Position numbers and translations under genes: made by a program
Notes under the pieces: model-generated
The model's input: the letters and a program-made list of their open reading frames with translations, nothing else
What the model was told of the DNA's origin: nothing
Database searches by the model: none
Shown: positions 1 through 64,000 of the stretch, piece by piece
How the letters are laid out: each line of letters begins with the position of its first letter
Numbering within the stretch: the stretch's first letter is position 1
Assembly: GCF_000682715.1 (NCBI RefSeq)
Contig: NZ_AWFH01000063.1
Coordinates: forward strand, 1 to 64,000
Direction: 5' to 3'
Source: Hyphomonas atlantica corrig.
Lineage (GTDB): Bacteria > Pseudomonadota > Alphaproteobacteria > Caulobacterales > Hyphomonadaceae
Length of the DNA: 64,000 nt

Positions 1-294
1 GACTTTCAGCCTCCAGCCTGTCGAGGTGGGTCAGATTGGTCAAAACGTTCAGTTTCCTTCAAGTATCATTTAGCCGAAAAAACTCTGTGGCTTTCAGATA
101 TAGTCACGAGAACAGGGCGATAGCCCCCAATGTGAGTGAGTTCAATGATTTGATCCATCAGCAGGGCTAAATGGTCGGGAAAAAGGCACGATCGGTCTGA
201 ATCGTGTCGCTGATTGTCGTATTCCTACATAATCTGTCATTATGCCGTCTGATTTAGGGGGACTAAATACGCTTTGTCTGATTGGAGATGAAGT
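1..294. other. Gene-free leader upstream of glmS
   Basis: No recognisable gene lies here. Two plus-strand frames are open from the window edge (one to a TAG at 121-123, one to a TAA at about 168-170), so the 3' end of an upstream gene could be present, but neither peptide is recognisable. The last 60 bases before glmS presumably hold its promoter and leader. The glmS ribosome-binding site is GGAGAT at about 284-289. Confidence 0.4.
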
Positions 295-2121
295 ATGTGC
301 GGAATTGTAGCGATCGCTGGCACCGAAACAGTGGCGAACCGTCTCGTGGATGGTCTGAAGCGGCTTGAATATCGCGGCTATGACAGCGCGGGCATCGCAG
401 TTCGGGCGGGCCCCAGGGTCGAGCGCAGGCGCGCACAGGGCAAGATCGTTAATCTTGAGGCCGTTATGGCGGAAGCGCCGATTGATGGTCTGATGGGCAT
501 TGCCCATACGCGTTGGGCCACGCATGGTCAGCCGAACGAGATCAATGCGCATCCCCACATGTCGGGGAAAGTTGCGATCGTCCATAATGGCATCATCGAG
601 AATTTTCGTGAGCTGCGCGATGAATTGCAGGCCGACGGTCGCAGCTTTGAATCCGAAACGGATAGCGAAGTCATCGCCCAACTGATCGACAAGAACATGA
701 ATGACGGTATGGACGCGGTGGATGCGTTCGAGGCCGCCCTCAAGAAGCTATCCGGCGCGTTTGCGATTGCCGCAATCTTTGCAGACGATACCGATCTCCT
801 GATTGGTGCGCGCAAAGGCAGTCCGTTGGTATTGGGATATGGCGAAGGCGAGATGTTTCTCGGTTCTGACGCAATCGCGCTCGCGCCCTTCACACGCGAT
901 GTAACCTATCTGGAAGAGGGGGATTGGGTGGTCCTGACACCTGACAGCCACGACATCCGGAATGTGAATGGTGAACGTGTAAACCGCCCCCGCGTCCAAT
1001 CTGCTGTGAATGAAAGTCTGATTGAGCGCGGCGAATATGATCATTTCATGCTGAAGGAAATTCACGAGCAGCCAGAGTCGTTGGCGCGTTCGATCCTTCC
1101 TTACATTGATCAGGCGACGCAGACACTCAATCTGGGTGATGTCGCTGACAAGATGTTTGCTGGGGCCGACCGCGCTGTCGCGATTGCATGCGGAACAGCC
1201 TATTACGCCGCACACACGGCGAAATACTGGTTCGAGCAAAAGGCGAGACTTGCTCTGGAAACTGACATCGCATCGGAGTTTCGCTATCGCAACCCAGTCT
1301 TGCCGCAGACGGGCCCAGCCATGTTTGTCAGCCAATCGGGCGAAACTGCGGACACGCTGGCGGCGCTGCGCTATTGCCGTCAGAATGGCACGCCCGCCGT
1401 TGCCATCGTAAACGTACCGGAAAGCTCAATCGCCAGGGAAGCTGCTGCCATTGTGCCGACCCATGCCGGGCCTGAGATTGGCGTCGCATCAACGAAAGCG
1501 TTTACAGCGCAACTGTCTGTGCTGGCGGTTTTGGCGCTAAATGCAGCGAAGGCGCGCGGACATTTGCTGCCGGGCGAGGAAGTGCAGGCGGTTAAGAGCC
1601 TTCTGGCCTTGCCGCGAAAAGTGACCGAAGCGCTCGAAGCACAAGACGGAATCCGCGCGATTGCAGAGACGCTGACCCAGAGCCGTGATGTCCTCTTCCT
1701 TGGGCGCGGCCGGTATTTTCCTCTCGCTTTGGAGGGGGCGCTCAAGCTGAAAGAAGTCTCGTATATTCACGCAGAGGGATATGCTGCAGGTGAGCTGAAG
1801 CATGGTCCGATTGCGCTGATCGAAAAAGATGTCCCCGTTGTGGTGATCGCGCCCATGGATGAGCTTTTCGAAAAAACCATTTCCAATGTCGAGGAAATAC
1901 GAGCGCGTGGCGCCCGAGTGATCCTGATCTCTGATCCTGCTGGTATCAAGGCTGCAGGGAACCGCGCGGATCACGTTATTCCGATGCCGGAAGGGGACGA
2001 AATAAGTTTGCCTGTGCTGGCTGCCGTGCCACTCCAGTTGCTGGCGTATCATGTCGCCGTGGCGAAAGGGACTGATGTGGACCAGCCGCGCAACCTCGCC
2101 AAATCTGTGACGGTGGAATAG
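295..2121 (+). CDS. glmS: Glutamine--fructose-6-phosphate aminotransferase (isomerizing)
   Basis: Cytosolic enzyme that makes glucosamine-6-phosphate from fructose-6-phosphate and glutamine, the first committed step to UDP-GlcNAc for peptidoglycan, LPS and capsule. The 608-residue product has the full family layout. It begins MCGIVAIAG, giving the N-terminal Cys nucleophile of the class II glutaminase domain (about 1-220). Two SIS sugar-isomerase domains follow, with SQSGETADTL near 347, and it ends with the conserved DQPRNLAKSVTVE tail. The start is fixed by the Cys2 requirement and by a GGAGAT ribosome-binding site. The dTDP-rhamnose operon starts 55 bases downstream on the same strand, so co-transcription is possible. 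No glmS ribozyme-like leader was seen. Confidence 0.97.
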   Translation: MCGIVAIAGTETVANRLVDGLKRLEYRGYDSAGIAVRAGPRVERRRAQGKIVNLEAVMAEAPIDGLMGIAHTRWATHGQPNEINAHPHMSGKVAIVHNGIIENFRELRDELQADGRSFESETDSEVIAQLIDKNMNDGMDAVDAFEAALKKLSGAFAIAAIFADDTDLLIGARKGSPLVLGYGEGEMFLGSDAIALAPFTRDVTYLEEGDWVVLTPDSHDIRNVNGERVNRPRVQSAVNESLIERGEYDHFMLKEIHEQPESLARSILPYIDQATQTLNLGDVADKMFAGADRAVAIACGTAYYAAHTAKYWFEQKARLALETDIASEFRYRNPVLPQTGPAMFVSQSGETADTLAALRYCRQNGTPAVAIVNVPESSIAREAAAIVPTHAGPEIGVASTKAFTAQLSVLAVLALNAAKARGHLLPGEEVQAVKSLLALPRKVTEALEAQDGIRAIAETLTQSRDVLFLGRGRYFPLALEGALKLKEVSYIHAEGYAAGELKHGPIALIEKDVPVVVIAPMDELFEKTISNVEEIRARGARVILISDPAGIKAAGNRADHVIPMPEGDEISLPVLAAVPLQLLAYHVAVAKGTDVDQPRNLAKSVTVE

Positions 2122-2176
2122 CCACAACAGCGGTTCGTGATATAGCCCATTAGCGAGCGCGAGTCGTATGTGAGGA

Positions 2177-2761
2177 ATGATGCCTTTTGAATTCAAACAG
2201 GATGACGTGCTGCCGCAGGTCATTCATGTAATTCCAAAAAAGTTTGAAGATCCGCGTGGATGGTTTGCCGAGACGTATCGGGCTGATGTTTTTGCCGAGG
2301 CCGGAATTGCTGGACCATTTGTGCAGGATAATCATTCCCGATCAGCGGACGCTGGGACGATCAGGGGGCTGCATTTCCAGGCGCCCCCCTACGCACAGGG
2401 GAAGCTCGTCAGGTGCGTGAAAGGGCGAATTCTGGATGTCGCGGTCGATGTTCGGAGAAGCTCGCCGAATTTCGGTCGGGCAATGTCTGTGGAACTATGT
2501 GCAGACAGCGGTGCACAATTGTTCATCCCTCGGGGCTTTGCGCACGGCTTTTGTACGCTCGAGGACGATACGGAAGTGGTTTACAAAACCGATGCGTACT
2601 ACGCGCCATCGCATGATTACGGCATTGCGCATGATGATCCGGCGATTGCCATCGATTGGCCGGTGCCGCCTCATGCGCGAATACTGTCTGATAAGGATAG
2701 GGCTTTGCCTAGCCTTGCAGACTACCTGAAGCTTGAATCCATCCACGAGGAAGAGCGATGA
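2177..2761 (+). CDS. rfbC: dTDP-4-dehydrorhamnose 3,5-epimerase
   Basis: Third enzyme of dTDP-L-rhamnose synthesis; it epimerises C3 and C5 of dTDP-4-keto-6-deoxyglucose. At 194 residues it is the normal size for the cupin-fold RmlC family. The family motif TIRGLHFQAPP carries the presumed catalytic His (about residue 66), and the C-terminal part has the typical YYAPSHDYGIAHDDP segment. Two ATGs follow one another (2177 and 2180), both behind a GAGGA ribosome-binding site, so the exact start is uncertain by one codon. Its stop overlaps the rfbB start by 4 bases (ATGA), showing translational coupling in an rfbC-B-D-A operon. Confidence 0.95.
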   Translation: MMPFEFKQDDVLPQVIHVIPKKFEDPRGWFAETYRADVFAEAGIAGPFVQDNHSRSADAGTIRGLHFQAPPYAQGKLVRCVKGRILDVAVDVRRSSPNFGRAMSVELCADSGAQLFIPRGFAHGFCTLEDDTEVVYKTDAYYAPSHDYGIAHDDPAIAIDWPVPPHARILSDKDRALPSLADYLKLESIHEEER

Positions 2762-3807
2762 GCTGGCTCGTTACGGGGGGCGCCGGATTTATCGGGTCGG
2801 CGCTTTGCCACTATCTGGCAGAGGCGACTGACGACAGGATTGTTGTCATAGACAAGCTGACCTATGCGGGGAACCGCCAGTCACTCTCATCTCTCGAGAT
2901 GGATGGGCGCCTTGAATTGATCCAAGCGGACATCACCGACTTTCCGATGATGACCGAGATTGTAGAAAAATCAGCACCAAGATCGATTTTCCATCTCGCA
3001 GCAGAAACACATGTTGACCGGTCGATAGATGGGCCGGCGAATTTCGTTTCAACCAATGTTGCCGGGACGTGCGCCATGTTGGAGGCGGCCCGCAATTATC
3101 ATTCTGGGCTCGCCGATAGTGCGAAAGACGCGTTCCGATTTGTGCATGTCTCGACAGATGAAGTGTTTGGCTCTCTGGGTGACACAGGCACATTCAGTGA
3201 GACGACGCCCTATGCGCCGTCGTCCCCCTATTCGGCCAGTAAGGCGGGCGCTGACCATCTGGTGCGAGCATGGTTCAACACCTACGGGCTGCCTGTGATT
3301 GTTTCGAATTGCTCGAATAATTATGGGCTTCGCCAGTTCCCCGAAAAACTCATTCCTCTGATGATTTTGAAATGCTTGTCAGGCCAGAGCCTCCCTGTTT
3401 ACGGGCAGGGGCTCAACGTTCGGGACTGGCTGCATGCCGATGATCATGCGCGGGCGTTGTTGCTCATGGCGCAAAAGGGAGAGCCAGGAGAAACCTATTG
3501 TGTAGGAGGGGGCGCTGAACGCACCAATATCTGGATCGTGGAAACGATTTGCCGCCTGATGGATGAGCGTTATCCCGAGAACGCTCCTCACAATCGCCTC
3601 ATTGAATATGTCGACGACCGCCCTGGACATGATTATCGGTACGCAATTGATGCAACGAAAATAAACATGTCGCTTGGGTGGGCTCCATCGCGTGACTTCG
3701 AAGCTGGTCTGGCGGAAACAGTTGATTGGTACCTCTCCAACGAACAATGGTGGAAACCGCTGCAAGATCGCGTCTATGCGGGCGAGCGACTGGGTTCTGG
3801 TACATGA
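2758..3807 (+). CDS. rfbB: dTDP-glucose 4,6-dehydratase
   Basis: Second enzyme of dTDP-L-rhamnose synthesis. It is an NAD-dependent short-chain-type (SDR) enzyme converting dTDP-glucose to dTDP-4-keto-6-deoxyglucose. Visible features of the 349-residue protein are the Rossmann glycine motif GGAGFIGS at residues 7-14, the active-site segment STDEVFG near 137 and the YSASKAGAD catalytic Tyr/Lys near 160. SNCSNNYGLRQFPEKLIPL is typical of RmlB. It overlaps rfbC and rfbD by 4 bases on each side. Gene order C-B-D-A and the tight overlaps argue that rhamnose is made as a unit for a surface glycan. Confidence 0.96.
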   Translation: MSWLVTGGAGFIGSALCHYLAEATDDRIVVIDKLTYAGNRQSLSSLEMDGRLELIQADITDFPMMTEIVEKSAPRSIFHLAAETHVDRSIDGPANFVSTNVAGTCAMLEAARNYHSGLADSAKDAFRFVHVSTDEVFGSLGDTGTFSETTPYAPSSPYSASKAGADHLVRAWFNTYGLPVIVSNCSNNYGLRQFPEKLIPLMILKCLSGQSLPVYGQGLNVRDWLHADDHARALLLMAQKGEPGETYCVGGGAERTNIWIVETICRLMDERYPENAPHNRLIEYVDDRPGHDYRYAIDATKINMSLGWAPSRDFEAGLAETVDWYLSNEQWWKPLQDRVYAGERLGSGT

Positions 3808-4688
3808 CCAGAATTCTTGTGATTGGAAAGTCGGGCCAAATGGCCCAGGCATTCGCCGGACTTGGGATCGATGACCTGTATTGCGCGGGTCGCGATGAGG
3901 CGGACTTGCTCGATCCTCAATCACTGGAAAAAGCGCTGAAATACCATCGTCCGAAAATCATAATCAACGCAGGGGCGTACACGGCTGTAGATCGTGCCGA
4001 GTCCGAACCTGATATTTGTCGAGCCCTGAATGTTGATGGACCTCGTGAATTGGCCGGTCTTTGCAACGCATACGGCGTTCCCTTGATACACTTGTCCACC
4101 GATTGCGTGTTCGATGGGAGAAAGCCTACGCCATACTTGCCATCTGATGTGACGTGCCCAATGGGCGTTTACGGACAAAGCAAGCTTGATGGTGAGGAAG
4201 CTGTGCGTTCTGTTGCGGCTCGTTCCATAATTGTCCGGGTGTCGTGGATTTTTTCTCACCTCGCCAGCAATTTCGTTACAACAATGTTGGGGTTGGCCGG
4301 GTCGCGGGAGAGTATTTCGGTCGTGAATGACCAGTTCGGTTGTCCAACTTATGCGCCCGCATTGGCTGAGGCGCTTGTGACGATTTCGGATTGCGCGCTG
4401 ACGGCAGATTTCCAAGATTGGGGTATCTATCACCTTGCTGGAGCTGGCGAGATAGACAGGGCGAGCATGGCGCGATTGATATTCGAGGTTAGCGCGCGTC
4501 ATGATGGTCCTTGCGCAGAGGTAAGTGGTATACCGACAAGAGCATATCCAACACCTGCTCAGAGGCCACTGAATGCTCGCCTTGACATGTCTGACACCGA
4601 GCGCGTTTTCAGCGTTTCGCTGCCAGACTGGCGATTAGGGTTGGAAGAGACCGTGCGCGTGTTGATCGAGGAGTTTGATACACCATGA
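3804..4688 (+). CDS. rfbD: dTDP-4-dehydrorhamnose reductase
   Basis: Last enzyme of dTDP-L-rhamnose synthesis; it reduces the 4-keto group with NAD(P)H. The 294-residue protein begins MTRILVIGKSGQMAQAF, which is the RmlD nucleotide-binding turn, and has YGQSKLDGE as the Tyr/Lys active-site motif. The open frame extends back to 3726 into rfbB, but the ATG at 3804 forms an ATGA overlap with the rfbB stop and puts the Rossmann motif at the usual N-terminal position, so that start was chosen. It overlaps rfbA by 4 bases. Confidence 0.93.
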   Translation: MTRILVIGKSGQMAQAFAGLGIDDLYCAGRDEADLLDPQSLEKALKYHRPKIIINAGAYTAVDRAESEPDICRALNVDGPRELAGLCNAYGVPLIHLSTDCVFDGRKPTPYLPSDVTCPMGVYGQSKLDGEEAVRSVAARSIIVRVSWIFSHLASNFVTTMLGLAGSRESISVVNDQFGCPTYAPALAEALVTISDCALTADFQDWGIYHLAGAGEIDRASMARLIFEVSARHDGPCAEVSGIPTRAYPTPAQRPLNARLDMSDTERVFSVSLPDWRLGLEETVRVLIEEFDTP

Positions 4689-5554
4689 AAGGAATAGTTC
4701 TGGCGGGAGGGACGGGTAGCCGCCTTCATCCAGTGACACGGGGGGTGTCGAAGCACCTCCTGTCGATCTATGACAAACCTCTGATTTATTATCCGATCTC
4801 CACACTCATGCTGGCGGGCATTACTGAGATTCTGGTTATCTGCGCACCCGAGCATGGCGCGGCTTACCGAAGCTTGTTACGAGATGGGAGCCAGTGGGGT
4901 GTGTCGATTTCCTACGCTATCCAGGATGATCCCAACGGCTTGGCCGAGGCTTTTCTGATCGGCCGGGATTTTATCGATGGCCAGCCTTGTGCGCTGGCGT
5001 TGGGCGATAATATCTTTTATGGCGCTGGACTATCCGGGCAGCTTCAGGTTTTGGCTGCGCTAAAGCGCGGAGCAGCTGTGTTGGCTTACCAAGTGAACGA
5101 TCCGAAGCGATTTGGAATCGTTGAGCTGGACGGTGATGACAAGCCAGTCTCATTGGAAGAAAAGCCTGAGACGCCAAAAAGCAACTGGGCTATACCCGGG
5201 TTGTATTTCTATGGTTCAGACGTGGTGCAGGTCGCAGAGCAAGTTACTCCTTCAGCTCGCGGAGAGTTGGAAATTACAAGTGTGAACGAGGCTTACTTCC
5301 AGCGAGGAGAGCTGACTGTCACGCGCCTGCAGCGGGGAACAACCTGGTTGGATGCGGGAACATTCGATAGCCTGTTGGAGGCATCCCAGTTCGTTCAGAC
5401 AGTGGAAAAGCGGCAAGGGCTAAAGGTGGCGTGTCTTGAAGAGGTGGCTTGGCGCAGAAGTCTGATCACTGATGATCAAATGCGTGAGCGGGCGAATGAG
5501 TTCAAGAACGAGTACCGCGATTATTTGCTGTCGCTGTTGCAATCTGAATCTTGA
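4685..5554 (+). CDS. rfbA: Glucose-1-phosphate thymidylyltransferase
   Basis: First enzyme of the dTDP-rhamnose pathway; it joins dTTP and glucose-1-phosphate. The 289-residue protein shows the nucleotidyltransferase signature LAGGTGSRLHPVT near the N terminus and GDNIFYG near residue 101, with the usual family length. It is the last gene of the rfbC-B-D-A operon. Its 3' end overlaps the 3' end of the convergent AGE-family gene by 34 bases, so the two transcripts must be antisense to each other there. Confidence 0.96.
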   Translation: MKGIVLAGGTGSRLHPVTRGVSKHLLSIYDKPLIYYPISTLMLAGITEILVICAPEHGAAYRSLLRDGSQWGVSISYAIQDDPNGLAEAFLIGRDFIDGQPCALALGDNIFYGAGLSGQLQVLAALKRGAAVLAYQVNDPKRFGIVELDGDDKPVSLEEKPETPKSNWAIPGLYFYGSDVVQVAEQVTPSARGELEITSVNEAYFQRGELTVTRLQRGTTWLDAGTFDSLLEASQFVQTVEKRQGLKVACLEEVAWRRSLITDDQMRERANEFKNEYRDYLLSLLQSES

Positions 5555-6705
5555 TTTGACGAAAGCGGGGCGCTGCTTTCAGCGACCCGCAAGACCTCAG
5601 TAAACGCCAAAAACACGTGGTAAAGAGTCGATGTCGGGATCTTGATGCAAGTCGGTTTGCCATCCTCATCTACCGTGTCGAGCCACATGCCACGCGGTGC
5701 AGAGGAGCCAAGATGTACGCCGAACAAGGTTTCGCAGCTTCGCTCAATTGCGTGCCAAGGCGACACGCCGGTTAGTTCATGCAATGCAATCCAACCCTTG
5801 ATACGCTCTGAATTTGGCCACGTTCGGGAGCCGCGATCTTGGGAGCTGGTATCCAGCTTGTTCGAATTCATGACCCAGCCGCGAGTTTCGTGTAGGCCAA
5901 AGCGTTCGGCGTTCAGAACCAGTGTGCGGACGATGTCGGTATGATCGTCTCCGGATAATTGCTGGTGGCGCGCCAATATCCACGCCCATTCGAACTGGTG
6001 GCCGGCTTCAATATGGTTGCGAGTGGAGTAGGTAATGGGGTTTAAAGAGTCATCGAAGAATTCGGGCATGGCGCCAGCTGCCTTGTCGAACAGTTGACGT
6101 CGAAACAATGTGGCCAGGCCATTCGACATGTCCTTGGCGCGTGAATCATTCGTCACTTCCCAAAAGGCGAGTAGCCCTTCCATCAGGTGCATATGCGGGT
6201 TCTGTTGGCGTGGCAGGTTGGCGGGTAGCTGATTGTAATATCCGTTTCCGGATGGGTGCGCGAAGTCTCGCTCCACAATATCTAGCGTCTGGTGTGCGAG
6301 AGTCAGAGCATCTGTGTTTTCACTCAGCCGGTAATACCAGCTGAGAGCGAATAGGCAGAATGCGAAATCATAGAGATCGGCCGTCGGGTCGAGAATATCG
6401 CCCTCAAGCGTGACCTTGTGAACCCAACCAGATTCCGGGCCCCGCCAACAAACTTTTCTCAAATACTCAAATAAGGCATCCGCGAGTGGGCCTGCCTTTT
6501 TCTCACCGAGCAGGCTGGCATGAGACATAACGTATAGCTGTCGCGCAACGACGAATGTCCGCTTATATGCATCGGTAAACGGACGGTCTCCATCAAGAGA
6601 GAAGCTCTCGACAGGTCCGCCAAAGCGGCTGTCCATGCATTTCTCTGTCCAGACGGGGAGGGCGTGGTCGAACAGCCAGCTGCGAATTCTGGTAATCACT
6701 TCCAT
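5521..6705 (-). CDS. AGE family epimerase/isomerase
   Basis: Member of the N-acylglucosamine 2-epimerase / mannose isomerase family, which has an (alpha/alpha)6 barrel. Family members interconvert sugars such as mannose/fructose (free or 6-phosphate) or epimerise GlcNAc/ManNAc. Family landmarks are HMHLMEGLLAFWEVT and EAGHQFEWAWIL, which hold the conserved barrel histidines, in a protein of about 394 residues. The frame is open back to 6918, but the ATG at 6705 (MEVITRIRSWLFDHALPVW) matches the usual N-terminal helix; an ATG at 6756 is possible. The substrate cannot be read from sequence. Convergence with the rhamnose operon suggests nucleotide-sugar supply. Confidence 0.8.
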   Translation of the reverse strand: MEVITRIRSWLFDHALPVWTEKCMDSRFGGPVESFSLDGDRPFTDAYKRTFVVARQLYVMSHASLLGEKKAGPLADALFEYLRKVCWRGPESGWVHKVTLEGDILDPTADLYDFAFCLFALSWYYRLSENTDALTLAHQTLDIVERDFAHPSGNGYYNQLPANLPRQQNPHMHLMEGLLAFWEVTNDSRAKDMSNGLATLFRRQLFDKAAGAMPEFFDDSLNPITYSTRNHIEAGHQFEWAWILARHQQLSGDDHTDIVRTLVLNAERFGLHETRGWVMNSNKLDTSSQDRGSRTWPNSERIKGWIALHELTGVSPWHAIERSCETLFGVHLGSSAPRGMWLDTVDEDGKPTCIKIPTSTLYHVFLAFTEVLRVAESSAPLSSNQDSDCNSDSK

Positions 6706-6869
6706 CTGAACTACCAAAGCGCTCGTTTCCAGAATTACAATTGTCGCAAGCGCCATTGGACCGTCATGTGTTTGGTCAACAGCGCCTTGTTTCCCGTACA
6801 GTGTGCAATGGTTCGCATCAAGTATTGACCTGACCGCAGCGGCGGTCGATCCTCGGCTGAGGTAAGCGT

Positions 6870-7835
6870 TTGCGCATTGTGCGTTTCTGCCAGAATGGAC
6901 CGAATGTGCCTGTGACAATAAACTTTGAAGAAATCGACGACCGGATTGCCCGAATTCTGGAAAAAAAGGGTCCGCGTATCGGCAAGGAACTGTCGTTTGA
7001 TATGCCGGATGTTCCTGTGCTGGCGCTTTGGCAAGCCTGCAATCGTAGCCGGAGTTTGTTGATCTCCCATTTTGCCAGCTACTATTTGCGATTTGACATC
7101 ACACGCGAAGACCAGGTGCGGCTTAGCCCGTCGATACTTCGGGACTTCCTCTCTTTTACGCTCTTTGGCCTTCCCGGCCAACGCTATCAGATGATCGAAC
7201 GGCAAGGTTCCCTCTCAAACATGCACCGGGAGATCAGCCGCGAGAAAATCGGGGTGGCCCAAGATGTGATGAAGCAATTATTTGTAAGCTTGGGGCGGGA
7301 AGTGCGCAGTCAGCTTTGCGCTTTCATCGCGGGCGACCTTTCATACTTTCTGGCGCATAACGAGATGCGAGAGCACTCAGCCTCCGGTGAAATGGTTCGA
7401 GGCTCCGACATAGATATCATTATCATTCTGAGTGAATCGCTTCCCGACGATATTCAGGGACGGATTGATGGGGAAATGATGGCTTTGAAGAATTTCTATC
7501 TTCGCCATCCCAAGCACCGCCACGAGATCGATTTCATTTGCAAACGTAAATCGGTCATGGAGCGGCAATTCCAATATTCAGACATCCACGACAAGATTGC
7601 CAGCAAGATCGCCTACGAGTCCATGTTCTTGGGGGGATCGCTGACACTGTATATGGAAGTGCGAGATGCGATGACTCGCACGGGTGTTGATCAGTTGATT
7701 GAAGCAGATTTCGCGCACGCCTTGAAAGACCGGAAGCACGCCATGAAGGCCCTGTTGGATGCACCTGGGGATGCGATCGATGCAGAGACAAGGTCGCTAT
7801 TTTACTTCTCGCAGGAACGGGTTGAGTTCTCCTGA
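6870..7835 (+). CDS. Nucleotidyltransferase-fold protein of unknown function
   Basis: Not a protein I recognise by name. The 321-residue product has a central GSDIDIIIIL segment near residue 177, the GSxD/hxD signature of the DNA-polymerase-beta-like nucleotidyltransferase fold. A further acidic residue, in HEIDFICK, lies about 40 residues on and could complete the metal triad. The N-terminal half is helical and has no recognised domain. The start is a TTG supported by a GAGGT ribosome-binding site six bases upstream; GTG codons at 6879 and 6909 are alternatives. It is divergent from the AGE epimerase and followed by the autotransporter, neither of which defines its role. An enzyme transferring nucleotides to a small molecule or protein is possible but unproven. 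Confidence 0.7.
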   Translation: MRIVRFCQNGPNVPVTINFEEIDDRIARILEKKGPRIGKELSFDMPDVPVLALWQACNRSRSLLISHFASYYLRFDITREDQVRLSPSILRDFLSFTLFGLPGQRYQMIERQGSLSNMHREISREKIGVAQDVMKQLFVSLGREVRSQLCAFIAGDLSYFLAHNEMREHSASGEMVRGSDIDIIIILSESLPDDIQGRIDGEMMALKNFYLRHPKHRHEIDFICKRKSVMERQFQYSDIHDKIASKIAYESMFLGGSLTLYMEVRDAMTRTGVDQLIEADFAHALKDRKHAMKALLDAPGDAIDAETRSLFYFSQERVEFS

Positions 7836-7934
7836 TCAACTGAACGAAATATTTGCGCTATTCTTCTCTTTAAGGTGAACTATTTCTCTTGGTGCGATGG
7901 CATGAAAACATCGGGCGTTTTGGGAGGATTAAGT

Positions 7935-10433
7935 TTGACTTGGAGAGGTAAGTCGAATTCTTGCGCGAGCATCTCGCGTTCCGTTCTGGTCTCCACCATG
8001 ATGGGCGCTTCCATCGTGATTTTAGGCGCGTGCGCAGGTGGCGGAGGCGGGGGTGGAAGCTCCGCTGTTACGCCATTGCCGCCTCCTCCGCCGCCTCCGC
8101 CCCCTCCGCCGCCGCCCTCGAACCCATTTCCGGATCAGATTGCGGAACCTTCCGCTTTCGAAACGCGCGAATATAATGCCACGGTTGGGTTGCCGATTAT
8201 CGGGGCTTCGACGGCGTATGCGCTGGGTGCAACGGGGCAGGGGCAGGTGATCGCTGTCATTGATACCGGGACAGACGCCGACCATCCAGATCTGGAAGGC
8301 GCGGTGGTGCAAATGTATGACGTTTGCGCGGACACGGAATGTTCCGGCTTTGATGAGAATGGAGACCGCGTCAACATCCGCCGACAGCCAGGTGACATCG
8401 ACACTGGTGGGCACGGGACTCTTGTTTCCGGCGTTATTGCGGCTCGGCGCCAGGATGATTTCAATTCTTCGCTGGATGATAACACGCCGAATGGAATTCA
8501 GGGCGCGGCCTATGAGTCATCCATTCTGGATATTCGAGCGGATTCGCCGGGCAGTTGCGGCCGGGAAGGCGAGGATGACGACTGCGTCTACAACGACAGA
8601 AATCTCGTTACAGCAATTGAGTATGCTGTGGATCAAGGGGCGACCATTATCAACATGTCGCTGGGGGGAGACATTGATAGTGACCCCACTCTCGAAAACG
8701 CAATTCGTGCAGCGGCGAATGCAGGCGCGCTCGTGGTCATCTCCGCAGGTAACGATGGAGAACCGGCGGGGACGGATGAAGAAGGAAACCCGACTGAAGC
8801 CAAGGGTGAGATTCCGAACGAGCCAGCTTACATCGCCGGCGAGGCTTCGTCCTTGGGGCGAGTTGTGGCCGTCGGGGCGGTTGATCCGGATGGAAAGCTC
8901 TCGGACTTCTCCAACCGCGCTGGTACCGCATCTCAATCCTATTATCTCCTGGCGCCGGGCGAAGGTGTAATCTCGACTGGACCGGACGACGATGTGGCAT
9001 TTCCAGACCTTCCCACATGTGCCGTAGGAGAGTTTGAGGGCTGTAATGACGCTGATAGTGAGGGTGACTATTATCGGATCGCCGGTACATCTTTTGCCGC
9101 GCCATACGTGGCGGGTTCGTTGGCCCTCTTGCTGGACGCATTCCCGAATTTGAGATCGCAGCCAGAGGTCGCGCTCCAGATTTTGCTGGATACTGCGACA
9201 GACTATGTGGATAGCACGCCTGACATCATTACCGGTGAGGTCGCCGGCGTCGGCACGGATAGTGTATCGGGTGTGGGGCTTTTGAATCTGGAAGAGGCGT
9301 TTCGTCCGCAGGGCCAGCAAAACCTCGACTTCGGCTCTGAAAAGGTCAGTCTGATCGACGCTGTGGCACCAAGCGGCGGCGCGTTCGGGGACTGGGCGTC
9401 GAATTCTGGCGCGTTCAACAAGCTTGTGTTTCAAGACAAGTACCAACGCGGATTTCAATTCAACGCAGACGGTGTGGCGGCGGCTTTCCCTACAGATGCC
9501 CTGGGGTCGCGCCTGGTCAATTTCGATACGCGAGCGGATTGGGCGGCGGGGGAATCCTACGCTGTGAATGCGGGCAATATGTCTTTCAGCTGGGCACAGG
9601 CCCGCCTTAAGGAAGACCCTACCGCGCCGTATCAGGAAGATCCCCAATCCACGTTCAAGATGCGCTACAGTTTTGGTGAGAGCCAGGTCGAATTTGGCCG
9701 CGGTGGCTCGCTGACCCATCTTGCGCCCGATATTTCCCTGTTGAACGAGCCAGGCGTCGGCAATGCGTTTTCGACCGGTGGTGCGTGGGCGAAATTCAGT
9801 CACGTCATAAGCGATGATCTCGTCATGGACATCTTTTCGGCAGAACATGGCGCTCGTAGCCAGTCTGGATTTATGTTTGGTCGCGATGAGCGGACATGGT
9901 CCGTGCGCGCAGGGGCATCGTTTATCTCGGATGAGAATACTGCGCTTGGTGGATCACTGCAGGCCCGTTTTGGTGCAGAGGATCAGACCGAGATGACGGC
10001 CTATGCATTGGAAGGGGCCTGGCTGTCGGGGGCTGGATGGATTGTGTCGTCCGGGCTTGAGATGGCAAGTGTCGAGTTGCCGGGAATTGACGCCGAAGGC
10101 ATCTGGACGAGCCGGTGGTCATTGGGTGCAGACCGTGCGCTGGGCGACGGGCGGCTGCATCTCATCGTGGCGCAACCTCGGCGCGCGGAATCTGGACACC
10201 TCAATCTCGATGCTCCAATCGGCGTGGATTTGAACAGTCAATTGATCCGTACTCTGGTAAAAGCAGAGCTGACACCAAGCGGCCGGCAGATCGATTATGA
10301 AACCCGCTATACATTTGGTTTGACCGATACCTGGTCGGGCGAGGCGGCAGCGGTGATTTCGACTTCACCAAACCACATTTATGGTGCGGAAGATCAGGAG
10401 GCGCTGTGGATGCGGCTGTCGACGCCATGGTAA
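7935..10433 (+). CDS. Lipidated S8 serine protease autotransporter
   Basis: Predicted surface-exposed subtilase. Order: signal peptide ending in lipobox LGAC (Cys about 33), a glycine run and a polyproline run (residues about 35-65), peptidase S8 domain, then a C-terminal region of about 290 residues with alternating beta-strand character ending in Trp, as outer-membrane barrels do. The triad is visible: Asp in IDTGTDADHPD (about 111), His in GGHGTLVSGV (about 161), Ser in AGTSFAAPYVAG (about 387). The architecture matches the lipidated autotransporter proteases NalP and SphB1. The frame opens with a GTG at 7875, but GGGAGG at 7922-7927 lies seven bases before the TTG at 7935 and gives a compact signal peptide, so I chose that start. 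Natural substrates are unknown. Confidence 0.85.
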   Translation: MTWRGKSNSCASISRSVLVSTMMGASIVILGACAGGGGGGGSSAVTPLPPPPPPPPPPPPPSNPFPDQIAEPSAFETREYNATVGLPIIGASTAYALGATGQGQVIAVIDTGTDADHPDLEGAVVQMYDVCADTECSGFDENGDRVNIRRQPGDIDTGGHGTLVSGVIAARRQDDFNSSLDDNTPNGIQGAAYESSILDIRADSPGSCGREGEDDDCVYNDRNLVTAIEYAVDQGATIINMSLGGDIDSDPTLENAIRAAANAGALVVISAGNDGEPAGTDEEGNPTEAKGEIPNEPAYIAGEASSLGRVVAVGAVDPDGKLSDFSNRAGTASQSYYLLAPGEGVISTGPDDDVAFPDLPTCAVGEFEGCNDADSEGDYYRIAGTSFAAPYVAGSLALLLDAFPNLRSQPEVALQILLDTATDYVDSTPDIITGEVAGVGTDSVSGVGLLNLEEAFRPQGQQNLDFGSEKVSLIDAVAPSGGAFGDWASNSGAFNKLVFQDKYQRGFQFNADGVAAAFPTDALGSRLVNFDTRADWAAGESYAVNAGNMSFSWAQARLKEDPTAPYQEDPQSTFKMRYSFGESQVEFGRGGSLTHLAPDISLLNEPGVGNAFSTGGAWAKFSHVISDDLVMDIFSAEHGARSQSGFMFGRDERTWSVRAGASFISDENTALGGSLQARFGAEDQTEMTAYALEGAWLSGAGWIVSSGLEMASVELPGIDAEGIWTSRWSLGADRALGDGRLHLIVAQPRRAESGHLNLDAPIGVDLNSQLIRTLVKAELTPSGRQIDYETRYTFGLTDTWSGEAAAVISTSPNHIYGAEDQEALWMRLSTPW

Positions 10434-10801
10434 GGGCCGCAGTAATCTCTCTAACCGCATGCTTCATGCTGCCCGGCTGCACTACCCTGCCTTTCTTTGG
10501 GGCGACTTGCCCCGAAATTACAGATACGTCCGCGTGGATCAACAGGATGCCGGGGCCGGGCCAACCATCTGGCGGCAAGCTGCATGTCGTGGTGCGCGTG
10601 GCGGATGACCAGTCCTGGATGCTGACGCCCCAATCCGGACACTCAGAGGGGCTTTTGGTTCTCGACCTATCAAAGGGCGGGCCATCCGTGCCCGGCACAG
10701 CGGCTTACCAACAGTCGCGCAAGCCTTTACCTCAGCACATTCAAGTGCAGTGCCAAGGCAAGCGTGTCGCGACTATTGATGAGATAACTGTCGCGTACTG
10801 A
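10406..10801 (+). CDS. Small putative lipoprotein, unknown function
   Basis: 131-residue product with no recognised domain. A hydrophobic stretch ending in LPGC (Cys about 25) reads as a lipoprotein signal peptide, implying a membrane-anchored periplasmic protein. The start is a GTG placed five bases after AGGAG, inside the end of the autotransporter gene, so the two overlap by 28 bases and are probably translationally coupled. An in-frame ATG at 10427 lacks a good SD. The coupling suggests a helper or partner of the protease, but that is inference only. Confidence 0.65.
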   Translation: MDAAVDAMVRAAVISLTACFMLPGCTTLPFFGATCPEITDTSAWINRMPGPGQPSGGKLHVVVRVADDQSWMLTPQSGHSEGLLVLDLSKGGPSVPGTAAYQQSRKPLPQHIQVQCQGKRVATIDEITVAY

Positions 10802-10807
10802 GATCGG

Positions 10808-11989
10808 CTAGTTCGTGAGGTGCTTGAGATCGTCCACAAGGTCTGTTTTTTCCCAGCTGAATCCGCCCGCGTCCGTCGGTGTGCGACCAAAGTGGCCGTA
10901 GGCGGCGGATGGTCCATAGATTGGCCGGTTCAATTTCAGATGTGTGCGAATTCCCTTGGGGGACAGGTCGAAGAGCTCCCGCAGCGCTTTCGCGATGCGT
11001 TCTTCGTCCACATTGCCGGTTCCGTGTGTGTCGACATAGATGGAGAGGGGTTGAGCCACACCAATCGCGTAGCTGACCTGAATGGTGCAACGGTCAGCCA
11101 ATCCTGCCGCGACGATGTTCTTGGCGAGGTAGCGCGTCGCATAGGCCGCGGAACGGTCGACCTTAGAGGGGTCTTTGCCGGAGAACGCGCCGCCGCCATG
11201 CGGGGCCGCACCGCCATAAGTGTCAACAATGATCTTGCGCCCGGTCAGGCCCGCATCCCCGTCAGGTCCGCCAATCACAAATCGCCCGGTCGGGTTGACA
11301 TAGAATTTGTCTTCCGCGGGGAACCAGCCGTCCGGTAAGACGTCCTTGATCACAGGGCGGATGATTTCCCGCAATTGGTCCAGTGTGGCGCTATCCTTGT
11401 GCTGGTGGGAAACGACGAGGGCATTCACGCCAACCGGCTTCGATCCTTCGTATTGAAGTGTTACCTGGCTCTTGGCGTCTGGCTCCAGTTCAGGGTGGGT
11501 GCCGTCATGACGTAATTGCGCCAGCCGTTGAAGAATCTGATGTGAGTACACCAGAGTGGCTGGCATCAGTTCCGGTGTTTCGTTTGTGGCATAGCCGAAC
11601 ATGATGCCCTGATCGCCTGCGCCCTCTCCGCCATACAAGCCCTGGCCTTCCTCAACGCCTTGAGCGATCTCGACCGATTGGCCATGAACATGGTTGGCGA
11701 TTTCCATATTCTCCCAATGAAAGCCATCTTGTTCGTACCCGATGCGTTTGACGACATCGCGCGCAGCCTGGTTCATTTCGTCATGTGTGACCTCGGCGCC
11801 ATTATTGGTGCGAACTTCGCCGGCCAGAACGACGCGATTGGTGGTCGTGAGGGTTTCTACCGCTACTTTGGAAGTTGGATCACGCGACAGGAACAGATCC
11901 ACAATCGCATCCGAAATCTGGTCTGCGACCTTGTCCGGATGGCCTTCAGAGACGCTCTCGCTGGTGAATTCGTGACTGGCAAGTTTCAT
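10808..11989 (-). CDS. metK: S-adenosylmethionine synthetase
   Basis: Makes S-adenosylmethionine from methionine and ATP in the cytosol. The 393-residue protein shows all hallmark motifs: GHPDK near residue 17, [12 protein letters not shown] (the ATP-binding hexapeptide region) near 123, and [16 protein letters not shown] near 263. It is the last gene of an ahcY-purU-metK operon, 29 bases after purU. No SAM riboswitch could fit in that gap. Its 3' end faces the small lipoprotein gene six bases away. Confidence 0.98.
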
Positions 11990-12018
11990 GGGTCCTGTCT
12001 TTCTGTTCTTCGTTCTGC

Positions 12019-12873
12019 CTAGCGGGCAAAAACGACTGTTTTTCCGGCATTGATGAAAATGCGATGCTCGGCATGCGCCTTCACGGCACGAAGCAAAGCG
12101 TTACCTTCCAGATGGCGGCCGCTTTCGATCATGTCGGCCGGGCTGAATGTGTGGTCGACTGCTTCCGTCAGCTGCGTGATGATCGGGCCTTCATCAAGGT
12201 CTGCCGTCACATAGTGGGCCGTCGCGCCAATCATTTTTACACCGCGCGCATGGGCCTGGTGATAGGGGCGTGCGCCCTTGAAGCCCGGCAGGAAGGAGTG
12301 GTGGATGTTGATGCATTTCAGCTCGAGCCGCCGGCAGGCTTCATCGCTGAGCACTTGCATGTAGCGGGCAAGCACGACGAGGTCCGCGCCGGTTTCCTCC
12401 ACAATGTCGAACAGGCGGGCTTCAGCTTCCGGTTTGGTTTCCTTCGTCACCGGCACATGGAACCAAGGCAGTCCCCAATGGGCGAAATCGTCCCTCAGCG
12501 TTTCATTGTTCGAGACGATCCCGACAATGTCGATGGGCAGTTCGCGCCGGCGGGCCGCATAAAGCAGCGTGTTTGCGCAATGCTCCGACTTGGACACCAT
12601 AAGCAGGGTGCGGACAGCTTCGCCTTCCGGATGAACTGACCAGTCTGCGCAGAGTTCCTGGGCCATGGTTGCCAGATCGGTTTCAAGGCCGGACGGCAGG
12701 GCATCCGATGTGCCATGGAACACAAGGCGCGCGAAGAAGCGGCCGGTTTCCGCATCGCCGAATGTCCGCGACGCGGCAATAAAGCAATCATGACGCTCCA
12801 TCAGCTTTGCCAGTCCGGCGACGAGACCGACCCGATCCGGACAGGCAAACTTCAGGATATGCGAACGCGACAC
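12019..12873 (-). CDS. purU: Formyltetrahydrofolate deformylase
   Basis: Hydrolyses 10-formyl-tetrahydrofolate to formate and tetrahydrofolate, adjusting the one-carbon pool. The 284-residue protein has an N-terminal ACT-type regulatory domain (about 1-80, [17 protein letters not shown]) and a formyltransferase-type catalytic domain. The latter carries [19 protein letters not shown] and [13 protein letters not shown], holding the catalytic Asn/His/Asp set. It sits between ahcY (14 bases upstream) and metK (29 bases downstream). In E. coli PurU responds to methionine and glycine, so placing it in a SAM-cycle operon makes metabolic sense. Confidence 0.95.
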
Positions 12874-12887
12874 TGTGGAGACTCGAC

Positions 12888-14282
12888 CTAGTAGCGGTAA
12901 TGTTCAGGCTTGAACGGACCAGCCGCATCCACGCCGATGTAATCGGCCTGCTCGCCGGACAATTCGGTCAACTGTACGCCCAGCTTTTCCAGATGAAGCA
13001 TCGCAACTTTCTCATCGAGGTGCTTGGGCAGGGTGTAGACCTTGTTCTCATACTGCTCGCCGCGCGTATGCAGTTCGATCTGGGCGAGAGTCTGGTTGGT
13101 GAAGGAGGCCGACATCACGAAAGAGGGGTGACCCGTGGCATTGCCGAGGTTCACAAGGCGGCCTTCAGACAGGAGGATGATCCGTTTGCCGTCCGGGAAG
13201 GTAATCATGTCCACTTGCGGCTTAATGTTCGTCCACTCGAAATTGCGCAGGCCTTCGACCTGAATTTCATTGTCGAAATGGCCGATATTGCAGACGATGG
13301 CCATGTCCTTCATCGCGCGCATATGGTCGACGGTCAGGATGTCCTTGTTGCCGGTCGCCGTGACGAAGATGTCGAACTTAGGCGCAGCTTCGTCCACGGT
13401 CAGAACTTCATAGCCGTCCATCGCAGCCTGAAGGGCGCAGATCGGATCGACTTCGGAGACGGCAACACGTGCGCCGGAACCGGACAGTGACGCGGCAGAG
13501 CCCTTGCCGACATCGCCATAGCCGGCGACAAAGGCTTTCTTGCCCGCCATCATGACATCTGTTCCGCGACGGATCGCGTCAACGAGCGACTCTTTGCAAC
13601 CATATTTGTTGTCGAATTTCGACTTGGTGACAGAGTCGTTGACGTTGATGGCCGGGAAGGGGAGTTCGCCCTTCTTCTCAAGCTGGTACAGTCGGTTCAC
13701 ACCGGTCGTCGTTTCCTCGGATACGCCGCGGATTGCAGCCTTGGTCTTGGCAAACCAGCCGGGCGATGCGGCCAGACGTTTCTTGATCTGAGCGAACAGG
13801 AATTTCTCCTCTTCCGAGCCCGGCTTTTCCAGGAAGGACGGATCGGATTCGGCGCGCTCGCCGAGGATCAGATACATGGTTGCGTCGCCGCCATCATCCA
13901 GGATCAGATTGGCGCCGGTACCGTCATGCCAATGGAACATGCGGTCAGTGAATTCCCAGTACTCCTCCAGCGTTTCGCCCTTATAGGCGAAGACTGGCGT
14001 GCCATTCGCCGCGATCGCAGCCGCGGCATGGTCCTGTGTCGAATAGATGTTGCACGACACCCACTGGACGTCCGCGCCGAGCGCTTCGAGTGTCTGGATC
14101 AACACAGCCGTCTGGATGGTCATGTGCAGCGAGCCGGCGATCTTCGCGCCTTTCAGGGGCTGCGACGGACCGAACTCCTCACGCGCGGCCATCAGGCCCG
14201 GCATTTCCGTTTCTGCGATGGCGATTTCCTTGCGGCCAAACTCTGCAAGGGAAATATCTGCGACGCGATAGTTTTCGGCCAT
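12888..14282 (-). CDS. ahcY: Adenosylhomocysteinase
   Basis: Removes the methyltransferase by-product S-adenosylhomocysteine by splitting it to adenosine and homocysteine with a bound NAD. The 464-residue protein includes the NAD-binding turn [10 protein letters not shown] and the C-terminal tail PEHYRY, whose Lys/Tyr-type end closes the NAD site of the partner subunit in this family. It has the roughly 40-residue insertion usual in alphaproteobacterial enzymes. It is the first gene of ahcY-purU-metK. The 45-base upstream gap between the preceding terminator and the start holds an AAAGGA ribosome-binding site. I could not make a SAM/SAH riboswitch from it. Confidence 0.97.
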
Positions 14283-14334
14283 ATCAATGATCCTTTATAC
14301 GTTTGTATCGCGGCTAACATGTCATACAAAAAAA

Positions 14335-14362
14335 GGCAACGCGCGAAGTGCGCGTTGCCTTG
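14335..14362 (-). terminator. Rho-independent terminator of the aminotransferase gene
   Basis: On the minus strand a 10-bp perfect stem GGCAACGCGC/GCGCGTTGCC with a five-base loop is followed by TTTTTTTG. It lies 25 bases after the stop of the DegT-family gene and separates it from ahcY. Confidence 0.9.
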
Positions 14363-14386
14363 GATTACAAGTGCATCCTATGTCGG

Positions 14387-15547
14387 TTACCCGTTGAACG
14401 CCCTGATCGTATCTATGACGCGTGTCTGGTCGGCTTCTTCCAGATAGGGGTGCATCGGAAGAGCGATGACGTGTTTGCTCGCGGCTTCCGTGACGGGGAG
14501 GGTGCCGTCGGCGGGTTTGAAGCGGGCGCAGAAATCCTGTTCGTGGATTGGTACGGGGTAATAGACGGCGGTCGGGATGCCCTGACCGGAAAGATGCGCC
14601 TGCAGGCCGTCACGATTGTCATGCTCAATGACATATTGCGCCCATACGCTCTTGCCACCCGCGATGACGCTGGGCACGCGCTTCACGTGTCCGGTCAGGC
14701 CCTCGGCGTAGCGGTCCGCCACAATCTGGCGCTTCTCGATCTCGTCACCGAAGATCTTGAGCTTTTCCAGCAGGACCGCAGCCTGGATCGTGTCGAGCCG
14801 GGAATTCATACCGACGCGCAGGGAGAGGTATTTGGGGTCATGATGGAAATTGCGCTCGGCGGCATCGGTCGGCGTAACTTTGCCATAGACGCGCAAGGAT
14901 TCGATGCGCTCGGCGAGCTTGGCATCGTTCGTGATGATCGCGCCGCCATCGCCGTAACAACCCAGCGGCTTTGCCGGGAAAAAGCTGGTCGTGGCAATGT
15001 CGGCCCAGTCTGATGGATGTTGTCCGTTCAGCGTGCAGCCATAGCCCTGCGCCGTGTCGGCAATCAGCTTGAGGCCGAACTCGTCACAGATGGCCTTGAT
15101 TTCGGGGTAGTTGGCCGGCTGGCCGAACAGGTCGACGGCGATCACGACTTTCGGCGTCAACTTGCCCTCGGCTTTCACCGCCTCGATCTGCTGGCGTAGA
15201 TGCGCCGAGTCCATGTTGTAGGTGTCTGGCAGAATGTCGACGAAAACTGGCGCTGCACCGAGCCACGGCACGACCTGCGCTGTCGCAACAAAGGTGAAGG
15301 AGGGGCAGAATACCGCGTCGCCCGGTTTCAGTTCCCATGCCATCAGGGCAAGGGCGAGGGCGTCGGTGCCATTCGCGCAGCTGACCGAATGCGAGGCTCC
15401 GCACCAGGCTGCGAGCTGGTTTTCCAGTTCCGTCACTTCCGGGCCGAGCACATAGCGGCCGCTTTCAACGACCGACTGGATCGCCGTGTTGACTTCGGAC
15501 TCGATGCGCTTGCGCTGGGCCTGAAGGTCGATGAAGGGAAGGGACAT
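14387..15547 (-). CDS. DegT/DnrJ/EryC1 family sugar aminotransferase (WbpE-like)
   Basis: PLP-dependent enzyme that aminates a keto group of a nucleotide sugar for surface polysaccharide. The PLP lysine lies in FFPAKPLGCYGDGG, a motif shared with WbpE of Pseudomonas, which makes UDP-GlcNAc3NA. SRLDTIQAAVLLEKLKIF and LPMHPYLEEAD also match WbpE-type members. The frame runs back to a TTG at 15610; the ATG at 15547 (MSLPFIDLQAQRKRIE) matches the family N terminus and gives 386 residues. The partner dehydrogenase and oxidoreductase of a Wbp pathway are not in this window, so the exact sugar is inferred. Confidence 0.85.
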   Translation of the reverse strand: MSLPFIDLQAQRKRIESEVNTAIQSVVESGRYVLGPEVTELENQLAAWCGASHSVSCANGTDALALALMAWELKPGDAVFCPSFTFVATAQVVPWLGAAPVFVDILPDTYNMDSAHLRQQIEAVKAEGKLTPKVVIAVDLFGQPANYPEIKAICDEFGLKLIADTAQGYGCTLNGQHPSDWADIATTSFFPAKPLGCYGDGGAIITNDAKLAERIESLRVYGKVTPTDAAERNFHHDPKYLSLRVGMNSRLDTIQAAVLLEKLKIFGDEIEKRQIVADRYAEGLTGHVKRVPSVIAGGKSVWAQYVIEHDNRDGLQAHLSGQGIPTAVYYPVPIHEQDFCARFKPADGTLPVTEAASKHVIALPMHPYLEEADQTRVIDTIRAFNG

Positions 15548-15639
15548 GATGGGTGGGGCCTGTATTTGGTTCGTCCTGCGCGACCTACGCCGCGCCGCCG
15601 ATTCGCTCAATTCACATCATGTTTCAATTGCAGCTGATC

Positions 15640-16323
15640 CTAGACGCGGGTGAACGTCACGACGGACCCTTCACAATAGTCGGCATCGTAGACAAAGTTG
15701 TTGCGATCCAGAATCTGGAAGACCTCCCGGACTCCTTCCAATCCGAAGACCTTCGGATGGATTTCCATGATGATTCGCTTCAGCGGGCTGAAATCGAGGT
15801 GACGGAAAAGATCCAGTTCACCGCCTTCAATGTCGGAGATGAGCGTGTCGATCCTGTTGTCCCGAATATGTTTCGAGACGTCACGGGTAGGAACGCGCAC
15901 GGTCATGACATCGTCTCCGCCAGCCCGGTCGATACCCGATCCCCAGAAAGCCTTGGCGACCCCGAATTCAATGAATCCCTTTTCGAGGATTTCAGGATTT
16001 GCGACGAATGCCCCCTGAATGACATCCACGCCTTTGATCTTGTTTCGCTCGTGCGTGCGATGGATGTGAGGGATGAGCCGCTCATCGGCTTCAACAGCTG
16101 TGTAATGTTGCGGCTGGACTTGAGAGCAGACAGCCGCGGAAATAAATCCGAGGCCCGCGCCGAGTTCCAGAATCCGGTCTTCGGGTTGGATCACCTGTCG
16201 TGCGAACTTGGCCTCTCTCTGTTCGTAACCACCCTTCTTGATCCTGTGGATAATTCTCTCATTGGCGACTTGCTTGTCGACACTGATATCAATCTGGGTC
16301 TTGCCGTGCGTTACAAACATCAT
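15640..16323 (-). CDS. FkbM family methyltransferase
   Basis: SAM-dependent methyltransferase of 227 residues. The class I SAM motif ILELGAGLGFIS lies near residue 51, and the FkbM signature is DTLISDIEGGELDLF near 160. FkbM-type enzymes next to polysaccharide genes usually O-methylate sugars. It follows the aminotransferase gene in the same direction but lies 93 bases upstream of it, and it diverges from the sulfotransferase across a 374-base gap. The acceptor is unknown. Two consecutive ATGs leave the start uncertain by one codon. Confidence 0.85.
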   Translation of the reverse strand: MMFVTHGKTQIDISVDKQVANERIIHRIKKGGYEQREAKFARQVIQPEDRILELGAGLGFISAAVCSQVQPQHYTAVEADERLIPHIHRTHERNKIKGVDVIQGAFVANPEILEKGFIEFGVAKAFWGSGIDRAGGDDVMTVRVPTRDVSKHIRDNRIDTLISDIEGGELDLFRHLDFSPLKRIIMEIHPKVFGLEGVREVFQILDRNNFVYDADYCEGSVVTFTRV

Positions 16324-16697
16324 GTTGGGGGAATCTCCAAAGGAAGCGGGATTTTGGCCTGCGGCCGACCGGATTGTCGAATAAGGATCCTGGACAAGTG
16401 CTAATAATTCAAATCACTTCACACATGTTCGGAACGTTCGGGAACCCCCACTTTAGCTGTGGTCAGGTGTCCGGCGCTAGGGTCAAAGGGCAGAAAATTG
16501 TCACTCAGGCCTCGCATTTCAGTGCCACTGACAAAAATTGCTGCGCTTCTTTCGCAAATCTCATTTGATGGATGCTCCTGTCGCTGCAGGAACTGGGGAA
16601 GAAAGTTGAGTCGCTTGTGAACGGGCGCGGCTTCCGGTTTTGCATTTTGGCGCCGAGCGATTACAGAGCTAGATTCGAAAAGACGAACAGTGAGATT
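16324..16697. promoter_or_regulatory. Divergent intergenic region, FkbM gene / sulfotransferase
   Basis: A 374-base gap between divergent genes, so both promoters should lie here. The only pattern seen is an alternating GTTC/GAAC array at 16427-16445 (GTTCGGAACGTTCGGGAAC). Its half-sites resemble those of alphaproteobacterial LexA boxes, but the spacing is not the required seven bases. The plus-strand frame of the sulfotransferase is open back to 16572, but that extension lacks family similarity. Confidence 0.4.
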
Positions 16698-17894
16698 ATG
16701 AAAGCAATTGTACATATAGGTACCCCGAAAACCGGCACGACGACTGCGCAGGCAAGGTTTTCAGATGCGCGCCGCACTCTTCTGGAAAACGGGATCCTGT
16801 ACCCTCACTCTCTCGGGGCAAATCATCATCTGAAACTGGCAACAGCGTCACGCCTGCCCACCCGTCCCGAACGGGGTTTCAAGATGAACGATATCAAGAC
16901 TGAAGAAGATCATGCTGTGTTCTGCTCGACATTGCGGAGCGAATTCGAAGCCGAACTTGCCACTGCAAAAGCCCGCGGGGCCCATACCTGTCTGATCTCA
17001 AGCGAATGGTTGTATGACCGTCTCACAATTTCCGAAGAAATCGCGAGACTGAAGGAGTTCCTGGTCCCTCTGTTCGAGGACGTTATCGTGGTCGTCTGGC
17101 TGCGCCCTCAGGTGGAGTTTCTGCTATCTCTTGCGTCCACGCTCTGCCGGAATGGCGGGAGAGTGAACAAGCCGAAACTGAAGAGGCTGATCGCCAGCAA
17201 GGAGACGCTTTACTATAATGAGACCCTCTCGCTCTGGGAGGAAGTGTTCGGAGAAGACAAAGTCCAAGTCTATGCATACACCCGGCAACCGGATGTCGTC
17301 GGCACGATACTTGGCCTGGCTGGGACCGATGCCGAACTGGACGGGGCGGGCGACCGCATGAATTCCAAGCTGAGCGTCCAGACGATGGCCATGGCCAATC
17401 AGATCAGGGTGCCCCATGCAAACCGCGCGTTCGATGCAGGCTGGAACAGGAAGCGGTATTTTCAGGAAATCGACTCGACGGAAAGTCTGGAAATCGACCT
17501 GAAATTCGCGAAGGAAATCCACGCCGTTTTCGAAAAAGGAAACAAGGCCCTGATCGCCCGCAGGGCTGATCTTTCAAAGGATGACCTCACCCCCAAATGG
17601 TCCCGGTTCGGATCTTCATCGAACATCGAGCTGCTGGAACAGGACTGCGCGTTTTCGTCTGAACTGTCTCAATTGATCACCATGATGGAGAACGAGCTCA
17701 AGATCCAGCAAGCGCAGACTGAAATGGCGCTTGCTGAGGTCCAGATGCTGAAATCGGCTCCAAAGGCGGCACGCCGCCATCTGAAAGAAGCGAAACTGCA
17801 ATTGAAGGCAGCCTCGACGGGCAAGAGCATCCCCGAGAGCCTGAAAGCAGCAAAGCGGAAACTCGTAAGCCTGAAGGAAAAAGCGCGGCAATAG
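16698..17894 (+). CDS. Sulfotransferase-like protein with C-terminal coiled coil
   Basis: Predicted PAPS-dependent sulfotransferase. MKAIVHIGTPKTGTT at the N terminus is the 5'-phosphosulfate-binding loop of the P-loop sulfotransferase fold. Further landmarks are ISSEWLYD and VVWLRPQVEFLLSLAS, which resembles the 3'-phosphate-binding strand and helix. The last 80 residues or so are Lys/Glu/Ala rich and heptad-like, probably a coiled coil. The ATG at 16698 was chosen because it puts the PAPS loop at the N terminus; the frame runs back to 16572. Position between capsule genes suggests polysaccharide sulfation. 398 residues. Confidence 0.75.
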   Translation: MKAIVHIGTPKTGTTTAQARFSDARRTLLENGILYPHSLGANHHLKLATASRLPTRPERGFKMNDIKTEEDHAVFCSTLRSEFEAELATAKARGAHTCLISSEWLYDRLTISEEIARLKEFLVPLFEDVIVVVWLRPQVEFLLSLASTLCRNGGRVNKPKLKRLIASKETLYYNETLSLWEEVFGEDKVQVYAYTRQPDVVGTILGLAGTDAELDGAGDRMNSKLSVQTMAMANQIRVPHANRAFDAGWNRKRYFQEIDSTESLEIDLKFAKEIHAVFEKGNKALIARRADLSKDDLTPKWSRFGSSSNIELLEQDCAFSSELSQLITMMENELKIQQAQTEMALAEVQMLKSAPKAARRHLKEAKLQLKAASTGKSIPESLKAAKRKLVSLKEKARQ

Positions 17895-17898
17895 CCGC

Positions 17899-17937
17899 AA
17901 AGCCCAGGATCAGCTGTCCTGTAAGGCTTTCTTTTTC
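17899..17937 (+). terminator. Terminator of the sulfotransferase gene
   Basis: Interrupted hairpin AAAGCC/GGCTTT with inner AGGA/TCCT pairs, followed by CTTTTTC, just after the sulfotransferase stop. It overlaps the 3' end of the convergent ABC ATPase gene. Confidence 0.6.
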
Positions 17938-18719
17938 TTCCTGTTCTTCTTGCCGCGTTTCCACTCTTTCCAGGCCTGCCATTCGGAGAAGGCGACAGGA
18001 TCAAGCATTTGGGCGTGCCCGCGCTTCATCTGGATGATCTTGTTTGCCCAGCTTGAAATTCTCCGATGGTCGTGGCTGGCAACGATCACGATCGGCGTCT
18101 GGTCCAAAATGGTTTCCATGCGTTGCGCGACTTTCCGGCGGAAGCGTTTGTCACCGGTGGAGACCCATTCATCCAGCAGCAGGATGTCGGGACGAAAGGC
18201 GCTCGCAATCGAGAAGAGAAGGCGCATCTTCATGCCCGAAGAATACGTCTTCACGGGCAGGTGGATGTAGTCGCCCAGCTCGGAAAAATCGACGATCTCA
18301 GGCACCAGTTCCCGGATCTCTTCCCGCCTCAGGCCATGAAGAATACCTTTGAGCTCGATGTTCTCGAGCCCGGTCGCCTCTTGGTTGACGCCGAGATTGA
18401 GGCTGAACATGGCCGAGACCTTCCCGTTCACCTCGATATGGCCGGCGGTGGGAGGATAGATGCCTCCCAGCACCCGGAGTGCCGTGGACTTGCCGGAACC
18501 GTTGGGGCCGAACAGGCCGATCCGGTCGCCCGGTTTGGCAACGAGGTTCAGACGGTCCAAGGCCAGGATCCCGGCGGGGCGATTGTCTTCGAGAATGATC
18601 TTGCCGCCGAGCTGGGTGCCACGCCGCTCGGTCTGCTTCTTCAATTTCATGCCATGACGCACATCCGACCCGACCATCGGAAAAACAACACTGACATTTT
18701 GGGCAACAATGGAGACCAT
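17910..18719 (-). CDS. Polysaccharide ABC exporter, ATP-binding subunit (KpsT/Wzt-like)
   Basis: ATPase of an ABC-2 exporter that moves finished capsule or O-antigen glycolipid across the inner membrane. In 269 residues it has Walker [10 protein letters not shown] (about 75), signature YSSGM, Walker B ILLLDEWVSTGD and switch His in SHD. The E-W-V-S-T-G-D wording is typical of the KpsT/Wzt/TagH group. The 3' end is a lysine-rich tail, and there is no extra carbohydrate-binding C-terminal domain as in Wzt. Its start lies five bases after the permease stop, so the pair is one operon. Confidence 0.92.
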   Translation of the reverse strand: MVSIVAQNVSVVFPMVGSDVRHGMKLKKQTERRGTQLGGKIILEDNRPAGILALDRLNLVAKPGDRIGLFGPNGSGKSTALRVLGGIYPPTAGHIEVNGKVSAMFSLNLGVNQEATGLENIELKGILHGLRREEIRELVPEIVDFSELGDYIHLPVKTYSSGMKMRLLFSIASAFRPDILLLDEWVSTGDKRFRRKVAQRMETILDQTPIVIVASHDHRRISSWANKIIQMKRGHAQMLDPVAFSEWQAWKEWKRGKKNRKKKKALQDS

Positions 18720-18724
18720 GAGGC

Positions 18725-19552
18725 TTACAACCAGAAAATGATCTTGCGCCGGGAGACGGCGAAGAAAACAAGGGAGAGCAGCAGCAGCGTACAGGTGCAG
18801 CCGAGCACGACAAGCCAGCTGAAATACGGAACGGTCCCGTCCAGTAATGGCTCGCGCAGGATCGCGATATAGTGAGAGAAAGGATTGACCACTGCCGCGA
18901 CGGCGCGGGGGCCAGTCTCAGGCGGAATCCAGAGCACAGGGGTCAGGAAGTAGGCGACCTGCATGATCGTTGCGGAAAAGTGCATCACGTCCCGATAACG
19001 TGCGCTGATCACGCCCAGTAACAGGCCGATGCACACGGTACAGACCGCATAGACCAAGAGGCAGGGCAGGAACCAGAGCAGCCCGCTCAGATAGTAGTGC
19101 CCGGACCAGGCGAAGATCCCGATGGCGGGAACGAGCGTAATGAAGAAGATGATGAAATTGTTCATCATCATCTGGAACACATAGATGGAGAGCGGCAAGG
19201 ATTCCGAACTGATCCAGGTCCGCGAACTCACAAATACCCCCGAGCTGCCCGTCACGGCGTTGGAAATCAGCCGGAAGATCAGATAGCCCATGGTGAGATA
19301 GACGGCGTAGTACGAGATGCTCTCGCCCATCATGGCGCCAAATACGAAGATTTTCGCGATCATGAACAGGGCGAAGGAGACGCCGATCCAGCTCATGCCG
19401 ATCCAGGTCCGCTTGTATCGCTGGCGCAGATAATGCCAGGCGAGCGCACTCCACATGCGCCACTTGGTCAGGCCACTGAAAATATCCTGAATAGCTTCCT
19501 GAAGAGAGCCTCTCTTCATTTGGGGCGTCTCTGTCACTGTCGATGTAGGCAT
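18725..19552 (-). CDS. Polysaccharide ABC exporter, permease (KpsM/Wzm-like)
   Basis: ABC-2 type inner-membrane permease of 276 residues with about six hydrophobic segments, partner of the adjacent KpsT-like ATPase. The segment RYKRTWIGMSWIGVSFALF near the N terminus and the WIPPETGPRAVAAVVNPFSHY loop near the C terminus are usual in KpsM/Wzm proteins. The frame is open to 19660, but the ATG at 19552 follows AGAGG by six bases and was chosen. An outer-membrane exporter (KpsD-like) and a periplasmic adaptor (KpsE-like) are not in this window. Confidence 0.9.
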   Translation of the reverse strand: MPTSTVTETPQMKRGSLQEAIQDIFSGLTKWRMWSALAWHYLRQRYKRTWIGMSWIGVSFALFMIAKIFVFGAMMGESISYYAVYLTMGYLIFRLISNAVTGSSGVFVSSRTWISSESLPLSIYVFQMMMNNFIIFFITLVPAIGIFAWSGHYYLSGLLWFLPCLLVYAVCTVCIGLLLGVISARYRDVMHFSATIMQVAYFLTPVLWIPPETGPRAVAAVVNPFSHYIAILREPLLDGTVPYFSWLVVLGCTCTLLLLSLVFFAVSRRKIIFWL

Positions 19553-19677
19553 CAAGAACCTCTGTTTCTCACCTCGTACCGAAGAGCCTTCCAGGGCATC
19601 AGGCAGATCCCCTGTCTGCCCTGTCCGAGGGACTCGCGGTAGTGCCACTTCGCAGGCCATGCTGTCCTAGTCGGAAC

Positions 19678-19726
19678 CCGATGATGTGCGCAAGCCCGAT
19701 GATGTATCGGGCTACAAATGCGCACA
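19678..19726. other. Nested stem-loop between glycosyltransferase and exporter
   Basis: Outer stem TGTGCGCA (19685-19692) with TGCGCACA (19719-19726) encloses inner stem AGCCCGAT (19693-19700) with ATCGGGCT (19706-19713). CCCGATGATGT occurs twice, 17 bases apart (19678-19688 and 19695-19705). It lies downstream of the glycosyltransferase and upstream of the permease on the minus strand. There is no T-run, so it may be a processing or stabilising structure rather than a terminator. Confidence 0.5.
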
Positions 19727-19745
19727 CCTTGAGAAAAACAGGCGA

Positions 19746-20756
19746 TCAGCGGTTCCTCAGGGGCCGGACATGGGCTTTACGCCGCGCCATACGGAAGGGG
19801 TTGAAGGCCATCGCTGCCATCATGCCGAAGAGGGGGCGCGTGCGCTTCCTGACCTTGAATTCCGGGGATTTTCTCATCTGCCAGCCCGTACGCAAGCCTT
19901 CACGGATACCGTCCTGCATGCCGGTATGCTGCAGGTTGCGTCGGTTGCGCCAATAGATGTAGCCAAGAATGGCGACATGACCGGGCAGGGTGAGGATCAG
20001 TAATGAGAGCGGTGTGTTCTTGAAGAAGGCCCAGGTGCGGTTTCGGTTGCCATGATAAGTGGTGAAATAACTGTCTGCCCCTGACGTGCCGGAGCCTTTG
20101 TGCGCAATCCGGGCGTCCGGAAGGAAAATACAGTCTTCCCCGGCCAGTTGCATTCGGTAGCCGAGGTCTACGTCCTCGCAATAACAGAAAAAGCGTTCAT
20201 CGTAGCCGCCATGCTCCATGAAGGTATCGCGCCGGAATATGGCGCTGGCCCCGCATGGACTGAAGCAGGTGCCTTCCCCGGGAAGCTCGGTTGCCGGACG
20301 CTCGAACCCCCCGCGCCACGGAATACCGAAGACAAGGAAAGCGTCGCCGGCCCCGTCAAGACGCTCGGGATCCTCCAGCATGAATTGAGCGCATGCGAAG
20401 ACATTGCAGGTGGGGTGGCGTTCCATGCCTGCAGTAATCGATTCCAGCCAACGCGGTTCGGCAACTGCGTCAGGGTTCAGCAGGCACATCCACTGGCCCC
20501 TCGCGGCCTTGATGGCGCGATTGTTTCCTGCGGCGAATCCAAGGTTCTCGTTTGACCGAATCAGTTCGAAAGAGGGCAGTTCGGACGTATCCAAGCCTTC
20601 CACAGACCCATCGGTGCTTGCGTTGTCCACGCAGATCACCTCGAAGTCACGAACGGTTTGATCTTTCAGCGAATCGAGCGCGGCCTGCAGATACGCTCCA
20701 CCGTTGTAGTTCACGATGATTATGCTGAATTTTGGGTCTGATTGGGGACTGGCCAT
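19746..20756 (-). CDS. Glycosyltransferase family 2
   Basis: Inverting GT-A glycosyltransferase, likely adding a sugar to the capsule repeat on the cytoplasmic face. The 336-residue product has FSIIIVNYNGGAYLQAAL, CVDNASTDGS (nucleotide-sugar pocket), LNPDAV (metal motif region) and FCYCEDVDLGYRMQLAG (catalytic-base ED motif). The C terminus has a hydrophobic stretch near LLILTLPGHVAILGYIYW, suggesting membrane association. The ATG at 20756 is used; a TTG at 20780 preceded by a GGGGGA ribosome-binding site is an alternative. Confidence 0.88.
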   Translation of the reverse strand: MASPQSDPKFSIIIVNYNGGAYLQAALDSLKDQTVRDFEVICVDNASTDGSVEGLDTSELPSFELIRSNENLGFAAGNNRAIKAARGQWMCLLNPDAVAEPRWLESITAGMERHPTCNVFACAQFMLEDPERLDGAGDAFLVFGIPWRGGFERPATELPGEGTCFSPCGASAIFRRDTFMEHGGYDERFFCYCEDVDLGYRMQLAGEDCIFLPDARIAHKGSGTSGADSYFTTYHGNRNRTWAFFKNTPLSLLILTLPGHVAILGYIYWRNRRNLQHTGMQDGIREGLRTGWQMRKSPEFKVRKRTRPLFGMMAAMAFNPFRMARRKAHVRPLRNR

Positions 20757-21059
20757 GCGTGTCAGAGTTTCCTCATGCAAGTTTACGTCCCCCTAACCCC
20801 GAGGGGCACCCATCTGGCCAAAAAGTTCAGATTGGCGTCCCTACAAGCGTAATGGCGTAGACCAGGTTGCAGCCTGTAGGCAATAGGGGCTGTCATCGTC
20901 AGCCGCTTGTCGTAGGCTGCCACATGGCAAACTGTCAGTGCGGTGGAATGATCAGGCCCTGCATGGAAGAATTTGTGCAAGGGGAGCGATGCAAATAAGA
21001 AGAGTTCCGCAGGAGGGTGATTCGGTATCGGTTGCGCCCAGGTTTTGAGTTGGTCTTTC
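20757..21059. promoter_or_regulatory. Divergent intergenic region, glycosyltransferase / Kps-like gene
   Basis: About 300 bases between divergently transcribed glycan genes; both promoters are presumably here. I saw no strong palindrome or conserved capsule anti-termination (JUMPstart/ops) sequence. Confidence 0.35.
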
Positions 21060-22952
21060 ATGCAAAAATACCGGACACTGCAGCGAACACTGGGTGATAT
21101 CGCCAGAGCAGTCGAGCTGCACCGTAGCCATGTATTCGACGCGGACCTGTACCGGCAGACCAATCCGGATGTGCCAGAGCCGGGGTTCGCCGCAACTCTC
21201 CAATTCTGCCGTCATGGACGGCTCGAGCAGCGGGTTTGGAACCAGCCCGCGCTGGGCCAATGGCTGATTCCGCATGTTCTGGACGGGTCAGCTCATGCAG
21301 CCGATGTCAGGTGCCTGATACACCAATTGGCAGGAATTTCCGAGGACGACCTGGCCGCAAGACGCCCAATCATTGAGGCATTCTGCGCGCGCCACGCCCT
21401 GAACTTTTCAGAGTATCAATTCCACGAGAGCTTGCACGCGCAGGACTACAAAACGGCATATGCATGCCTTGCCAACATGCCCATGACGCTCGCCTTTCTT
21501 CCCTATTACCGGTTTGCGCGGCGCCACATGAAAATGGACCAGCTTGGCAGTGCCTTTGCCTGTATCAGGGAGGCGCTGGGCAAGGGCGCCGACATGGGCA
21601 TCGAGCATCTCATCGCCGCGCGGGATATTGCAGCAGCGCTAGGTTACCCGGATACCGATAGGGTCGCGTTCCATCAATTATTGTTGAAGGCATTGGCCAA
21701 CTGGCCTGCGCCAAACAAGCAGGCCCGTTTCCGAGCGATGTGGCAAATGGGATTTCCGCTCATTCCGGGAGATACTGAGGCTGTCGCCGAAATACTTGCG
21801 GCCCTGCCAGAGGAATTGCGCGGTCTTCTCGATCCTGCAGATGTGCTGGTTCCGGAGAGTGTGCAGGGGTATGAGGCGATCTTGAACCTCGTCACACTGA
21901 ACGGCCTGAAACAAGACCAGCGGGCCATTCCTTGCGAAGGGAGCTTTTCGGACTGTGTCGTGGTGGAGGACGCGCTGCCGGCGACCTGCAGGTTGCGAGT
22001 TCTCGGGGAAGGATACTGGCGTCAGGCGGACCACGACCCGATACAGGAATCATTTCTCGATGCCTTCAAGGCGGCCAGCCGGCGCGCCGCGAATCAGGTC
22101 AGTTATTTCTATCCCGTCGCGGCAACCAACATCTTTGATGTCCGCCAGAGCGGTAGCCCGTCCATGCCGACGCTCAGCTATCATTCCATAGCCCTGAGGG
22201 AGCAGCGATTTCTCAATTTCAAGGAAAGCGCGCTGCCTGGATATTTCCGGTTCGACCGTTTGGGGTTTTCGGGCTGGGAGGAGCGCCATCCCCTGGCAAC
22301 AGGGGCTGATATCTCCAGTGAACGGATTGATGCCGCGTTCAAGGCATTGAGACATGAATATGTGGACAAGCGCGTTTCCAAATATGAGCAGCGCATGGTC
22401 GATGAGGACGCCTTGCCGGACAGATTCCTGCTCGCCGCCTTGCAGGTGCCTGACGATACGGTGATGAGTCTCGCCTCCATGGATATGGATGACTGGCTGG
22501 ATACGCTGGTCAGGGCGTGCGAGGCGGCCGGCACCAATCTTGTTATCAAGTCCCATCCCTTGGACAAATCCGCCACCACGCGCGCACGCGTGAGTCGCCT
22601 TCAGGATCGCGGCTCTCATGTCTTTGTGAGTCAGACCGCGATTCATCATTTGCTGGAGCGTGCAGAGGGGGTGGTGACCGTCAATTCAGGCGTGGGCGTC
22701 GAAGCCCTGTTGCATCTGAAGCCGGTGATCACAGTGGGGGCCAGCGACTATTCTGCCGTAGCGCATCAGGTCAGTTCCCGGTCGGAACTGATGTCTGCGG
22801 TCGAAAAGGTGACAAACGGCAAGCCCGATGCCGATTGGATCGGCCGGGTAAAACTCTTTCTCTATCAGTATTGCCATCAGCGCAGTTTCTCCCTGAGCCA
22901 TTTTCCCGACGCATTCGACGAATTGCTCGCATCGCTGATGCGGGGAGCGTAA
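21060..22952 (+). CDS. Capsule polysaccharide biosynthesis protein (KpsC/KpsS-like)
   Basis: The C-terminal 250 residues carry the capsule_synth signature. VIKSHPLDKS and GVVTVNSGVGVEALLHLKP are the phosphate/nucleotide-binding motifs shared by the retaining Kdo transferases KpsC and KpsS, which build the poly-Kdo linker on lyso-phosphatidylglycerol. The N-terminal 350 residues are helical and not recognised; they contain a stretch with DADLYRQTNPDVPEPG. The ATG at 21060 was taken; a TTG at 21045 is in frame. Product 630 residues. Together with kdsD, kdsA and the KpsM/T pair, this points to a group 2/3-like capsule. Confidence 0.75.
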   Translation: MQKYRTLQRTLGDIARAVELHRSHVFDADLYRQTNPDVPEPGFAATLQFCRHGRLEQRVWNQPALGQWLIPHVLDGSAHAADVRCLIHQLAGISEDDLAARRPIIEAFCARHALNFSEYQFHESLHAQDYKTAYACLANMPMTLAFLPYYRFARRHMKMDQLGSAFACIREALGKGADMGIEHLIAARDIAAALGYPDTDRVAFHQLLLKALANWPAPNKQARFRAMWQMGFPLIPGDTEAVAEILAALPEELRGLLDPADVLVPESVQGYEAILNLVTLNGLKQDQRAIPCEGSFSDCVVVEDALPATCRLRVLGEGYWRQADHDPIQESFLDAFKAASRRAANQVSYFYPVAATNIFDVRQSGSPSMPTLSYHSIALREQRFLNFKESALPGYFRFDRLGFSGWEERHPLATGADISSERIDAAFKALRHEYVDKRVSKYEQRMVDEDALPDRFLLAALQVPDDTVMSLASMDMDDWLDTLVRACEAAGTNLVIKSHPLDKSATTRARVSRLQDRGSHVFVSQTAIHHLLERAEGVVTVNSGVGVEALLHLKPVITVGASDYSAVAHQVSSRSELMSAVEKVTNGKPDADWIGRVKLFLYQYCHQRSFSLSHFPDAFDELLASLMRGA

Positions 22953-23082
22953 GGGGAGTATCCCCGGCGCGGCAGGTGTTCTTCGTGTTGAAGATACTCA
23001 GGGTCAGCAACCGAAAGATAGGTCCGGATCCGACGGCGCGGCCCCACCGCTAAGCTCACCCAGAACAGTTCCGGAGAGCTTC

Positions 23083-24039
23083 ATGATCGATTTTTCACCA
23101 AATCTCGGATTTCAATTCCTCCTGCCAGGACAAGCCCAGAAACACATCACTGTAAACGAGACACTCGCCGTGCTGGACAGTGTGGTTCACCTGTCTGTGG
23201 TGTCGGCAACAGAATTGGAGCCGCTGCCAGGTAACGAAGACGGTGATCGCCAGATTGTGCCCGATGGCGCGATCGGGGCGTTTGCTGGCCAGGACGGACA
23301 ACTCGCTTTGCGGGACTCTGGCAGTTGGCAGTTCCTCGCGCCCCGTGAAGGGTGGCGCGCCTGGATCGAAGACACTCAAAGTCTGCATGTGTTCAGTGCC
23401 GGGGCATGGCGGCCAGCCATGACAGAAAACATCAATCAGTTGGGCATCAATGCGGCGCCGGATGAAACGAACCGTCTTGCCGTGTCCTCCGAGGCAGCAT
23501 TGTTCACTCATGATGGGCATGACCATCGGTTGAAGATCAACCGGGCCACATCTGGCGATGCGGCATGCATACTGTTCCAGACCGATTTCATTGGTGGCGC
23601 AGAACTCGGCCTGTCAGGCGTGAACGGACTTTCCGTTCGGACCTCCCCGGACGGGACGAACTGGAAGACGCGGCTTGAGTGTCCGGAGGAGATTGCAGGC
23701 GTTCGGGTATCGGCCATGCATGGGGGGACGATCTCTCTGGACGAGGATACCAGCACCAATGTGCCGACGCCGGAAGTTTCGGGGATTTTCTTCCTGTGGA
23801 GCCACAGCCTCAGCTTTCCGAACCTGAATCACAGCGCCGTGTTTCTGTTCGATGTCGGTCCGTCCCTGTCGCTGGTGCCGATCTATCTGGGCAGCGGCGT
23901 GTCAAACTGTGATACCATAGCGCTGACCGGCACGACGGGCGACGCGAACCGTACAAGCATCTCAGTCCAGACGGATGAGATTCAGGTAGAAAGCCGCAGG
24001 TCAGGAGTGGCAACCTATCGCTACGCGTTCCTGGCCTGA
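23083..24039 (+). CDS. DUF2793 domain protein (GTA/phage head-fibre type)
   Basis: The N-terminal 110 residues match DUF2793: FSPNLGFQFLLPGQAQKHI, VNETLAVLDSVVHLSV, DGDRQIVPDGA and SWQFLAPREGWRAWI. DUF2793 is found in phage structural proteins and in GhsA, a head-spike protein of the Rhodobacter gene transfer agent that helps particles bind the capsule of recipient cells. The remaining 200 residues look beta-rich and fibre-like. There is no other phage or GTA gene in the window, and this gene sits alone between two Kps-type capsule genes. 318 residues. Role as a GTA spike or a glycan-binding surface protein is inference. Confidence 0.75.
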   Translation: MIDFSPNLGFQFLLPGQAQKHITVNETLAVLDSVVHLSVVSATELEPLPGNEDGDRQIVPDGAIGAFAGQDGQLALRDSGSWQFLAPREGWRAWIEDTQSLHVFSAGAWRPAMTENINQLGINAAPDETNRLAVSSEAALFTHDGHDHRLKINRATSGDAACILFQTDFIGGAELGLSGVNGLSVRTSPDGTNWKTRLECPEEIAGVRVSAMHGGTISLDEDTSTNVPTPEVSGIFFLWSHSLSFPNLNHSAVFLFDVGPSLSLVPIYLGSGVSNCDTIALTGTTGDANRTSISVQTDEIQVESRRSGVATYRYAFLA

Positions 24040-24074
24040 ATGGGCCTCTGATCGCGCAGGGACCAAGCGGGGAA

Positions 24075-26372
24075 CTAGCGCACACCCGCCACCCGGCCCA
24101 ATCCAATCAGCAACGGGTTCCTGAAGTTGCGGAACAATTCTTCCGGCGCTTCATTGTAGAGTTTCTTTTGATAGTCCGTGAACCGGCTTTCCAGCGGAAT
24201 ATAAGCCGCCTTTAATAGGGTGCGGGACAGGAAAGGCCGCTGGGCCAGAGGCCGTGAGCCGTTCAGCGCGGCCTCGGCAGCGGCCTGCGCGCGCGCCTTC
24301 TTGTCTGCGGGAAACATGTTGAGCGCCGCATATCCATAGCTGTGCTTGCTCGGCGGGCGGAGCGCCTTCTCCCAGACGTGGTCTTTTGCCTTTCCGGAAA
24401 TCACAGATCTGGAGACTTGGATCTTCTTGTATCCATGGGCCTGACGGTGGGCGAACTCGCGGATGTCATCTTTGGCGGTGAACCAGGAGTAGCGATGGAA
24501 AAGATACTTGCCGACCAAGTCTTCCACTTTGGGCATGTCTGGCGCCGAGACGCCCTCGGCGACCTTACGGACGGCATCCTCCAGAGAATCCGCAAAGTGG
24601 CCAATGCCTTCGAGATTATAGAATGCATTGCCGATGGAGATCAGCGGCTTGCCCTGACATGCTGACAAAAGCCCCACGCCGGAATTGTAAACGATTACCA
24701 TCTGACAGGCGTCGAGCAGGGAGTGGATATTGTCCTTGTTGTCCGCCAAGAGAATGTTTTCCATCTGGTAATTGTAGGTCCGCTTTGACAGCGGATGCGG
24801 CTTGACCACGAACAGGATATTCGGGTTGGCACGGGCGACGGCCGGGATGGAATCGACGAAATCGTCATATTGCTGACTGTTGCGGACGAACTTCGTCACA
24901 GCCATGTCATCATCGAGCTGCAAAGGAATAAACACCACAGGCCGGGTCATCTCTTTCAGGGCCTGATATTTTTGGTCGGTGAGTTCGCGCGGGGTGGCGC
25001 CTTCCAAAAGCAATTCGCCTTCACGTAGGAGATCAATATATGCCTGCGCGGATTTTCGTTCGCTATCCGAAAGCGTGATCTTGTCCAGCTCGGATTGCGA
25101 GAAGGACGGCGCAGTATAACTCACGTCCTCTGCATAATAGATGGTATTCGGCAGGGCGCCCCGCTCTACGACGATCGTCTCGATGCCAAGATCCTTGGCC
25201 ATCAGATAAGTCGTGTAGAAGTTCTGATGACTGCTCATGTAGGGATTGAAGACGGCCAGGGCGTCGACCTGTTTCTCCACAATCATCTCATTCATGAGTT
25301 TGATCGTGTCCAGATCATCGTCAAAGACAGGTATCAGTTCAAAACCATGCAGCCGAAGCGGAACGAAATACCCCCAATGGTCAGGCGTCTTGCAGATGCA
25401 CAGGGCTTTTTTTCTCTTTGGCAGCGTGTCTATTTTCAGGAGGTTGGCGTATTCCGTGAGATACTCCGCCGTGGCTTCCCGGAATTTTCCGCGCTTCCAG
25501 TCATTATGTGATCTCCAGTCACCCACCGTCTTGGTGGGGTGCCAAAGATGAAAGACCTTTAATCCGGCGCGCTCTGTGCGGGACGCGAAGTGCTGGTTGA
25601 GATCCCGGAACCCGCGATACGTGCGGTGCGTCCAGAAATCCGGCCTTTTAGGCCCATGACAATCTGTCAGGACGTCTGGCGGCATACTGAAGAAGGATGA
25701 GTAGATTCCTGCGCGTAGGAAGAATTCGAATTCCTCAGACCCATGCCCGCGGAAAATGGGGTGATATCCGCCAAGGACGGTAAAGTACTTCTTGGAGATC
25801 AGGAAAACGTTCGAGTACGGGGCAATGAACTCGACCTTCTCATCGAATGCGGAGTATTGAGATTCGAATCCGATCTTTTCGATACGCGCAGACATGCGGT
25901 CATTGGTGGGTTCGCCCTCGATCTTCCGGGTCTCGTCTTCCGTGACGTGGTATGCCGGAAAGTCGAGGATAACGTCGAACGCTGTATTCATGGAGGCCGC
26001 ATTAGCTGTCCGTGCCAGTTGGGCAAACATGTCACGGGTGCTGAAGAAATCGATATCCGTGAAGAATATGAAATCGGTGGTTACGAGCTGGCATGCGGCA
26101 TTCCGGGCCAGTGCTAGCGAAAAGACGTCATAGTCAGGCTCGTGCAGGTAGGCGAAGCCACATTCCGTGCAAACGGCCTCCACCTGTTTGCCGTAGTCTC
26201 CCTCGCTTCCGAAATCGATGATAAGGATTGGAGGACACGGGTCGTAATATCCCGCCAATTTCCGGAGCCGGTCGAGTACCCACGGATTGTTCTCGTGCAA
26301 GCGCACGCAAATGACCGCAGTCATGTCGTTCGGGGTGATCGCCTTTTCATCCGGTATTAACTGCGGGAACAT
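24075..26372 (-). CDS. Two-domain capsule glycosyltransferase: GT-A domain fused to Kps-like domain
   Basis: 765 residues. The N-terminal half (about 1-290) is a GT-A glycosyltransferase: VICVRLHENN start, FIFFTDIDFFSTRD with a DxD-type metal motif near 105, and LGGYHPIFRGHGSEEFEFFLRAG, which resembles polymerising hexosaminyl/glucuronyl transferases. The C-terminal half (about 330-650) has the capsule_synth motifs VVKPHPLSKRTYNYQ and MVIVYNSGVGLLSACQGKP, as in KpsC/KpsS. One polypeptide thus seems to join a repeat-unit transferase to a Kdo/retaining transferase fold. It is seven bases downstream of the sulfotransferase-methyltransferase gene, in one operon. Its acceptor and sugar are unknown. 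Confidence 0.78.
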   Translation of the reverse strand: MFPQLIPDEKAITPNDMTAVICVRLHENNPWVLDRLRKLAGYYDPCPPILIIDFGSEGDYGKQVEAVCTECGFAYLHEPDYDVFSLALARNAACQLVTTDFIFFTDIDFFSTRDMFAQLARTANAASMNTAFDVILDFPAYHVTEDETRKIEGEPTNDRMSARIEKIGFESQYSAFDEKVEFIAPYSNVFLISKKYFTVLGGYHPIFRGHGSEEFEFFLRAGIYSSFFSMPPDVLTDCHGPKRPDFWTHRTYRGFRDLNQHFASRTERAGLKVFHLWHPTKTVGDWRSHNDWKRGKFREATAEYLTEYANLLKIDTLPKRKKALCICKTPDHWGYFVPLRLHGFELIPVFDDDLDTIKLMNEMIVEKQVDALAVFNPYMSSHQNFYTTYLMAKDLGIETIVVERGALPNTIYYAEDVSYTAPSFSQSELDKITLSDSERKSAQAYIDLLREGELLLEGATPRELTDQKYQALKEMTRPVVFIPLQLDDDMAVTKFVRNSQQYDDFVDSIPAVARANPNILFVVKPHPLSKRTYNYQMENILLADNKDNIHSLLDACQMVIVYNSGVGLLSACQGKPLISIGNAFYNLEGIGHFADSLEDAVRKVAEGVSAPDMPKVEDLVGKYLFHRYSWFTAKDDIREFAHRQAHGYKKIQVSRSVISGKAKDHVWEKALRPPSKHSYGYAALNMFPADKKARAQAAAEAALNGSRPLAQRPFLSRTLLKAAYIPLESRFTDYQKKLYNEAPEELFRNFRNPLLIGLGRVAGVR

Positions 26373-26379
26373 GCTTCAC

Positions 26380-28038
26380 CTATGTCTTGCTGGAGGAGGG
26401 ATTGGTGCTGACAATCGCCAGGAGGTGAGTCGCATCCTTGGCATTTCGATCTGTGCACTGTTCGAAGTCGACTTTTCCATCAGGCGAGACCGGGAACAGC
26501 TTGTCGCGGGTTTGGAGATAGTGGATTTTGAGGCCTGCTGTCTCCAGGAAACCGACAAGGGCCTGGGGGGAGAAGAAGTTGGTATGTGGCTCATACCCGC
26601 CATGCTTGGGGGGAACGCGATTATGGAGCGATCCCCATTCCGGGACTTCGACAAGCAAAAGGCCCTCAGGCGTCAGCAAATCTCTGCACCTGTCGAGAAA
26701 GCCGGGAACCTGGTCGAGCGGCATCTCCTGCAAGAGATGCGCGGCCACAACCACATCATAGGTCCCGTGCGGCAAACTCATCAGCGTGGAGCGTTTCACG
26801 CCCAGATGGTCGAGATGGGGCGCGCAGGCCTCATCGACATCTGCTGCCCATTTTGAGGCCGAGGGCACATAATGATAGAGGGCGCCAGACCGGGGATTGA
26901 TTTCCAGGAAATTGCCGATATTTCCGGCCCACTTTTTCAGCAGCGACGCATGGGTTCGTGCGCGGCGTGCGATACGGCTTTGATCGCGGTCGATCGTCTC
27001 GAAATACTTTTCCGGTGGCACATTGGCAGCACGTTTCTGCACGCGCTGACTCTTCTGGCGACGATACGCTTCGAGATCGAATGGTATTTCCGGTACGAAA
27101 CCCAATCCGCAGTTTTCACAAATCATCACGCGTAGCGCCGCCCACTTGTCCACCCTTGATGGGTATTGCACCTGAACATGACAGTTTTTCTGCCCGCAAG
27201 CCGGGCACTGTATTTCAGGTGTATTTTCCTTAGTAATGGGCAGATATCCGGCCACCACATCCATTGGCCTGAATTTCGCCTTTTCGCCTTTCTTTTCGGG
27301 CTTTTTTTGGGCCTTTGGAAGGCTCTTGGGGCTAGGCGTGGTGCGGGCCTTGTAGTTGCCGTGGGGAACTCCGGCGCCGTCAGAAGCGAAAAGGTGCCCA
27401 AAGACCTCATAGTCCTCGGCGTAAAACTCCTTGATCTTCTCAATGCGCCCGGCGTCCAGGTCCTGCGTGCTGACTTTGGGGCCACCGGTCTGGCTGCGCC
27501 CCATGGAACGGCGGACACCGGTCATCACATAGAAGAGTTCCTCAATGAGGTGAGAATTCTCCATTGTGAAGATGAGGTGGTAGTAGGTGCTGTCCTTGCC
27601 CAGGAAGTCTACCAGGGGGGCGGTATGGGTGTGGATAGACCCCTTGACCCTACGGTATGTGTCCAGATTGTCGATGAAGGTTTCCAGGTCCGGGTTTTCG
27701 ATCACGCCGGCTTCGGTCAGCTTCTCTACGGAGACTTTTCCTTCACTGAGCTCCCCATGATGCGCAACCCGGTTGCGCCATGCCGACAACATGCGCTCGA
27801 CAGGATCCCGGATTACCGCGAACCGGAGAAAGGGATCGTATTCGCTGAGATCCAGTTCCTTGAACAAGGGGGTCGAGAATTCCTTGTGGATGTGCCGGAC
27901 AGCGCCGGTGACTTCATCCTTTTCTCCGACGAAGGAATGTCCATGCTCAACTTCATACATCAGGTGCTTGATTGATGTATTGGCGACTTTTGGCGCAGGA
28001 AAATAGCAAACGCCCAAGTCTTTAAGAACAACAGCCAT
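26380..28038 (-). CDS. Sulfotransferase-methyltransferase fusion
   Basis: 552 residues in two parts. Residues about 1-225 are a Sulfotransfer_2-type domain (carbohydrate sulfotransferase): CYFPAPKVANTSIKHLM is the 5'-PAPS loop and RFAVIRDPVERMLSAWRNRV the 3'-PAPS motif, both near canonical. A Lys/Pro-rich linker (about 230-260) leads to a zinc-ribbon-like CPACGQ...CENCG pair (about 278-313). A class I SAM methyltransferase domain follows, with FLEINPRSGALYHYV, VVVAAHLLQEMPLDQVPGF and LLVEVPEWGS. The predicted job is sulfation and methylation of the same capsule residue or chain. First gene of a two-gene operon with the 765-residue transferase. Confidence 0.82.
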   Translation of the reverse strand: MAVVLKDLGVCYFPAPKVANTSIKHLMYEVEHGHSFVGEKDEVTGAVRHIHKEFSTPLFKELDLSEYDPFLRFAVIRDPVERMLSAWRNRVAHHGELSEGKVSVEKLTEAGVIENPDLETFIDNLDTYRRVKGSIHTHTAPLVDFLGKDSTYYHLIFTMENSHLIEELFYVMTGVRRSMGRSQTGGPKVSTQDLDAGRIEKIKEFYAEDYEVFGHLFASDGAGVPHGNYKARTTPSPKSLPKAQKKPEKKGEKAKFRPMDVVAGYLPITKENTPEIQCPACGQKNCHVQVQYPSRVDKWAALRVMICENCGLGFVPEIPFDLEAYRRQKSQRVQKRAANVPPEKYFETIDRDQSRIARRARTHASLLKKWAGNIGNFLEINPRSGALYHYVPSASKWAADVDEACAPHLDHLGVKRSTLMSLPHGTYDVVVAAHLLQEMPLDQVPGFLDRCRDLLTPEGLLLVEVPEWGSLHNRVPPKHGGYEPHTNFFSPQALVGFLETAGLKIHYLQTRDKLFPVSPDGKVDFEQCTDRNAKDATHLLAIVSTNPSSSKT

Positions 28039-28649
28039 TCATGAAACTCCCTGATACTCATACAGCGGCATTGGGTGCGGGTCGTACGAATTGCACCCAA
28101 GACGATACAAAATGATCCCTGACGATCGGTGCCGCACAGGATAGATAGCTGGCGGCGCATACCGCGTGGCGCGGTGTTGTTCAAGTAATGTGGTCAAAGT
28201 CAGTCCGCCTCAAATCAGGACGCCGGCAAGGGGGCGAAGCTCCCCTCCGTCGCCTGGCAAAGGTCTCCGGTATTGGGTGCGTTGGAGGACATTTGTTTGG
28301 CCGGAGTGGTTCGGATGCATCATATCGGGATCTGTCAATTTCGCGTCCGTTTGTCGTCTATCTGTCCCCTAGCGGGAAATTTCCTGAATCGTGTTCAAGC
28401 AGGGTATCATTAAGTTTTTCGATACTGCCACTCTCAATCACTCTTGATCTTCAGGATCAGGCGATTTGAGGGTGATGAACATGACCAGACGAGGGCAATA
28501 TGGGGGCAGGTCTGCTGACTTCAGATAGAATCGCCTCGCATCATCTCGCGCCCGATGTTGCCAATTGTCAGAGGAGCCAAGCTTAACTAGATTGTTACAA
28601 ATGAAACAATGGTCTTCGGAGAGGGCCTGCACTCAGGTCTGAAGAGCTG
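28039..28649. other. 611-base intergenic region upstream of phhA
   Basis: Divergent promoter space between the capsule operon and phhA. Short open frames on both strands (for example 28438-28632 minus) lack a ribosome-binding site and any familiar sequence. The clear element is the palindrome at 28591-28610, described separately. I see nothing else assignable. Confidence 0.4.
28591..28610. promoter_or_regulatory. Palindromic operator candidate upstream of phhA
   Basis: The 20-base sequence ATTGTTACAAATGAAACAAT has dyad symmetry at 16 of 20 positions (ATTGTTnCAnnTGnAACAAT). It ends 39 bases before the phhA start, where an activator or repressor could act. Regulators of phenylalanine hydroxylase genes include PhhR/TyrR- and Lrp/AsnC-type proteins. 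Which, if any, binds here is unknown. Confidence 0.55.
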
Positions 28650-29522
28650 ATGAGCAATGATACATCGTCAAAGAACCGCTATCATGACGCGCCGAGAGCA
28701 GCGGATTTCACCATTGATCAGGCGTGGGAAACCTATTCTGCGGCAGAGCATGACCGGTGGGACCGGCTGTTTCGCCGCCAGCGCGAGATTGCCAAGGGAC
28801 GCGCCTGCGAGGCGGCTCTGACCGCGATGGCGGACTTGGAACTGTCGGCCGCCGGCATTCCGCATATGGGCGAACTTTCCGACAAGCTGAAGAAGCTGAC
28901 CGGTTGGCGGGTGGTCCCCGTCGCGGAGCTCGTGCCCGATGAAATCTTCTTTGAGCACCTCGCCAATCGCCGCTTCCCGGCAGGGGCTTTCATCCGGCCG
29001 GAAAAGGAGTTCGACTATCTCCAGGAACCGGACATCTTCCATGACATTTTCGGTCATGTGCCGATGCTGGCGAATCCGGTCTTCGCCGATTTCATGGAGG
29101 CCTATGGCAAGGGCGGCCAGCGCGCCATGCAACTCGGCCAGTTGCACAATCTCGCGCGGCTCTACTGGTATACAGTCGAATTCGGCTTGATCCGGGAAGC
29201 GGGCGATTTGCGCATCTATGGCGCCGGCATTCTCTCAAGCCCGAACGAGACCGTGTTTGCGCTTGAGGATGACAGTCCCAACCGGGTCGCCTTCGACTTG
29301 CAGCGCATCATGCGCACCAAATATATCATCGACGACTTCCAGCAGACCTATTTCGTGATCGACAGTTTCGATGCCCTGCTGGACGCCTGCTACAAGGATT
29401 TCGGCGGCGTCTATGATGAGGTGAAAAGCAAGCCCGCCGTCGAGGCGCATGAAACCGTGCCAGAGGACGCGCTGATCCATCGCGGCACGCTCGACTATTT
29501 CCGCACGAAAGCAGGACTTTGA
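28650..29522 (+). CDS. phhA: Phenylalanine 4-monooxygenase
   Basis: Pterin- and iron-dependent hydroxylase converting phenylalanine to tyrosine. The 290-residue protein is the bacterial monomeric type, without an ACT domain. Visible features: EPDIFHDIFGHVPML carries the two iron-ligand histidines (about 128 and 133) and YWYTVEFGLIREAGDLRIYGAGILSS holds the iron-ligand Glu and the pterin/substrate pocket. It stands alone among glycan genes and is preceded by a palindromic operator candidate. The cofactor-recycling gene phhB is not nearby. Confidence 0.97.
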   Translation: MSNDTSSKNRYHDAPRAADFTIDQAWETYSAAEHDRWDRLFRRQREIAKGRACEAALTAMADLELSAAGIPHMGELSDKLKKLTGWRVVPVAELVPDEIFFEHLANRRFPAGAFIRPEKEFDYLQEPDIFHDIFGHVPMLANPVFADFMEAYGKGGQRAMQLGQLHNLARLYWYTVEFGLIREAGDLRIYGAGILSSPNETVFALEDDSPNRVAFDLQRIMRTKYIIDDFQQTYFVIDSFDALLDACYKDFGGVYDEVKSKPAVEAHETVPEDALIHRGTLDYFRTKAGL

Positions 29523-29625
29523 GCAATATGCGGCAGGTGTTGAGGGCGCGATTGCCGTCTCGAAGGCAGTGCGAGAGTGTCCAAGAGCCTTGACCGGACA
29601 GGGAAAAGCGAGGATCGCATAGGGC

Positions 29626-30579
29626 ATGCATTATGTCCCCAGAATTCTCGTCACCGGCGGTGCCGGGTTCATTGGCTCCTTCTTGTGCGAGCGTTTGCTT
29701 GAAACCGGGGCGGAAGTCCTCTGCGTCGACAATTTCTTCACGGGCCGCCGCAGCAATGTTGCGCATTTGCTCGACAATCCGAAATTTGAAGTCATGCGTC
29801 ACGATGTAACCGTGCCCCTCTTTGTCGAAGTTGACCAAATCTACAACATGGCCTGTCCGGCAAGCCCTGTGCACTACCAGTTTGATCCGGTGCAGACGAC
29901 CAAGACCAGTGTGCACGGTGCAATCAATATGCTGGGCCTCGCCAAGCGAACCCGGGCGAAAATCCTTCAAGCCTCGACGTCGGAAGTTTACGGCGATCCG
30001 GAAATCCACCCCCAGACTGAAGACTATTGGGGGAATGTAAATCCGCTAGGTCCGCGCGCCTGCTATGATGAGGGCAAGCGCTGCGCCGAGACGCTGTTTT
30101 TCGACTATCATCGACAGCACGGCGTGAAGATCAAGATTGCCCGGATCTTCAACACATATGGGCCGCGCATGCACCCGAATGATGGTCGCGTCGTATCAAA
30201 CTTCATTGTTCAGGCCCTGCGCGGTGAGGACATCACGCTCTACGGTGATGGCGAACAGACGCGCAGCTTCTGCTTCGTTTCAAATCTGGTCGACGGATTG
30301 ATCGGCCTGATGAATACCGAGGATGATGTCACGGGTCCCATCAATCTGGGTAATCCGGGGGAGTTCACCATCCGCCAACTCGCCGAGCAGATTATCGAGC
30401 AAACGAACTCCACATCGAAGCTCGTCCACAGGCCACTCCCACAGGATGATCCGCGTCAGCGCCAGCCAGATATTACACGTGCGAAGACGACACTTGGTTG
30501 GGAACCGACAATTGCCTTGGCTGAAGGCTTGCGCCCAACGATTGAGTATTTCCGAAATGAGATCCTTGAGATGATCTAG
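29626..30579 (+). CDS. UDP-glucuronate decarboxylase (UDP-xylose synthase)
   Basis: NAD-dependent SDR enzyme converting UDP-glucuronic acid to UDP-xylose. The 317-residue product starts [23 protein letters not shown]-type landmarks are [39 protein letters not shown] (YxxxK active site with the Ser/Glu decarboxylase context), [19 protein letters not shown] and [13 protein letters not shown]. It gives a pentose donor for the nearby capsule genes. The 103-base gap from phhA suggests its own promoter or loose co-transcription. Confidence 0.93.
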
Positions 30580-30617
30580 CGAGTTGCGCGCCGTTTGTGT
30601 GGCGCAATTCGAAGGAA

Positions 30618-30694
30618 TGGTGGGCCCGGCAGGACTTGAACCCGCGACCAAACCGTTATGAGCGGTCCGCTCTAACCAACTGAGCTACAGGCCC
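30618..30694 (-). tRNA. ileX: tRNA-Ile (CAU anticodon, lysidine type)
   Basis: A full 77-base cloverleaf with encoded CCA can be folded on the minus strand: acceptor GGGCCTG/CGGGCCC, D arm GCTC/GAGC, anticodon stem GACCG/CGGTT with loop CTCATAA, and T arm GCGGG/CCTGC. The CAU anticodon could be Met or Ile2. The C4-G69 and C5-G68 acceptor pairs and the arm sequences match Ile2, whose C34 is changed to lysidine by TilS to read AUA. It is neither the initiator (no unpaired first base) nor like the usual alphaproteobacterial elongator Met, which has an ATCATAA loop. Confidence 0.88.
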
Positions 30695-30844
30695 CAGCGG
30701 CCCGTTTTAGCGTGCTTCCCTGTCTTGGCAATGTGTGGAATGCTTTGCCAAATTTGTTTCTGCACCGTGTTGCTCGGCAGGCTTGTTGCATTGAACGGTT
30801 GCAATACCTAAACCGGCGGCTTCATGATAAGGGTTTCGAACTTC

Positions 30845-31894
30845 ATGCAGGAACGATCAAGACATGTTCTGGTGCCTGGTGGCGCGGGATATATTGGCTC
30901 TCACACTTGCGTGGAATTGCTTCAGCGGGGCTACACGCCTGTTATTGTAGATAATTTCGTCAATTCGAGTCTCGCTGCTGTCGATCGCATTTGCCAGATC
31001 ACTGGCACGAATGACCTGCCTGTAATCGAGGCGGACATACGTGATACGGACGCCATGACCCGTGCCATGCAGGATCACAATTGCGTTGCGGTTGTCCATT
31101 TTGCTGGCCTGAAAGCCGTTGGTGAGTCGACAGCAGAGCCGCTTGATTACTACAGCAACAATGTGCAGGGCACGTTGAGCCTGCTGGAAGCCATGAAAAA
31201 GGCAGCGGTGAACCATATCGTCTTTTCGTCCTCTGCGACGGTCTACGGTACGCCGGTCTCATTGCCCTATACAGAGAGCCATCCGCTCGCCCCGACCAAT
31301 CCGTATGGCATGACGAAATATGCCGTTGAGCTGATGCTGAATGACCTTGTTGCGTCCGGGGCGGGGATCAATGCAGGCATTCTGCGCTACTTCAATCCGA
31401 TTGGCGCGCACCCGACAGGGCTGATCGGTGAAGATCCGAACGGCATTCCGAACAATCTGATGCCGTTCGTTGCTCAGGTTGCGGTTGGGCGCCGTCCGCA
31501 TCTCAGCGTGTTCGGCAATGATTATGACACGCATGATGGCACGGGCGTGCGAGACTATATTCACGTCGTCGATCTGGCCGAGGCGCATATCGCGGCGCTT
31601 GAGAAGCTGATGGAGGCACCGGACAGCTTCACTGTAAATCTTGGCTCTGGAAACGGCTATTCGGTTCTGGATGTGGTCAAAGCCTTCGAAAAGGCGAGCG
31701 GACGTGAAATTCCGTTGGAGTTTGTGGATCGTCGTCCCGGTGATCTGCCGGCCTATTGGGCCGATCCGGCGTACGCGTTGGAACTTCTTGGCTGGAAGAC
31801 CCGTTTCAGTCTCGAAGATATGTGCCGGGACCAATGGGCATGGCAGAGCGGCAATCCAGAGGGATACCCGCAACGCCAGAGCAAATCCGCCTGA
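30845..31894 (+). CDS. galE: UDP-glucose 4-epimerase
   Basis: NAD-dependent SDR interconverting UDP-glucose and UDP-galactose (possibly the N-acetyl forms), feeding surface glycans. The 349-residue protein has VPGGAGYIGSHTCVELL, FAGLKAVGES, FSSSATVYG, YGMTKYAVE (YxxxK) and LRYFNPIGAHPTGLIGEDP, all classic GalE. The ATG at 30845 follows AAGGG; an upstream ATG at 30824 is in frame. Note VPGGAGYIG in place of the common VTGGAGYIG. It diverges from the tRNA gene. Confidence 0.95.
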   Translation: MQERSRHVLVPGGAGYIGSHTCVELLQRGYTPVIVDNFVNSSLAAVDRICQITGTNDLPVIEADIRDTDAMTRAMQDHNCVAVVHFAGLKAVGESTAEPLDYYSNNVQGTLSLLEAMKKAAVNHIVFSSSATVYGTPVSLPYTESHPLAPTNPYGMTKYAVELMLNDLVASGAGINAGILRYFNPIGAHPTGLIGEDPNGIPNNLMPFVAQVAVGRRPHLSVFGNDYDTHDGTGVRDYIHVVDLAEAHIAALEKLMEAPDSFTVNLGSGNGYSVLDVVKAFEKASGREIPLEFVDRRPGDLPAYWADPAYALELLGWKTRFSLEDMCRDQWAWQSGNPEGYPQRQSKSA

Positions 31895-31956
31895 CGCGAG
31901 TTTGACACAATGCGCTGTTAGCTCTCGGTTACATGAATCAGAACCGAGGAGACTTC

Positions 31957-32754
31957 ATGCGCAATTTCCGGACCCTGTTTATCGCCTCCAGCGCGCTTGC
32001 GTTGGCCGGTGCCTTGCCCGCCTGCGCCCAGATGCCGTCGCCATCGGCATCCAGCGGGACACAGCAGATGACCATTCACCCAAATTCGATCCAGCCTGAA
32101 ACAACGCTCGACATTACCGCCAATGCAAAGGTCAAGCGCGCACCCGACACGGCCCACATTACAGCTGGCGTGCAGGAAGAGGCGGATACTGCCGTCGCGG
32201 CCATGCAGGCGCAGGCCGATGCCATGACCAGCATGCTGCTGGCGCTCAAATCTGCGGGCATTGCCGACAAGGACATGCAGACGTCCAACATCTCGCTCAA
32301 TCCGGTCTATGACTATGTGGAAGAAACGGACACGAACGGCCGCCGTAGTGGCAAACAGGTTCTGCGGGGATATTCTGCATCGAACCAGCTGACAGTGAAA
32401 GTAACCGATCTTGATACGCTCGGAGAGACGTTGGACAGCCTCGTCGCAGCGGGCGGCAATCGCTTCTCCGGTCTCAGCTTCTCGCTTGATGACCCATCCG
32501 GTGCACAAGATGAGGCGCGTCAGAAAGCGGTGGCTGATGCGATGGCCCGGGCGGAGCTCTATGCCGATGCCGTGGGCATGAAAGTCGCCCGTATTGTGGG
32601 TATTTCCGAAAGCGGTGGCTTTGAACAAACGCCCATGCCTATGGGCCGAATGGCTGCGATGGCCGAGTCTGCCGATATGAGCTCGACCCCGATTTCCGGC
32701 GGTGAGATCACGTATTCAGCGCAAGTCAGCATCCGCTTTGAGCTGACCAAATAG
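31957..32754 (+). CDS. SIMPL domain (DUF541) envelope protein
   Basis: 265-residue exported protein with a SIMPL/DUF541 domain: ITANAKVKRAPDTAHITAGV, AGIADKDMQTSNISLNPVYD, and a C-terminal DAMARAELYADAVGMKVARI segment. Family members form oligomeric periplasmic or outer-membrane assemblies linked to envelope stress; a specific function is not known. The signal peptide ends in LPAC, a possible lipobox, followed by a Ser/Pro-rich linker. The ATG at 31957 is five bases after GAGGAG and is preferred over 31933. Confidence 0.88.
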   Translation: MRNFRTLFIASSALALAGALPACAQMPSPSASSGTQQMTIHPNSIQPETTLDITANAKVKRAPDTAHITAGVQEEADTAVAAMQAQADAMTSMLLALKSAGIADKDMQTSNISLNPVYDYVEETDTNGRRSGKQVLRGYSASNQLTVKVTDLDTLGETLDSLVAAGGNRFSGLSFSLDDPSGAQDEARQKAVADAMARAELYADAVGMKVARIVGISESGGFEQTPMPMGRMAAMAESADMSSTPISGGEITYSAQVSIRFELTK

Positions 32755-32759
32755 GCTGA

Positions 32760-33722
32760 TCAGATGTAACCTTCGGCAAGAAGGTCTTTCATATCGACAA
32801 TCCCGATCGGGCGTCCGTCTTCCACGACAAAAGCGTTGGAGATGCGATGCTCGGTCAGGCGCTTGATGACAGCGGACATCCGTTCGTCAGGCTCTACCGT
32901 TCTGGGAGAGGGCGTCATGATAGATGCCGCATCCCCGCTCAAATTCTTGTTGAGCATAGCGCGACGGACATCGCCATCCGTTACCATCCCGACGAGTTTG
33001 CCCTCGCCATCGACCACAGCCACGCAGCCTTTGCGGCCCTCAGATATAGCACTGATCACATCTTCGAGGCCGATGCTTGAAAGCACGCTCGGGAACTTGT
33101 CGTGCTGGTCAGCGACGTAATCAGCAGCAGTTTGAAGTGTGCGGCCCAGTTTGCCACCTGGGTGACGGAAACCAAAATCTTCTCTCGAAAACCCGCGACG
33201 CTCCATCAGCACCACGGTCAACGCATCACCAAGAGCAAGTGACATCGTTGTTGAAGATGTGGGGGCCAAGCCATTTGGGCAGGCCTCATTGACGTTTGGA
33301 AGCAGCAGGGAAACATCCGAATGGCGGCCAAGTGTCGAATCGGACGCGCGGGTGATTCCGATCACCGGTACATTGTTGCCACGGCAATACCTCAGAAGGT
33401 CCACCAGTTCGCGACTTTCCCCGGAATAGGAAATCGCAATGACCACCGAGCCCGGGACTACCATGCCCAGATCTCCGTGACTGGCTTCCGTAGGATGCAG
33501 GAAGAAGGAAGGGGTCCCGGTGGATGCCAGGCTGGCAGCAATCTTCTGGCCGATATGTCCGGATTTCCCCACGCCAGCGACAATTACATGACGGTCCGTG
33601 TCCAGGATCAGTTCTACAACTTTCTCGATTGAGGAATCGATAGAAGATTCCAATCGTTCAAGGGCTTCGCGCTCAATGCGGATAACATTTCGCGCAATCT
33701 GAATATCGGAAACGTTGGGCAA
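32760..33722 (-). CDS. kdsD: Arabinose-5-phosphate isomerase (KdsD/KpsF)
   Basis: Makes D-arabinose-5-phosphate from ribulose-5-phosphate, the first step to Kdo. The 320-residue protein has an N-terminal SIS domain (VAGVGKSGHIGQKIAASLA, FLHPTEASHGDLGMV with the active-site His, AISYSGESRE) and two C-terminal CBS repeats (DVISAISEGRKGCVAVVDG and ISNAFVVEDGRPIGIVDMKD). The start is a TTG with a strong AGGAGG seven bases upstream. Kdo is needed for both LPS and the capsule linker, and kdsA lies at 42.7 kb. Confidence 0.95.
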   Translation of the reverse strand: MPNVSDIQIARNVIRIEREALERLESSIDSSIEKVVELILDTDRHVIVAGVGKSGHIGQKIAASLASTGTPSFFLHPTEASHGDLGMVVPGSVVIAISYSGESRELVDLLRYCRGNNVPVIGITRASDSTLGRHSDVSLLLPNVNEACPNGLAPTSSTTMSLALGDALTVVLMERRGFSREDFGFRHPGGKLGRTLQTAADYVADQHDKFPSVLSSIGLEDVISAISEGRKGCVAVVDGEGKLVGMVTDGDVRRAMLNKNLSGDAASIMTPSPRTVEPDERMSAVIKRLTEHRISNAFVVEDGRPIGIVDMKDLLAEGYI

Positions 33723-33813
33723 GTCTGGTCCTCCTCAGTCTTGCCTAGCCTTCTGTATTGCATCGCTTTGGCTGGCAAGGGAGGGATTCAGGTGGCTCCA
33801 AGAGTGGCTGAAC

Positions 33814-34923
33814 CTACTTGGCCAGCTTCATTTGGCGCGCTTCATATTCCGCAACGCTCATGAACTCGCTTTTTGGCTCCGCAAAGTTCTCGACAGGGGT
33901 TTCCAGCTTCGCGTGGGCGGCCACTTCCGGTTCGGGTGTTGGCTCTGGCGACGTCAGCGTAGGAGCAGGGGTGGCGGCATTGTCTTCGCTGCCTTCTGCA
34001 ATGATCACGCTCAGCGGTTTGCCATTCAGCATCGGCTCCGCAGCGGCATCCGGATGGATCGGCATCAGCACACCCGCGAAAGCGAGCTGGGTGTCATGCG
34101 TAGGGTCGTTCAGTGTCGTGAACGCGGCTTCGACCAGGTCTTCGACATGTGAGTTCCGGGACCGGGATGTGTTGCCGCCCAGCATAATGGCGATGATGCG
34201 CCGTCCGTCACGTTTGGCAGAGGTCATCAAATTGAAGCCTGACGCGCGTGTGTACCCGGTCTTGATGCCGTCAACGCCATCAACATTTCCGAGCAATTCA
34301 TTGTGGTTCTTGTAAGTGCGGCCGGCCCACTGGAAGCTCTTGGACGAGAAATAGTGATAATAGTCAGCATGGTCGGTCAGCATCGCGTCTGCCAGGATGG
34401 CCAGGTCCCGCGCCGTACTCATTTGCTGGGAATCCGGCAGGCCGGATGCATTCCTGAAACGGGTGTTTTCCATGCCCAGAGATTTGGCCTTCACCGTCAT
34501 CAGCTGGGCGAAGCGGCTTTCGGTGCGGCCCAGACGCTCGGCCACGACGACAGCAACGTCATTCGCGGATTTGCTGACCAGCGCGCCGATCGCGTCGCGA
34601 ACCGTGATGGTGGAACCTGTGCGCAGTTTCAAATTCGATGGGGGCTGGCTCGCTGCGTGGCGAGAGACAACGAGACGCTCATCCAGCGAGACGTCGCCCG
34701 CTTTCAGCGCGTCGAACAGCATATAGAGCGTCATCACCTTGGTGAGGGAGGCCGGGTAACGGGCTTCGTCTGCGTTCCGGGCGTGCAGCACTTCATGCGT
34801 TTCGGCGTCCACCACGATGGATGCGTATTTCTCGGCAGAGGCAGTTTGAGCATGCAGGCCTGCGACAAGCAGCGTCACTGCGAGAGCAAGTGCTTTGACA
34901 ACAGGAAATTGTGCGAGCCGCAT
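33814..34923 (-). CDS. D-alanyl-D-alanine carboxypeptidase (penicillin-binding protein, S11)
   Basis: Periplasmic low-molecular-weight PBP that trims the terminal D-Ala of peptidoglycan stem peptides. The 369-residue protein begins with a signal peptide (cleavage near TASAEKY). It carries SxxK as SLTK in YPASLTKVMT, SxN as SAN in SKSANDVAVV and KTG in GIKTGYTRA. The C-terminal 100 residues are Pro/Glu rich with a last motif EYEARQMKLAK. The long frame opens at 35121, but the ATG at 34923 has GGAGAG six bases upstream and starts the signal peptide. Confidence 0.93.
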   Translation of the reverse strand: MRLAQFPVVKALALAVTLLVAGLHAQTASAEKYASIVVDAETHEVLHARNADEARYPASLTKVMTLYMLFDALKAGDVSLDERLVVSRHAASQPPSNLKLRTGSTITVRDAIGALVSKSANDVAVVVAERLGRTESRFAQLMTVKAKSLGMENTRFRNASGLPDSQQMSTARDLAILADAMLTDHADYYHYFSSKSFQWAGRTYKNHNELLGNVDGVDGIKTGYTRASGFNLMTSAKRDGRRIIAIMLGGNTSRSRNSHVEDLVEAAFTTLNDPTHDTQLAFAGVLMPIHPDAAAEPMLNGKPLSVIIAEGSEDNAATPAPTLTSPEPTPEPEVAAHAKLETPVENFAEPKSEFMSVAEYEARQMKLAK

Positions 34924-35089
34924 CGTGTTCTCTCCGAGAAATGAGTTAACCCCGAGCCCCGGGATCAACCTTAGAGTCCGGCAAATCAGTTGACCAGATG
35001 TTAACACAGACCCCTCCCTCACAATTCCGTAATCCCGTTTCACGGCTCTTTCTGGAGCCAGTGCAAAACATGTGCAAAATTTAAAATGC

Positions 35090-35101
35090 TGCACCGCACA
35101 A
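35090..35101. promoter_or_regulatory. Candidate PhaR operator upstream of the phasin gene
   Basis: TGCACCGCACAA fits the degenerate pattern TGCRNYGCASMA that I recall for the polyhydroxybutyrate regulator PhaR of Bradyrhizobium. It lies 65 bases before the phasin start within a TGCA-rich tract (GTGCAAAAC at 35061, TGTGCAAAA at 35071, TTGCAAATGC at 35108). PhaR commonly represses phasin genes. No phaR gene is in this window. Confidence 0.5.
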
Positions 35102-35165
35102 AAAATGTTGCAAATGCTCATTTTTTACGTTAGGTAAGATCATCCAGGGTGAAAGGATCCTCCTC

Positions 35166-35594
35166 ATGGCGACAGCAAAGAAGACAGCTCCGAAGTCGGC
35201 TCCCAAGACGAAAGCGGAAGCACGTGTGGCAGATTCCGCTACGAAAATGATTGATGAAGGCATGGAACAGATGACAGGTTTTGCAGGCAAGTTCGGCGAT
35301 TACGCCGAAGGCGGATTCAAGGCGTTTGCTGAACAAGCTGCCAGTTCCTCCGAAATGATGCGCACAATTGGTGCACGCAACATGGACTTTTTCGCGCGTA
35401 CGCTTGAGCAAGGCGTCGAGGCGACTCAGTCGATGACGAGCGCGAAAGACCCGCGCGAGGCGATGGAAATCCAGTCCGGTTTCGCCAAGAGCCTGTTCTC
35501 GGCCTACACGTCTGAAATGAGCGCACAGGCAGAACTCTGCATGTCCGCATGGCGTGATGCGGCGAAGCCCTTCATGGCCTTCTCCGCAAAATAA
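35166..35594 (+). CDS. Phasin family protein
   Basis: 142-residue amphipathic helical protein with a Lys/Ala-rich N terminus (MATAKKTAPKSAPKTKAEA) and phasin-type central helices (EQASSSEMMRT-like, ARNMDFFARTLEQGVEATQSM, FAKSLFSAYTSEMSAQAELC). Phasins coat polyhydroxyalkanoate granules, so the organism probably stores PHB. It is a single-gene unit with its own TGCA-rich regulatory region and a good terminator. Confidence 0.88.
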   Translation: MATAKKTAPKSAPKTKAEARVADSATKMIDEGMEQMTGFAGKFGDYAEGGFKAFAEQAASSSEMMRTIGARNMDFFARTLEQGVEATQSMTSAKDPREAMEIQSGFAKSLFSAYTSEMSAQAELCMSAWRDAAKPFMAFSAK

Positions 35595-35656
35595 TCTCCT
35601 TTCCGCATTTCCGGGTTTGATGACAGACCGGAATGTAGAGTGGTGTAGACAGTACT

Positions 35657-35687
35657 GAGCCGGGCCTGATTGGTCCGGTTCTTTTTT
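35657..35687 (+). terminator. Terminator of the phasin gene
   Basis: GC-rich stem AGCCGGGCC/GGTCCGGTT with a short loop followed by CTTTTTTG, about 60 bases after the phasin stop. Confidence 0.85.
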
Positions 35688-35763
35688 GCCTGATATGCAG
35701 AATTTCCGGGGCAGGGCGCAGATTGCGCTGTGACTTCCGGCGACACGTGACTACATTCTGGCC

Positions 35764-36156
35764 ATGAGCGATTTTCTGGACTTCAAGGCCCTTGAGCGGC
35801 CCAAATCACCGAACACCTATCTTGTTGCCCCTGCGGGCTTTGCGGATCAGGCAAAGCCGGATGAGGCCGGGCCGGTTTTTGACTGCAGCCCCGAAAGCCT
35901 GTTTGGCCGAATCGAGGCCCTGATCGGCATGCGCAAGGATTGGCGCCTGGAGTCGCTCGACGCGCAGGCGGGGCGCATCTACTTCATCGCTGTGTCGAAA
36001 CTGTTCCGGTTCAAGGATGATGTGAACATTGCCGTCTTGCCTGCCGAGGGAAAATCCACGCTCGCGATCTATTCGGCATCACGCATCGGCCACAGCGATC
36101 TGGGGGCTAATCGCAAGCGCGTACATGAGCTTCTCAGCAGCCTGCAGGTGACCTGA
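35764..36156 (+). CDS. DUF1499 domain protein
   Basis: 130 residues matching DUF1499: [35 protein letters not shown] and the signature [19 protein letters not shown] near the C terminus. The family is widespread in proteobacteria and cyanobacteria, with no settled function. No signal peptide or membrane segment is obvious. It lies 71 bases upstream of clpS on the same strand. Confidence 0.85.
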
Positions 36157-36227
36157 TTTCAGGCAGTTTGTGTTTTTGCCGTCAATCCGCTCTTCAAAGT
36201 CGGACAAGAACGTATATCTTGTTACAT

Positions 36228-36626
36228 ATGAGCGGCGACCTGAATCATTCCGAATTGGATCCGGCACGGTTGAACCAGCCTGGTCCGGGCGACCCACCGG
36301 GGGGCGGGCAGACCGGTGATGAGGATGGTACAAACTTTGGCCTGTCCACCCAGACACGGGTGCGCACGAAAAAGCCGTCGCTCTATCGTGTGCTCCTGTT
36401 GAACGATGATTACACGCCGATGGAATTCGTCGTGTACATCCTGGAACAGTTCTTCAACCGCTCCAGGGAACAGGCCACACGTATCATGCTTCATGTCCAC
36501 CAGAAGGGCGTGGGGCTGTGTGGGGTGTATACTTACGAAGTGGCCGAAACAAAGGTCGCGCAGGTATTGGACCTTGCCAAACGCCATGAACATCCTCTCC
36601 AATGCGTCATGGAGAAAGACGACTAG
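36228..36626 (+). CDS. clpS: ATP-dependent Clp protease adaptor ClpS
   Basis: Adaptor that delivers N-degron (N-end rule) substrates to ClpAP. The core has [20 protein letters not shown], the N-degron-binding Asn-Asp-Asp loop, and [19 protein letters not shown], with the binding-pocket His. The N-terminal 40 residues are a disordered Gly/Pro/Asp extension, typical of ClpS tails that act on ClpA. The ATG at 36228 gives 132 residues; the frame is open to 36168. clpA begins 27 bases downstream. Confidence 0.95.
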
Positions 36627-36653
36627 AAACACTTATTCCGGAAGGCCAGCCAC

Positions 36654-38975
36654 TTGCCACGTTTGTCCCCCTCCTTAGAGACCGCACTCGAAAAGGCCCT
36701 CACGTTCGCCTCAGAACGCGATCATGAATACGCCACACTGGAACACCTGCTTCTGGCGCTGACCGAAGATGAGCATGCCCGCGAAGTCATGGGCGCCTGC
36801 AAGGTCGACATCGAAGCGCTCAGCGCAGACCTCAGCCGATACATTGATGAAGAGCTTTCGAGCCTCACCGTTGATGAAGCGGAAGGCCGCGTTCAGCCGA
36901 CTGCCGCATTCCAGCGTGTGGTGCAGCGCGCCATTCTTCACGTTGAAAGCTCCGGCCGCGACGAAGTGACCGGCGCGAATGTGCTCGTGTCCATCTTCTC
37001 CGAGCGTGAAAGCCACGCTGCCTACTTCCTGCAGGAGCAGGACATGACCCGCTACGATGCGGTCAATTTCATCTCGCACGGCGTCGCGAAACAGCCGGGC
37101 ATGTCCCGTCAGTCGAGCCCGCGCGGGGCGGAAACCTCCGAGGAGGAACCCGTCAAGCAGGGCCACGAGGCGCTAGACGCCTATTGCGTTGACCTCAACG
37201 AGAAGGCCCGCTCCGGCAAAATCGACCCGCTGATCGGCCGTGATATGGAAATCAATCGCTGCATCGAGGTGCTCTGCCGCCGCAGCAAGAACAATCCGAT
37301 CCTCGTTGGCGACCCTGGCGTGGGCAAGACGGCCATTGCCGAAGGCCTGGCCAAGAAGATTGTCGATGGCGAAGCGCCGGAAATCCTGGACGAAGCCATC
37401 ATCTGGTCGCTCGACATGGGTGCCTTGCTGGCGGGTACGCGGTATCGCGGTGATTTTGAAGAGCGCTTGAAATCCGTGATGAAGGAACTCGAGCAACAGG
37501 AAAAAGCCATCCTGTTCATCGACGAAATCCACACCATCATCGGCGCGGGCGCGACGTCTGGCGGCGCAATGGATGCGTCAAATCTGCTGAAGCCTGCGCT
37601 GCAGTCTGGTGGCCTGCGCTGCATGGGATCGACGACGTTCAAGGAATACAAGCAACACTTCGAAAAGGACCGCGCCCTGTCGCGCCGGTTCCGCAAGATC
37701 GATGTGGTCGAGCCGACTGTTCCGGACACAATCAAGATCCTGACGGGCCTGAAATCCCGTTTCGAGGATTTCCACGGCCTGCGTTACACCAATGATGCGA
37801 TCAAGTCCGCCGTGGAATTGTCAGATCGGTACATCACCGACCGCAAACTGCCGGACAAGGCCATCGACGTGATTGACGAGGCCGGTGCCACGCAATGGTT
37901 GCTGCCCGCCTCCAAGCGCAAGAAGACCGTTGGCCAGAAGGACATTGAAGCCGTGGTCGCCAAGATCGCCCGCATCCCCCCTAAACAAGTGTCTACGGAT
38001 GATGCGGCTGCGCTGAAGTCTCTCGAGACCGATCTCAAGCGCGTGGTCTACGGCCAGAGCGAGGCCATCGAGGCACTTTCGGCTTCCATCAAGCTGGCCC
38101 GTGCCGGCCTGCGGGAACCGAACAAGCCGATTGGTTCCTACCTGTTCACCGGCCCGACCGGCGTCGGCAAGACCGAGGTTGCCAAACAGCTTTCCTCCAT
38201 CATGGGGGTCGAGATGTTGCGCTTCGACATGTCGGAATACATGGAACGGCACACTGTTTCCCGCCTGATCGGTGCGCCTCCCGGCTATGTCGGTTATGAT
38301 GAAGGTGGTCTGCTGACGGATGGTGTAGACCAGCATCCGCACTGCGTCCTCCTGCTCGACGAAATCGAGAAGGCTCACCCGGACCTGTTCAACATTCTCC
38401 TGCAAGTGATGGACAATGGTACGCTGACGGATGCGAATGGTCGCAAGGTCGATTTCCGCAATGTCATCCTGATCATGACCACCAATGCCGGTGCGTCGGA
38501 TGCGTCGAAGAATTCCATCGGCTTCGGTCGGGGCAAGAAGGAAGACGAGCAGGAAGAGGCGCTCAAGCGTCTGTTCACGCCGGAATTCCGCAACCGTCTC
38601 GATGCCACGATCACCTTCGGTGGTCTGACGCCGGAGATCATTGACCGCGTGGTGGAGAAATTCATCCTGCAGCTGGAAGTCCAGCTGGAAGATCGCAACG
38701 TCTCCATTGAGATTACCAAGCCTGCCCGTGAGTGGCTGGCCAAGCGTGGCTTTGACGCGGACATGGGCGCCCGGCCTCTGGCCCGGACGATACAGGAGCA
38801 CGTCAAGAAACCGATGGCGGAAGAGCTTCTGTTCGGCGAACTCCAGAAAGGCGGTGTTGTCTATATCGACATCGACAAGGCGGACGACGAAAAGCTGGCC
38901 TTCAAATATGTGGCCGAAAAGCCGAAGAAGAAAAAGCCAGCCGCCAAGAAAGGCTCTGCCGAAGAACCTGCCTAG
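36654..38975 (+). CDS. clpA: ATP-dependent Clp protease ATP-binding subunit ClpA
   Basis: AAA+ unfoldase that feeds ClpP. The 773-residue protein has an N-terminal Clp_N domain that docks ClpS. It has two AAA+ modules: Walker A GDPGVGKTAIAEGL (about 218) with ILFIDEIHTIIGAG, and GPTGVGKTEVAKQL (about 500) with VLLLDEIEKAHPD. A lysine-rich tail (KKKKPAAKK) ends the protein. The start is TTG, giving MPRLSPSLETALEKAL, which aligns with known ClpA N termini, with GGAAGG eight bases upstream. There is no long middle domain, as expected for ClpA rather than ClpB/C. Confidence 0.96.
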   Translation: MPRLSPSLETALEKALTFASERDHEYATLEHLLLALTEDEHAREVMGACKVDIEALSADLSRYIDEELSSLTVDEAEGRVQPTAAFQRVVQRAILHVESSGRDEVTGANVLVSIFSERESHAAYFLQEQDMTRYDAVNFISHGVAKQPGMSRQSSPRGAETSEEEPVKQGHEALDAYCVDLNEKARSGKIDPLIGRDMEINRCIEVLCRRSKNNPILVGDPGVGKTAIAEGLAKKIVDGEAPEILDEAIIWSLDMGALLAGTRYRGDFEERLKSVMKELEQQEKAILFIDEIHTIIGAGATSGGAMDASNLLKPALQSGGLRCMGSTTFKEYKQHFEKDRALSRRFRKIDVVEPTVPDTIKILTGLKSRFEDFHGLRYTNDAIKSAVELSDRYITDRKLPDKAIDVIDEAGATQWLLPASKRKKTVGQKDIEAVVAKIARIPPKQVSTDDAAALKSLETDLKRVVYGQSEAIEALSASIKLARAGLREPNKPIGSYLFTGPTGVGKTEVAKQLSSIMGVEMLRFDMSEYMERHTVSRLIGAPPGYVGYDEGGLLTDGVDQHPHCVLLLDEIEKAHPDLFNILLQVMDNGTLTDANGRKVDFRNVILIMTTNAGASDASKNSIGFGRGKKEDEQEEALKRLFTPEFRNRLDATITFGGLTPEIIDRVVEKFILQLEVQLEDRNVSIEITKPAREWLAKRGFDADMGARPLARTIQEHVKKPMAEELLFGELQKGGVVYIDIDKADDEKLAFKYVAEKPKKKKPAAKKGSAEEPA

Positions 38976-39000
38976 GCGTTCGGACGCGATACGTTTCTGA

Positions 39001-39034
39001 AAGGGCTGCCCGTGGGGCAGCCCTTTCTCATTCT
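39001..39034 (+). terminator. Terminator of clpS-clpA
   Basis: Perfect 11-bp stem AAGGGCTGCCC/GGGCAGCCCTT with a three-base GTG loop followed by TCTCATTCT, starting 26 bases after the clpA stop. The trailing T-run is broken, but the stem is strong. Confidence 0.75.
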
Positions 39035-39077
39035 GGTGGCGTCGTTATCCTCCCCTTCAAAATCGGGAGGAAACCAG

Positions 39078-40280
39078 ATGACATCAGCCGTCAGCGGAGC
39101 GAGCGATCCGAAATTCGCCGCCGTGAAGGAAGAGTTCGAGCGCAACTTTGCGGAGCGGGGCGAGGTCGGCGCATCGGTCTGCCTGTCGGTGAATGGGGAG
39201 ACGCTGGTCGATCTCTGGGGCGGCATGGCCAATCCCGAAACGAATGACCCGTGGCGCGAAGACACGATCTCGATCGTCTTTTCCTGCTCCAAGGCGGCAA
39301 CGGCCCTGTGCGCGCATATCCTGATCGACCGGGGAGAACTGAACCCCGAAGCGCTGGTCTCTGAATACTGGCCGGAATTTGCCAGGAACGGCAAAGAGAA
39401 GACCACCGTGCGCATGATGTTGAATCATGAAAGCGCGCTGCCCACGCTGAGAGATCCGGTCCGTCCTGGTGGCTTCACCGATTGGGACTACATGATCCAG
39501 CGCTTGGAAGACGAGGAAGCCTTCTGGGAGCCGGGAACACGTAACGGCTATCACATGATCAATTTTGGCTGGACGGTCGGCGAACTGGTCCGCCGCGTGT
39601 CTGGCAAGTCGCTGGGCACATTCTTTCGCGAGGAAGTCGCTGAGAAAACCGGCGCGCGGTTTTGGCTCGGCCTGCCGGAGAGCGAGGATGTTCATATCGC
39701 GCCGATCATTCCCTACGCACCCAAGCCGGACGATCAGCCGACCGAGTTCGCGATCAAGCTGCTGACTGATCCGGATTCGATCCAGCACAAGAGCTTCATG
39801 AACAATGGTGGGTGGGACTTCAACGACCGTAAATCGCAGGCGGCAGAGATCGGCGGCGGGGGCGGCCTGTCGAACGCTCGCGGTCAGGTTGCGATGTACA
39901 CACCCCTGGCGACAAATGACGGTACGCTGGTGTCACATGACCGACTGCAGGCGATGAGCATGGTCACAACGGCGACACAGCGCGACGCCACGCTACTCAT
40001 TCCAACACGGTTTGGGCCAGGTTTCATGAAGTCCATGGACAATCGTGCGCTGAACGCAGGCCCCGGAACCAGCGTCATCATGGGCGATCGTGCCTTTGGC
40101 CATGTTGGTGCAGGCGGCTCAATTGGCTTTGCCGACCCCGAGGCGGGCCTCGCCTTCAGCTACACGATGAACCAGATGGGCAGCGGCATCCTTGTGAATG
40201 ACCGCGCCCAGAGCCTGATTGACGCCGCCTATCGCAGCCTTGGCTATCGCACCAACGCGCCCGGCGTATGGGTGAAATAG
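39078..40280 (+). CDS. Serine hydrolase, beta-lactamase/EstB esterase family
   Basis: 400-residue member of the class C beta-lactamase-like esterase family. The SxxK motif is in VFSCSKAATAL (about residue 77), a Tyr in NGYHMINFGWTVGEL may be the second active-site residue, and HVGAGGSIGFADPEAGLAF is the third-motif region. Family members hydrolyse esters or beta-lactone/beta-lactam-like compounds; the natural substrate is not predictable. The ATG at 39078 follows GGGAGG by seven bases. There is no signal peptide, so it is probably cytosolic. Confidence 0.88.
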   Translation: MTSAVSGASDPKFAAVKEEFERNFAERGEVGASVCLSVNGETLVDLWGGMANPETNDPWREDTISIVFSCSKAATALCAHILIDRGELNPEALVSEYWPEFARNGKEKTTVRMMLNHESALPTLRDPVRPGGFTDWDYMIQRLEDEEAFWEPGTRNGYHMINFGWTVGELVRRVSGKSLGTFFREEVAEKTGARFWLGLPESEDVHIAPIIPYAPKPDDQPTEFAIKLLTDPDSIQHKSFMNNGGWDFNDRKSQAAEIGGGGGLSNARGQVAMYTPLATNDGTLVSHDRLQAMSMVTTATQRDATLLIPTRFGPGFMKSMDNRALNAGPGTSVIMGDRAFGHVGAGGSIGFADPEAGLAFSYTMNQMGSGILVNDRAQSLIDAAYRSLGYRTNAPGVWVK

Positions 40281-40292
40281 ACGGACGTCAGA

Positions 40293-41540
40293 TCAGCCAT
40301 CATCATTGGCTTCGCCGATGCCGATCGTCTGCAGTTTGCCAGCCTTGGCAGCTTGTGCCCGGGCAACGCTTTCACTGCGGGCGGGTGGGGCCATGATTTC
40401 CGGTGGATCGGTTTCCTGCAGGTAGATCGTACGGCTCGGAAAGGCGAAGCCAGTGCCGGCCTTGTCGATAATCTCCATCACGGCGACCGCGAACTCTTCC
40501 TTGATCTCCAGCCATTCGCCCCAGTTCTTGGTGTGGGTGAAGGCATAGATCAGGAAGTCGATCGAGCTGGAGTTGAAGCTGTCGACGCGCACGAACAGGG
40601 CCGCCTCTGGCGGCTTTGCGAAGCGGTCATCATTCCACAGCCAGGCTTCGATCTCATCGCGGATGTATTTCAGCTGGTCGACCGTGGTGCGGTATTCAAC
40701 GCCGACCACCCATTTGATGCGGCGGTGGGTCATGCGGGAGAAATTGGTGACGGCGGCGTCTGACAGCGCGCTGTTGGGCACAAAGACCGGACTCTTGTCG
40801 AAGCGGCGCACCAGTGTTGAGCGGAAATTGATCTTCTCGACCGTGCCCTCAACCACGCCATCCACCTGAATCCACTCGCCGGGAATGAAGCGTTTCTCGG
40901 AAATGATGAGCAGGCCGGAAATCAGGTTCTTGAACAAATCCTGCGCGCCGAGGCCGACGGCGATGCCGAGCACCCCAAGGCCTGCCAGGAGCGGCGCGAT
41001 CTGGATGCCCCATTGCTCAGCTACGGCGCCAAGGCCCAGCACGATCAGGATGATCTGCAATGCTTTCACCATCCAGTCGACTGCGGCGGGCGACAGGGCA
41101 GACCGGAGGCCGCGGAACAGGAACTCAAACGCATGGACGGCGCGAGACAGGGTCCAGAACACGGCGAGTGTGATGATCGAGCGCAGAATGCGCGTGGCGT
41201 AGACTTCGGCTTCGCCGGATATGTTGGTCACCTGTAGCGCTATGTAGATGCCGATGATGACAGGAACGATTTTCAGCGGGGTCGAGATGGACTTCACCAG
41301 AGCGTCGTCGAATCCGGATTTCGTACCGGAGGCAAAGCGCATCACGGTCTTCACCATGATCCGGGCAAACAGGCCACGCACCATCATGGCAATCATGATG
41401 ATGATCACAGCGATGGTGATTTCGCCATAGGTCAGCCCGTAGGCGCCATCATTCCAGACACTCGCAATGAAAATCGCAGGCTCAAGGGCCCATTCCGGGG
41501 CGTTGTTGGCAAACCAGTCCGGCAGCTGGGTCTCGTCCAT
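40293..41540 (-). CDS. Mechanosensitive ion channel family protein (MscS)
   Basis: 415-residue inner-membrane channel. Several hydrophobic segments fill the first 190 residues. The pore helix and cytoplasmic domain show the MscS signature GLGVLGIAVGLGAQDLFKNLISGLLII followed by IPGEWIQVDGVVEGTVEKI and PNSALSDAAVTNFSR. It likely relieves osmotic down-shock. It faces the serine hydrolase gene 12 bases away, end to end. Confidence 0.93.
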   Translation of the reverse strand: MDETQLPDWFANNAPEWALEPAIFIASVWNDGAYGLTYGEITIAVIIIMIAMMVRGLFARIMVKTVMRFASGTKSGFDDALVKSISTPLKIVPVIIGIYIALQVTNISGEAEVYATRILRSIITLAVFWTLSRAVHAFEFLFRGLRSALSPAAVDWMVKALQIILIVLGLGAVAEQWGIQIAPLLAGLGVLGIAVGLGAQDLFKNLISGLLIISEKRFIPGEWIQVDGVVEGTVEKINFRSTLVRRFDKSPVFVPNSALSDAAVTNFSRMTHRRIKWVVGVEYRTTVDQLKYIRDEIEAWLWNDDRFAKPPEAALFVRVDSFNSSSIDFLIYAFTHTKNWGEWLEIKEEFAVAVMEIIDKAGTGFAFPSRTIYLQETDPPEIMAPPARSESVARAQAAKAGKLQTIGIGEANDDG

Positions 41541-41632
41541 ATTCGGGCTCCATCTGTTTGGCCGGGGCTGGCCCGGAAGGGGTGGAGTGCCGCTTGCTAA
41601 TCTGAGTTATGCCATCTGTGAAGGTGCAGGGC

Positions 41633-42187
41633 TCAAGGCTTGATGTCGCGCCACTCCCCGGAGGCGAGATCGCCAAGCGTCCAGTCACCGATCTGAACAC
41701 GAATGAGGCGCAGCGTGGGGTGGCCGACCGCAGCGGTCATGCGCCGGACCTGGCGGTTTCGTCCTTCGGTGATTGTCAGTTCGATCCAGCTATCCGGCAC
41801 CGATTTTCGATAGCGGATCGGCGGGGTGCGGGGCCAGAGATTGGCGGGGTCTTCCATACGACGCGCTTTTGCTGGCGCGGTGCGTCCGTCATTGAGGTCC
41901 ACACCACTGCGCAGGGCATCCAGCGCTGCGTCATCCGGCACGCCCTCTACCTGGGCCCAATAGGTTTTTGCCATCTTGTGCTTCGGATCGGAGATGCGCG
42001 CCTGCAGCTTCCCGTCATCGGTCAGCAACAGCAGGCCTTCGCTGTCTCGGTCGAGGCGGCCGGCAGGATAGACTCGCGGGACTGCCAGATAGTCTGACAA
42101 TGTCTCGCGGGTGCTGGCCAGCGTGCCTTTGTCGGTGAATTGCGACAACACATTGAAGGGTTTGTTGAAGGCGATCAGGCGCGTCAT
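41633..42187 (-). CDS. rluE: rRNA large subunit pseudouridine synthase (RluE type)
   Basis: RsuA-family pseudouridine synthase of 184 residues without an S4 domain, as in RluE. The catalytic Asp is in [18 protein letters not shown] (about residue 46). [11 protein letters not shown] and [29 protein letters not shown] are the other conserved blocks. It starts in a 4-base ATGA overlap with the GNAT stop, making it the third gene of kdsA-GNAT-rluE. Confidence 0.92.
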
Positions 42188-42654
42188 CGGTCTTGCTCAT
42201 CTGGCAACAGGCCTAGGGCTGCGGCGGCAACGGGGGTGCGGATCCAGATCCAGCTACCCGTGCCTTGGCTCTCCCCGCCGGGCTCATTGGTTTCGATCCA
42301 GCCCATTGCGCGATAGAAGGCGCGGGCACGTGTATTCGCCGTGTTGCATTTCAGCGATAGCGAGCTGCCATATCTCATCATTGTGGCAACCATCAGAGAC
42401 CGGCCAATGCCGCGGCGATGATAGTCGGGGTCGACAAAGAAATGGTGCAGGAAGTGTTCGGCGTCCCAGATGCTGGCAAATGCGACCGGACGATTGTCCT
42501 CTTCGGCGACCAGTATGCTTTCGCCTTCGGTCTGGCGATTGAATTCGGTCTTATCGATCCGCTCAATGCCGGCCAGCGGGAACACGTCCCGACTGGCGCG
42601 GAAAAGAATGGAGGCAAGTGCCTCCCGGTCTGATGAGACAGCGTCCCGGATCAA
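42184..42654 (-). CDS. GNAT family N-acetyltransferase
   Basis: About 157 residues with the acetyl-CoA-binding signature [19 protein letters not shown] and a C-terminal [17 protein letters not shown]. The frame is open to 42738 inside kdsA, but a TTG at 42654 overlaps the kdsA stop (TTGA) and starts directly at [13 protein letters not shown], the usual first strand of GNAT folds, so that start is preferred. It is translationally coupled to kdsA and to rluE. The acceptor is unknown. Confidence 0.8.
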
Positions 42655-43499
42655 GAATTGACCACTTCGCGCAGAGTTTTCAGCGTGCGCAGCAGGCCTT
42701 CGGCGGATGAGATAGGCAGGCAGCTCGGTCCGTCGCACAGCGCCTTGTCGGGATCGGTGTGGAACTCAAGGAACACGCCGTCGGCACCTGCTGCGATCGC
42801 AGACTTGGCGATGATCGCCACGCCATCCCGGCGACCACCCGTCGAGGCCCCTCCGGTGCGTGGGTCTGCGCCCGGCAGCTGGACAGCGTGGGTCGCGTCG
42901 ATTGTCACCGGACAGCCGAGTTTCTGCATTTCCGAAATGCCGAGCATGTCGACCACCAGATTGTTGTAACCGAAGCTGGAGCCGCGTTCGCACAGGATTA
43001 CGCCGACATCTGCGGCTTCACCAATCTTGGAGACGATATTCTTGGTGTCCCACGGCGCGATGAATTGGGCTTTCTTCACCTGGACGATACCGCCGGCGGC
43101 AGCAGTGGCCTGAGCAGTCGCCACGACGAGATCGGTCTGACGGCACAGGAAAGCCGGGATTTGCACGATGTCCGCGATTTCGGCCACGGCTTCAGCCTGG
43201 CCAGGCTCGTGAAGGTCGGTGCAGATTGGCACGCCCAGCTTTGCCTTCACGCTGGCCAGTGTGCGCAACCCGTCCTCAAGGCCGGGGCCACGATAGGATT
43301 TGATGGAAGAGCGGTTCGCCTTGTCGAAGCTCGCCTTGAACACATAGGGCAGCTCCAGCTGCTCGCAGATGCGCTTGAGCTCTCCACCGATTTCCAGGGC
43401 GAGGCCCTCATCTTCCAATACGTTCAGGCCAGCAATCACCGACAGGGGTTTGCCGGTACCAATGCTCCAGCCAGAGGTCTTGTGGGTCAGCGCGTTCAT
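42651..43499 (-). CDS. kdsA: 3-deoxy-8-phosphooctulonate synthase (Kdo-8-phosphate synthase)
   Basis: Condenses arabinose-5-phosphate and phosphoenolpyruvate to Kdo-8-phosphate. The 282-residue aldolase has FKASFDKANRSS, DLHEPGQAEAV, CERGSSFGYNNLVVDM and DATHAVQLPGADPRTGGASTGGRR, all KdsA landmarks. An Asp in place of the metal-binding Cys cannot be assigned with certainty from reading alone. First gene of a kdsA-GNAT-rluE operon. Kdo serves LPS and the capsule linker, linking this operon to the capsule region. Confidence 0.96.
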   Translation of the reverse strand: MNALTHKTSGWSIGTGKPLSVIAGLNVLEDEGLALEIGGELKRICEQLELPYVFKASFDKANRSSIKSYRGPGLEDGLRTLASVKAKLGVPICTDLHEPGQAEAVAEIADIVQIPAFLCRQTDLVVATAQATAAAGGIVQVKKAQFIAPWDTKNIVSKIGEAADVGVILCERGSSFGYNNLVVDMLGISEMQKLGCPVTIDATHAVQLPGADPRTGGASTGGRRDGVAIIAKSAIAAGADGVFLEFHTDPDKALCDGPSCLPISSAEGLLRTLKTLREVVNS

Positions 43500-43586
43500 G
43501 GGGTGCTCCGCTCAGAAGTTTAGCGTGAGATAGCGCTGTTTCGGTCAAAACGTAACCCGGCGCAGTCAGGGCATATCAGAATCAAA

Positions 43587-43629
43587 GAAGCCGCCCTCTG
43601 GGGCGGCTTCCGTGAGTCCTCGGGACTCA
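43587..43629 (-). terminator. Tandem hairpins ending the small-ORF transcript
   Basis: On the minus strand, hairpin TGAGTCC/GGACTCA (43613-43629) is followed by stem GAAGCCGCCC/GGGCGGCTTC (43587-43610) and TTTGATT. It lies between the 26-codon ORF and kdsA and should end transcription coming from the small ORF. Confidence 0.7.
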
Positions 43630-43667
43630 GCAAGTTCGGCAGCGTTTCAGCATACCTTCAAATATCT

Positions 43668-43748
43668 CTATGCGCCGACAGGAGGCTGCTCCGGCCGGGC
43701 ACCACAGGATATAAACTTGTTGATCCCTCTGGTTTTCTCACTCGACAT
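43668..43748 (-). CDS. 26-codon small ORF with an extreme Shine-Dalgarno
   Basis: Starts MSSEKTRGINKF and ends EQPPVGA. Its ribosome-binding site GAAAGGAGGTGATTC is complementary over 13 bases to the 3' end of 16S rRNA. A CCTCCT inside the ORF (on the minus strand, around 43679-43686) could pair with AGGAGG and mask it, as in a thermosensor or autoregulated leader. Tandem hairpins follow. The SD and start lie in the 25-bp repeat that bounds the RT element, so the ORF has been cut from its original upstream DNA (now right of 47893). Whether a peptide is made is unknown; a structured small RNA is the alternative. Confidence 0.45.
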   Translation of the reverse strand: MSSEKTRGINKFISCGARPEQPPVGA

Positions 43749-43765
43749 GAATCACCTCCTTTCAA
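43741..43765. repeat. Left 25-bp direct repeat (attachment-site candidate, attL)
   Basis: Identical to 47869-47893. It begins CTCGACATGAATCACCTCC and continues TTTCAA. On the minus strand it contains the SD and ATG of the 26-codon ORF. Bases on either side differ between the copies, so the repeat is exactly 25 bp, as expected for a site-specific recombination core or a long target duplication. Confidence 0.8.
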
Positions 43766-43769
43766 AAAA

Positions 43770-43864
43770 AGTCATTGATTACAATGCGTTATCGGCGCAT
43801 ACTGTAATGGTTACTCACAAAAATTGTAAGCTTCGATTTAATTCCCCAATGTCATCAATGACTT
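43770..43864. repeat. Inverted repeat at the left end of the RT element
   Basis: AGTCATTGAT near 43770 is the exact reverse complement of ATCAATGACT near 43855. The 10-bp arms enclose about 75 bases that also contain ACAATGCGTT and TTACTCACAAAAATTGTAAG. It could be an RNA stem or a protein-binding site close to the attachment core. Confidence 0.5.
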
Positions 43865-43875
43865 AGGTAACGACC

Positions 43876-43903
43876 TTTCTGGGAAACCACTGGGAAACGA
43901 AAT
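43876..43903. repeat. Left GGGAAAC pair (arm-site-like)
   Basis: TTTCTGGGAAAC, four variable bases, then GGGAAACGAAAT. The same arrangement recurs at 47718-47745 in the same orientation, with only the four central bases different. It lies 110 bases inside the left 25-bp repeat. Confidence 0.65.
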
Positions 43904-44173
43904 CCACCGACAACACGTAAATTTAGGCACGATTTGCATCGCAGCTCAAATGATATTTGGGTGAAGTAAAGAAGTCATTGTTGCCTTGGTGCTGTTCGCA
44001 AGAATTAGCCGATTCAAGCGGTGTCTGACAGTCACGGGTGGCTGACGTTCTGATGCCAGAAAGACTCGAGGATTAGAAACTGATTCCCGTTTTCGGGATG
44101 CTCTGTTTTCCGGCTGGTTGCAAGTTTGGTGAGGCAGTCATAGAAATGACGCTTGTTTTAAGAGGGGTTACAT

Positions 44174-45430
44174 TTGGCGGGCCGAAACATTTTTTCCGAA
44201 AGGGCGCTGGCAAGTTTGATCCGATCAGGCGATTCGCAGAAATTTGGAATCGACCTAAAAGAGCACCGCGATAGCATTATTGCTGGCGCTTCAGCCGCCG
44301 CCGGGAGTGGTAGCGTAGATTTATCTCAGTTCTCGCTGGTCCAAATTCGTGGGAAATCCTGCGCTTACTACAACGACTACAATACCGTGCTTTTGCTCAG
44401 AGCGATCTCCAGGCATTTGCGCAACAGGCTTCGTGTCGTTACTCCCAATCGAAATAAGATAGTACGTGGAGTTGTGGAGACTCTTCTTGATGGGACTCCA
44501 ATGCATGCGACTAGACGTGACATCTCATCTTTCTACGAGACCATTCCAATATCTGCTATTCGAGATCGGTTGATCTATGACACGGCAAGTTCGGCATTAG
44601 TGCGGACCTATTTGAAGACATTTTTCGAAACTCATTGTCCCATGGAAAAAGATCACGGGGTGCCTAGGGGAATTGGTCTCAGCGCGCTGATTTCGGAACT
44701 GGCAATGCGTACTTTCGATCAAAGCGTTCGTGATTTTAGGGGGGTTTACAAGTATTATCGGTTTGCTGACGACATACTCGTGTTCTCCACTTGCGAGTCA
44801 TCAGAAGTTTCTGGCTTTTTACTCGATAACCTACCAACGCCAATGACCTTCAATCCAGAGAAATCGGACGAAGTGTGTTTTCCGGGGAAAAAGGAGGCAG
44901 ATTTAGGTGGGCGAAGTCTGGATTATCTGGGCTACGAGTTTACTGCGAAACAAGTGAATGGAAATCGCGATAGCCGCCACGTCCGAGTATCCATCTCGCA
45001 AAGGAAGCTCAAAAAAATTCAATCGCGCGTTATTTTGTCGTTCAAAGACTATGCTAGAACAGGTGATTGGGGGCTCTTAAAGGATCGCGTGAAGTATCTG
45101 TCTGCAAATTTCCGAGTGCAAAGACAGGGTGCCGAATTTGTTCGAAGCAGTCGGAACGTTTTCTCCGGCATATATTTCAACTACCCCTTATGCGGAGAAT
45201 ATCAATACAAATCATCAGTCATGAGATGTTCTGCCTATGACAGCAGGGAGTTGAAAGAACTGGATGGGTTTTATCACTCCATGCTGAGAAAGATATCTGG
45301 CGGGATCACTCCTTCGCAATTGCTTCAGATGAAGCGGCTGTCTTTCAACAAAGGATACGAACTTCGGATTCGAGTGCGATTTTACCCGAGGCGTATTAGT
45401 GAGATTAATCGAGGATGGCGGAATGCTTAG
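44174..45430 (+). CDS. Antiviral reverse transcriptase, Drt3a-like (UG3 group)
   Basis: 418-residue RT-fold protein. Motif A is RRDISSFYETIP (Asp about 116), motif B GVPRGIGLSALISELAMR (about 162-179), motif C FADD in YYRFADDILVF (about 197-200), then SLDYLGYEF as motif D. It lacks the X/thumb regions of retrons and group II introns and has no maturase, endonuclease or integrase domain. Pairing with a second, larger RT in an overlapping gene matches defence system DRT type 3 (Drt3a with Drt3b). In that system, as I recall, Drt3a copies an ACACAC template in an ncRNA. TTG start with AGAGGGG upstream. AT-richer than neighbours. Confidence 0.75.
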   Translation: MAGRNIFSERALASLIRSGDSQKFGIDLKEHRDSIIAGASAAAGSGSVDLSQFSLVQIRGKSCAYYNDYNTVLLLRAISRHLRNRLRVVTPNRNKIVRGVVETLLDGTPMHATRRDISSFYETIPISAIRDRLIYDTASSALVRTYLKTFFETHCPMEKDHGVPRGIGLSALISELAMRTFDQSVRDFRGVYKYYRFADDILVFSTCESSEVSGFLLDNLPTPMTFNPEKSDEVCFPGKKEADLGGRSLDYLGYEFTAKQVNGNRDSRHVRVSISQRKLKKIQSRVILSFKDYARTGDWGLLKDRVKYLSANFRVQRQGAEFVRSSRNVFSGIYFNYPLCGEYQYKSSVMRCSAYDSRELKELDGFYHSMLRKISGGITPSQLLQMKRLSFNKGYELRIRVRFYPRRISEINRGWRNA

Positions 45431-47354
45431 TCCGGGAAACAATCCCGTAGGTTGGAAGAGCCTACTTACAGAAACGTTGCCTTATGAGGTTCCTGTTATC
45501 TTTTCTAATGAGAATTTTTTCGCTTCACTCGCATCAGTAAAAATCGATAGCAAGGTGGAAGCGACCCTAAAAAAAATCCGGTTAAGGAACTCCTCCCATT
45601 CAATCCCGTACAATTACCGAATATCGAAAGGGAAGGGGAGTGCCACTACGCTAAGCATTATTCATCCGGTCCATCAAATGGAGATTGCTGAGTTTTACGA
45701 AAACTACAAGCAGTCGATGTTGGACTACTGTAATCGCAGTGAAATGTCGTTGCGCCACCCCGTGTCAGAAACCCAAATGTATGCCCAAATCGGTAATCAG
45801 ACCAAGGACACTCTGAAACTTGGAATTCCGCATGTGGGTTCAGACGATAGTCAAATTGAGCTGTCTCATCTCGCGTCCTACTTCACATACCGTAAATACA
45901 ACTTACTAGGGAAGTTCATCGAATCTGCTGAGTTCAGGCGCTTGGAGAAGCGTTATTCTTTGATGCGAAAGCTCGATGTCAGTCGGTGCTTTTTTAACAT
46001 CTATACCCACAGCATTACTTGGGCCGCCAAGGATAAGTCTTTCGCAAAAGAGCAGAAGGACACGTACTCGTTCGAAGCTCGTTTTGATAAGCTTATGCAG
46101 CGCACAAACTATAATGAGACCAACGGCATTGTCGTTGGTCCAGAGTGTTCGAGAATTTTTGCCGAGATCATTTTCCAAGATATAGACCGCCAAGTCGCAA
46201 ATCAGTTGGCTCCATTGGAGCACGAGCGAGACTATTCAATCAGGAGGTATGTGGACGACTATTTCGTTTTCGCTAGAGACCAGCCGATGCTGGACAAGAT
46301 CGCAAGAGTAATTGAACGGGAGCTGGAGAAGTACAAGTTATTCATCAATTCGAACAAGACAAAGACATCGTCTCGTCCATTCGTCTCCGATATCAGTTTA
46401 GCACGTAGCGAGTTGAAACAACTGATTGATTACATGCGTGACTGTGTTCAAGGAGTAATTTCCAGTACTGATGGGAGTGAGATAAAACGCGCAGCAGGCA
46501 AGCTTCGGCGCCGTGTCCTCGATATCAGACTTATTTGTAGTGCTCGTTCGGTTGAGTTCAGCTCATTGAGTGGTTGGCTTCTATCCGTGGTTCGTCGACA
46601 ATTGACTGACTTGTGTGAAGCCATTTCATCAAGTGCAGATGATGAGAAGAGAGACGCATTGTTGGAGATGGCGGCGTCGCTACTAGAAGTGGCATTCTAT
46701 ATTTGCGCTTTAGATGTGAGGGTGAGATCAACCTATAGCATATGCCAAATTGTGTCAGTCGTTCAGGGCCTCAATAACGACGGTGCGCGTGAAGACTATG
46801 ATCGATTGGCCCATTTGATGACTAGCGAATTAAATGATATAATCCGCTCACAAACATATGAAAATTCAGCAGGTGATGAAGATGTGGATGGCAATATTGA
46901 GCTCTACAATTTACTCATAACCGGTGCAGAATACCTGGGAGCAGACTTTTTGAAAACGGGTTATGCCGCCGACTACCTTGGAGAGTTGGCATCGGCAAAA
47001 CCCACTAGATACTTTTCTTATATCACATGTAAATTTTGCTTTCTCAAAGACAGTGCAATGTTCGCCAACGAACTCGCGGGTATGAATGCCGCAGTTCATG
47101 CTAAACTAGTCGACAGCAAATCATCCATAATGACAGATTCAGAACTCTATTTGTTGTTCTGTGATTATTTGAGTGCTCCCGATGTTTCCAAGAAGGACAA
47201 AATGGATTTAATCAATGAAATATTTGGCGGGTCCATTTCCAAAAATGACGCTGAGGAAGTCGGCGAACACGTTGGATTTGTTGATTGGAGAGGAGTGCGT
47301 ATAACGCACCTGCTGCGGAGAAAAACATTGAAGCCAGTCTACGCTTGGGCTTAG
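45423..47354 (+). CDS. Antiviral reverse transcriptase, Drt3b-like (UG8 group)
   Basis: 643-residue RT with motif A KLDVSRCFFNIYTHSITWA (Asp about 185), motif B NGIVVGPECSRIFAEI (about 234-249) and motif C YVDD in RRYVDDYFVFARD (about 276-279). An N-terminal segment with IIHPVHQMEIAEFYENYKQ precedes the RT core, and a helical C-terminal 300 residues is unlike retrons. Two-RT architecture, size and order fit Drt3b of DRT type 3. The ATG at 45423 overlaps the first RT gene by eight bases; a GTG at 45399 is possible. SNENFF near residue 30 has an acidic residue in the region where Drt3b is reported to use a protein side chain in place of a template. Confidence 0.72.
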   Translation: MLSPGNNPVGWKSLLTETLPYEVPVIFSNENFFASLASVKIDSKVEATLKKIRLRNSSHSIPYNYRISKGKGSATTLSIIHPVHQMEIAEFYENYKQSMLDYCNRSEMSLRHPVSETQMYAQIGNQTKDTLKLGIPHVGSDDSQIELSHLASYFTYRKYNLLGKFIESAEFRRLEKRYSLMRKLDVSRCFFNIYTHSITWAAKDKSFAKEQKDTYSFEARFDKLMQRTNYNETNGIVVGPECSRIFAEIIFQDIDRQVANQLAPLEHERDYSIRRYVDDYFVFARDQPMLDKIARVIERELEKYKLFINSNKTKTSSRPFVSDISLARSELKQLIDYMRDCVQGVISSTDGSEIKRAAGKLRRRVLDIRLICSARSVEFSSLSGWLLSVVRRQLTDLCEAISSSADDEKRDALLEMAASLLEVAFYICALDVRVRSTYSICQIVSVVQGLNNDGAREDYDRLAHLMTSELNDIIRSQTYENSAGDEDVDGNIELYNLLITGAEYLGADFLKTGYAADYLGELASAKPTRYFSYITCKFCFLKDSAMFANELAGMNAAVHAKLVDSKSSIMTDSELYLLFCDYLSAPDVSKKDKMDLINEIFGGSISKNDAEEVGEHVGFVDWRGVRITHLLRRKTLKPVYAWA

Positions 47355-47394
47355 TAGCTGGTGAGGCTGTCATCCTGAATGCACCAATTTGAGG

Positions 47395-47628
47395 TGGACG
47401 CAGGTTTGCCAAAATGCGGTTACCTATGGATTTTCTATAGGGGCTCAAGAACTATCGGACTTGTCTGGTGCGTTTGCGAGCACACACTTCTCAGTTCTTT
47501 GGCAGCCTCGCATTTGAGTATATCTAGTGCGTCCAGAAATTGGGATCCCGATTTACTTGCTTCCAATATTAACCTGTAAGGCTCTACTCCAATGTCGGCG
47601 TATAATTCGGTCACGTGGATTGTTTTTT
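47395..47628 (+). ncRNA. Candidate DRT3 non-coding RNA with ACACAC template loop
   Basis: CACACAC at 47481-47487 opens a 26-base loop closed by the 6-bp stem TGCGAG (47475-47480) / CTCGCA (47507-47512). A hairpin CCTAT/ATAGG precedes it and a T6 run at 47623-47628 could be the 3' end. This is the only ACACAC in the non-coding parts of the element. DRT type 3 loci carry an ncRNA whose ACACAC is, as I recall, the template for poly(GT) synthesis. The ends given are guesses. Confidence 0.4.
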
Positions 47629-47717
47629 AGCTAGAAAGGTCTTCACCTCACTGGCGTTAGAATCTGGCACCCCGGTGGCTCACTATGCCAGCAATGAAGC
47701 CCTCAAAGGTCTAAAAA

Positions 47718-47745
47718 TTTCTGGGAAACGAGGGGGAAACGAAAT
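47718..47745. repeat. Right GGGAAAC pair (arm-site-like)
   Basis: Same layout as 43876-43903: TTTCTGGGAAAC, four bases (GAGG instead of CACT), GGGAAACGAAAT. It ends 123 bases before the right 25-bp repeat. The sequence after it (CGGCAAATTTATAGGC) also resembles the corresponding left part (CGACAACACGTAAATTTAGGC). Confidence 0.65.
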
Positions 47746-47868
47746 TTCGTCGGCAAATTTATAGGCGAAATTTACAATCAAATTAAACGAAATAACTGTT
47801 AAAAAACAATCGTTTACGGGTGAGGTCAGGTGACCTGGCAGGATGGCGATGTAAGTCGGAATTTATTT

Positions 47869-47893
47869 CTCGACATGAATCACCTCCTTTCAA
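47869..47893. repeat. Right 25-bp direct repeat (attachment-site candidate, attR)
   Basis: Exact copy of 43741-43765. On the minus strand it again gives GAAAGGAGGTGATTC-ATG, but here the frame runs into the element and stops after 16 codons (MSRNKFRLTSPSCQVT). DNA to its right should be the original promoter side of the small ORF. Confidence 0.8.
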
Positions 47894-48012
47894 GCGTGCA
47901 ACAGGCACGAACTTTGTCCAGAACCATCCCGGACGAATCAAAGTTAAGCATGATTTGCGCCATTACAAAGTTAACTTCCGGGCTTTTTTGGAAGACAATT
48001 TCGTGACGCACA
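47894..48012 (-). promoter_or_regulatory. Displaced upstream region of the small ORF
   Basis: About 120 bases between the right repeat and the RcnB-gene terminator. Read on the minus strand this would be the promoter region of the small ORF before the insertion. AGTTAACTT occurs twice (overlapping 47943 and 47965 regions), as AAAGTTAA... direct repeats. No other gene fits. Confidence 0.4.
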
Positions 48013-48047
48013 AAAAACGCCCGGGCAGGGGGCCCGGGCGCTGCGGC
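48013..48047 (-). terminator. Terminator of the RcnB-like gene
   Basis: Minus-strand stem GCGCCCGGGC/GCCCGGGCG with a short C-rich loop followed by TTTTTTG, just after the RcnB-family stop. Confidence 0.9.
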
Positions 48048-48074
48048 TTGCTGATTTCGACAGGGCTGGAAATC

Positions 48075-48641
48075 CTAGTCGTAGGCCAGCGCGCCAACTA
48101 CCAGGCCAATGATGGCCCCTGTTGCGACGGAGGCGAGCACAGCGTCGCCACTGCGATGATCGCGCACCCAGTAATGTCCGGGCGGCGGGGCATAGAGCCC
48201 ATAGGTGTGGTAATCGGTAATATAGACCGTGTGCTGGTGCGGACGGTACCAGCCGCCGACATGGTAACGCGGCGTGTAGCCTTTCCGGTAATACGGGCCA
48301 TAGGCGCGGCTGTATCGCGAATAAGCATGGCGTGGCGGAGCATAGTGGCGGTACGCGCGCGGCGGGGCACGATAGGCGTGGCGCGGTGCAGGCTTGTAGT
48401 GATGCCGTTTCGCGTGGTGGCCTTTTTTGTAGTGGTGGTTGTTGCGATGGCCGCGATTGTAATCCCTGCGGTGATGATCATTGCGGTGTCCGCGATCTCC
48501 GCCGCGATGGCCCCCATCATGATATCCACCCCCGCGATGATGATCACCGCGACCGCGATCTGCATAGGCCGCTGGGGCAGCGAGAAGGCCGATCGTCGCT
48601 GTGGCGGCGACCAGCGTGGTAAGGGTCTTGAAAAGTTTCAT
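48075..48641 (-). CDS. RcnB-family His-rich periplasmic protein
   Basis: 188-residue exported protein: signal peptide with cleavage near PAAYADRG, then about 90 residues very rich in His, Arg, Tyr and Gly, then an RcnB-type C-terminal domain (YRPHQHTVYITDYHTYGL, YAPPPGHYWVRDHRSGDAV, ATGAIIGLVVGALAYD). RcnB in E. coli helps nickel/cobalt homeostasis; the His-rich stretch here suggests metal binding or nucleic-acid-like interactions. It diverges from arfB. Metal specificity is inferred only. Confidence 0.83.
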   Translation of the reverse strand: MKLFKTLTTLVAATATIGLLAAPAAYADRGRGDHHRGGGYHDGGHRGGDRGHRNDHHRRDYNRGHRNNHHYKKGHHAKRHHYKPAPRHAYRAPPRAYRHYAPPRHAYSRYSRAYGPYYRKGYTPRYHVGGWYRPHQHTVYITDYHTYGLYAPPPGHYWVRDHRSGDAVLASVATGAIIGLVVGALAYD

Positions 48642-48781
48642 GGCAGGCTACGTCTCCGACTTGTCGCCCTGGAATGAACCTCCGGTCCGGGGCGGCCTGA
48701 TCCCGCAGTTTTGCGGGCTGATGCAGCGAACCTAGATGTGCGGGGCTGAACTCTCGCTGAACACCATGTTAAGGAAACGCC

Positions 48782-49216
48782 ATGGCCGAGTTCGGAGACA
48801 TTCGTATCAACGACACGCTGACGCTGCCCGCCTGGGAAGTATCGGAGGCGTTCGTGCGCGCGTCAGGGCCGGGCGGGCAGAACGTGAACAAGGTCTCGAC
48901 GGCGGTCCAGCTGACCTGGCATGTCGAAGCATCATCGCTGCCGCCCGATGTGAAGACGCGGTTTGCCAAGCTCTATGCCAATCGCATCACAAAGGATGGC
49001 CGGCTGGTGCTGGAGGCGTCCGAGCATCGCAGCCAGGCCCTGAACCGGGAAGCCGCGCGCAAGCGCCTTGCCGAAATGATCCTGCGTGCCAGCCGAAAGC
49101 CGAAGCGCCGTATCAAGACAAAGCCAACCTATGGCAGCGTCAAACGCCGCATCGCCGCCAAGAAACGTCGCGGGGAAATCAAGGCCTTGCGCGGAAATGT
49201 TGATCCAACGGACTAG
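48782..49216 (+). CDS. arfB: Alternative ribosome-rescue factor ArfB (YaeJ)
   Basis: 144-residue peptidyl-tRNA hydrolase that frees ribosomes stalled on non-stop mRNA. The catalytic GGQ is at residues 31-33 in ASGPGGQNVNKVSTAVQL. The C-terminal tail is strongly basic (RKPKRRIKTKPTYGSVKRRI, AAKKRRGEIK), the part that enters the empty mRNA channel. The short size without a codon-recognition domain separates it from release factors. Convergent with the arsM gene six bases away. Confidence 0.94.
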   Translation: MAEFGDIRINDTLTLPAWEVSEAFVRASGPGGQNVNKVSTAVQLTWHVEASSLPPDVKTRFAKLYANRITKDGRLVLEASEHRSQALNREAARKRLAEMILRASRKPKRRIKTKPTYGSVKRRIAAKKRRGEIKALRGNVDPTD

Positions 49217-49222
49217 GACCGG

Positions 49223-50287
49223 TCAGCAGCACCCGCCTACGGGCGCAGGTCCGCTGGATGCCTGTGTGTCCGCGAACACATCCGGCGCTGCGCAGCCCGG
49301 AAACAAGCCGAAATGGGTCTCTCCCTGGCCAACCACATCGAAATATGGGGCGAACCGCGTTTCCATCAGCATGGCGAGTGTGTTGCCGCAGACGGGAAAG
49401 ACGCGGCCGGCTTCGATCTCGTGCTCTGCATCAAGACGGAACACGGTTTCCATGCCCTCAATCCCGCCCTTGTAGATGACGGCCTGGCCGTAATCCTCAC
49501 AGGCTGGCTCCAGACCGTCGAGCTTCATCAGGCGGGCGGTGACGGATGCAAACCGGATCGGCTCCACCCTTGCCTTGAGCACGGGGTCGATGATGCCGAG
49601 GCGGCGATGAGACACGACTCGCGGATCTGCAAATCCTGCTGCGCGCGCAATGGACTGGTAGTCGCCCCAGTACAGCGCTCCGGACAGGCATTCGCCATAC
49701 AGGATGGGGTCATTCACCAAATCCTGCGGGATGCGGCGGTCGGCATACACATCAGAGAAGTAGAGTTCGCCACCCGGCTTGAGCAGGCGATGAGCCTGGC
49801 GGAAGACTTCAGGCTTGTCCGTGCAGAGATTGATCACGCAGTTGGAGATGATCAGATCGAAGGAGCCCGGTGCCAGGTCCAGTTCGCCCAGCTTCTCAAG
49901 CTCGCCTTTCACGAACCGCGTATTGGGCGCGGCAAAGCCGAACTTTTCCGCGTGCCAGTCTTCATGCGACCGCGCGATGTCCAGCTGTTCATCCGTCATG
50001 TCGACGCCGGTGACATGGCCGTCCGGACCGACGAGTTTGGCGAGGGCGAATACATCGCGCCCGGCGCCGCTGCCGAGATCGAGCACTTTCAGACCGTCCA
50101 GCGCCGCCGGAATGGCGAGGCCGCACCCGTAGTAGCGAGCGGCCACATCATCATGAACCGCAGCGAGAGCAGCCGATACGTGCGCGGGTGGGCGGGCATC
50201 TGTCGTGCAGGCGTCAGTCTTCAGGTCTGAAGACGAGGTCAGCGTTTCGCCGTAATAGGTTTTGACCACATCCTGCATCTGGTTCAT
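49223..50287 (-). CDS. arsM: Arsenite methyltransferase (ArsM type)
   Basis: 354-residue SAM-dependent methyltransferase. The SAM motif is VLDLGSGAGRDVF (about 68-80). Cysteines at about 27, 55, 150 and 200 have nearly the spacing of the four functional Cys of algal ArsM (28 between the first two, 50 between the last two). SNCVINLC and GECLSGALYW are the As-binding contexts. The C terminus ends PVGGCC, extra thiols. It methylates As(III) to volatile or less retained forms. No arsR or arsenite pump is adjacent. Confidence 0.88.
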   Translation of the reverse strand: MNQMQDVVKTYYGETLTSSSDLKTDACTTDARPPAHVSAALAAVHDDVAARYYGCGLAIPAALDGLKVLDLGSGAGRDVFALAKLVGPDGHVTGVDMTDEQLDIARSHEDWHAEKFGFAAPNTRFVKGELEKLGELDLAPGSFDLIISNCVINLCTDKPEVFRQAHRLLKPGGELYFSDVYADRRIPQDLVNDPILYGECLSGALYWGDYQSIARAAGFADPRVVSHRRLGIIDPVLKARVEPIRFASVTARLMKLDGLEPACEDYGQAVIYKGGIEGMETVFRLDAEHEIEAGRVFPVCGNTLAMLMETRFAPYFDVVGQGETHFGLFPGCAAPDVFADTQASSGPAPVGGCC

Positions 50288-50367
50288 GTCACGCTCCGTT
50301 TGTCATTTCGCCAGAGAGCCTAGGGCGCTGGATGTATTGTTTCCAGTCACGGATGCGTGTGATGCGC

Positions 50368-51909
50368 TTAGGCTTTCGGCTTGCCGCGATAGGGGCCTTT
50401 TGGCTGGGGCTTTCGAGCGCCGTCAGCCTTGTCGGCGTAAGGGTTCTTGCCCTGACGCACGAACAGGCGGATCGGCACGCCATGCATGTCGAACGCATCG
50501 CGCAGATTGTTCACCAGATAGCGCTTGTAGGTTTCCGGCATCTGGTCGCCGCGTGACGCGATCAGAACGAAGGTCGGCGGCCGCGCCTTCATCTGCGCCA
50601 TGTAACGCGGCTTGATCCGTTTGCCCTGCACGCTTGGGGGTGGGTGGCGCTCGATTGTATGGCGCAGCCAGCGGTTCAGGTCGCCGGTCTTCACGCGCGC
50701 GGTCCAGTCTTCATACACCTTTGCCACGGCGGGCATCAGCTTGTCCGTATGCTTCCCGGTCAGGCCGGAGAGAAACACTACCGGAGCGCCGCCGGCGTTT
50801 GGCATCAGGCGATTGGCCAGATCGCGGATATGGCGTGCGGCCTCGTCGGGCTTCTTGACCGTGTCCCATTTGGAAATCACCAGCACAACGCCGCGCCCTT
50901 CGCGCAGGGCGAGGTCTGCAATCAGCAGGTCCTGCTTTTCCATCGCCTCATGCGCGTCCATGACAAGCGCTATGATGTCGGCATATTTCAGGGACCGGAT
51001 GGTTTCGCCTGTCGACATGCGCTCCAGTCGTTCCTGAACCTTGTTCTTGCGGCGCAGCCCTGCCGTATCGACGAGGCGAATGCGGCGGCCTTCCCATTCC
51101 CAGTCAATGGAGATGGAGTCACGTGTGATCCCGGCTTCAGGGCCTGTCAGCAGGCGATCGGATTTCAGGAGCTGGTTGATCAGGGTCGATTTGCCTGCAT
51201 TTGGACGACCCACGATCGCCAGCTTGATCGGCTTATCGTCCTTCTTGGGCTCTGGTTCGATGTCGACGTCAGCGGCTTCGATGGCGGCGACGAGATCGTC
51301 ATCAGAGACGCTGAGATCGTCAATGTCGATATGGGCCAGCTTTTCGATGATGTCTTCGGCGGCGCGGGGATCGTAATCCGGTTCGGCTTCCTGCAGGGCC
51401 AGCTCGAATGCTTCCTCGCCCAGTGCCTGACGAATTGCCTCGAACAGTTCGGCAAGGCCTTCGCCATGTTCTGCGGACAGGCCGACCGGCTCACCAAGCC
51501 CCAGCGACCAGGCATCCATCACGCCGACCGCGCCCTGCTTGCCTTCAGCCTTGTTCGCGGCCAGCACAATCGGAATGTCTGCCTTGCGGAGCAGGGCCGC
51601 GAAATTCTCGTCTTCCGGCGTCACGCCAACGCGGGCATCGATCAGGAACAGCGCCAGTTCCGCCTCGGCAATGGCCGCTTCAGTCTGCTGGCGCATGCGG
51701 GATTCGAGGCTGTCATCATAGGCGGTTTCATAGCCCGCCGTGTCGATCAGGATCAGCGGCAGGGAGGCAAGATACCCTTCAGCCTGCTTGCGGTCACGCG
51801 TAACGCCCGGCTGGTCATCGACCAGCGCGATTTTCTTTCCGACAAGTCGGTTGAACAGGGTCGATTTGCCCACATTGGGGCGTCCGACGATGGCAAGTTT
51901 CAATGGCAT
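50368..51909 (-). CDS. der: Ribosome biogenesis GTPase Der (EngA)
   Basis: Essential GTPase of 50S assembly. The 513-residue protein has two G domains (GRPNVGKSTLFNRLVGKK at about 9 and GRPNAGKSTLINQLL at about 228) and a C-terminal KH-like domain (RFVLIASRGDQMPETYKRYL-type region). The acidic linker between domains is about 60 residues, longer than in E. coli. The C-terminal tail is Lys/Pro-rich (KPQPKGPYRGKPKA). It is downstream of the bamB-like gene by 54 bases, a common gene order in proteobacteria (yfgM-bamB-der). Confidence 0.96.
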   Translation of the reverse strand: MPLKLAIVGRPNVGKSTLFNRLVGKKIALVDDQPGVTRDRKQAEGYLASLPLILIDTAGYETAYDDSLESRMRQQTEAAIAEAELALFLIDARVGVTPEDENFAALLRKADIPIVLAANKAEGKQGAVGVMDAWSLGLGEPVGLSAEHGEGLAELFEAIRQALGEEAFELALQEAEPDYDPRAAEDIIEKLAHIDIDDLSVSDDDLVAAIEAADVDIEPEPKKDDKPIKLAIVGRPNAGKSTLINQLLKSDRLLTGPEAGITRDSISIDWEWEGRRIRLVDTAGLRRKNKVQERLERMSTGETIRSLKYADIIALVMDAHEAMEKQDLLIADLALREGRGVVLVISKWDTVKKPDEAARHIRDLANRLMPNAGGAPVVFLSGLTGKHTDKLMPAVAKVYEDWTARVKTGDLNRWLRHTIERHPPPSVQGKRIKPRYMAQMKARPPTFVLIASRGDQMPETYKRYLVNNLRDAFDMHGVPIRLFVRQGKNPYADKADGARKPQPKGPYRGKPKA

Positions 51910-51963
51910 GGCTCAGCCCGCTTCAATGCCTTCAGGCGAGGCGCGCCAGCCCGGCGCGGCCTG

Positions 51964-53313
51964 CTACTGAATGGCAACCAGTTTGGCATCGTCGGTCAGC
52001 AGGAAGAGTTTCCCCTGAACGGCGATGGGTTCGATATAGACAGTGTCCTTGATGTCGAGAGAGTCGGTCTGCTCCCCCGTCTGCGGATCAAAGGCCAGCA
52101 GCTCGCCATCAGACGACACGATCAGCACGCGGCCCGAGGCCAGTAGCGGCCCGGCATAGCTGATCCGCTTTTTCTTCTTCTTCTCGTTCTTGTACTGACG
52201 CAGTTCCGTTACCCAGAAGGCTTCGCCCGTGCCAGCGTCAAGCGCAGCCAGACGGGCATTGGTTCCGATGATGAACAGGTATTGCGATGCCAGGGCAGGG
52301 GCCTGGGTCGAGCCGATTGGCTTGGCCCAGACGCGATTGCCGCTGCGCCCGTCAATCGCCACGGTAATGCCGGACTGGCTGGACGCAAACACAAGGCCAC
52401 CGGCCAGAACCGGGCGGGAGCCGATGTCGTTGATCTCGGAAATCGGCGTGAAGCGGCCGGCCTGCGAAATGGCGTCGGTCCATAGCCGGCGGCCATTGTT
52501 CGCGAGATAGGCGATGATTTCGCCTGAAGAGTAGGGCGCGATCACGAAGTCTTCGATGGCGGCCGGGCTCGGGCTGCCCAGAACGCGGGCGGTTTCCGCG
52601 ATGGCCTGATCGCTCCAGTCGGTGTCACCGGTTTCGAGATCCAGTGCAAAAACTTCGTTATTATTGGAGGCCACAAAGATCGAGCCATCCTTGACGGTCG
52701 GGGCGCCGGTCATCGGAACACCCAGTTCGCGTTTCCAGATCTCGCTGCCATCTGCTGCGTTGAGGCGCATGATATAGCCAAAGCCGCTCGCAACGATCAG
52801 CGTATCGCCATTCACAGCAAGGCCACCGCCGAGCGCAGTCTTGTCGCGCTTGGTCAGGCCCTTGAGTTCCTTTTTCCAGAGCGTCCGGCCGTTGGACATG
52901 TCTGTGGCGTAGATCGTCTGGTCAGCGTCCAGCGTGAAGATCGCGGTTTCGCTGGCCACGGGCGGCGTGGTCACGGCGGATTTGTTGCTGGAACCTTTGC
53001 CGACGGAGGTGCGCCAGGCGACCTTCATGTCCTGCGCAGCGATGACATGACCGGGCGCCTTGGCAGGCGTGCCGCCCGCTTCAGGCCAGGAGGTCAGTGT
53101 CTGCGCTTCCGGCAGGTCGATGGACTGGGTGGCCAGATCCGGAGATGCTTCGATGGCTTCCTCAGCCAGCACCATGGTGACGCGGCCAGCCTTGTCGAGC
53201 TGTTCCTTCTCATCGTCCCCGGAATTGCCGAAGAAGGGAATGCTGCTGCAAGCCGACAGGGCAACAAGGGCGGTTGCGGTCGCGGTCAGCTGAAAACGGC
53301 GGGAAAGCCTCAT
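51964..53313 (-). CDS. bamB: Outer-membrane assembly lipoprotein BamB-like (PQQ-type beta-propeller)
   Basis: 449 residues. A signal peptide ends in lipobox LSAC (Cys about 22), followed by an eight-bladed propeller built from PQQ-like repeats (for example TIYATDMSNGRTLWKKELKG, EVFALDLETGDTDWS, RLAALDAGTGEAFWV). BamB scaffolds BamA during outer-membrane protein assembly. The 4-base overlap (ATGA) with the YfgM-like gene and the der gene downstream give the conserved yfgM-bamB-der order, which supports the call. A Lys cluster (EKKKKKR) interrupts one blade. Confidence 0.9.
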   Translation of the reverse strand: MRLSRRFQLTATATALVALSACSSIPFFGNSGDDEKEQLDKAGRVTMVLAEEAIEASPDLATQSIDLPEAQTLTSWPEAGGTPAKAPGHVIAAQDMKVAWRTSVGKGSSNKSAVTTPPVASETAIFTLDADQTIYATDMSNGRTLWKKELKGLTKRDKTALGGGLAVNGDTLIVASGFGYIMRLNAADGSEIWKRELGVPMTGAPTVKDGSIFVASNNNEVFALDLETGDTDWSDQAIAETARVLGSPSPAAIEDFVIAPYSSGEIIAYLANNGRRLWTDAISQAGRFTPISEINDIGSRPVLAGGLVFASSQSGITVAIDGRSGNRVWAKPIGSTQAPALASQYLFIIGTNARLAALDAGTGEAFWVTELRQYKNEKKKKKRISYAGPLLASGRVLIVSSDGELLAFDPQTGEQTDSLDIKDTVYIEPIAVQGKLFLLTDDAKLVAIQ

Positions 53314-54056
53314 TGGCCAGTCTCCTCAATATCGGCGGAATCGGTCTCGGCAGGCGCGCTGCTGTCGTCCGGTGCATCGGTGGCGCCTGCGTCGACCTCG
53401 TCTGCGTCAGCAGAAGCAGGCGGAATGGCGGCCAGTGCAATCTCGGCACGGCGCTTCACGCCTTCCGGGGCGGCTGCGTCGAAGCGCAGGCGATTGAACT
53501 CGGTGCGGGCACGGGCGATGTCGCCGGTCTCGAAGGCCTTGGCGGCGACCAGTTCGCGGGCAAGCGCGCCGAGCGGGCCTTCATCCTCGACCAGACTGCC
53601 GAGCGTCGCTTCCAGATCCTGCATGGACTGGGTATCGACCGAGAAATAGGCCGTCTTAAGGATGGACAGACGCTCATACGGGCTGCCTTCCACGGCGGCG
53701 GCGGCCGACAGGGTGCGCGTGGCGCTGGTGGCGTCTCCGCCCCCTTCATACTGGGTCTGCGCCAGATATTGCGCGGCCAGCGGGGCGATCTTGCCATTGC
53801 CTTCGGCCAGTTCGCGGAAGGCGGCTTCGGCCTCTACATACTGATCGTTCTCCAGCAGGTTCAGCGCGGTTTCGAATGCCAGGGCACGCTCATTGCGGGC
53901 CTGTTCGGCTTGCGGGCGCAGGACAAATTCGTTGAGAGCCACAGCCCCCACGAGCAGCGCCGCCGCGCCATAGATGAACGGCCTGTAGCGTTTCCACAGG
54001 CCTTCCATCTTGTCCTGACGGATGCTTTCTTCGACTTCGTCAAAAATGTCGCTCAA
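53310..54056 (-). CDS. YfgM-like tetratricopeptide protein
   Basis: 248-residue inner-membrane protein: cytoplasmic N terminus (MSDIFDEVEESIRQDKMEGL), one membrane segment (FIYGAAALLVGAVALNEFVL, about 27-46), then periplasmic TPR-like helices (YVEAEAAFRELAEGN, FETGDIARARTEFNRL). YfgM binds SecYEG and periplasmic chaperones. The C-terminal 40 residues are acidic and Ala/Ser/Asp rich. First gene of yfgM-bamB(-der). Confidence 0.88.
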   Translation of the reverse strand: MSDIFDEVEESIRQDKMEGLWKRYRPFIYGAAALLVGAVALNEFVLRPQAEQARNERALAFETALNLLENDQYVEAEAAFRELAEGNGKIAPLAAQYLAQTQYEGGGDATSATRTLSAAAAVEGSPYERLSILKTAYFSVDTQSMQDLEATLGSLVEDEGPLGALARELVAAKAFETGDIARARTEFNRLRFDAAAPEGVKRRAEIALAAIPPASADADEVDAGATDAPDDSSAPAETDSADIEETGQ

Positions 54057-54125
54057 CGGGGCGCTCCGATCGGGTAATCTGATTTCGGGGGGAACCTAGA
54101 CGTGCCTGCGTCCAGCTGCAACGTG

Positions 54126-54962
54126 TCAGGGCTGTTTGGCATCAGGTTTTCGCAGGGAATAGGTCTCTGCCTGGCCGGGGAATTCGCGGGACCGGACATC
54201 GGCGGCGAACTTGCCAATGGCGGCATCTATGTCGGTGCGCAGGTCACCATAGCGGCGCACGAATTTCGGAGCCCAGTCGAACAGGCCCAACATGTCCTGT
54301 GTGACCAGCACCTGACCATCACAGCTGGCCGAAGCCCCGATGCCAATGGTCGGGCAGCTCACCTCAGCGGTGATCTCGTCTGCCAGATCCCGTGCGACGC
54401 CCTCGATCACGATGGCAAATGCGCCGGCCCGGTCCGCCGCGCGGGCCTCGTTCAGCACGATATCGCGTTCAGAGCCGGTGCGGCCCTTGGCGCGGAAGCC
54501 GCCATCCACATTGATTGCCTGCGGCCGCAGGCCGACATGGCCCATCACCGGAATGCCGCGCTCGACCAGATGCGCGATCTGGGTGGCGGCATAGGCGCCA
54601 CTCTCGATCTTCACGGCCTGACAGCCGGTTTCCTTCATGATCCGCGCGGCATTCAGGAAGGCCTGATCCTCGCTGGTCTCATAGCTGCCGAAGGGCATGT
54701 CCACGACCACGAAGGCCTGTTGGCTGCCGCGCATGACGGCCTGACCGTGCAGGATCATCATTTCCATCGTGACGCCGACCGTGGAGGGCAGGCCGTGGAC
54801 CACCATGCCAAGGCTGTCGCCTACCAGGATCAGATCGGCATGCGGGTCCATGATCTCGGCCATCGGCGCGTCATAGGCGGTCAGGCAGACCAGCGGCTCC
54901 CCGCCCTTGGCGGCGGCGATGTCCTTGACGGTCTTGCGGGAAATTCGGGTTTGTTTCGACAT
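54126..54962 (-). CDS. panB: 3-methyl-2-oxobutanoate hydroxymethyltransferase
   Basis: First step of pantothenate (CoA) synthesis; transfers a hydroxymethyl group from methylene-THF to ketoisovalerate. The 278-residue protein has LTAYDAPMAEIMD, LVGDSLGMVVHGLPSTVGVT, VKIESGAYAATQI, VMGHVGLRPQAIN and GIGASASCDGQVLVTQDML, the PanB blocks. The ATG at 54962 (MSKQTRISRKTVKDIAA) is preferred; the frame is open to 54998. panC is not adjacent. Confidence 0.96.
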   Translation of the reverse strand: MSKQTRISRKTVKDIAAAKGGEPLVCLTAYDAPMAEIMDPHADLILVGDSLGMVVHGLPSTVGVTMEMMILHGQAVMRGSQQAFVVVDMPFGSYETSEDQAFLNAARIMKETGCQAVKIESGAYAATQIAHLVERGIPVMGHVGLRPQAINVDGGFRAKGRTGSERDIVLNEARAADRAGAFAIVIEGVARDLADEITAEVSCPTIGIGASASCDGQVLVTQDMLGLFDWAPKFVRRYGDLRTDIDAAIGKFAADVRSREFPGQAETYSLRKPDAKQP

Positions 54963-55031
54963 GGCCAGCGACTTAGCCTGCCTCAGACCGGCGAGCAAGC
55001 GGCGGACGCCGGGCCTGCCATTGACGGGCGG

Positions 55032-55433
55032 TCAGCTGCGGCCTTTCGGGAAGTGCTGGGTGGCGGAGGTGATCTCGACCCAGTCATGCCGGGTCTCTTC
55101 CCAGACAGACCGGACAGGCGCTGGAAAGTGTGGATCTGCAATGGCCCCGACAGCAATGCCAACCGCGTCCGGGTGCTTCTCCGTGGTCCAGTAAACGCTG
55201 GAGCCGCAGACCGGGCAGAAATGGGTGGTGAAAGCGCCGCCGCTGTCGGCCTGCCGGGTCCAGGCACGGCTATCGCCCGAGAAGGAGAGCAGGGCGCGGG
55301 GGTAGTAGGCGCCAACGCCAAAGGGCGAGCCCGAGCGGCGCTGGCAGGCCGTGCAATGACAGGCAACGACAGCCGGCGTCACATCTTCGGGCAGGATGAC
55401 GACCAGCTGGCCGCAGGCGCATTGGGCCTCCAT
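55032..55433 (-). CDS. GFA family protein (glutathione-dependent formaldehyde-activating type)
   Basis: 133-residue zinc-binding protein with the GFA cysteine pattern CACGQL, CHCTACQRRSG and FCPVCGSSVYW. Family members bind glutathione and zinc; most, like this one, have no proven substrate. It starts three bases after the nnrU stop, so the two are probably co-transcribed. Confidence 0.88.
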   Translation of the reverse strand: MEAQCACGQLVVILPEDVTPAVVACHCTACQRRSGSPFGVGAYYPRALLSFSGDSRAWTRQADSGGAFTTHFCPVCGSSVYWTTEKHPDAVGIAVGAIADPHFPAPVRSVWEETRHDWVEITSATQHFPKGRS

Positions 55434-55436
55434 CCG

Positions 55437-56021
55437 CTAGCCCTTCAGCACGACCGGTACGCCGATCAGCCATTCGTGCAGGTGGAACACGAACACCAGA
55501 TAGGCCCCGATGCCGATAATGAGCGCGCCGATGTCCCCCAGTGTGGAAGATGGCGCATCGGGGTTAGGGCCGTTGTCCCCACGCTTCTTGACGGCGATGC
55601 GGTCAATCACGGCATAGGCGAGGAAGCTGGTGAAGAGGACGACGGAATTCCATTCGCCATTGGCGATCAGATGGCCCAGCGCCCACAGCTTCACCGCAAC
55701 CAGCATGGGGTGTTTCAGCGCTTTCTTGATCCGCCCGGCGGGCAGGTAGGCCGCGGCTAGGGCGATCATCGCAGGCAGCATCAGCGCCATCGTGACATGC
55801 CGGCCCCAGACCGGCGGGAAATAGAGCGAGCCGATCCAGCGAGCCTGATCATAGCCGATGATGATCAGCACAAAGCCCGCAATCGCCACGAGACTGTAGA
55901 GGCCCATATAAGGCGCGTAGCCGAGCCGTTGGCGCAGATCCTTGCCCGGCGCGCGGCTGCGGAAAGCGGAAAACAGATGGACCCCGAAGAACAGGACCAG
56001 TCCGGCGACAAGATATGGCAT
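55437..56021 (-). CDS. NnrU family membrane protein
   Basis: 194-residue inner-membrane protein with about six hydrophobic segments and NnrU landmarks (LFFGVHLFSAFR, RQRLGYAPYMGLYSLVAIAGF, KHPMLVAVKLWALGHLIANG). NnrU was named from a nitric-oxide reductase cluster, but related methyltransferase-like NnrU/isoprenylcysteine-carboxyl-methyltransferase-type proteins occur widely, so a denitrification role is not implied here. Confidence 0.88.
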   Translation of the reverse strand: MPYLVAGLVLFFGVHLFSAFRSRAPGKDLRQRLGYAPYMGLYSLVAIAGFVLIIIGYDQARWIGSLYFPPVWGRHVTMALMLPAMIALAAAYLPAGRIKKALKHPMLVAVKLWALGHLIANGEWNSVVLFTSFLAYAVIDRIAVKKRGDNGPNPDAPSSTLGDIGALIIGIGAYLVFVFHLHEWLIGVPVVLKG

Positions 56022-56086
56022 GACAAATTCCTCCCGGTGAGAGGTTTATGCCGAGTCATTCAATTCTGGAAGAAAGCAGTTGGCCT

Positions 56087-56335
56087 TCAGCTCTCTGGCT
56101 CGTCCTTGATCCACACTTCCACTTCGCCCTTCAGCTTCAGCGTCAGGGGGCGGCCCTTGCGGTCGACAGCCTTGCCGGCGGCAACACGGATCCAGCCTTC
56201 GGAGATGCAGTACTCCTCGACATTGGTTTTCTCGACGCCATTGAAGCGTACGCCGATCTCACGCTGCAGCAGGTCTGCATCGTGATACTTGCTGGCCGGG
56301 TCTAGGGCGAGGCGGTCTGGAAGTGTGTCAGTCAT
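56087..56335 (-). CDS. DUF3297 family protein
   Basis: 82-residue protein matching DUF3297 almost along its whole length (IGVRFNGVEKTNVEEYCISE, RVAAGKAVDRKGRPLTLK). Highly conserved small cytosolic protein in proteobacteria with no known function. Stand-alone; diverges from the GGDEF/EAL gene. Confidence 0.9.
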   Translation of the reverse strand: MTDTLPDRLALDPASKYHDADLLQREIGVRFNGVEKTNVEEYCISEGWIRVAAGKAVDRKGRPLTLKLKGEVEVWIKDEPES

Positions 56336-56505
56336 GCTTCGCTCTTTGCCAGCGAATCCGGGAAAAGCAAGTGGCCAGACGTAAGTCTGACGCGGTTTTA
56401 CACTGTGAAGGTAGCGTTAACGACAAGCTGTGGAATTTTCCGTCACCTAAACCGGGCTTTATAGAACAGGGCTTAAGCGTCGATGCTCAATAGAGTGAAT
56501 CGTCG

Positions 56506-58518
56506 ATGCAAAGAATTTCCGACATCAAGCACTATCGCGCCATGCTGCACAATGCGCGGTCCATGGATGAGGCCGTGATGATGGAGCAGATTCGGGCGAC
56601 CACCCAGAATCTGCCGGCGCTGTATGTCATGCTGTGTGTTGCGGCGTTTTCACTGGGCCTGTGCTTCCTTGAGGCTGCGCCGCTTTACCTGACACTCGGT
56701 ATTCCCGCCTTCTTTATTGTTGGGAGTATCCTGCGCATCAGTCACTGGCAGATGTCGCAGGCAGATTTCACCGATCCGGACAAGGCGAAAAGAGATTTCC
56801 GGGCCATGGAAATTGGCTCAGTGACCATTTTCATCGTGCTGGGAGGATGGATTTGCCTGCTATTCCCCTATGCGGAAGGGGCTCGCGAGACACAGCTGGC
56901 CCTGTTCACGGGGTTGATCGGCCCGGTTGGCATGATGTGTTCCATGCCGCGCCCGCGCATCGTGGCAATCGGCCTGATCGGCACTTTGTTCGTCTTCAGC
57001 GCTCTGTTCGTTCTGGCCCATCCGGCGTCGTACAGTTTTATCGTGGTGCCGATGGCGGTGTCCTATCTCGTGTTCTTCAAAGTGTCCTATGCCCACAAGC
57101 AGCGGATTGTGGAGTCCGTAAACCTCCACTCCGAACTGGTTTCAGAGAATGAGCGCGCATCGGGCCTCGCCGAATCCAATCGCTTCCTGGCGCTGTCCGA
57201 CACGTTGACCGGCCTGCCGAACCGCCGCCGGTTCTTTGAACAGATCAATCTCTTTTTCGACCGGTGCCCGGATGGCGAAATGCCGATTGTCGGCCTGGTT
57301 GATCTCGATGGTTTCAAGCCGTTGAATGACGTATTCGGACATTCTGCAGGTGACGCTGTGCTTGTGGAGACGGCCGCGCGCCTGAAGACCGCAGTTGCCC
57401 GGCGGGGCGGCGTGGTGGCGCGCCTTGGCGGGGACGAGTTTGCCTATGTCCTGCCGTGGGATATGTGCCGTAAGGATGTGCTGGACTTTTCCGAGGAGCT
57501 GGTGAAGCAGGTCGGCCATCCCGTCATCCTGCCGAGCGGTGATACAAGCCGTGTGTCGGCTTCGATCGGACTGTCCTCACGGGGCTTTGAAGTTGCCTCG
57601 GCCAAGGATCTTCTGGAGCAGGCGGATTTTGCGCTGTTCCGCGCGAAAGAGCAGGCGGCCGGAGCGGTGGTGGAATTCTCCTCCCGTCACGCTGAAAGCA
57701 AGCGCCGCGAAGTGCTTGTCCATCAGGCCTTCAAGAATGCGCGGCTCGACCGTGAAATTCATCTCGTCTTCCAGCCCATCATTGATACGCATGATGGCAC
57801 GATCAGCCGGTGCGAGGCGCTGGCGCGCTGGGACAGTCCGGAAATCGGCATGGTGCCGCCAGGCGAGTTCGTGCCGATTGCCGAGAAGGCAGGCATGACC
57901 CAGGAAATGACGCTGGCCGTGTTCCGCAAGGTGATTGCCCAGCTCAAAGTCTGGCCGGACAATGCCTGCATTGCCGTGAACCTGTCTGCGCAGGATGTGA
58001 ACAGTCAGCAGTGCACGGATTTGATGGCCTCCATGCTGATCCGCCAGCCCCCAAGCTTGCGCAAGCGGATTTCCATTGAGGTGACCGAGACCTCCCTGTT
58101 GACGGACTTTACCGAGGTGCACAAGAACCTCATGAAGTTCCGCGAACTTGGCGTGAAGATCGCGCTTGATGATTTTGGCACGGGATTTTCTTCCCTGCGA
58201 TACCTGCAGGAGCTGGAATTCGACATCGTCAAGATTGACCGCAGCTTCGTGTCCTCGATCGAGAGCAATGACAAGAGCTTCGGCCTTGTGCGGACCATCA
58301 GCCGTCTGTGCCGGTCTCTGTCGATTGCCTGCGTTGCCGAAGGCGTGGAGACGCGCGAGGAGCTGGAGCATGTCCGTGCGGCTGGATGCCATCTGGTGCA
58401 GGGCTTTTATTTCTCGACCCCGCTGACGGCTGAAAAGATGCTGCCTTACCTGACGGGCGAGGAAAGCTTTGAGGGCATGGGCACCCTGGTTCCTGTCCCG
58501 CGCCGCGACGTGGCCTGA
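56506..58518 (+). CDS. Membrane GGDEF-EAL protein (cyclic-di-GMP)
   Basis: 670 residues: about five membrane segments (about 45-195), then a GGDEF diguanylate cyclase domain (LTGLPNRRRFFEQINLF; active site RLGGDEFAYV intact, about 307) and an EAL phosphodiesterase domain (CEALARW for EAL, NLSAQDVNSQQ, DDFGTGFSSLRYLQELEFD, KIDRSFV, CVAEGVET). Both catalytic signatures look intact, so it could make or break c-di-GMP, the second messenger that controls motility, holdfast and polysaccharide. No known sensory domain is recognised in the membrane part. Single gene. Confidence 0.93.
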   Translation: MQRISDIKHYRAMLHNARSMDEAVMMEQIRATTQNLPALYVMLCVAAFSLGLCFLEAAPLYLTLGIPAFFIVGSILRISHWQMSQADFTDPDKAKRDFRAMEIGSVTIFIVLGGWICLLFPYAEGARETQLALFTGLIGPVGMMCSMPRPRIVAIGLIGTLFVFSALFVLAHPASYSFIVVPMAVSYLVFFKVSYAHKQRIVESVNLHSELVSENERASGLAESNRFLALSDTLTGLPNRRRFFEQINLFFDRCPDGEMPIVGLVDLDGFKPLNDVFGHSAGDAVLVETAARLKTAVARRGGVVARLGGDEFAYVLPWDMCRKDVLDFSEELVKQVGHPVILPSGDTSRVSASIGLSSRGFEVASAKDLLEQADFALFRAKEQAAGAVVEFSSRHAESKRREVLVHQAFKNARLDREIHLVFQPIIDTHDGTISRCEALARWDSPEIGMVPPGEFVPIAEKAGMTQEMTLAVFRKVIAQLKVWPDNACIAVNLSAQDVNSQQCTDLMASMLIRQPPSLRKRISIEVTETSLLTDFTEVHKNLMKFRELGVKIALDDFGTGFSSLRYLQELEFDIVKIDRSFVSSIESNDKSFGLVRTISRLCRSLSIACVAEGVETREELEHVRAAGCHLVQGFYFSTPLTAEKMLPYLTGEESFEGMGTLVPVPRRDVA

Positions 58519-58619
58519 GCCCCGCCTGCAACGGACGTTTCCGATTCTTCTGTCAACTCCCTGCCGGGTGTGATAATTCGGTCTCCATACTGCAATTCTG
58601 GCAGTTGGGAGGGGACAGT

Positions 58620-59246
58620 ATGACACTATCGGTTTTCAGCGCAGGATTTGGCCGAACGGGCACAATGTCCTTGAAGCTGGCTCTGGAACAATTGGGATTC
58701 GGGCCTTGCCACCACATGATCGAGGTGATCGAGAATGGCGATGCGCAGGTGCCGCTCTGGAATGAGGCGCTGGCCGGGCGCGCGGATTTCGAGGCGATCT
58801 ATGCCGGCTATGGCGCGGCGGTGGACTGGCCGACCGCCGCCTTCTGGCAGGAGCTCGCCGCCGCGTATCCGGACGCCAAAGTGATCCTTTCCTCGCGCTC
58901 AGCCGAGAGCTGGTACAACAGTATTTCCGAAACCATCCTGGCCACGGTCTGGGATGAGGCGTCCTGGCCGCCGCCCGCGGTGGAATGGTTCAGGATGGTC
59001 TCCAAAGTGCTGGAGCGCAGCCTGGGCGGTGCCCGCGACCGGGATGGCATCATCGCCGCCTTCGAGGCGCATGAGGCCGCGGTGAAGACCGCCATTCCGA
59101 CCGAGCGCCTTCTGGTGCATTCGGCCAAGGATGGTTGGGCGCCCCTGTGCGCCTTCCTCGATGTGCCGGTCCCGGATGAGCCTTATCCGCGGACCAACAC
59201 AAAGGAAGAATTCTTCGAACACATGAAGAAGGCCGACGATCTGTAG
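58620..59246 (+). CDS. Sulfotransferase family protein (Sulfotransfer_4/DUF-type)
   Basis: 208 residues starting MTLSVFSAGFGRTGTMSLKLALEQL, a P-loop-like GFGRTGT in the sulfotransferase fold, with VILSSRSAESWYNSISETIL as the PAPS 3'-phosphate strand. This subgroup is common in marine bacteria and of unproven activity. GGGAGGGG lies close upstream of the ATG at 58620. It is isolated from the capsule genes. Confidence 0.82.
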   Translation: MTLSVFSAGFGRTGTMSLKLALEQLGFGPCHHMIEVIENGDAQVPLWNEALAGRADFEAIYAGYGAAVDWPTAAFWQELAAAYPDAKVILSSRSAESWYNSISETILATVWDEASWPPPAVEWFRMVSKVLERSLGGARDRDGIIAAFEAHEAAVKTAIPTERLLVHSAKDGWAPLCAFLDVPVPDEPYPRTNTKEEFFEHMKKADDL

Positions 59247-59330
59247 GGAGACGAGCGTGCCACCCGCACGTGCGACGCCTGTGAGGGCGCTTGGGTCTTG
59301 GGTTGGGTTTTCTGGAGATGGGAAGCACGG

Positions 59331-59708
59331 TCAGGTGTCCGGCAAGGGCAAGGGGCCCTGCGTGAAGACACGCGGGATGTACGCGATGCAGCGCGGAGAG
59401 GGCGCGGCGATTTGCGGGAGGTCCCGGCTTTCGCCGGGATGAGCGGGCTCGGGGCCGGAGAGGGCGGCTTGATAGGCTTTGGAGGGAGTGAAGCTGAACG
59501 GATCGGGCGTCAGGTCCTCCGGGTCCTTCTCGATCCAGTTGAGATAGACATTGCCGCGCCGGTCGATCAGCATGCTGAACAGCACGCCCTTGCCGCGCAC
59601 CGCACGCACATAGGCGCGGATCATCACGATCTGCAGCCAGATCCAGAACCGGTAGGGTTCCAGATGCGCCGGCAGCGGTGTTGCAAGGGGGCGAAACAGC
59701 GAGTCCAT
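59331..59708 (-). CDS. Small hypothetical protein extended by a REP-like repeat
   Basis: 125 residues. The first 85 or so (MDSLFRPLATPLPAHLEPYR start, a hydrophobic WIWLQIVMIRAYVRAV, then IDRRGNVYLNWIEKDPEDL) look like a genuine small conserved protein. The last 38 residues (HPGESRDLPQIAAPSPRC onward) are encoded by a repeat palindrome at 59422-59439 and nearby repeat-like DNA. HPGESRD is a known translation of dispersed alphaproteobacterial repeats. The repeat probably inserted near the 3' end and shifted the stop. Function unknown. Confidence 0.6.
   Translation of the reverse strand: MDSLFRPLATPLPAHLEPYRFWIWLQIVMIRAYVRAVRGKGVLFSMLIDRRGNVYLNWIEKDPEDLTPDPFSFTPSKAYQAALSGPEPAHPGESRDLPQIAAPSPRCIAYIPRVFTQGPLPLPDT
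59422..59439. repeat. REP-like palindrome
   Basis: TCCCGGC, loop TTTC, GCCGGGA, flanked by GGGAGG and TGAGCGGG. It is the common alphaproteobacterial dispersed palindrome core (CCCGGCTTTCGCCGGG type). It falls inside the 3' part of the small hypothetical gene. Confidence 0.7.
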
Positions 59709-59756
59709 GCCGCTTAGCCTGCCACAGCGCGAGGGCCTGTCGGATACGGGACAAAG

Positions 59757-59797
59757 AAAAACCCCTGACCTGCCGGGCAGATCAGGGGTTTTCTATG
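59757..59797 (-). terminator. Bidirectional terminator after the acyl-CoA dehydrogenase gene
   Basis: Stem AAAACCCCTGA/TCAGGGGTTTT with a 13-base loop (59758-59792). On the minus strand it ends in TTTTTCTTTG, downstream of the acyl-CoA dehydrogenase. Confidence 0.85.
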
Positions 59798-59837
59798 TTC
59801 AGGGCCGGGGAGAGGCCGGATGGTGTCCCCGGATCAA

Positions 59838-61010
59838 TCAGTAACTCTTCGGCAGGCCGAGGACGCGTTCGGCGATGAAGTTGAGGATCATTTCGCGGCT
59901 GACCGGGGCGATGCGGGCGAGCATGGCTTCGCGCATCATACGCTCGACATGGTACTCCTTGGCATAGCCCATGCCGCCATGCGTCAGCACGGCGGTCTCG
60001 CAGGCGCGGAAGCCGGCTTCGGTGCCAAGGTATTTCGCGGCGTTCGCTTCGGCCCCGCAATCCTGCCCGGCATCATAGAGACCGGCGGCCTTGTAGGCGA
60101 GCATTTCGGCGGCCGACAGTTCGGCCCATGCCTTGGCCAGTGGATGCTGGATGCCCTGGTTCTGCCCAATCGGACGGCCAAAGACGACGCGCTCTTTCGC
60201 ATAGGTCGCCGCGCGTTCCAGCGCCGCAAAGCCGAGGCCGATGGATTCCACGGCGAACAGGACGCGCTCAGGGTTCAGGCCCTGAAGCAGGTATTTGAAG
60301 CCTTCGCCTTCCTCGCCGATGAGGTGGTCTTTCGGCACTTCCAGACCGTCAATGTAGAGCATGTTGCACTCCACCGCCTTGCGGCCCATTTTCGGGATCG
60401 GCTGGCGCTCGATCTTGTTCGGGTCGAGGTCTGTGTAGAACAGGGAGAGGCCGAGATACGGCTTGGCGCACTGGTCCTTGGGCGTGGTGCGCGCGATGAT
60501 CAGGATCTTGTCGGCGCGCTGGGCCCCGGTCGTCCAGATCTTGCGGCCATTGATTGTGTAGCCGGTGTTCGTGCGCTCGGCCTTGGTCTCCAGGCTGGAC
60601 GTGTCGAGGCCGGAATTCGGCTCGGTCACGGCAAAGCACATTTTCTCTTCGCCGGAGATGATCTTGGGCAGGTTTTCGCGCTTCTGTTCCGGATTGCCGA
60701 ACCGCTCCAGCGGCTTCGGCCCGAAAATGTTGAGGTGGATGGCCGAGGCGCCGGAATAGCCCGCGCCGGTGCGCGTGACGGTTTGCATCATCAGCGCCGC
60801 TTCGGTCAGGCCGAGGCCCGCGCCGCCATATTCTTCGGGAAAGGCAATGCCCAGCCAGCCACCCGCGGCCATGGCGTCGCAGAATTCCTCCGGCCAGTTG
60901 CCGGTCTCGTCGGTCTTCGCCCAATACTCGTCCCCAAAGGGTTCGAGCGTTTTTTCGACGGCGGCCTTGATGGCGGCCTGATCTTCACTCATCGGCGCGA
61001 TCTGGTGCAT
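59838..61010 (-). CDS. Acyl-CoA dehydrogenase
   Basis: FAD-dependent enzyme making trans-2-enoyl-CoA in beta-oxidation or a related degradation. The 390-residue protein has the family blocks GWLGIAFPEEYGGAGLGLTE, CFAVTEPNSGLDTSS, GRKIWTTGAQRADKILI, QFGKPI-equivalent FGRPIGQNQGIQHPLA and HGGMGYAKEYHVERMMREA. The catalytic Glu position cannot be assigned by eye. The ATG at 61010 has AGGAGG 10 bases upstream. Chain-length preference unknown. Confidence 0.93.
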   Translation of the reverse strand: MHQIAPMSEDQAAIKAAVEKTLEPFGDEYWAKTDETGNWPEEFCDAMAAGGWLGIAFPEEYGGAGLGLTEAALMMQTVTRTGAGYSGASAIHLNIFGPKPLERFGNPEQKRENLPKIISGEEKMCFAVTEPNSGLDTSSLETKAERTNTGYTINGRKIWTTGAQRADKILIIARTTPKDQCAKPYLGLSLFYTDLDPNKIERQPIPKMGRKAVECNMLYIDGLEVPKDHLIGEEGEGFKYLLQGLNPERVLFAVESIGLGFAALERAATYAKERVVFGRPIGQNQGIQHPLAKAWAELSAAEMLAYKAAGLYDAGQDCGAEANAAKYLGTEAGFRACETAVLTHGGMGYAKEYHVERMMREAMLARIAPVSREMILNFIAERVLGLPKSY

Positions 61011-61096
61011 GTGACGGTATCCTCCTGTCGCCCAGACTTAAGCCGGGCAGGCAGGCCCGTCCAGCGATGGCCCTGCGTCAGTCGAGCGCAATGTGG

Positions 61097-62758
61097 TCAG
61101 TCGTCCGGCTCCAGCCAGCCTGTATAGGTTGCAATATGGCCGCCAAGCGGCAGGTCGATGCGTACGTCGAAGCAGGGGCGGCCCTTAGCGTCGACGGTTT
61201 CACGCGTGCTGCTGCGCGGGCGCAGGAAACCGGGCAATGGTACGCCCAGCATGCGGGCTGATGTGACGGGGTAGGCGAGTTGCGTGTCCCTGGCGCCGAG
61301 TGCGATGGTGAAGCTGAGCAGGCCAAAGCGCTCGCGCATGCGGCCGCTGCCGGGTGGGGATGCGGCAGACAGTTGGGATCGGAAAGTGTGCGTTCCAAAG
61401 GTTCGTTGCCAGGTTTCCGCCTCGCCGTTGCGGGTCATGCTGACCGTGACGGGGACATCATTGCCGGCCGGAGGAAAGCCGGCAATGGCCCCTGCAAGGC
61501 GCGACAGCAGGCTGGTGCCCCGAACAATACTTGCGCGGCCTGTCCAGCGCCGGGCGTGACTGACCGCGTGGAGCTGTTGGATCGGGGGTGGGAGGCGCTT
61601 GAATTGGTCGCCGAGAATTGTCGTAAAGAGGAAGGGAGCGGGGCGCTCCGTCTGTCCCGTCGTTACGCGCAGTCGACCCAGGGCATGTTCGGCTTCGTCC
61701 AGGGTGAACTCATCGAGGCAGGGGCGCGCACCCGGCGCGATTTCTCCGCTGGCGATCTTGCGGCAGAGGATTTCAGCAGGGATGGCCGGAATGGCAGGGC
61801 CGTCGCCACCCTCCACGATCAGTGTCCAGTCACGCGCAATGGGTTCTCGCCTCGCATTTAGGCCCGTAACCGAGACGCGCATGCCTCCGGTCGACGACCC
61901 GAACGGTTCCAGCCGGTCGGCCACCCATTTCAGCGGCCGGGCGAGCGGCGCCAGGCTGGGCAGCCATTTCCAGCGTACCGGCTGTGAGAGAAGGCTGAGC
62001 CCGCCATGCATCAGTTTCAGGTCGAGACCGGCGCGAAAGCTGACGGATCGCGCATTGAAATGAGCGGGGAAAAGCTGAAGGTCTGGCGCGCCAATCAGGC
62101 TGGCCCATCGGCGGCGGAGCGTTGGCGCGCCGGGAAGGGAAAGAGTCAGGGTCGTGATGTCTCCCCATCCGGTAACCTCTTTCCATTGCCCGGCCTGCCA
62201 GATACGCATTGGGCGCCCGGCCTGTCCGGCGATCGCCCGGATGACCGACAAACCGCGGGGGGCGCGATTGCCGGGTAGGATGACGCTTTCAATATGGTCA
62301 ATCTGCTCAATCCCCGAATTCAACCGCGTGACCGCGGCGGACGACAGGGCCGGTACGCTGGATACGCCCGACAGGACAGTAAGGGCTTTCTCGCGTGCCT
62401 GATCGTTCAAGATCGAGATATTGGCTGTGAAGTCTCCGTCGTCGGACAAGTCGAGGTAATGGGCACCAGCCGCCAACGCGGCCCGTGCGATTGGGTAGCG
62501 ATCATCGCAGCGACGCTGAAACGGACCTGAGGCGTCTACGACGATGAAAGGGGCCTCGGCGGCAAGCCGGTCAGCGAAATCGTTCGTGTGCGTGTCCAGC
62601 TGAGCGGGGCGGCAGGGGGTGCCCGTGCAAAAAGCGCTAGCCTTCGAAAAGCTCCGGCCTGCGACGATCACCTCAAACCGCGGGTCGGCAGAGAGCGCCT
62701 TTGCCAGTTTTCCTCCGAATACGCCATATCCACCCAGGATGAGAACACACTTACTCAA
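61097..62758 (-). CDS. Saccharopine-dehydrogenase-like protein with DUF4166 domain
   Basis: 553 residues: N-terminal NAD(P)-binding Rossmann domain of the saccharopine dehydrogenase type (VLILGGYGVFGGKLAKALS, VVDASGPFQ, AGAHYLDLSDDG) and a C-terminal DUF4166 domain (about 370-553, ending DVRIDLPLGGHIATYTGWL). Fusion of these two is a known arrangement; the substrate is unknown, with hints elsewhere at lipid or quinone-like chemistry. The TTG start (MSKCVLILGG) overlaps the upstream DCC gene by eight bases, so they are coupled. Confidence 0.88.
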   Translation of the reverse strand: MSKCVLILGGYGVFGGKLAKALSADPRFEVIVAGRSFSKASAFCTGTPCRPAQLDTHTNDFADRLAAEAPFIVVDASGPFQRRCDDRYPIARAALAAGAHYLDLSDDGDFTANISILNDQAREKALTVLSGVSSVPALSSAAVTRLNSGIEQIDHIESVILPGNRAPRGLSVIRAIAGQAGRPMRIWQAGQWKEVTGWGDITTLTLSLPGAPTLRRRWASLIGAPDLQLFPAHFNARSVSFRAGLDLKLMHGGLSLLSQPVRWKWLPSLAPLARPLKWVADRLEPFGSSTGGMRVSVTGLNARREPIARDWTLIVEGGDGPAIPAIPAEILCRKIASGEIAPGARPCLDEFTLDEAEHALGRLRVTTGQTERPAPFLFTTILGDQFKRLPPPIQQLHAVSHARRWTGRASIVRGTSLLSRLAGAIAGFPPAGNDVPVTVSMTRNGEAETWQRTFGTHTFRSQLSAASPPGSGRMRERFGLLSFTIALGARDTQLAYPVTSARMLGVPLPGFLRPRSSTRETVDAKGRPCFDVRIDLPLGGHIATYTGWLEPDD

Positions 62759-63155
62759 TTAGCCGGGCCTTCAGTTCGGGCGAAGGCATAGGGCATGTGC
62801 GCCTTCCCAGCTTGTACCGGTTGCGGGCGATCAGCAGATAGGGCGACTTGCTGAATCCGTCGGGCAAGAAATTCAAAATGCGGGCGGCGCGCCACGGCCA
62901 GCCGAGTGCGCTCATAGCGGCTGTGAAGGCGCGCATGTGAGTGTATGCGCTGCCATCGACTATCACGATGTTTGTTTCCATCTCTTCCGGACAGAGACCG
63001 TATTTGCGATAGAGGTTCTGCCCGGTCTGAGAGTGAGCTGTAACAAATCGGAAACGTCCGAGCTTGTCATTTCGCGTCATGAAATGTGCGAAGCCCGAAC
63101 AGAAAACGCAATATCCGTCGAAAACGATGAGATCTTGTGGCGCAACATCGGTCAT
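62751..63155 (-). CDS. DCC family thiol-disulfide oxidoreductase (DUF393)
   Basis: 134 residues with the family motif DGYCVFCSGFAHFM (CxxC near residue 15). Family members have a thioredoxin-like fold, and their redox partners are unknown. The ATG at 63155 (MTDVAPQDLIVFDG) is preferred; the frame is open to 63185. Coupled to the DUF4166 gene by an eight-base overlap (TTGAGTAA), suggesting a shared pathway. Confidence 0.88.
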   Translation of the reverse strand: MTDVAPQDLIVFDGYCVFCSGFAHFMTRNDKLGRFRFVTAHSQTGQNLYRKYGLCPEEMETNIVIVDGSAYTHMRAFTAAMSALGWPWRAARILNFLPDGFSKSPYLLIARNRYKLGRRTCPMPSPELKARLIE

Positions 63156-63257
63156 CCGGGCTCTCTCCGTGAGGAACGCTATCAATCTAATGTTGATTTC
63201 GGCAATTGGCCATGCCTGTCGGGAGCGTGCGTCGCTTTGTCTGAAATTCGGGTCTTT

Positions 63258-64000
63258 CTAGCAATCGAGCGCAATGTGGTCCGTGATGCCGATGGCCGCC
63301 AGGAAGGCGGGGTCGTGGCTGATGACGAGGAGGGCGCCGGTATAGGCGTTGAGGGCGGCTTCGAGGGTTTCGATCGTGGCCATGTCGAGATGGTTGGTCG
63401 GCTCGTCCAGCAGGAGGAGTTCGGGCGGCTGGGGCGCGGCGAAGATGGCGGCGAGGCCCGCGCGCAGGCGTTCGCCGCCGCTAAGCGTCGCCACAGGCTG
63501 GTGCGCCGCCTCGTTGCGGAAGGCAAAGCGGGCGAGCGCGGCATGGGCCGCGTTGCGGCTGAGATGCGGCTGCACGGCGTGGAGCGCATCGAGGATGGAG
63601 CCTTCCCGCGGCAGAAGGCTGACATGCTGGTCCAGCCGGGCGATGCGCGGCGTCAGCGTCTCGACCGTGCCGGAGACGGGGGGGATTTCGCCGAGGATCA
63701 TCCGCATCAGCGTGGACTTGCCCGAGCCATTGGGGCCGGAGATGGCGACGCGCCGGGGGCCGCGCAGCTCAAACGAGAGCGGGCCGAACAGGTGGCGATC
63801 TTCGAAGGCGGCGACGGCGTCCTTTAAGCGGAGAATGTCTTTCGAATTGGGCAGGTCGACGTGTGGCACATCCATCGAGATGGGCGCGGTGATCTCGACC
63901 TTTGCGCGGGCGGCCTCGAAACTGTCTGCGGCGTCGCCAATCAAGCGTCCGGCGAGGTGGTCGCCGCGGGCAGATGTGTGTTCGGCGCGTTCGGCGCGGG
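63258..64000 (-). CDS. ABC-F family ATPase (partial, cut by window edge)
   Basis: C-terminal part of a two-ATPase ABC-F protein, translation-factor type, with no membrane domain. Visible: Walker [16 protein letters not shown], signature [15 protein letters not shown] and Walker [21 protein letters not shown], then [18 protein letters not shown]. The frame is open to the last base; the codon at 63944 is an internal Leu, not a start. The N-terminal ATPase and the start lie beyond the window. This subgroup may handle stalled ribosomes or antibiotic protection. Confidence 0.9.

Follow-up and report, generated by a model that had tools for sequence, protein, structure and literature searches.

The window analysed here, the whole stretch of 64,000 nucleotides from Hyphomonas atlantica contig NZ_AWFH01000063.1 (positions 1 to 64,000, forward strand), contains two adjacent reverse transcriptase (RT) genes in the order drt3a–drt3b:

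44174–45430, plus strand: drt3a (UG3, Class 2 RT), 418 aa, TTG start, intact open reading frame (ORF)
45423–47354, plus strand: drt3b (UG8, Class 1 RT with a helical C-terminal domain), 643 aa, start at ATG 45423

The frame of drt3b is open from GTG 45399, and its conserved start is ATG 45423, which gives an overlap with drt3a of exactly 8 nt; an identical overlap is annotated for the drt3a/drt3b pairs of Phaeobacter, Novosphingobium and Acetobacter (L075-L077). An initial annotation of this DNA had reported a small RT followed by one of roughly 640 residues, overlapping by eight bases, with FADD and YVDD at motif C, and this description is confirmed throughout. Both ORFs are intact, and motif C reads YRFADD in Drt3a (F197, A198, D199, D200) and RRYVDD in Drt3b (YVDD at residues 276–279), with both xxDD active sites preserved.

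The initial annotation had also proposed orthology with the UG3 and UG8 proteins of DRT type 3 (DRT3), naming a profile search and a tree as checks. Both bear the proposal out: PADLOC profiles match Drt3a at E=1.6e-93 and Drt3b at E=2.6e-176, the NCBIfam equivalog cut-offs are exceeded by Drt3a (NF041747, 318.2 bits against 200) and by Drt3b (NF041748, 597.1 bits against 350), and trees of approximately 100–110 homologues support the orthology. At such sequence scores, chance is excluded as the source of the profile matches. The nearest PDB sequences are those of the solved DRT3 proteins 9z6y and 26cz (1.6e-28 for Drt3a against 9z6y_A), and the RNA template described below agrees with the same assignment. 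There is a negligible probability that these enzymes belong instead with those of group II introns, retrons or DGRs: the weak cross-matches to TIGR04416 and to retron models that could be read this way are expected of any RT, while the Drt3a and Drt3b cut-offs are well exceeded and TIGR04416, whose cut-off is 300 bits, scores 52 and 33, far short of it, so that all three affiliations are refuted. Rfam families of intron RNAs, retrons or DGRs gave no match at gathering score near the locus. The earlier statement that the genes have no retron, group II intron or DGR partners thus holds as regards affiliation, but was incomplete, since an RNA partner is present downstream.

AlphaFold2 models of the two proteins (pLDDT 91 for Drt3a and 86 for Drt3b) have as their closest solved folds in Foldseek the Class 2 RT DRT9 in the case of Drt3a, and DRT6, DRT4, UG15 and AbiK in the case of Drt3b. 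The latter belong to Class 1, in which protein priming occurs. These matches inform on RT class only, because DRT3 structures are absent from the top Foldseek matches (PDB copy to 2026-04-08), and they agree with the pairing of a Class 2 with a Class 1 RT described for DRT3. Unlike DRT3, the systems matched employ one RT each and make other products, such as poly-dA or random ssDNA.

Our standard of comparison is the E. coli system, EcoDRT3, as described in PMC13174585, in PDB entries 26cz and 9z6y/9z6z, and by Deng et al. 2026 (cited through PMC13314766). With 26cz as the yardstick for Drt3b residues, and the numbering offset verified at seven published positions, we find that Drt3b keeps the dA gate E22 (E22 of EcoDRT3b), the dC gate R244 (R241 of EcoDRT3b), D185 and F190. 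The C-terminal priming tyrosine is also kept, as Y640 (Y666 of EcoDRT3b); it is invariant in a nine-sequence alignment (A1) and nearly invariant in another (A3). The adenine-stacking R71, however, is missing here and is replaced by T75 at the matching position. The locus thus resembles EcoDRT3 in gene order, RT motifs, both gates, the priming tyrosine and a downstream RNA with an ACACAC template; it differs in that its proteins are about 30% identical to those of EcoDRT3, in having T75 for R71, in having FADD where EcoDRT3a has YVDD at motif C, in the three residues that follow the priming tyrosine, in a host with AddAB rather than RecBCD, and in being carried on a 4.1-kb integrase-less element.

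Downstream RNA and proposed mode of action

EcoDRT3 requires a non-coding RNA (ncRNA) that is encoded downstream of drt3b and contains an ACACAC template (PMC13174585). The corresponding region of the present locus has the following features:

47355–47515, plus strand: probable DRT3 ncRNA, recognised by a closing stem and by arm pairing across loci; boundaries inferred
47481–47487, plus strand: CACACAC, the putative template from which Drt3a would make poly(dTdG); the sole (AC)3 run in 43700–48000

The CACACAC run starts 127 nt past the drt3b stop. Such placement is the rule among relatives: (AC)3 occurs no more than 300 nt downstream of drt3b in 95 of 107 fetched loci, whereas a control stretch a further 1 kb along contains it in 4 of 99. 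A closing stem is formed by GAGGCTG (47363–47369) and CAGCCTC (47503–47509), and the predicted fold extends it on both sides. Single-sequence folding of the region gave a z of only −1.35, and we therefore used arm complementarity across loci as evidence for the ncRNA. The sequence right after the drt3b stop is complementary to that right after the template, with a mean of −32 kcal/mol for true 5' and 3' arms versus −20 kcal/mol once arms are exchanged among loci (n=18 loci of the subclade discussed below, p=2e-11); at the present locus the pairing reaches −27.1 kcal/mol and beats 37 of 40 swapped partners. As the arm sequences vary among loci, it is the pairing itself that is conserved. Gaps in a MAFFT alignment of the ncRNAs were too numerous for pairs to be counted formally. 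The CACACAC run and its flanking stem thus constitute a probable ncRNA of the DRT3 type. A repeat shared by the drt3a leader and the 5' end of the ncRNA (TGGTGAGGCA/TGTCAT) was absent at other loci and is put down to chance or local circumstance.

Taken together, the locus is very probably a complete DRT3 system (Drt3a, Drt3b and ncRNA) of a distinct subclade, carried as the sole cargo of an integrase-less 4.1-kb element. DRT3 identity, and with it a poly(dTdG)/poly(dCdA) duplex DNA as the most likely product, follows from the retention of the template, E22, R244 and Y640; an antiphage role is predicted. The scheme that follows takes the products, the priming, the control by a nuclease and the abortive outcome from PMC13174585. 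Drt3a would bind the ncRNA transcribed downstream of drt3b and copy its ACACAC segment repeatedly into poly(dTdG), while Drt3b, primed from Y640, would make poly(dCdA) using no nucleic-acid template, with E22 gating dA and R244 gating dC. Annealing of these strands would then give duplex DNA, which the host double-stranded DNA exonuclease AddAB would keep low in uninfected cells; inhibition of the nuclease by a phage would let the duplex accumulate and growth would be arrested.

The choice of AddAB in this scheme reflects the gene content of the host. In E. coli, DRT3 becomes toxic once RecBCD is missing, and Gam, which inhibits RecBCD, sets it off (PMC13174585); this trigger is demonstrated in E. 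coli only. In the Hyphomonas genome, alphaproteobacterial AddA scores 1031 bits (cut-off 861) and RecB stays below its cut-off (71 bits against 696). We have therefore assigned the nuclease role to AddAB, which may take the part of RecBCD in this host. With AddAB present and RecBCD missing, nuclease guarding beyond RecBCD becomes testable in this host.

A small element with a shared left end

The two genes lie in a tract of low GC content (44–50%, against about 60% around it) that extends from approximately 43.5 to 48.0 kb. The features of this region are:

43741–43765, plus strand: left attachment-site copy CTCGACATGAATCACCTCCTTTCAA, a 25-bp direct repeat
43766–47893, no strand: integrated element, 4128 bp including one attachment core
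43766–43983, no strand: left end shared with the elements of two related genomes, G013 (89% over 218 bp) and G004 (74% over about 172 bp)
43769–43786 and 43847–43864: 18-bp inverted repeat inside the shared left end
43876–43903, plus strand: left sub-terminal pair TCTGGGAAACCACTGGGAAACGAAAT, putative arm-type sites
47718–47745, plus strand: right sub-terminal pair TCTGGGAAACGAGGGGGAAACGAAAT, putative arm-type sites
47869–47893, plus strand: right attachment-site copy, the identical 25 bp CTCGACATGAATCACCTCCTTTCAA, 4128 bp from the left copy

When the element is removed, the joined flanks correspond base for base around the junction to the uninterrupted site of a related genome (G037), and the site is empty in this and many other genomes of the genus. 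The minimal element of about 4 kb surmised in the initial annotation is thereby given exact borders. That annotation had mentioned neither the direct repeats and empty site nor the shared-end elements in relatives, and the ncRNA with its template (approximately 47355–47515) was likewise missing from it. On the insertion target, Rfam returned sub-threshold matches to ryfA and BjrC1505, neither of which we credit.

There is no integrase between 43766 and 47893, where drt3a and drt3b are the sole ORFs of integrase size, and the contig has no PF00589 gene closer than 90 kb. The same insertion point is occupied in two other genomes of the genus, by elements of 3199 bp (G013) and 1997 bp (G004) that share the left end but carry unrelated cargo. 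Near each end of the present and the G013 elements there is a tandem pair in one orientation, TGGGAAACnnn(T/G)GGGAAACGAAA, and in the G004 element this motif is altered alike at both ends (GCGGAAA...). Elsewhere in about 100 relatives and 384 genomes of the class the tandem pair was not found, save for two chance-like matches with two mismatches. From their sequence and arrangement, the pairs resemble arm-type sites of tyrosine integrases, and a tyrosine-type recombinase supplied in trans has presumably moved the element. Such a helper integrase would recognise TGGGAAACnnnTGGGAAACGA.

Searches for a helper by left-end sequence, arm motif or site, in about 100 relatives, 384 genomes of the class and viral contigs, returned none, and for this reason deletion remnants have to be weighed against a lineage that moves in trans. 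It is quite possible, if short of probable, that the vehicle is a CIME-like remnant of a complete integrative element or satellite: the element contains no integrase, and the relatives, class genomes and viral contigs searched contain no helper with the same arms. Against this, elements of 4128, 3199 and 1997 bp share the left end, the insertion point and the paired terminal motifs while their cargo is unrelated, the G004 motif has changed identically at its two ends (GCGGAAA), and three independent deletions would have been needed to arrive at the same minimal form. Direct-repeat att copies, an empty site and cargo without an integrase are features that the present element has in common with CIMEs and other non-autonomous integrative elements and with phage satellites. 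What sets it apart from both is that the cargo has been exchanged at one site while the left end is conserved, and it is much smaller than phage satellites, which measure 7–20 kb and encode an integrase (PMC13376191). A 4.1-kb element with such a shared end hints that defence genes may travel in a very small vehicle. The cargo of the G013 and G004 elements received no Pfam, PADLOC or NCBIfam assignment; our impression is that the G004 protein has an HEPN-like tail.

A DRT3 subclade with an altered active site

The main open question about DRT3 is how an alternating DNA sequence is dictated by the amino acids of Drt3b, and natural variants of the active site are sought (PMC13314766). We surveyed Drt3b residues in 113 sequences, which are the best-scoring matches from genome, viral and plasmid collections and so lean towards the query rather than forming a census. 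The R241 position is R in all of them. Glutamate occupies the E22 position in 98, aspartate in 12 and histidine in 1. At the R71 position, 93 sequences have R, 13 have T, 5 have N and 1 has L. The variants form a monophyletic group of 19 Drt3b proteins (SH-aLRT 100), in which the loss of R71 maps to one state change on a tree built without the variant columns; their Drt3a partners likewise form one clade (SH-aLRT 100).

Taking as separating those columns whose commonest residue occurs in more than 85% of the other sequences and in less than 15% of the clade, position 71 is the sole such column in the RT domain, with R in 100% of the others and T, N or L in all 19. The equivalents of both gates are retained in the subclade, R241 in 19 of 19 and E22 with a single E-to-D exception (L094), and (AC)3 or longer follows drt3b in all 18 loci in which the region is intact. 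In Drt3a, the V of motif C is A or S in 16 of the 17 subclade members with the motif aligned, and is V in every aligned homologue outside the subclade. L086 is gapped at the motif, and L093, which is a long branch within the Drt3b subclade, retains V. The R71 residue, which contributes to function in EcoDRT3, is therefore not family-defining, as a change of the T75 type is common to the whole 19-member subclade, and R71 is the only feature examined in which the sequence of the locus departs from DRT3.

In EcoDRT3b, R71 stacks on the incoming adenine; in cells, (CA)10 is detectable with R71K but not with R71A (PMC13174585). Natural T75 could thus mean weak or altered activity, given the lack of detectable product with R71A in E. 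coli. We infer, on the residues and motifs retained, that the loss of R71 is compensated locally and that the same product would be made, which is the most economical reading in view of the retained ACACAC template and both gates. The main rival to this is a changed product, that is, a DRT3 relative whose different nucleotide gating yields a less strictly alternating or other homo- or heteropolymer, with A/S in Drt3a as the matching change. The clean separation of the clade by position 71, the effect of R71A and the concerted change in 16 of 17 Drt3a partners all point in this direction. We nevertheless consider it unlikely, as the gates and the (AC)3 run are kept almost without exception, an altered Drt3b product would not pair with poly(dTdG), and the R or K that many members have at position 69 could substitute for R71.

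The present Drt3b has S at position 69, and thus lacks both R71 and the shifted R/K. This, the missing integrase and the restriction of DRT3 to one genome of the genus might indicate a decaying, non-functional copy on a stranded element. Such decay is, in our view, very improbable: both ORFs are full length with their catalytic, gating and priming residues all present, the template and closing stem are intact, and the frames are unbroken despite an identity of 45% to the nearest known relative.

The subclade amounts to a natural experiment, in which 19 systems have kept both gates and ACACAC while losing the third base-contacting residue, and in nearly all of them a neighbouring residue in the partner's motif C has changed as well. 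A broader proposal, which as a whole we regard as rather doubtful, is that this alpha- and betaproteobacterial branch has rewired its protein template together with motif C of the partner, doing without the adenine-stacking arginine, and that in this genome it travels on trans-mobilised, integrase-less elements of 2–4 kb that swap their cargo at one site. If the rewiring is true, nucleotide selection, and possibly product or rate, would be set by different side chains.

The branch with the altered active site is apparently undescribed so far, as we found no mention of the subclade in the portions of the DRT3 literature examined. What is new here is the clade-wide active-site signature and the minimal element with a shared end; DRT3 in Alphaproteobacteria is known already. 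The initial annotation was mistaken in supposing that an alphaproteobacterial member widens the range of the system, because Phaeobacter, Novosphingobium, Acetobacter and Zymomonas already have drt3a/drt3b annotations in RefSeq. Within the subclade, the systems of Acetobacter nitrogenifigens (L082), Novacetimonas hansenii (L083), Brevundimonas (L084) and a Phaeobacter inhibens plasmid (L075, annotated drt3a/drt3b in RefSeq) resemble the present one in their clade membership (SH-aLRT 100), T or N at position 71, A or S in motif C of Drt3a, the ACACAC template, and a priming tyrosine followed by three residues. They differ from it in sequence (identity at most 45–46%) and, for the most part, in having R or K rather than S at position 69. 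The host family includes a second DRT3, which falls in the canonical clade and belongs to a different genus (G122).

Insertion target and left end of the element

The target of the element's insertion is the Shine-Dalgarno/start region of a small ORF that is found throughout the genus and the family, where it occurs with GAAAGGAGGTGAT(C/T)-ATG:

43668-43748, minus strand: small conserved ORF of 26 codons (MSSEK...EQP..), adjoining kdsA

After insertion, the left copy of the direct repeat retains the 26-codon ORF with loss of its native upstream region, and at the right copy reading runs into the end of the element, giving an ORF of 16 aa (47826-47876). The left end of the element carries an 18-bp inverted repeat (43769-43786 and 43847-43864, with a 60-nt loop), and this repeat falls in the stretch common to all three elements, those of the window, G013 and G004.

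Cargo of the sister elements

The elements of the genus genomes G004 and G013 carry unrelated cargo, comprising a protein of 431-441 aa and small putative membrane proteins:

L034 (G004), 4864-6189: orphan cargo
L033 (G013), 4656-6949: orphan cargo

Neither cargo has a match in Pfam, PADLOC or NCBIfam, and the C-terminal stretch of the 431-441 aa protein gives the impression of being HEPN-like. By association, we consider these orphan genes to be candidate new defence genes.

Other DRT3 loci

A further DRT3 occurs within the host's family, in a different genus (G122; L036, 10351-13837). It belongs to the canonical clade, having R71 and YVDD, with a relaxase-like gene as well as a DNA methylase/helicase region beside it. 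The Sphingomonas citri DRT3 (L093) is an intermediate form: position 71 is L and the priming tail (ASREY) is shifted, but its Drt3a retains V in motif C. In the Drt3b of Moraxella caprae (L151), the dA gate residue E22 is replaced by H, the sole such case within the sample.
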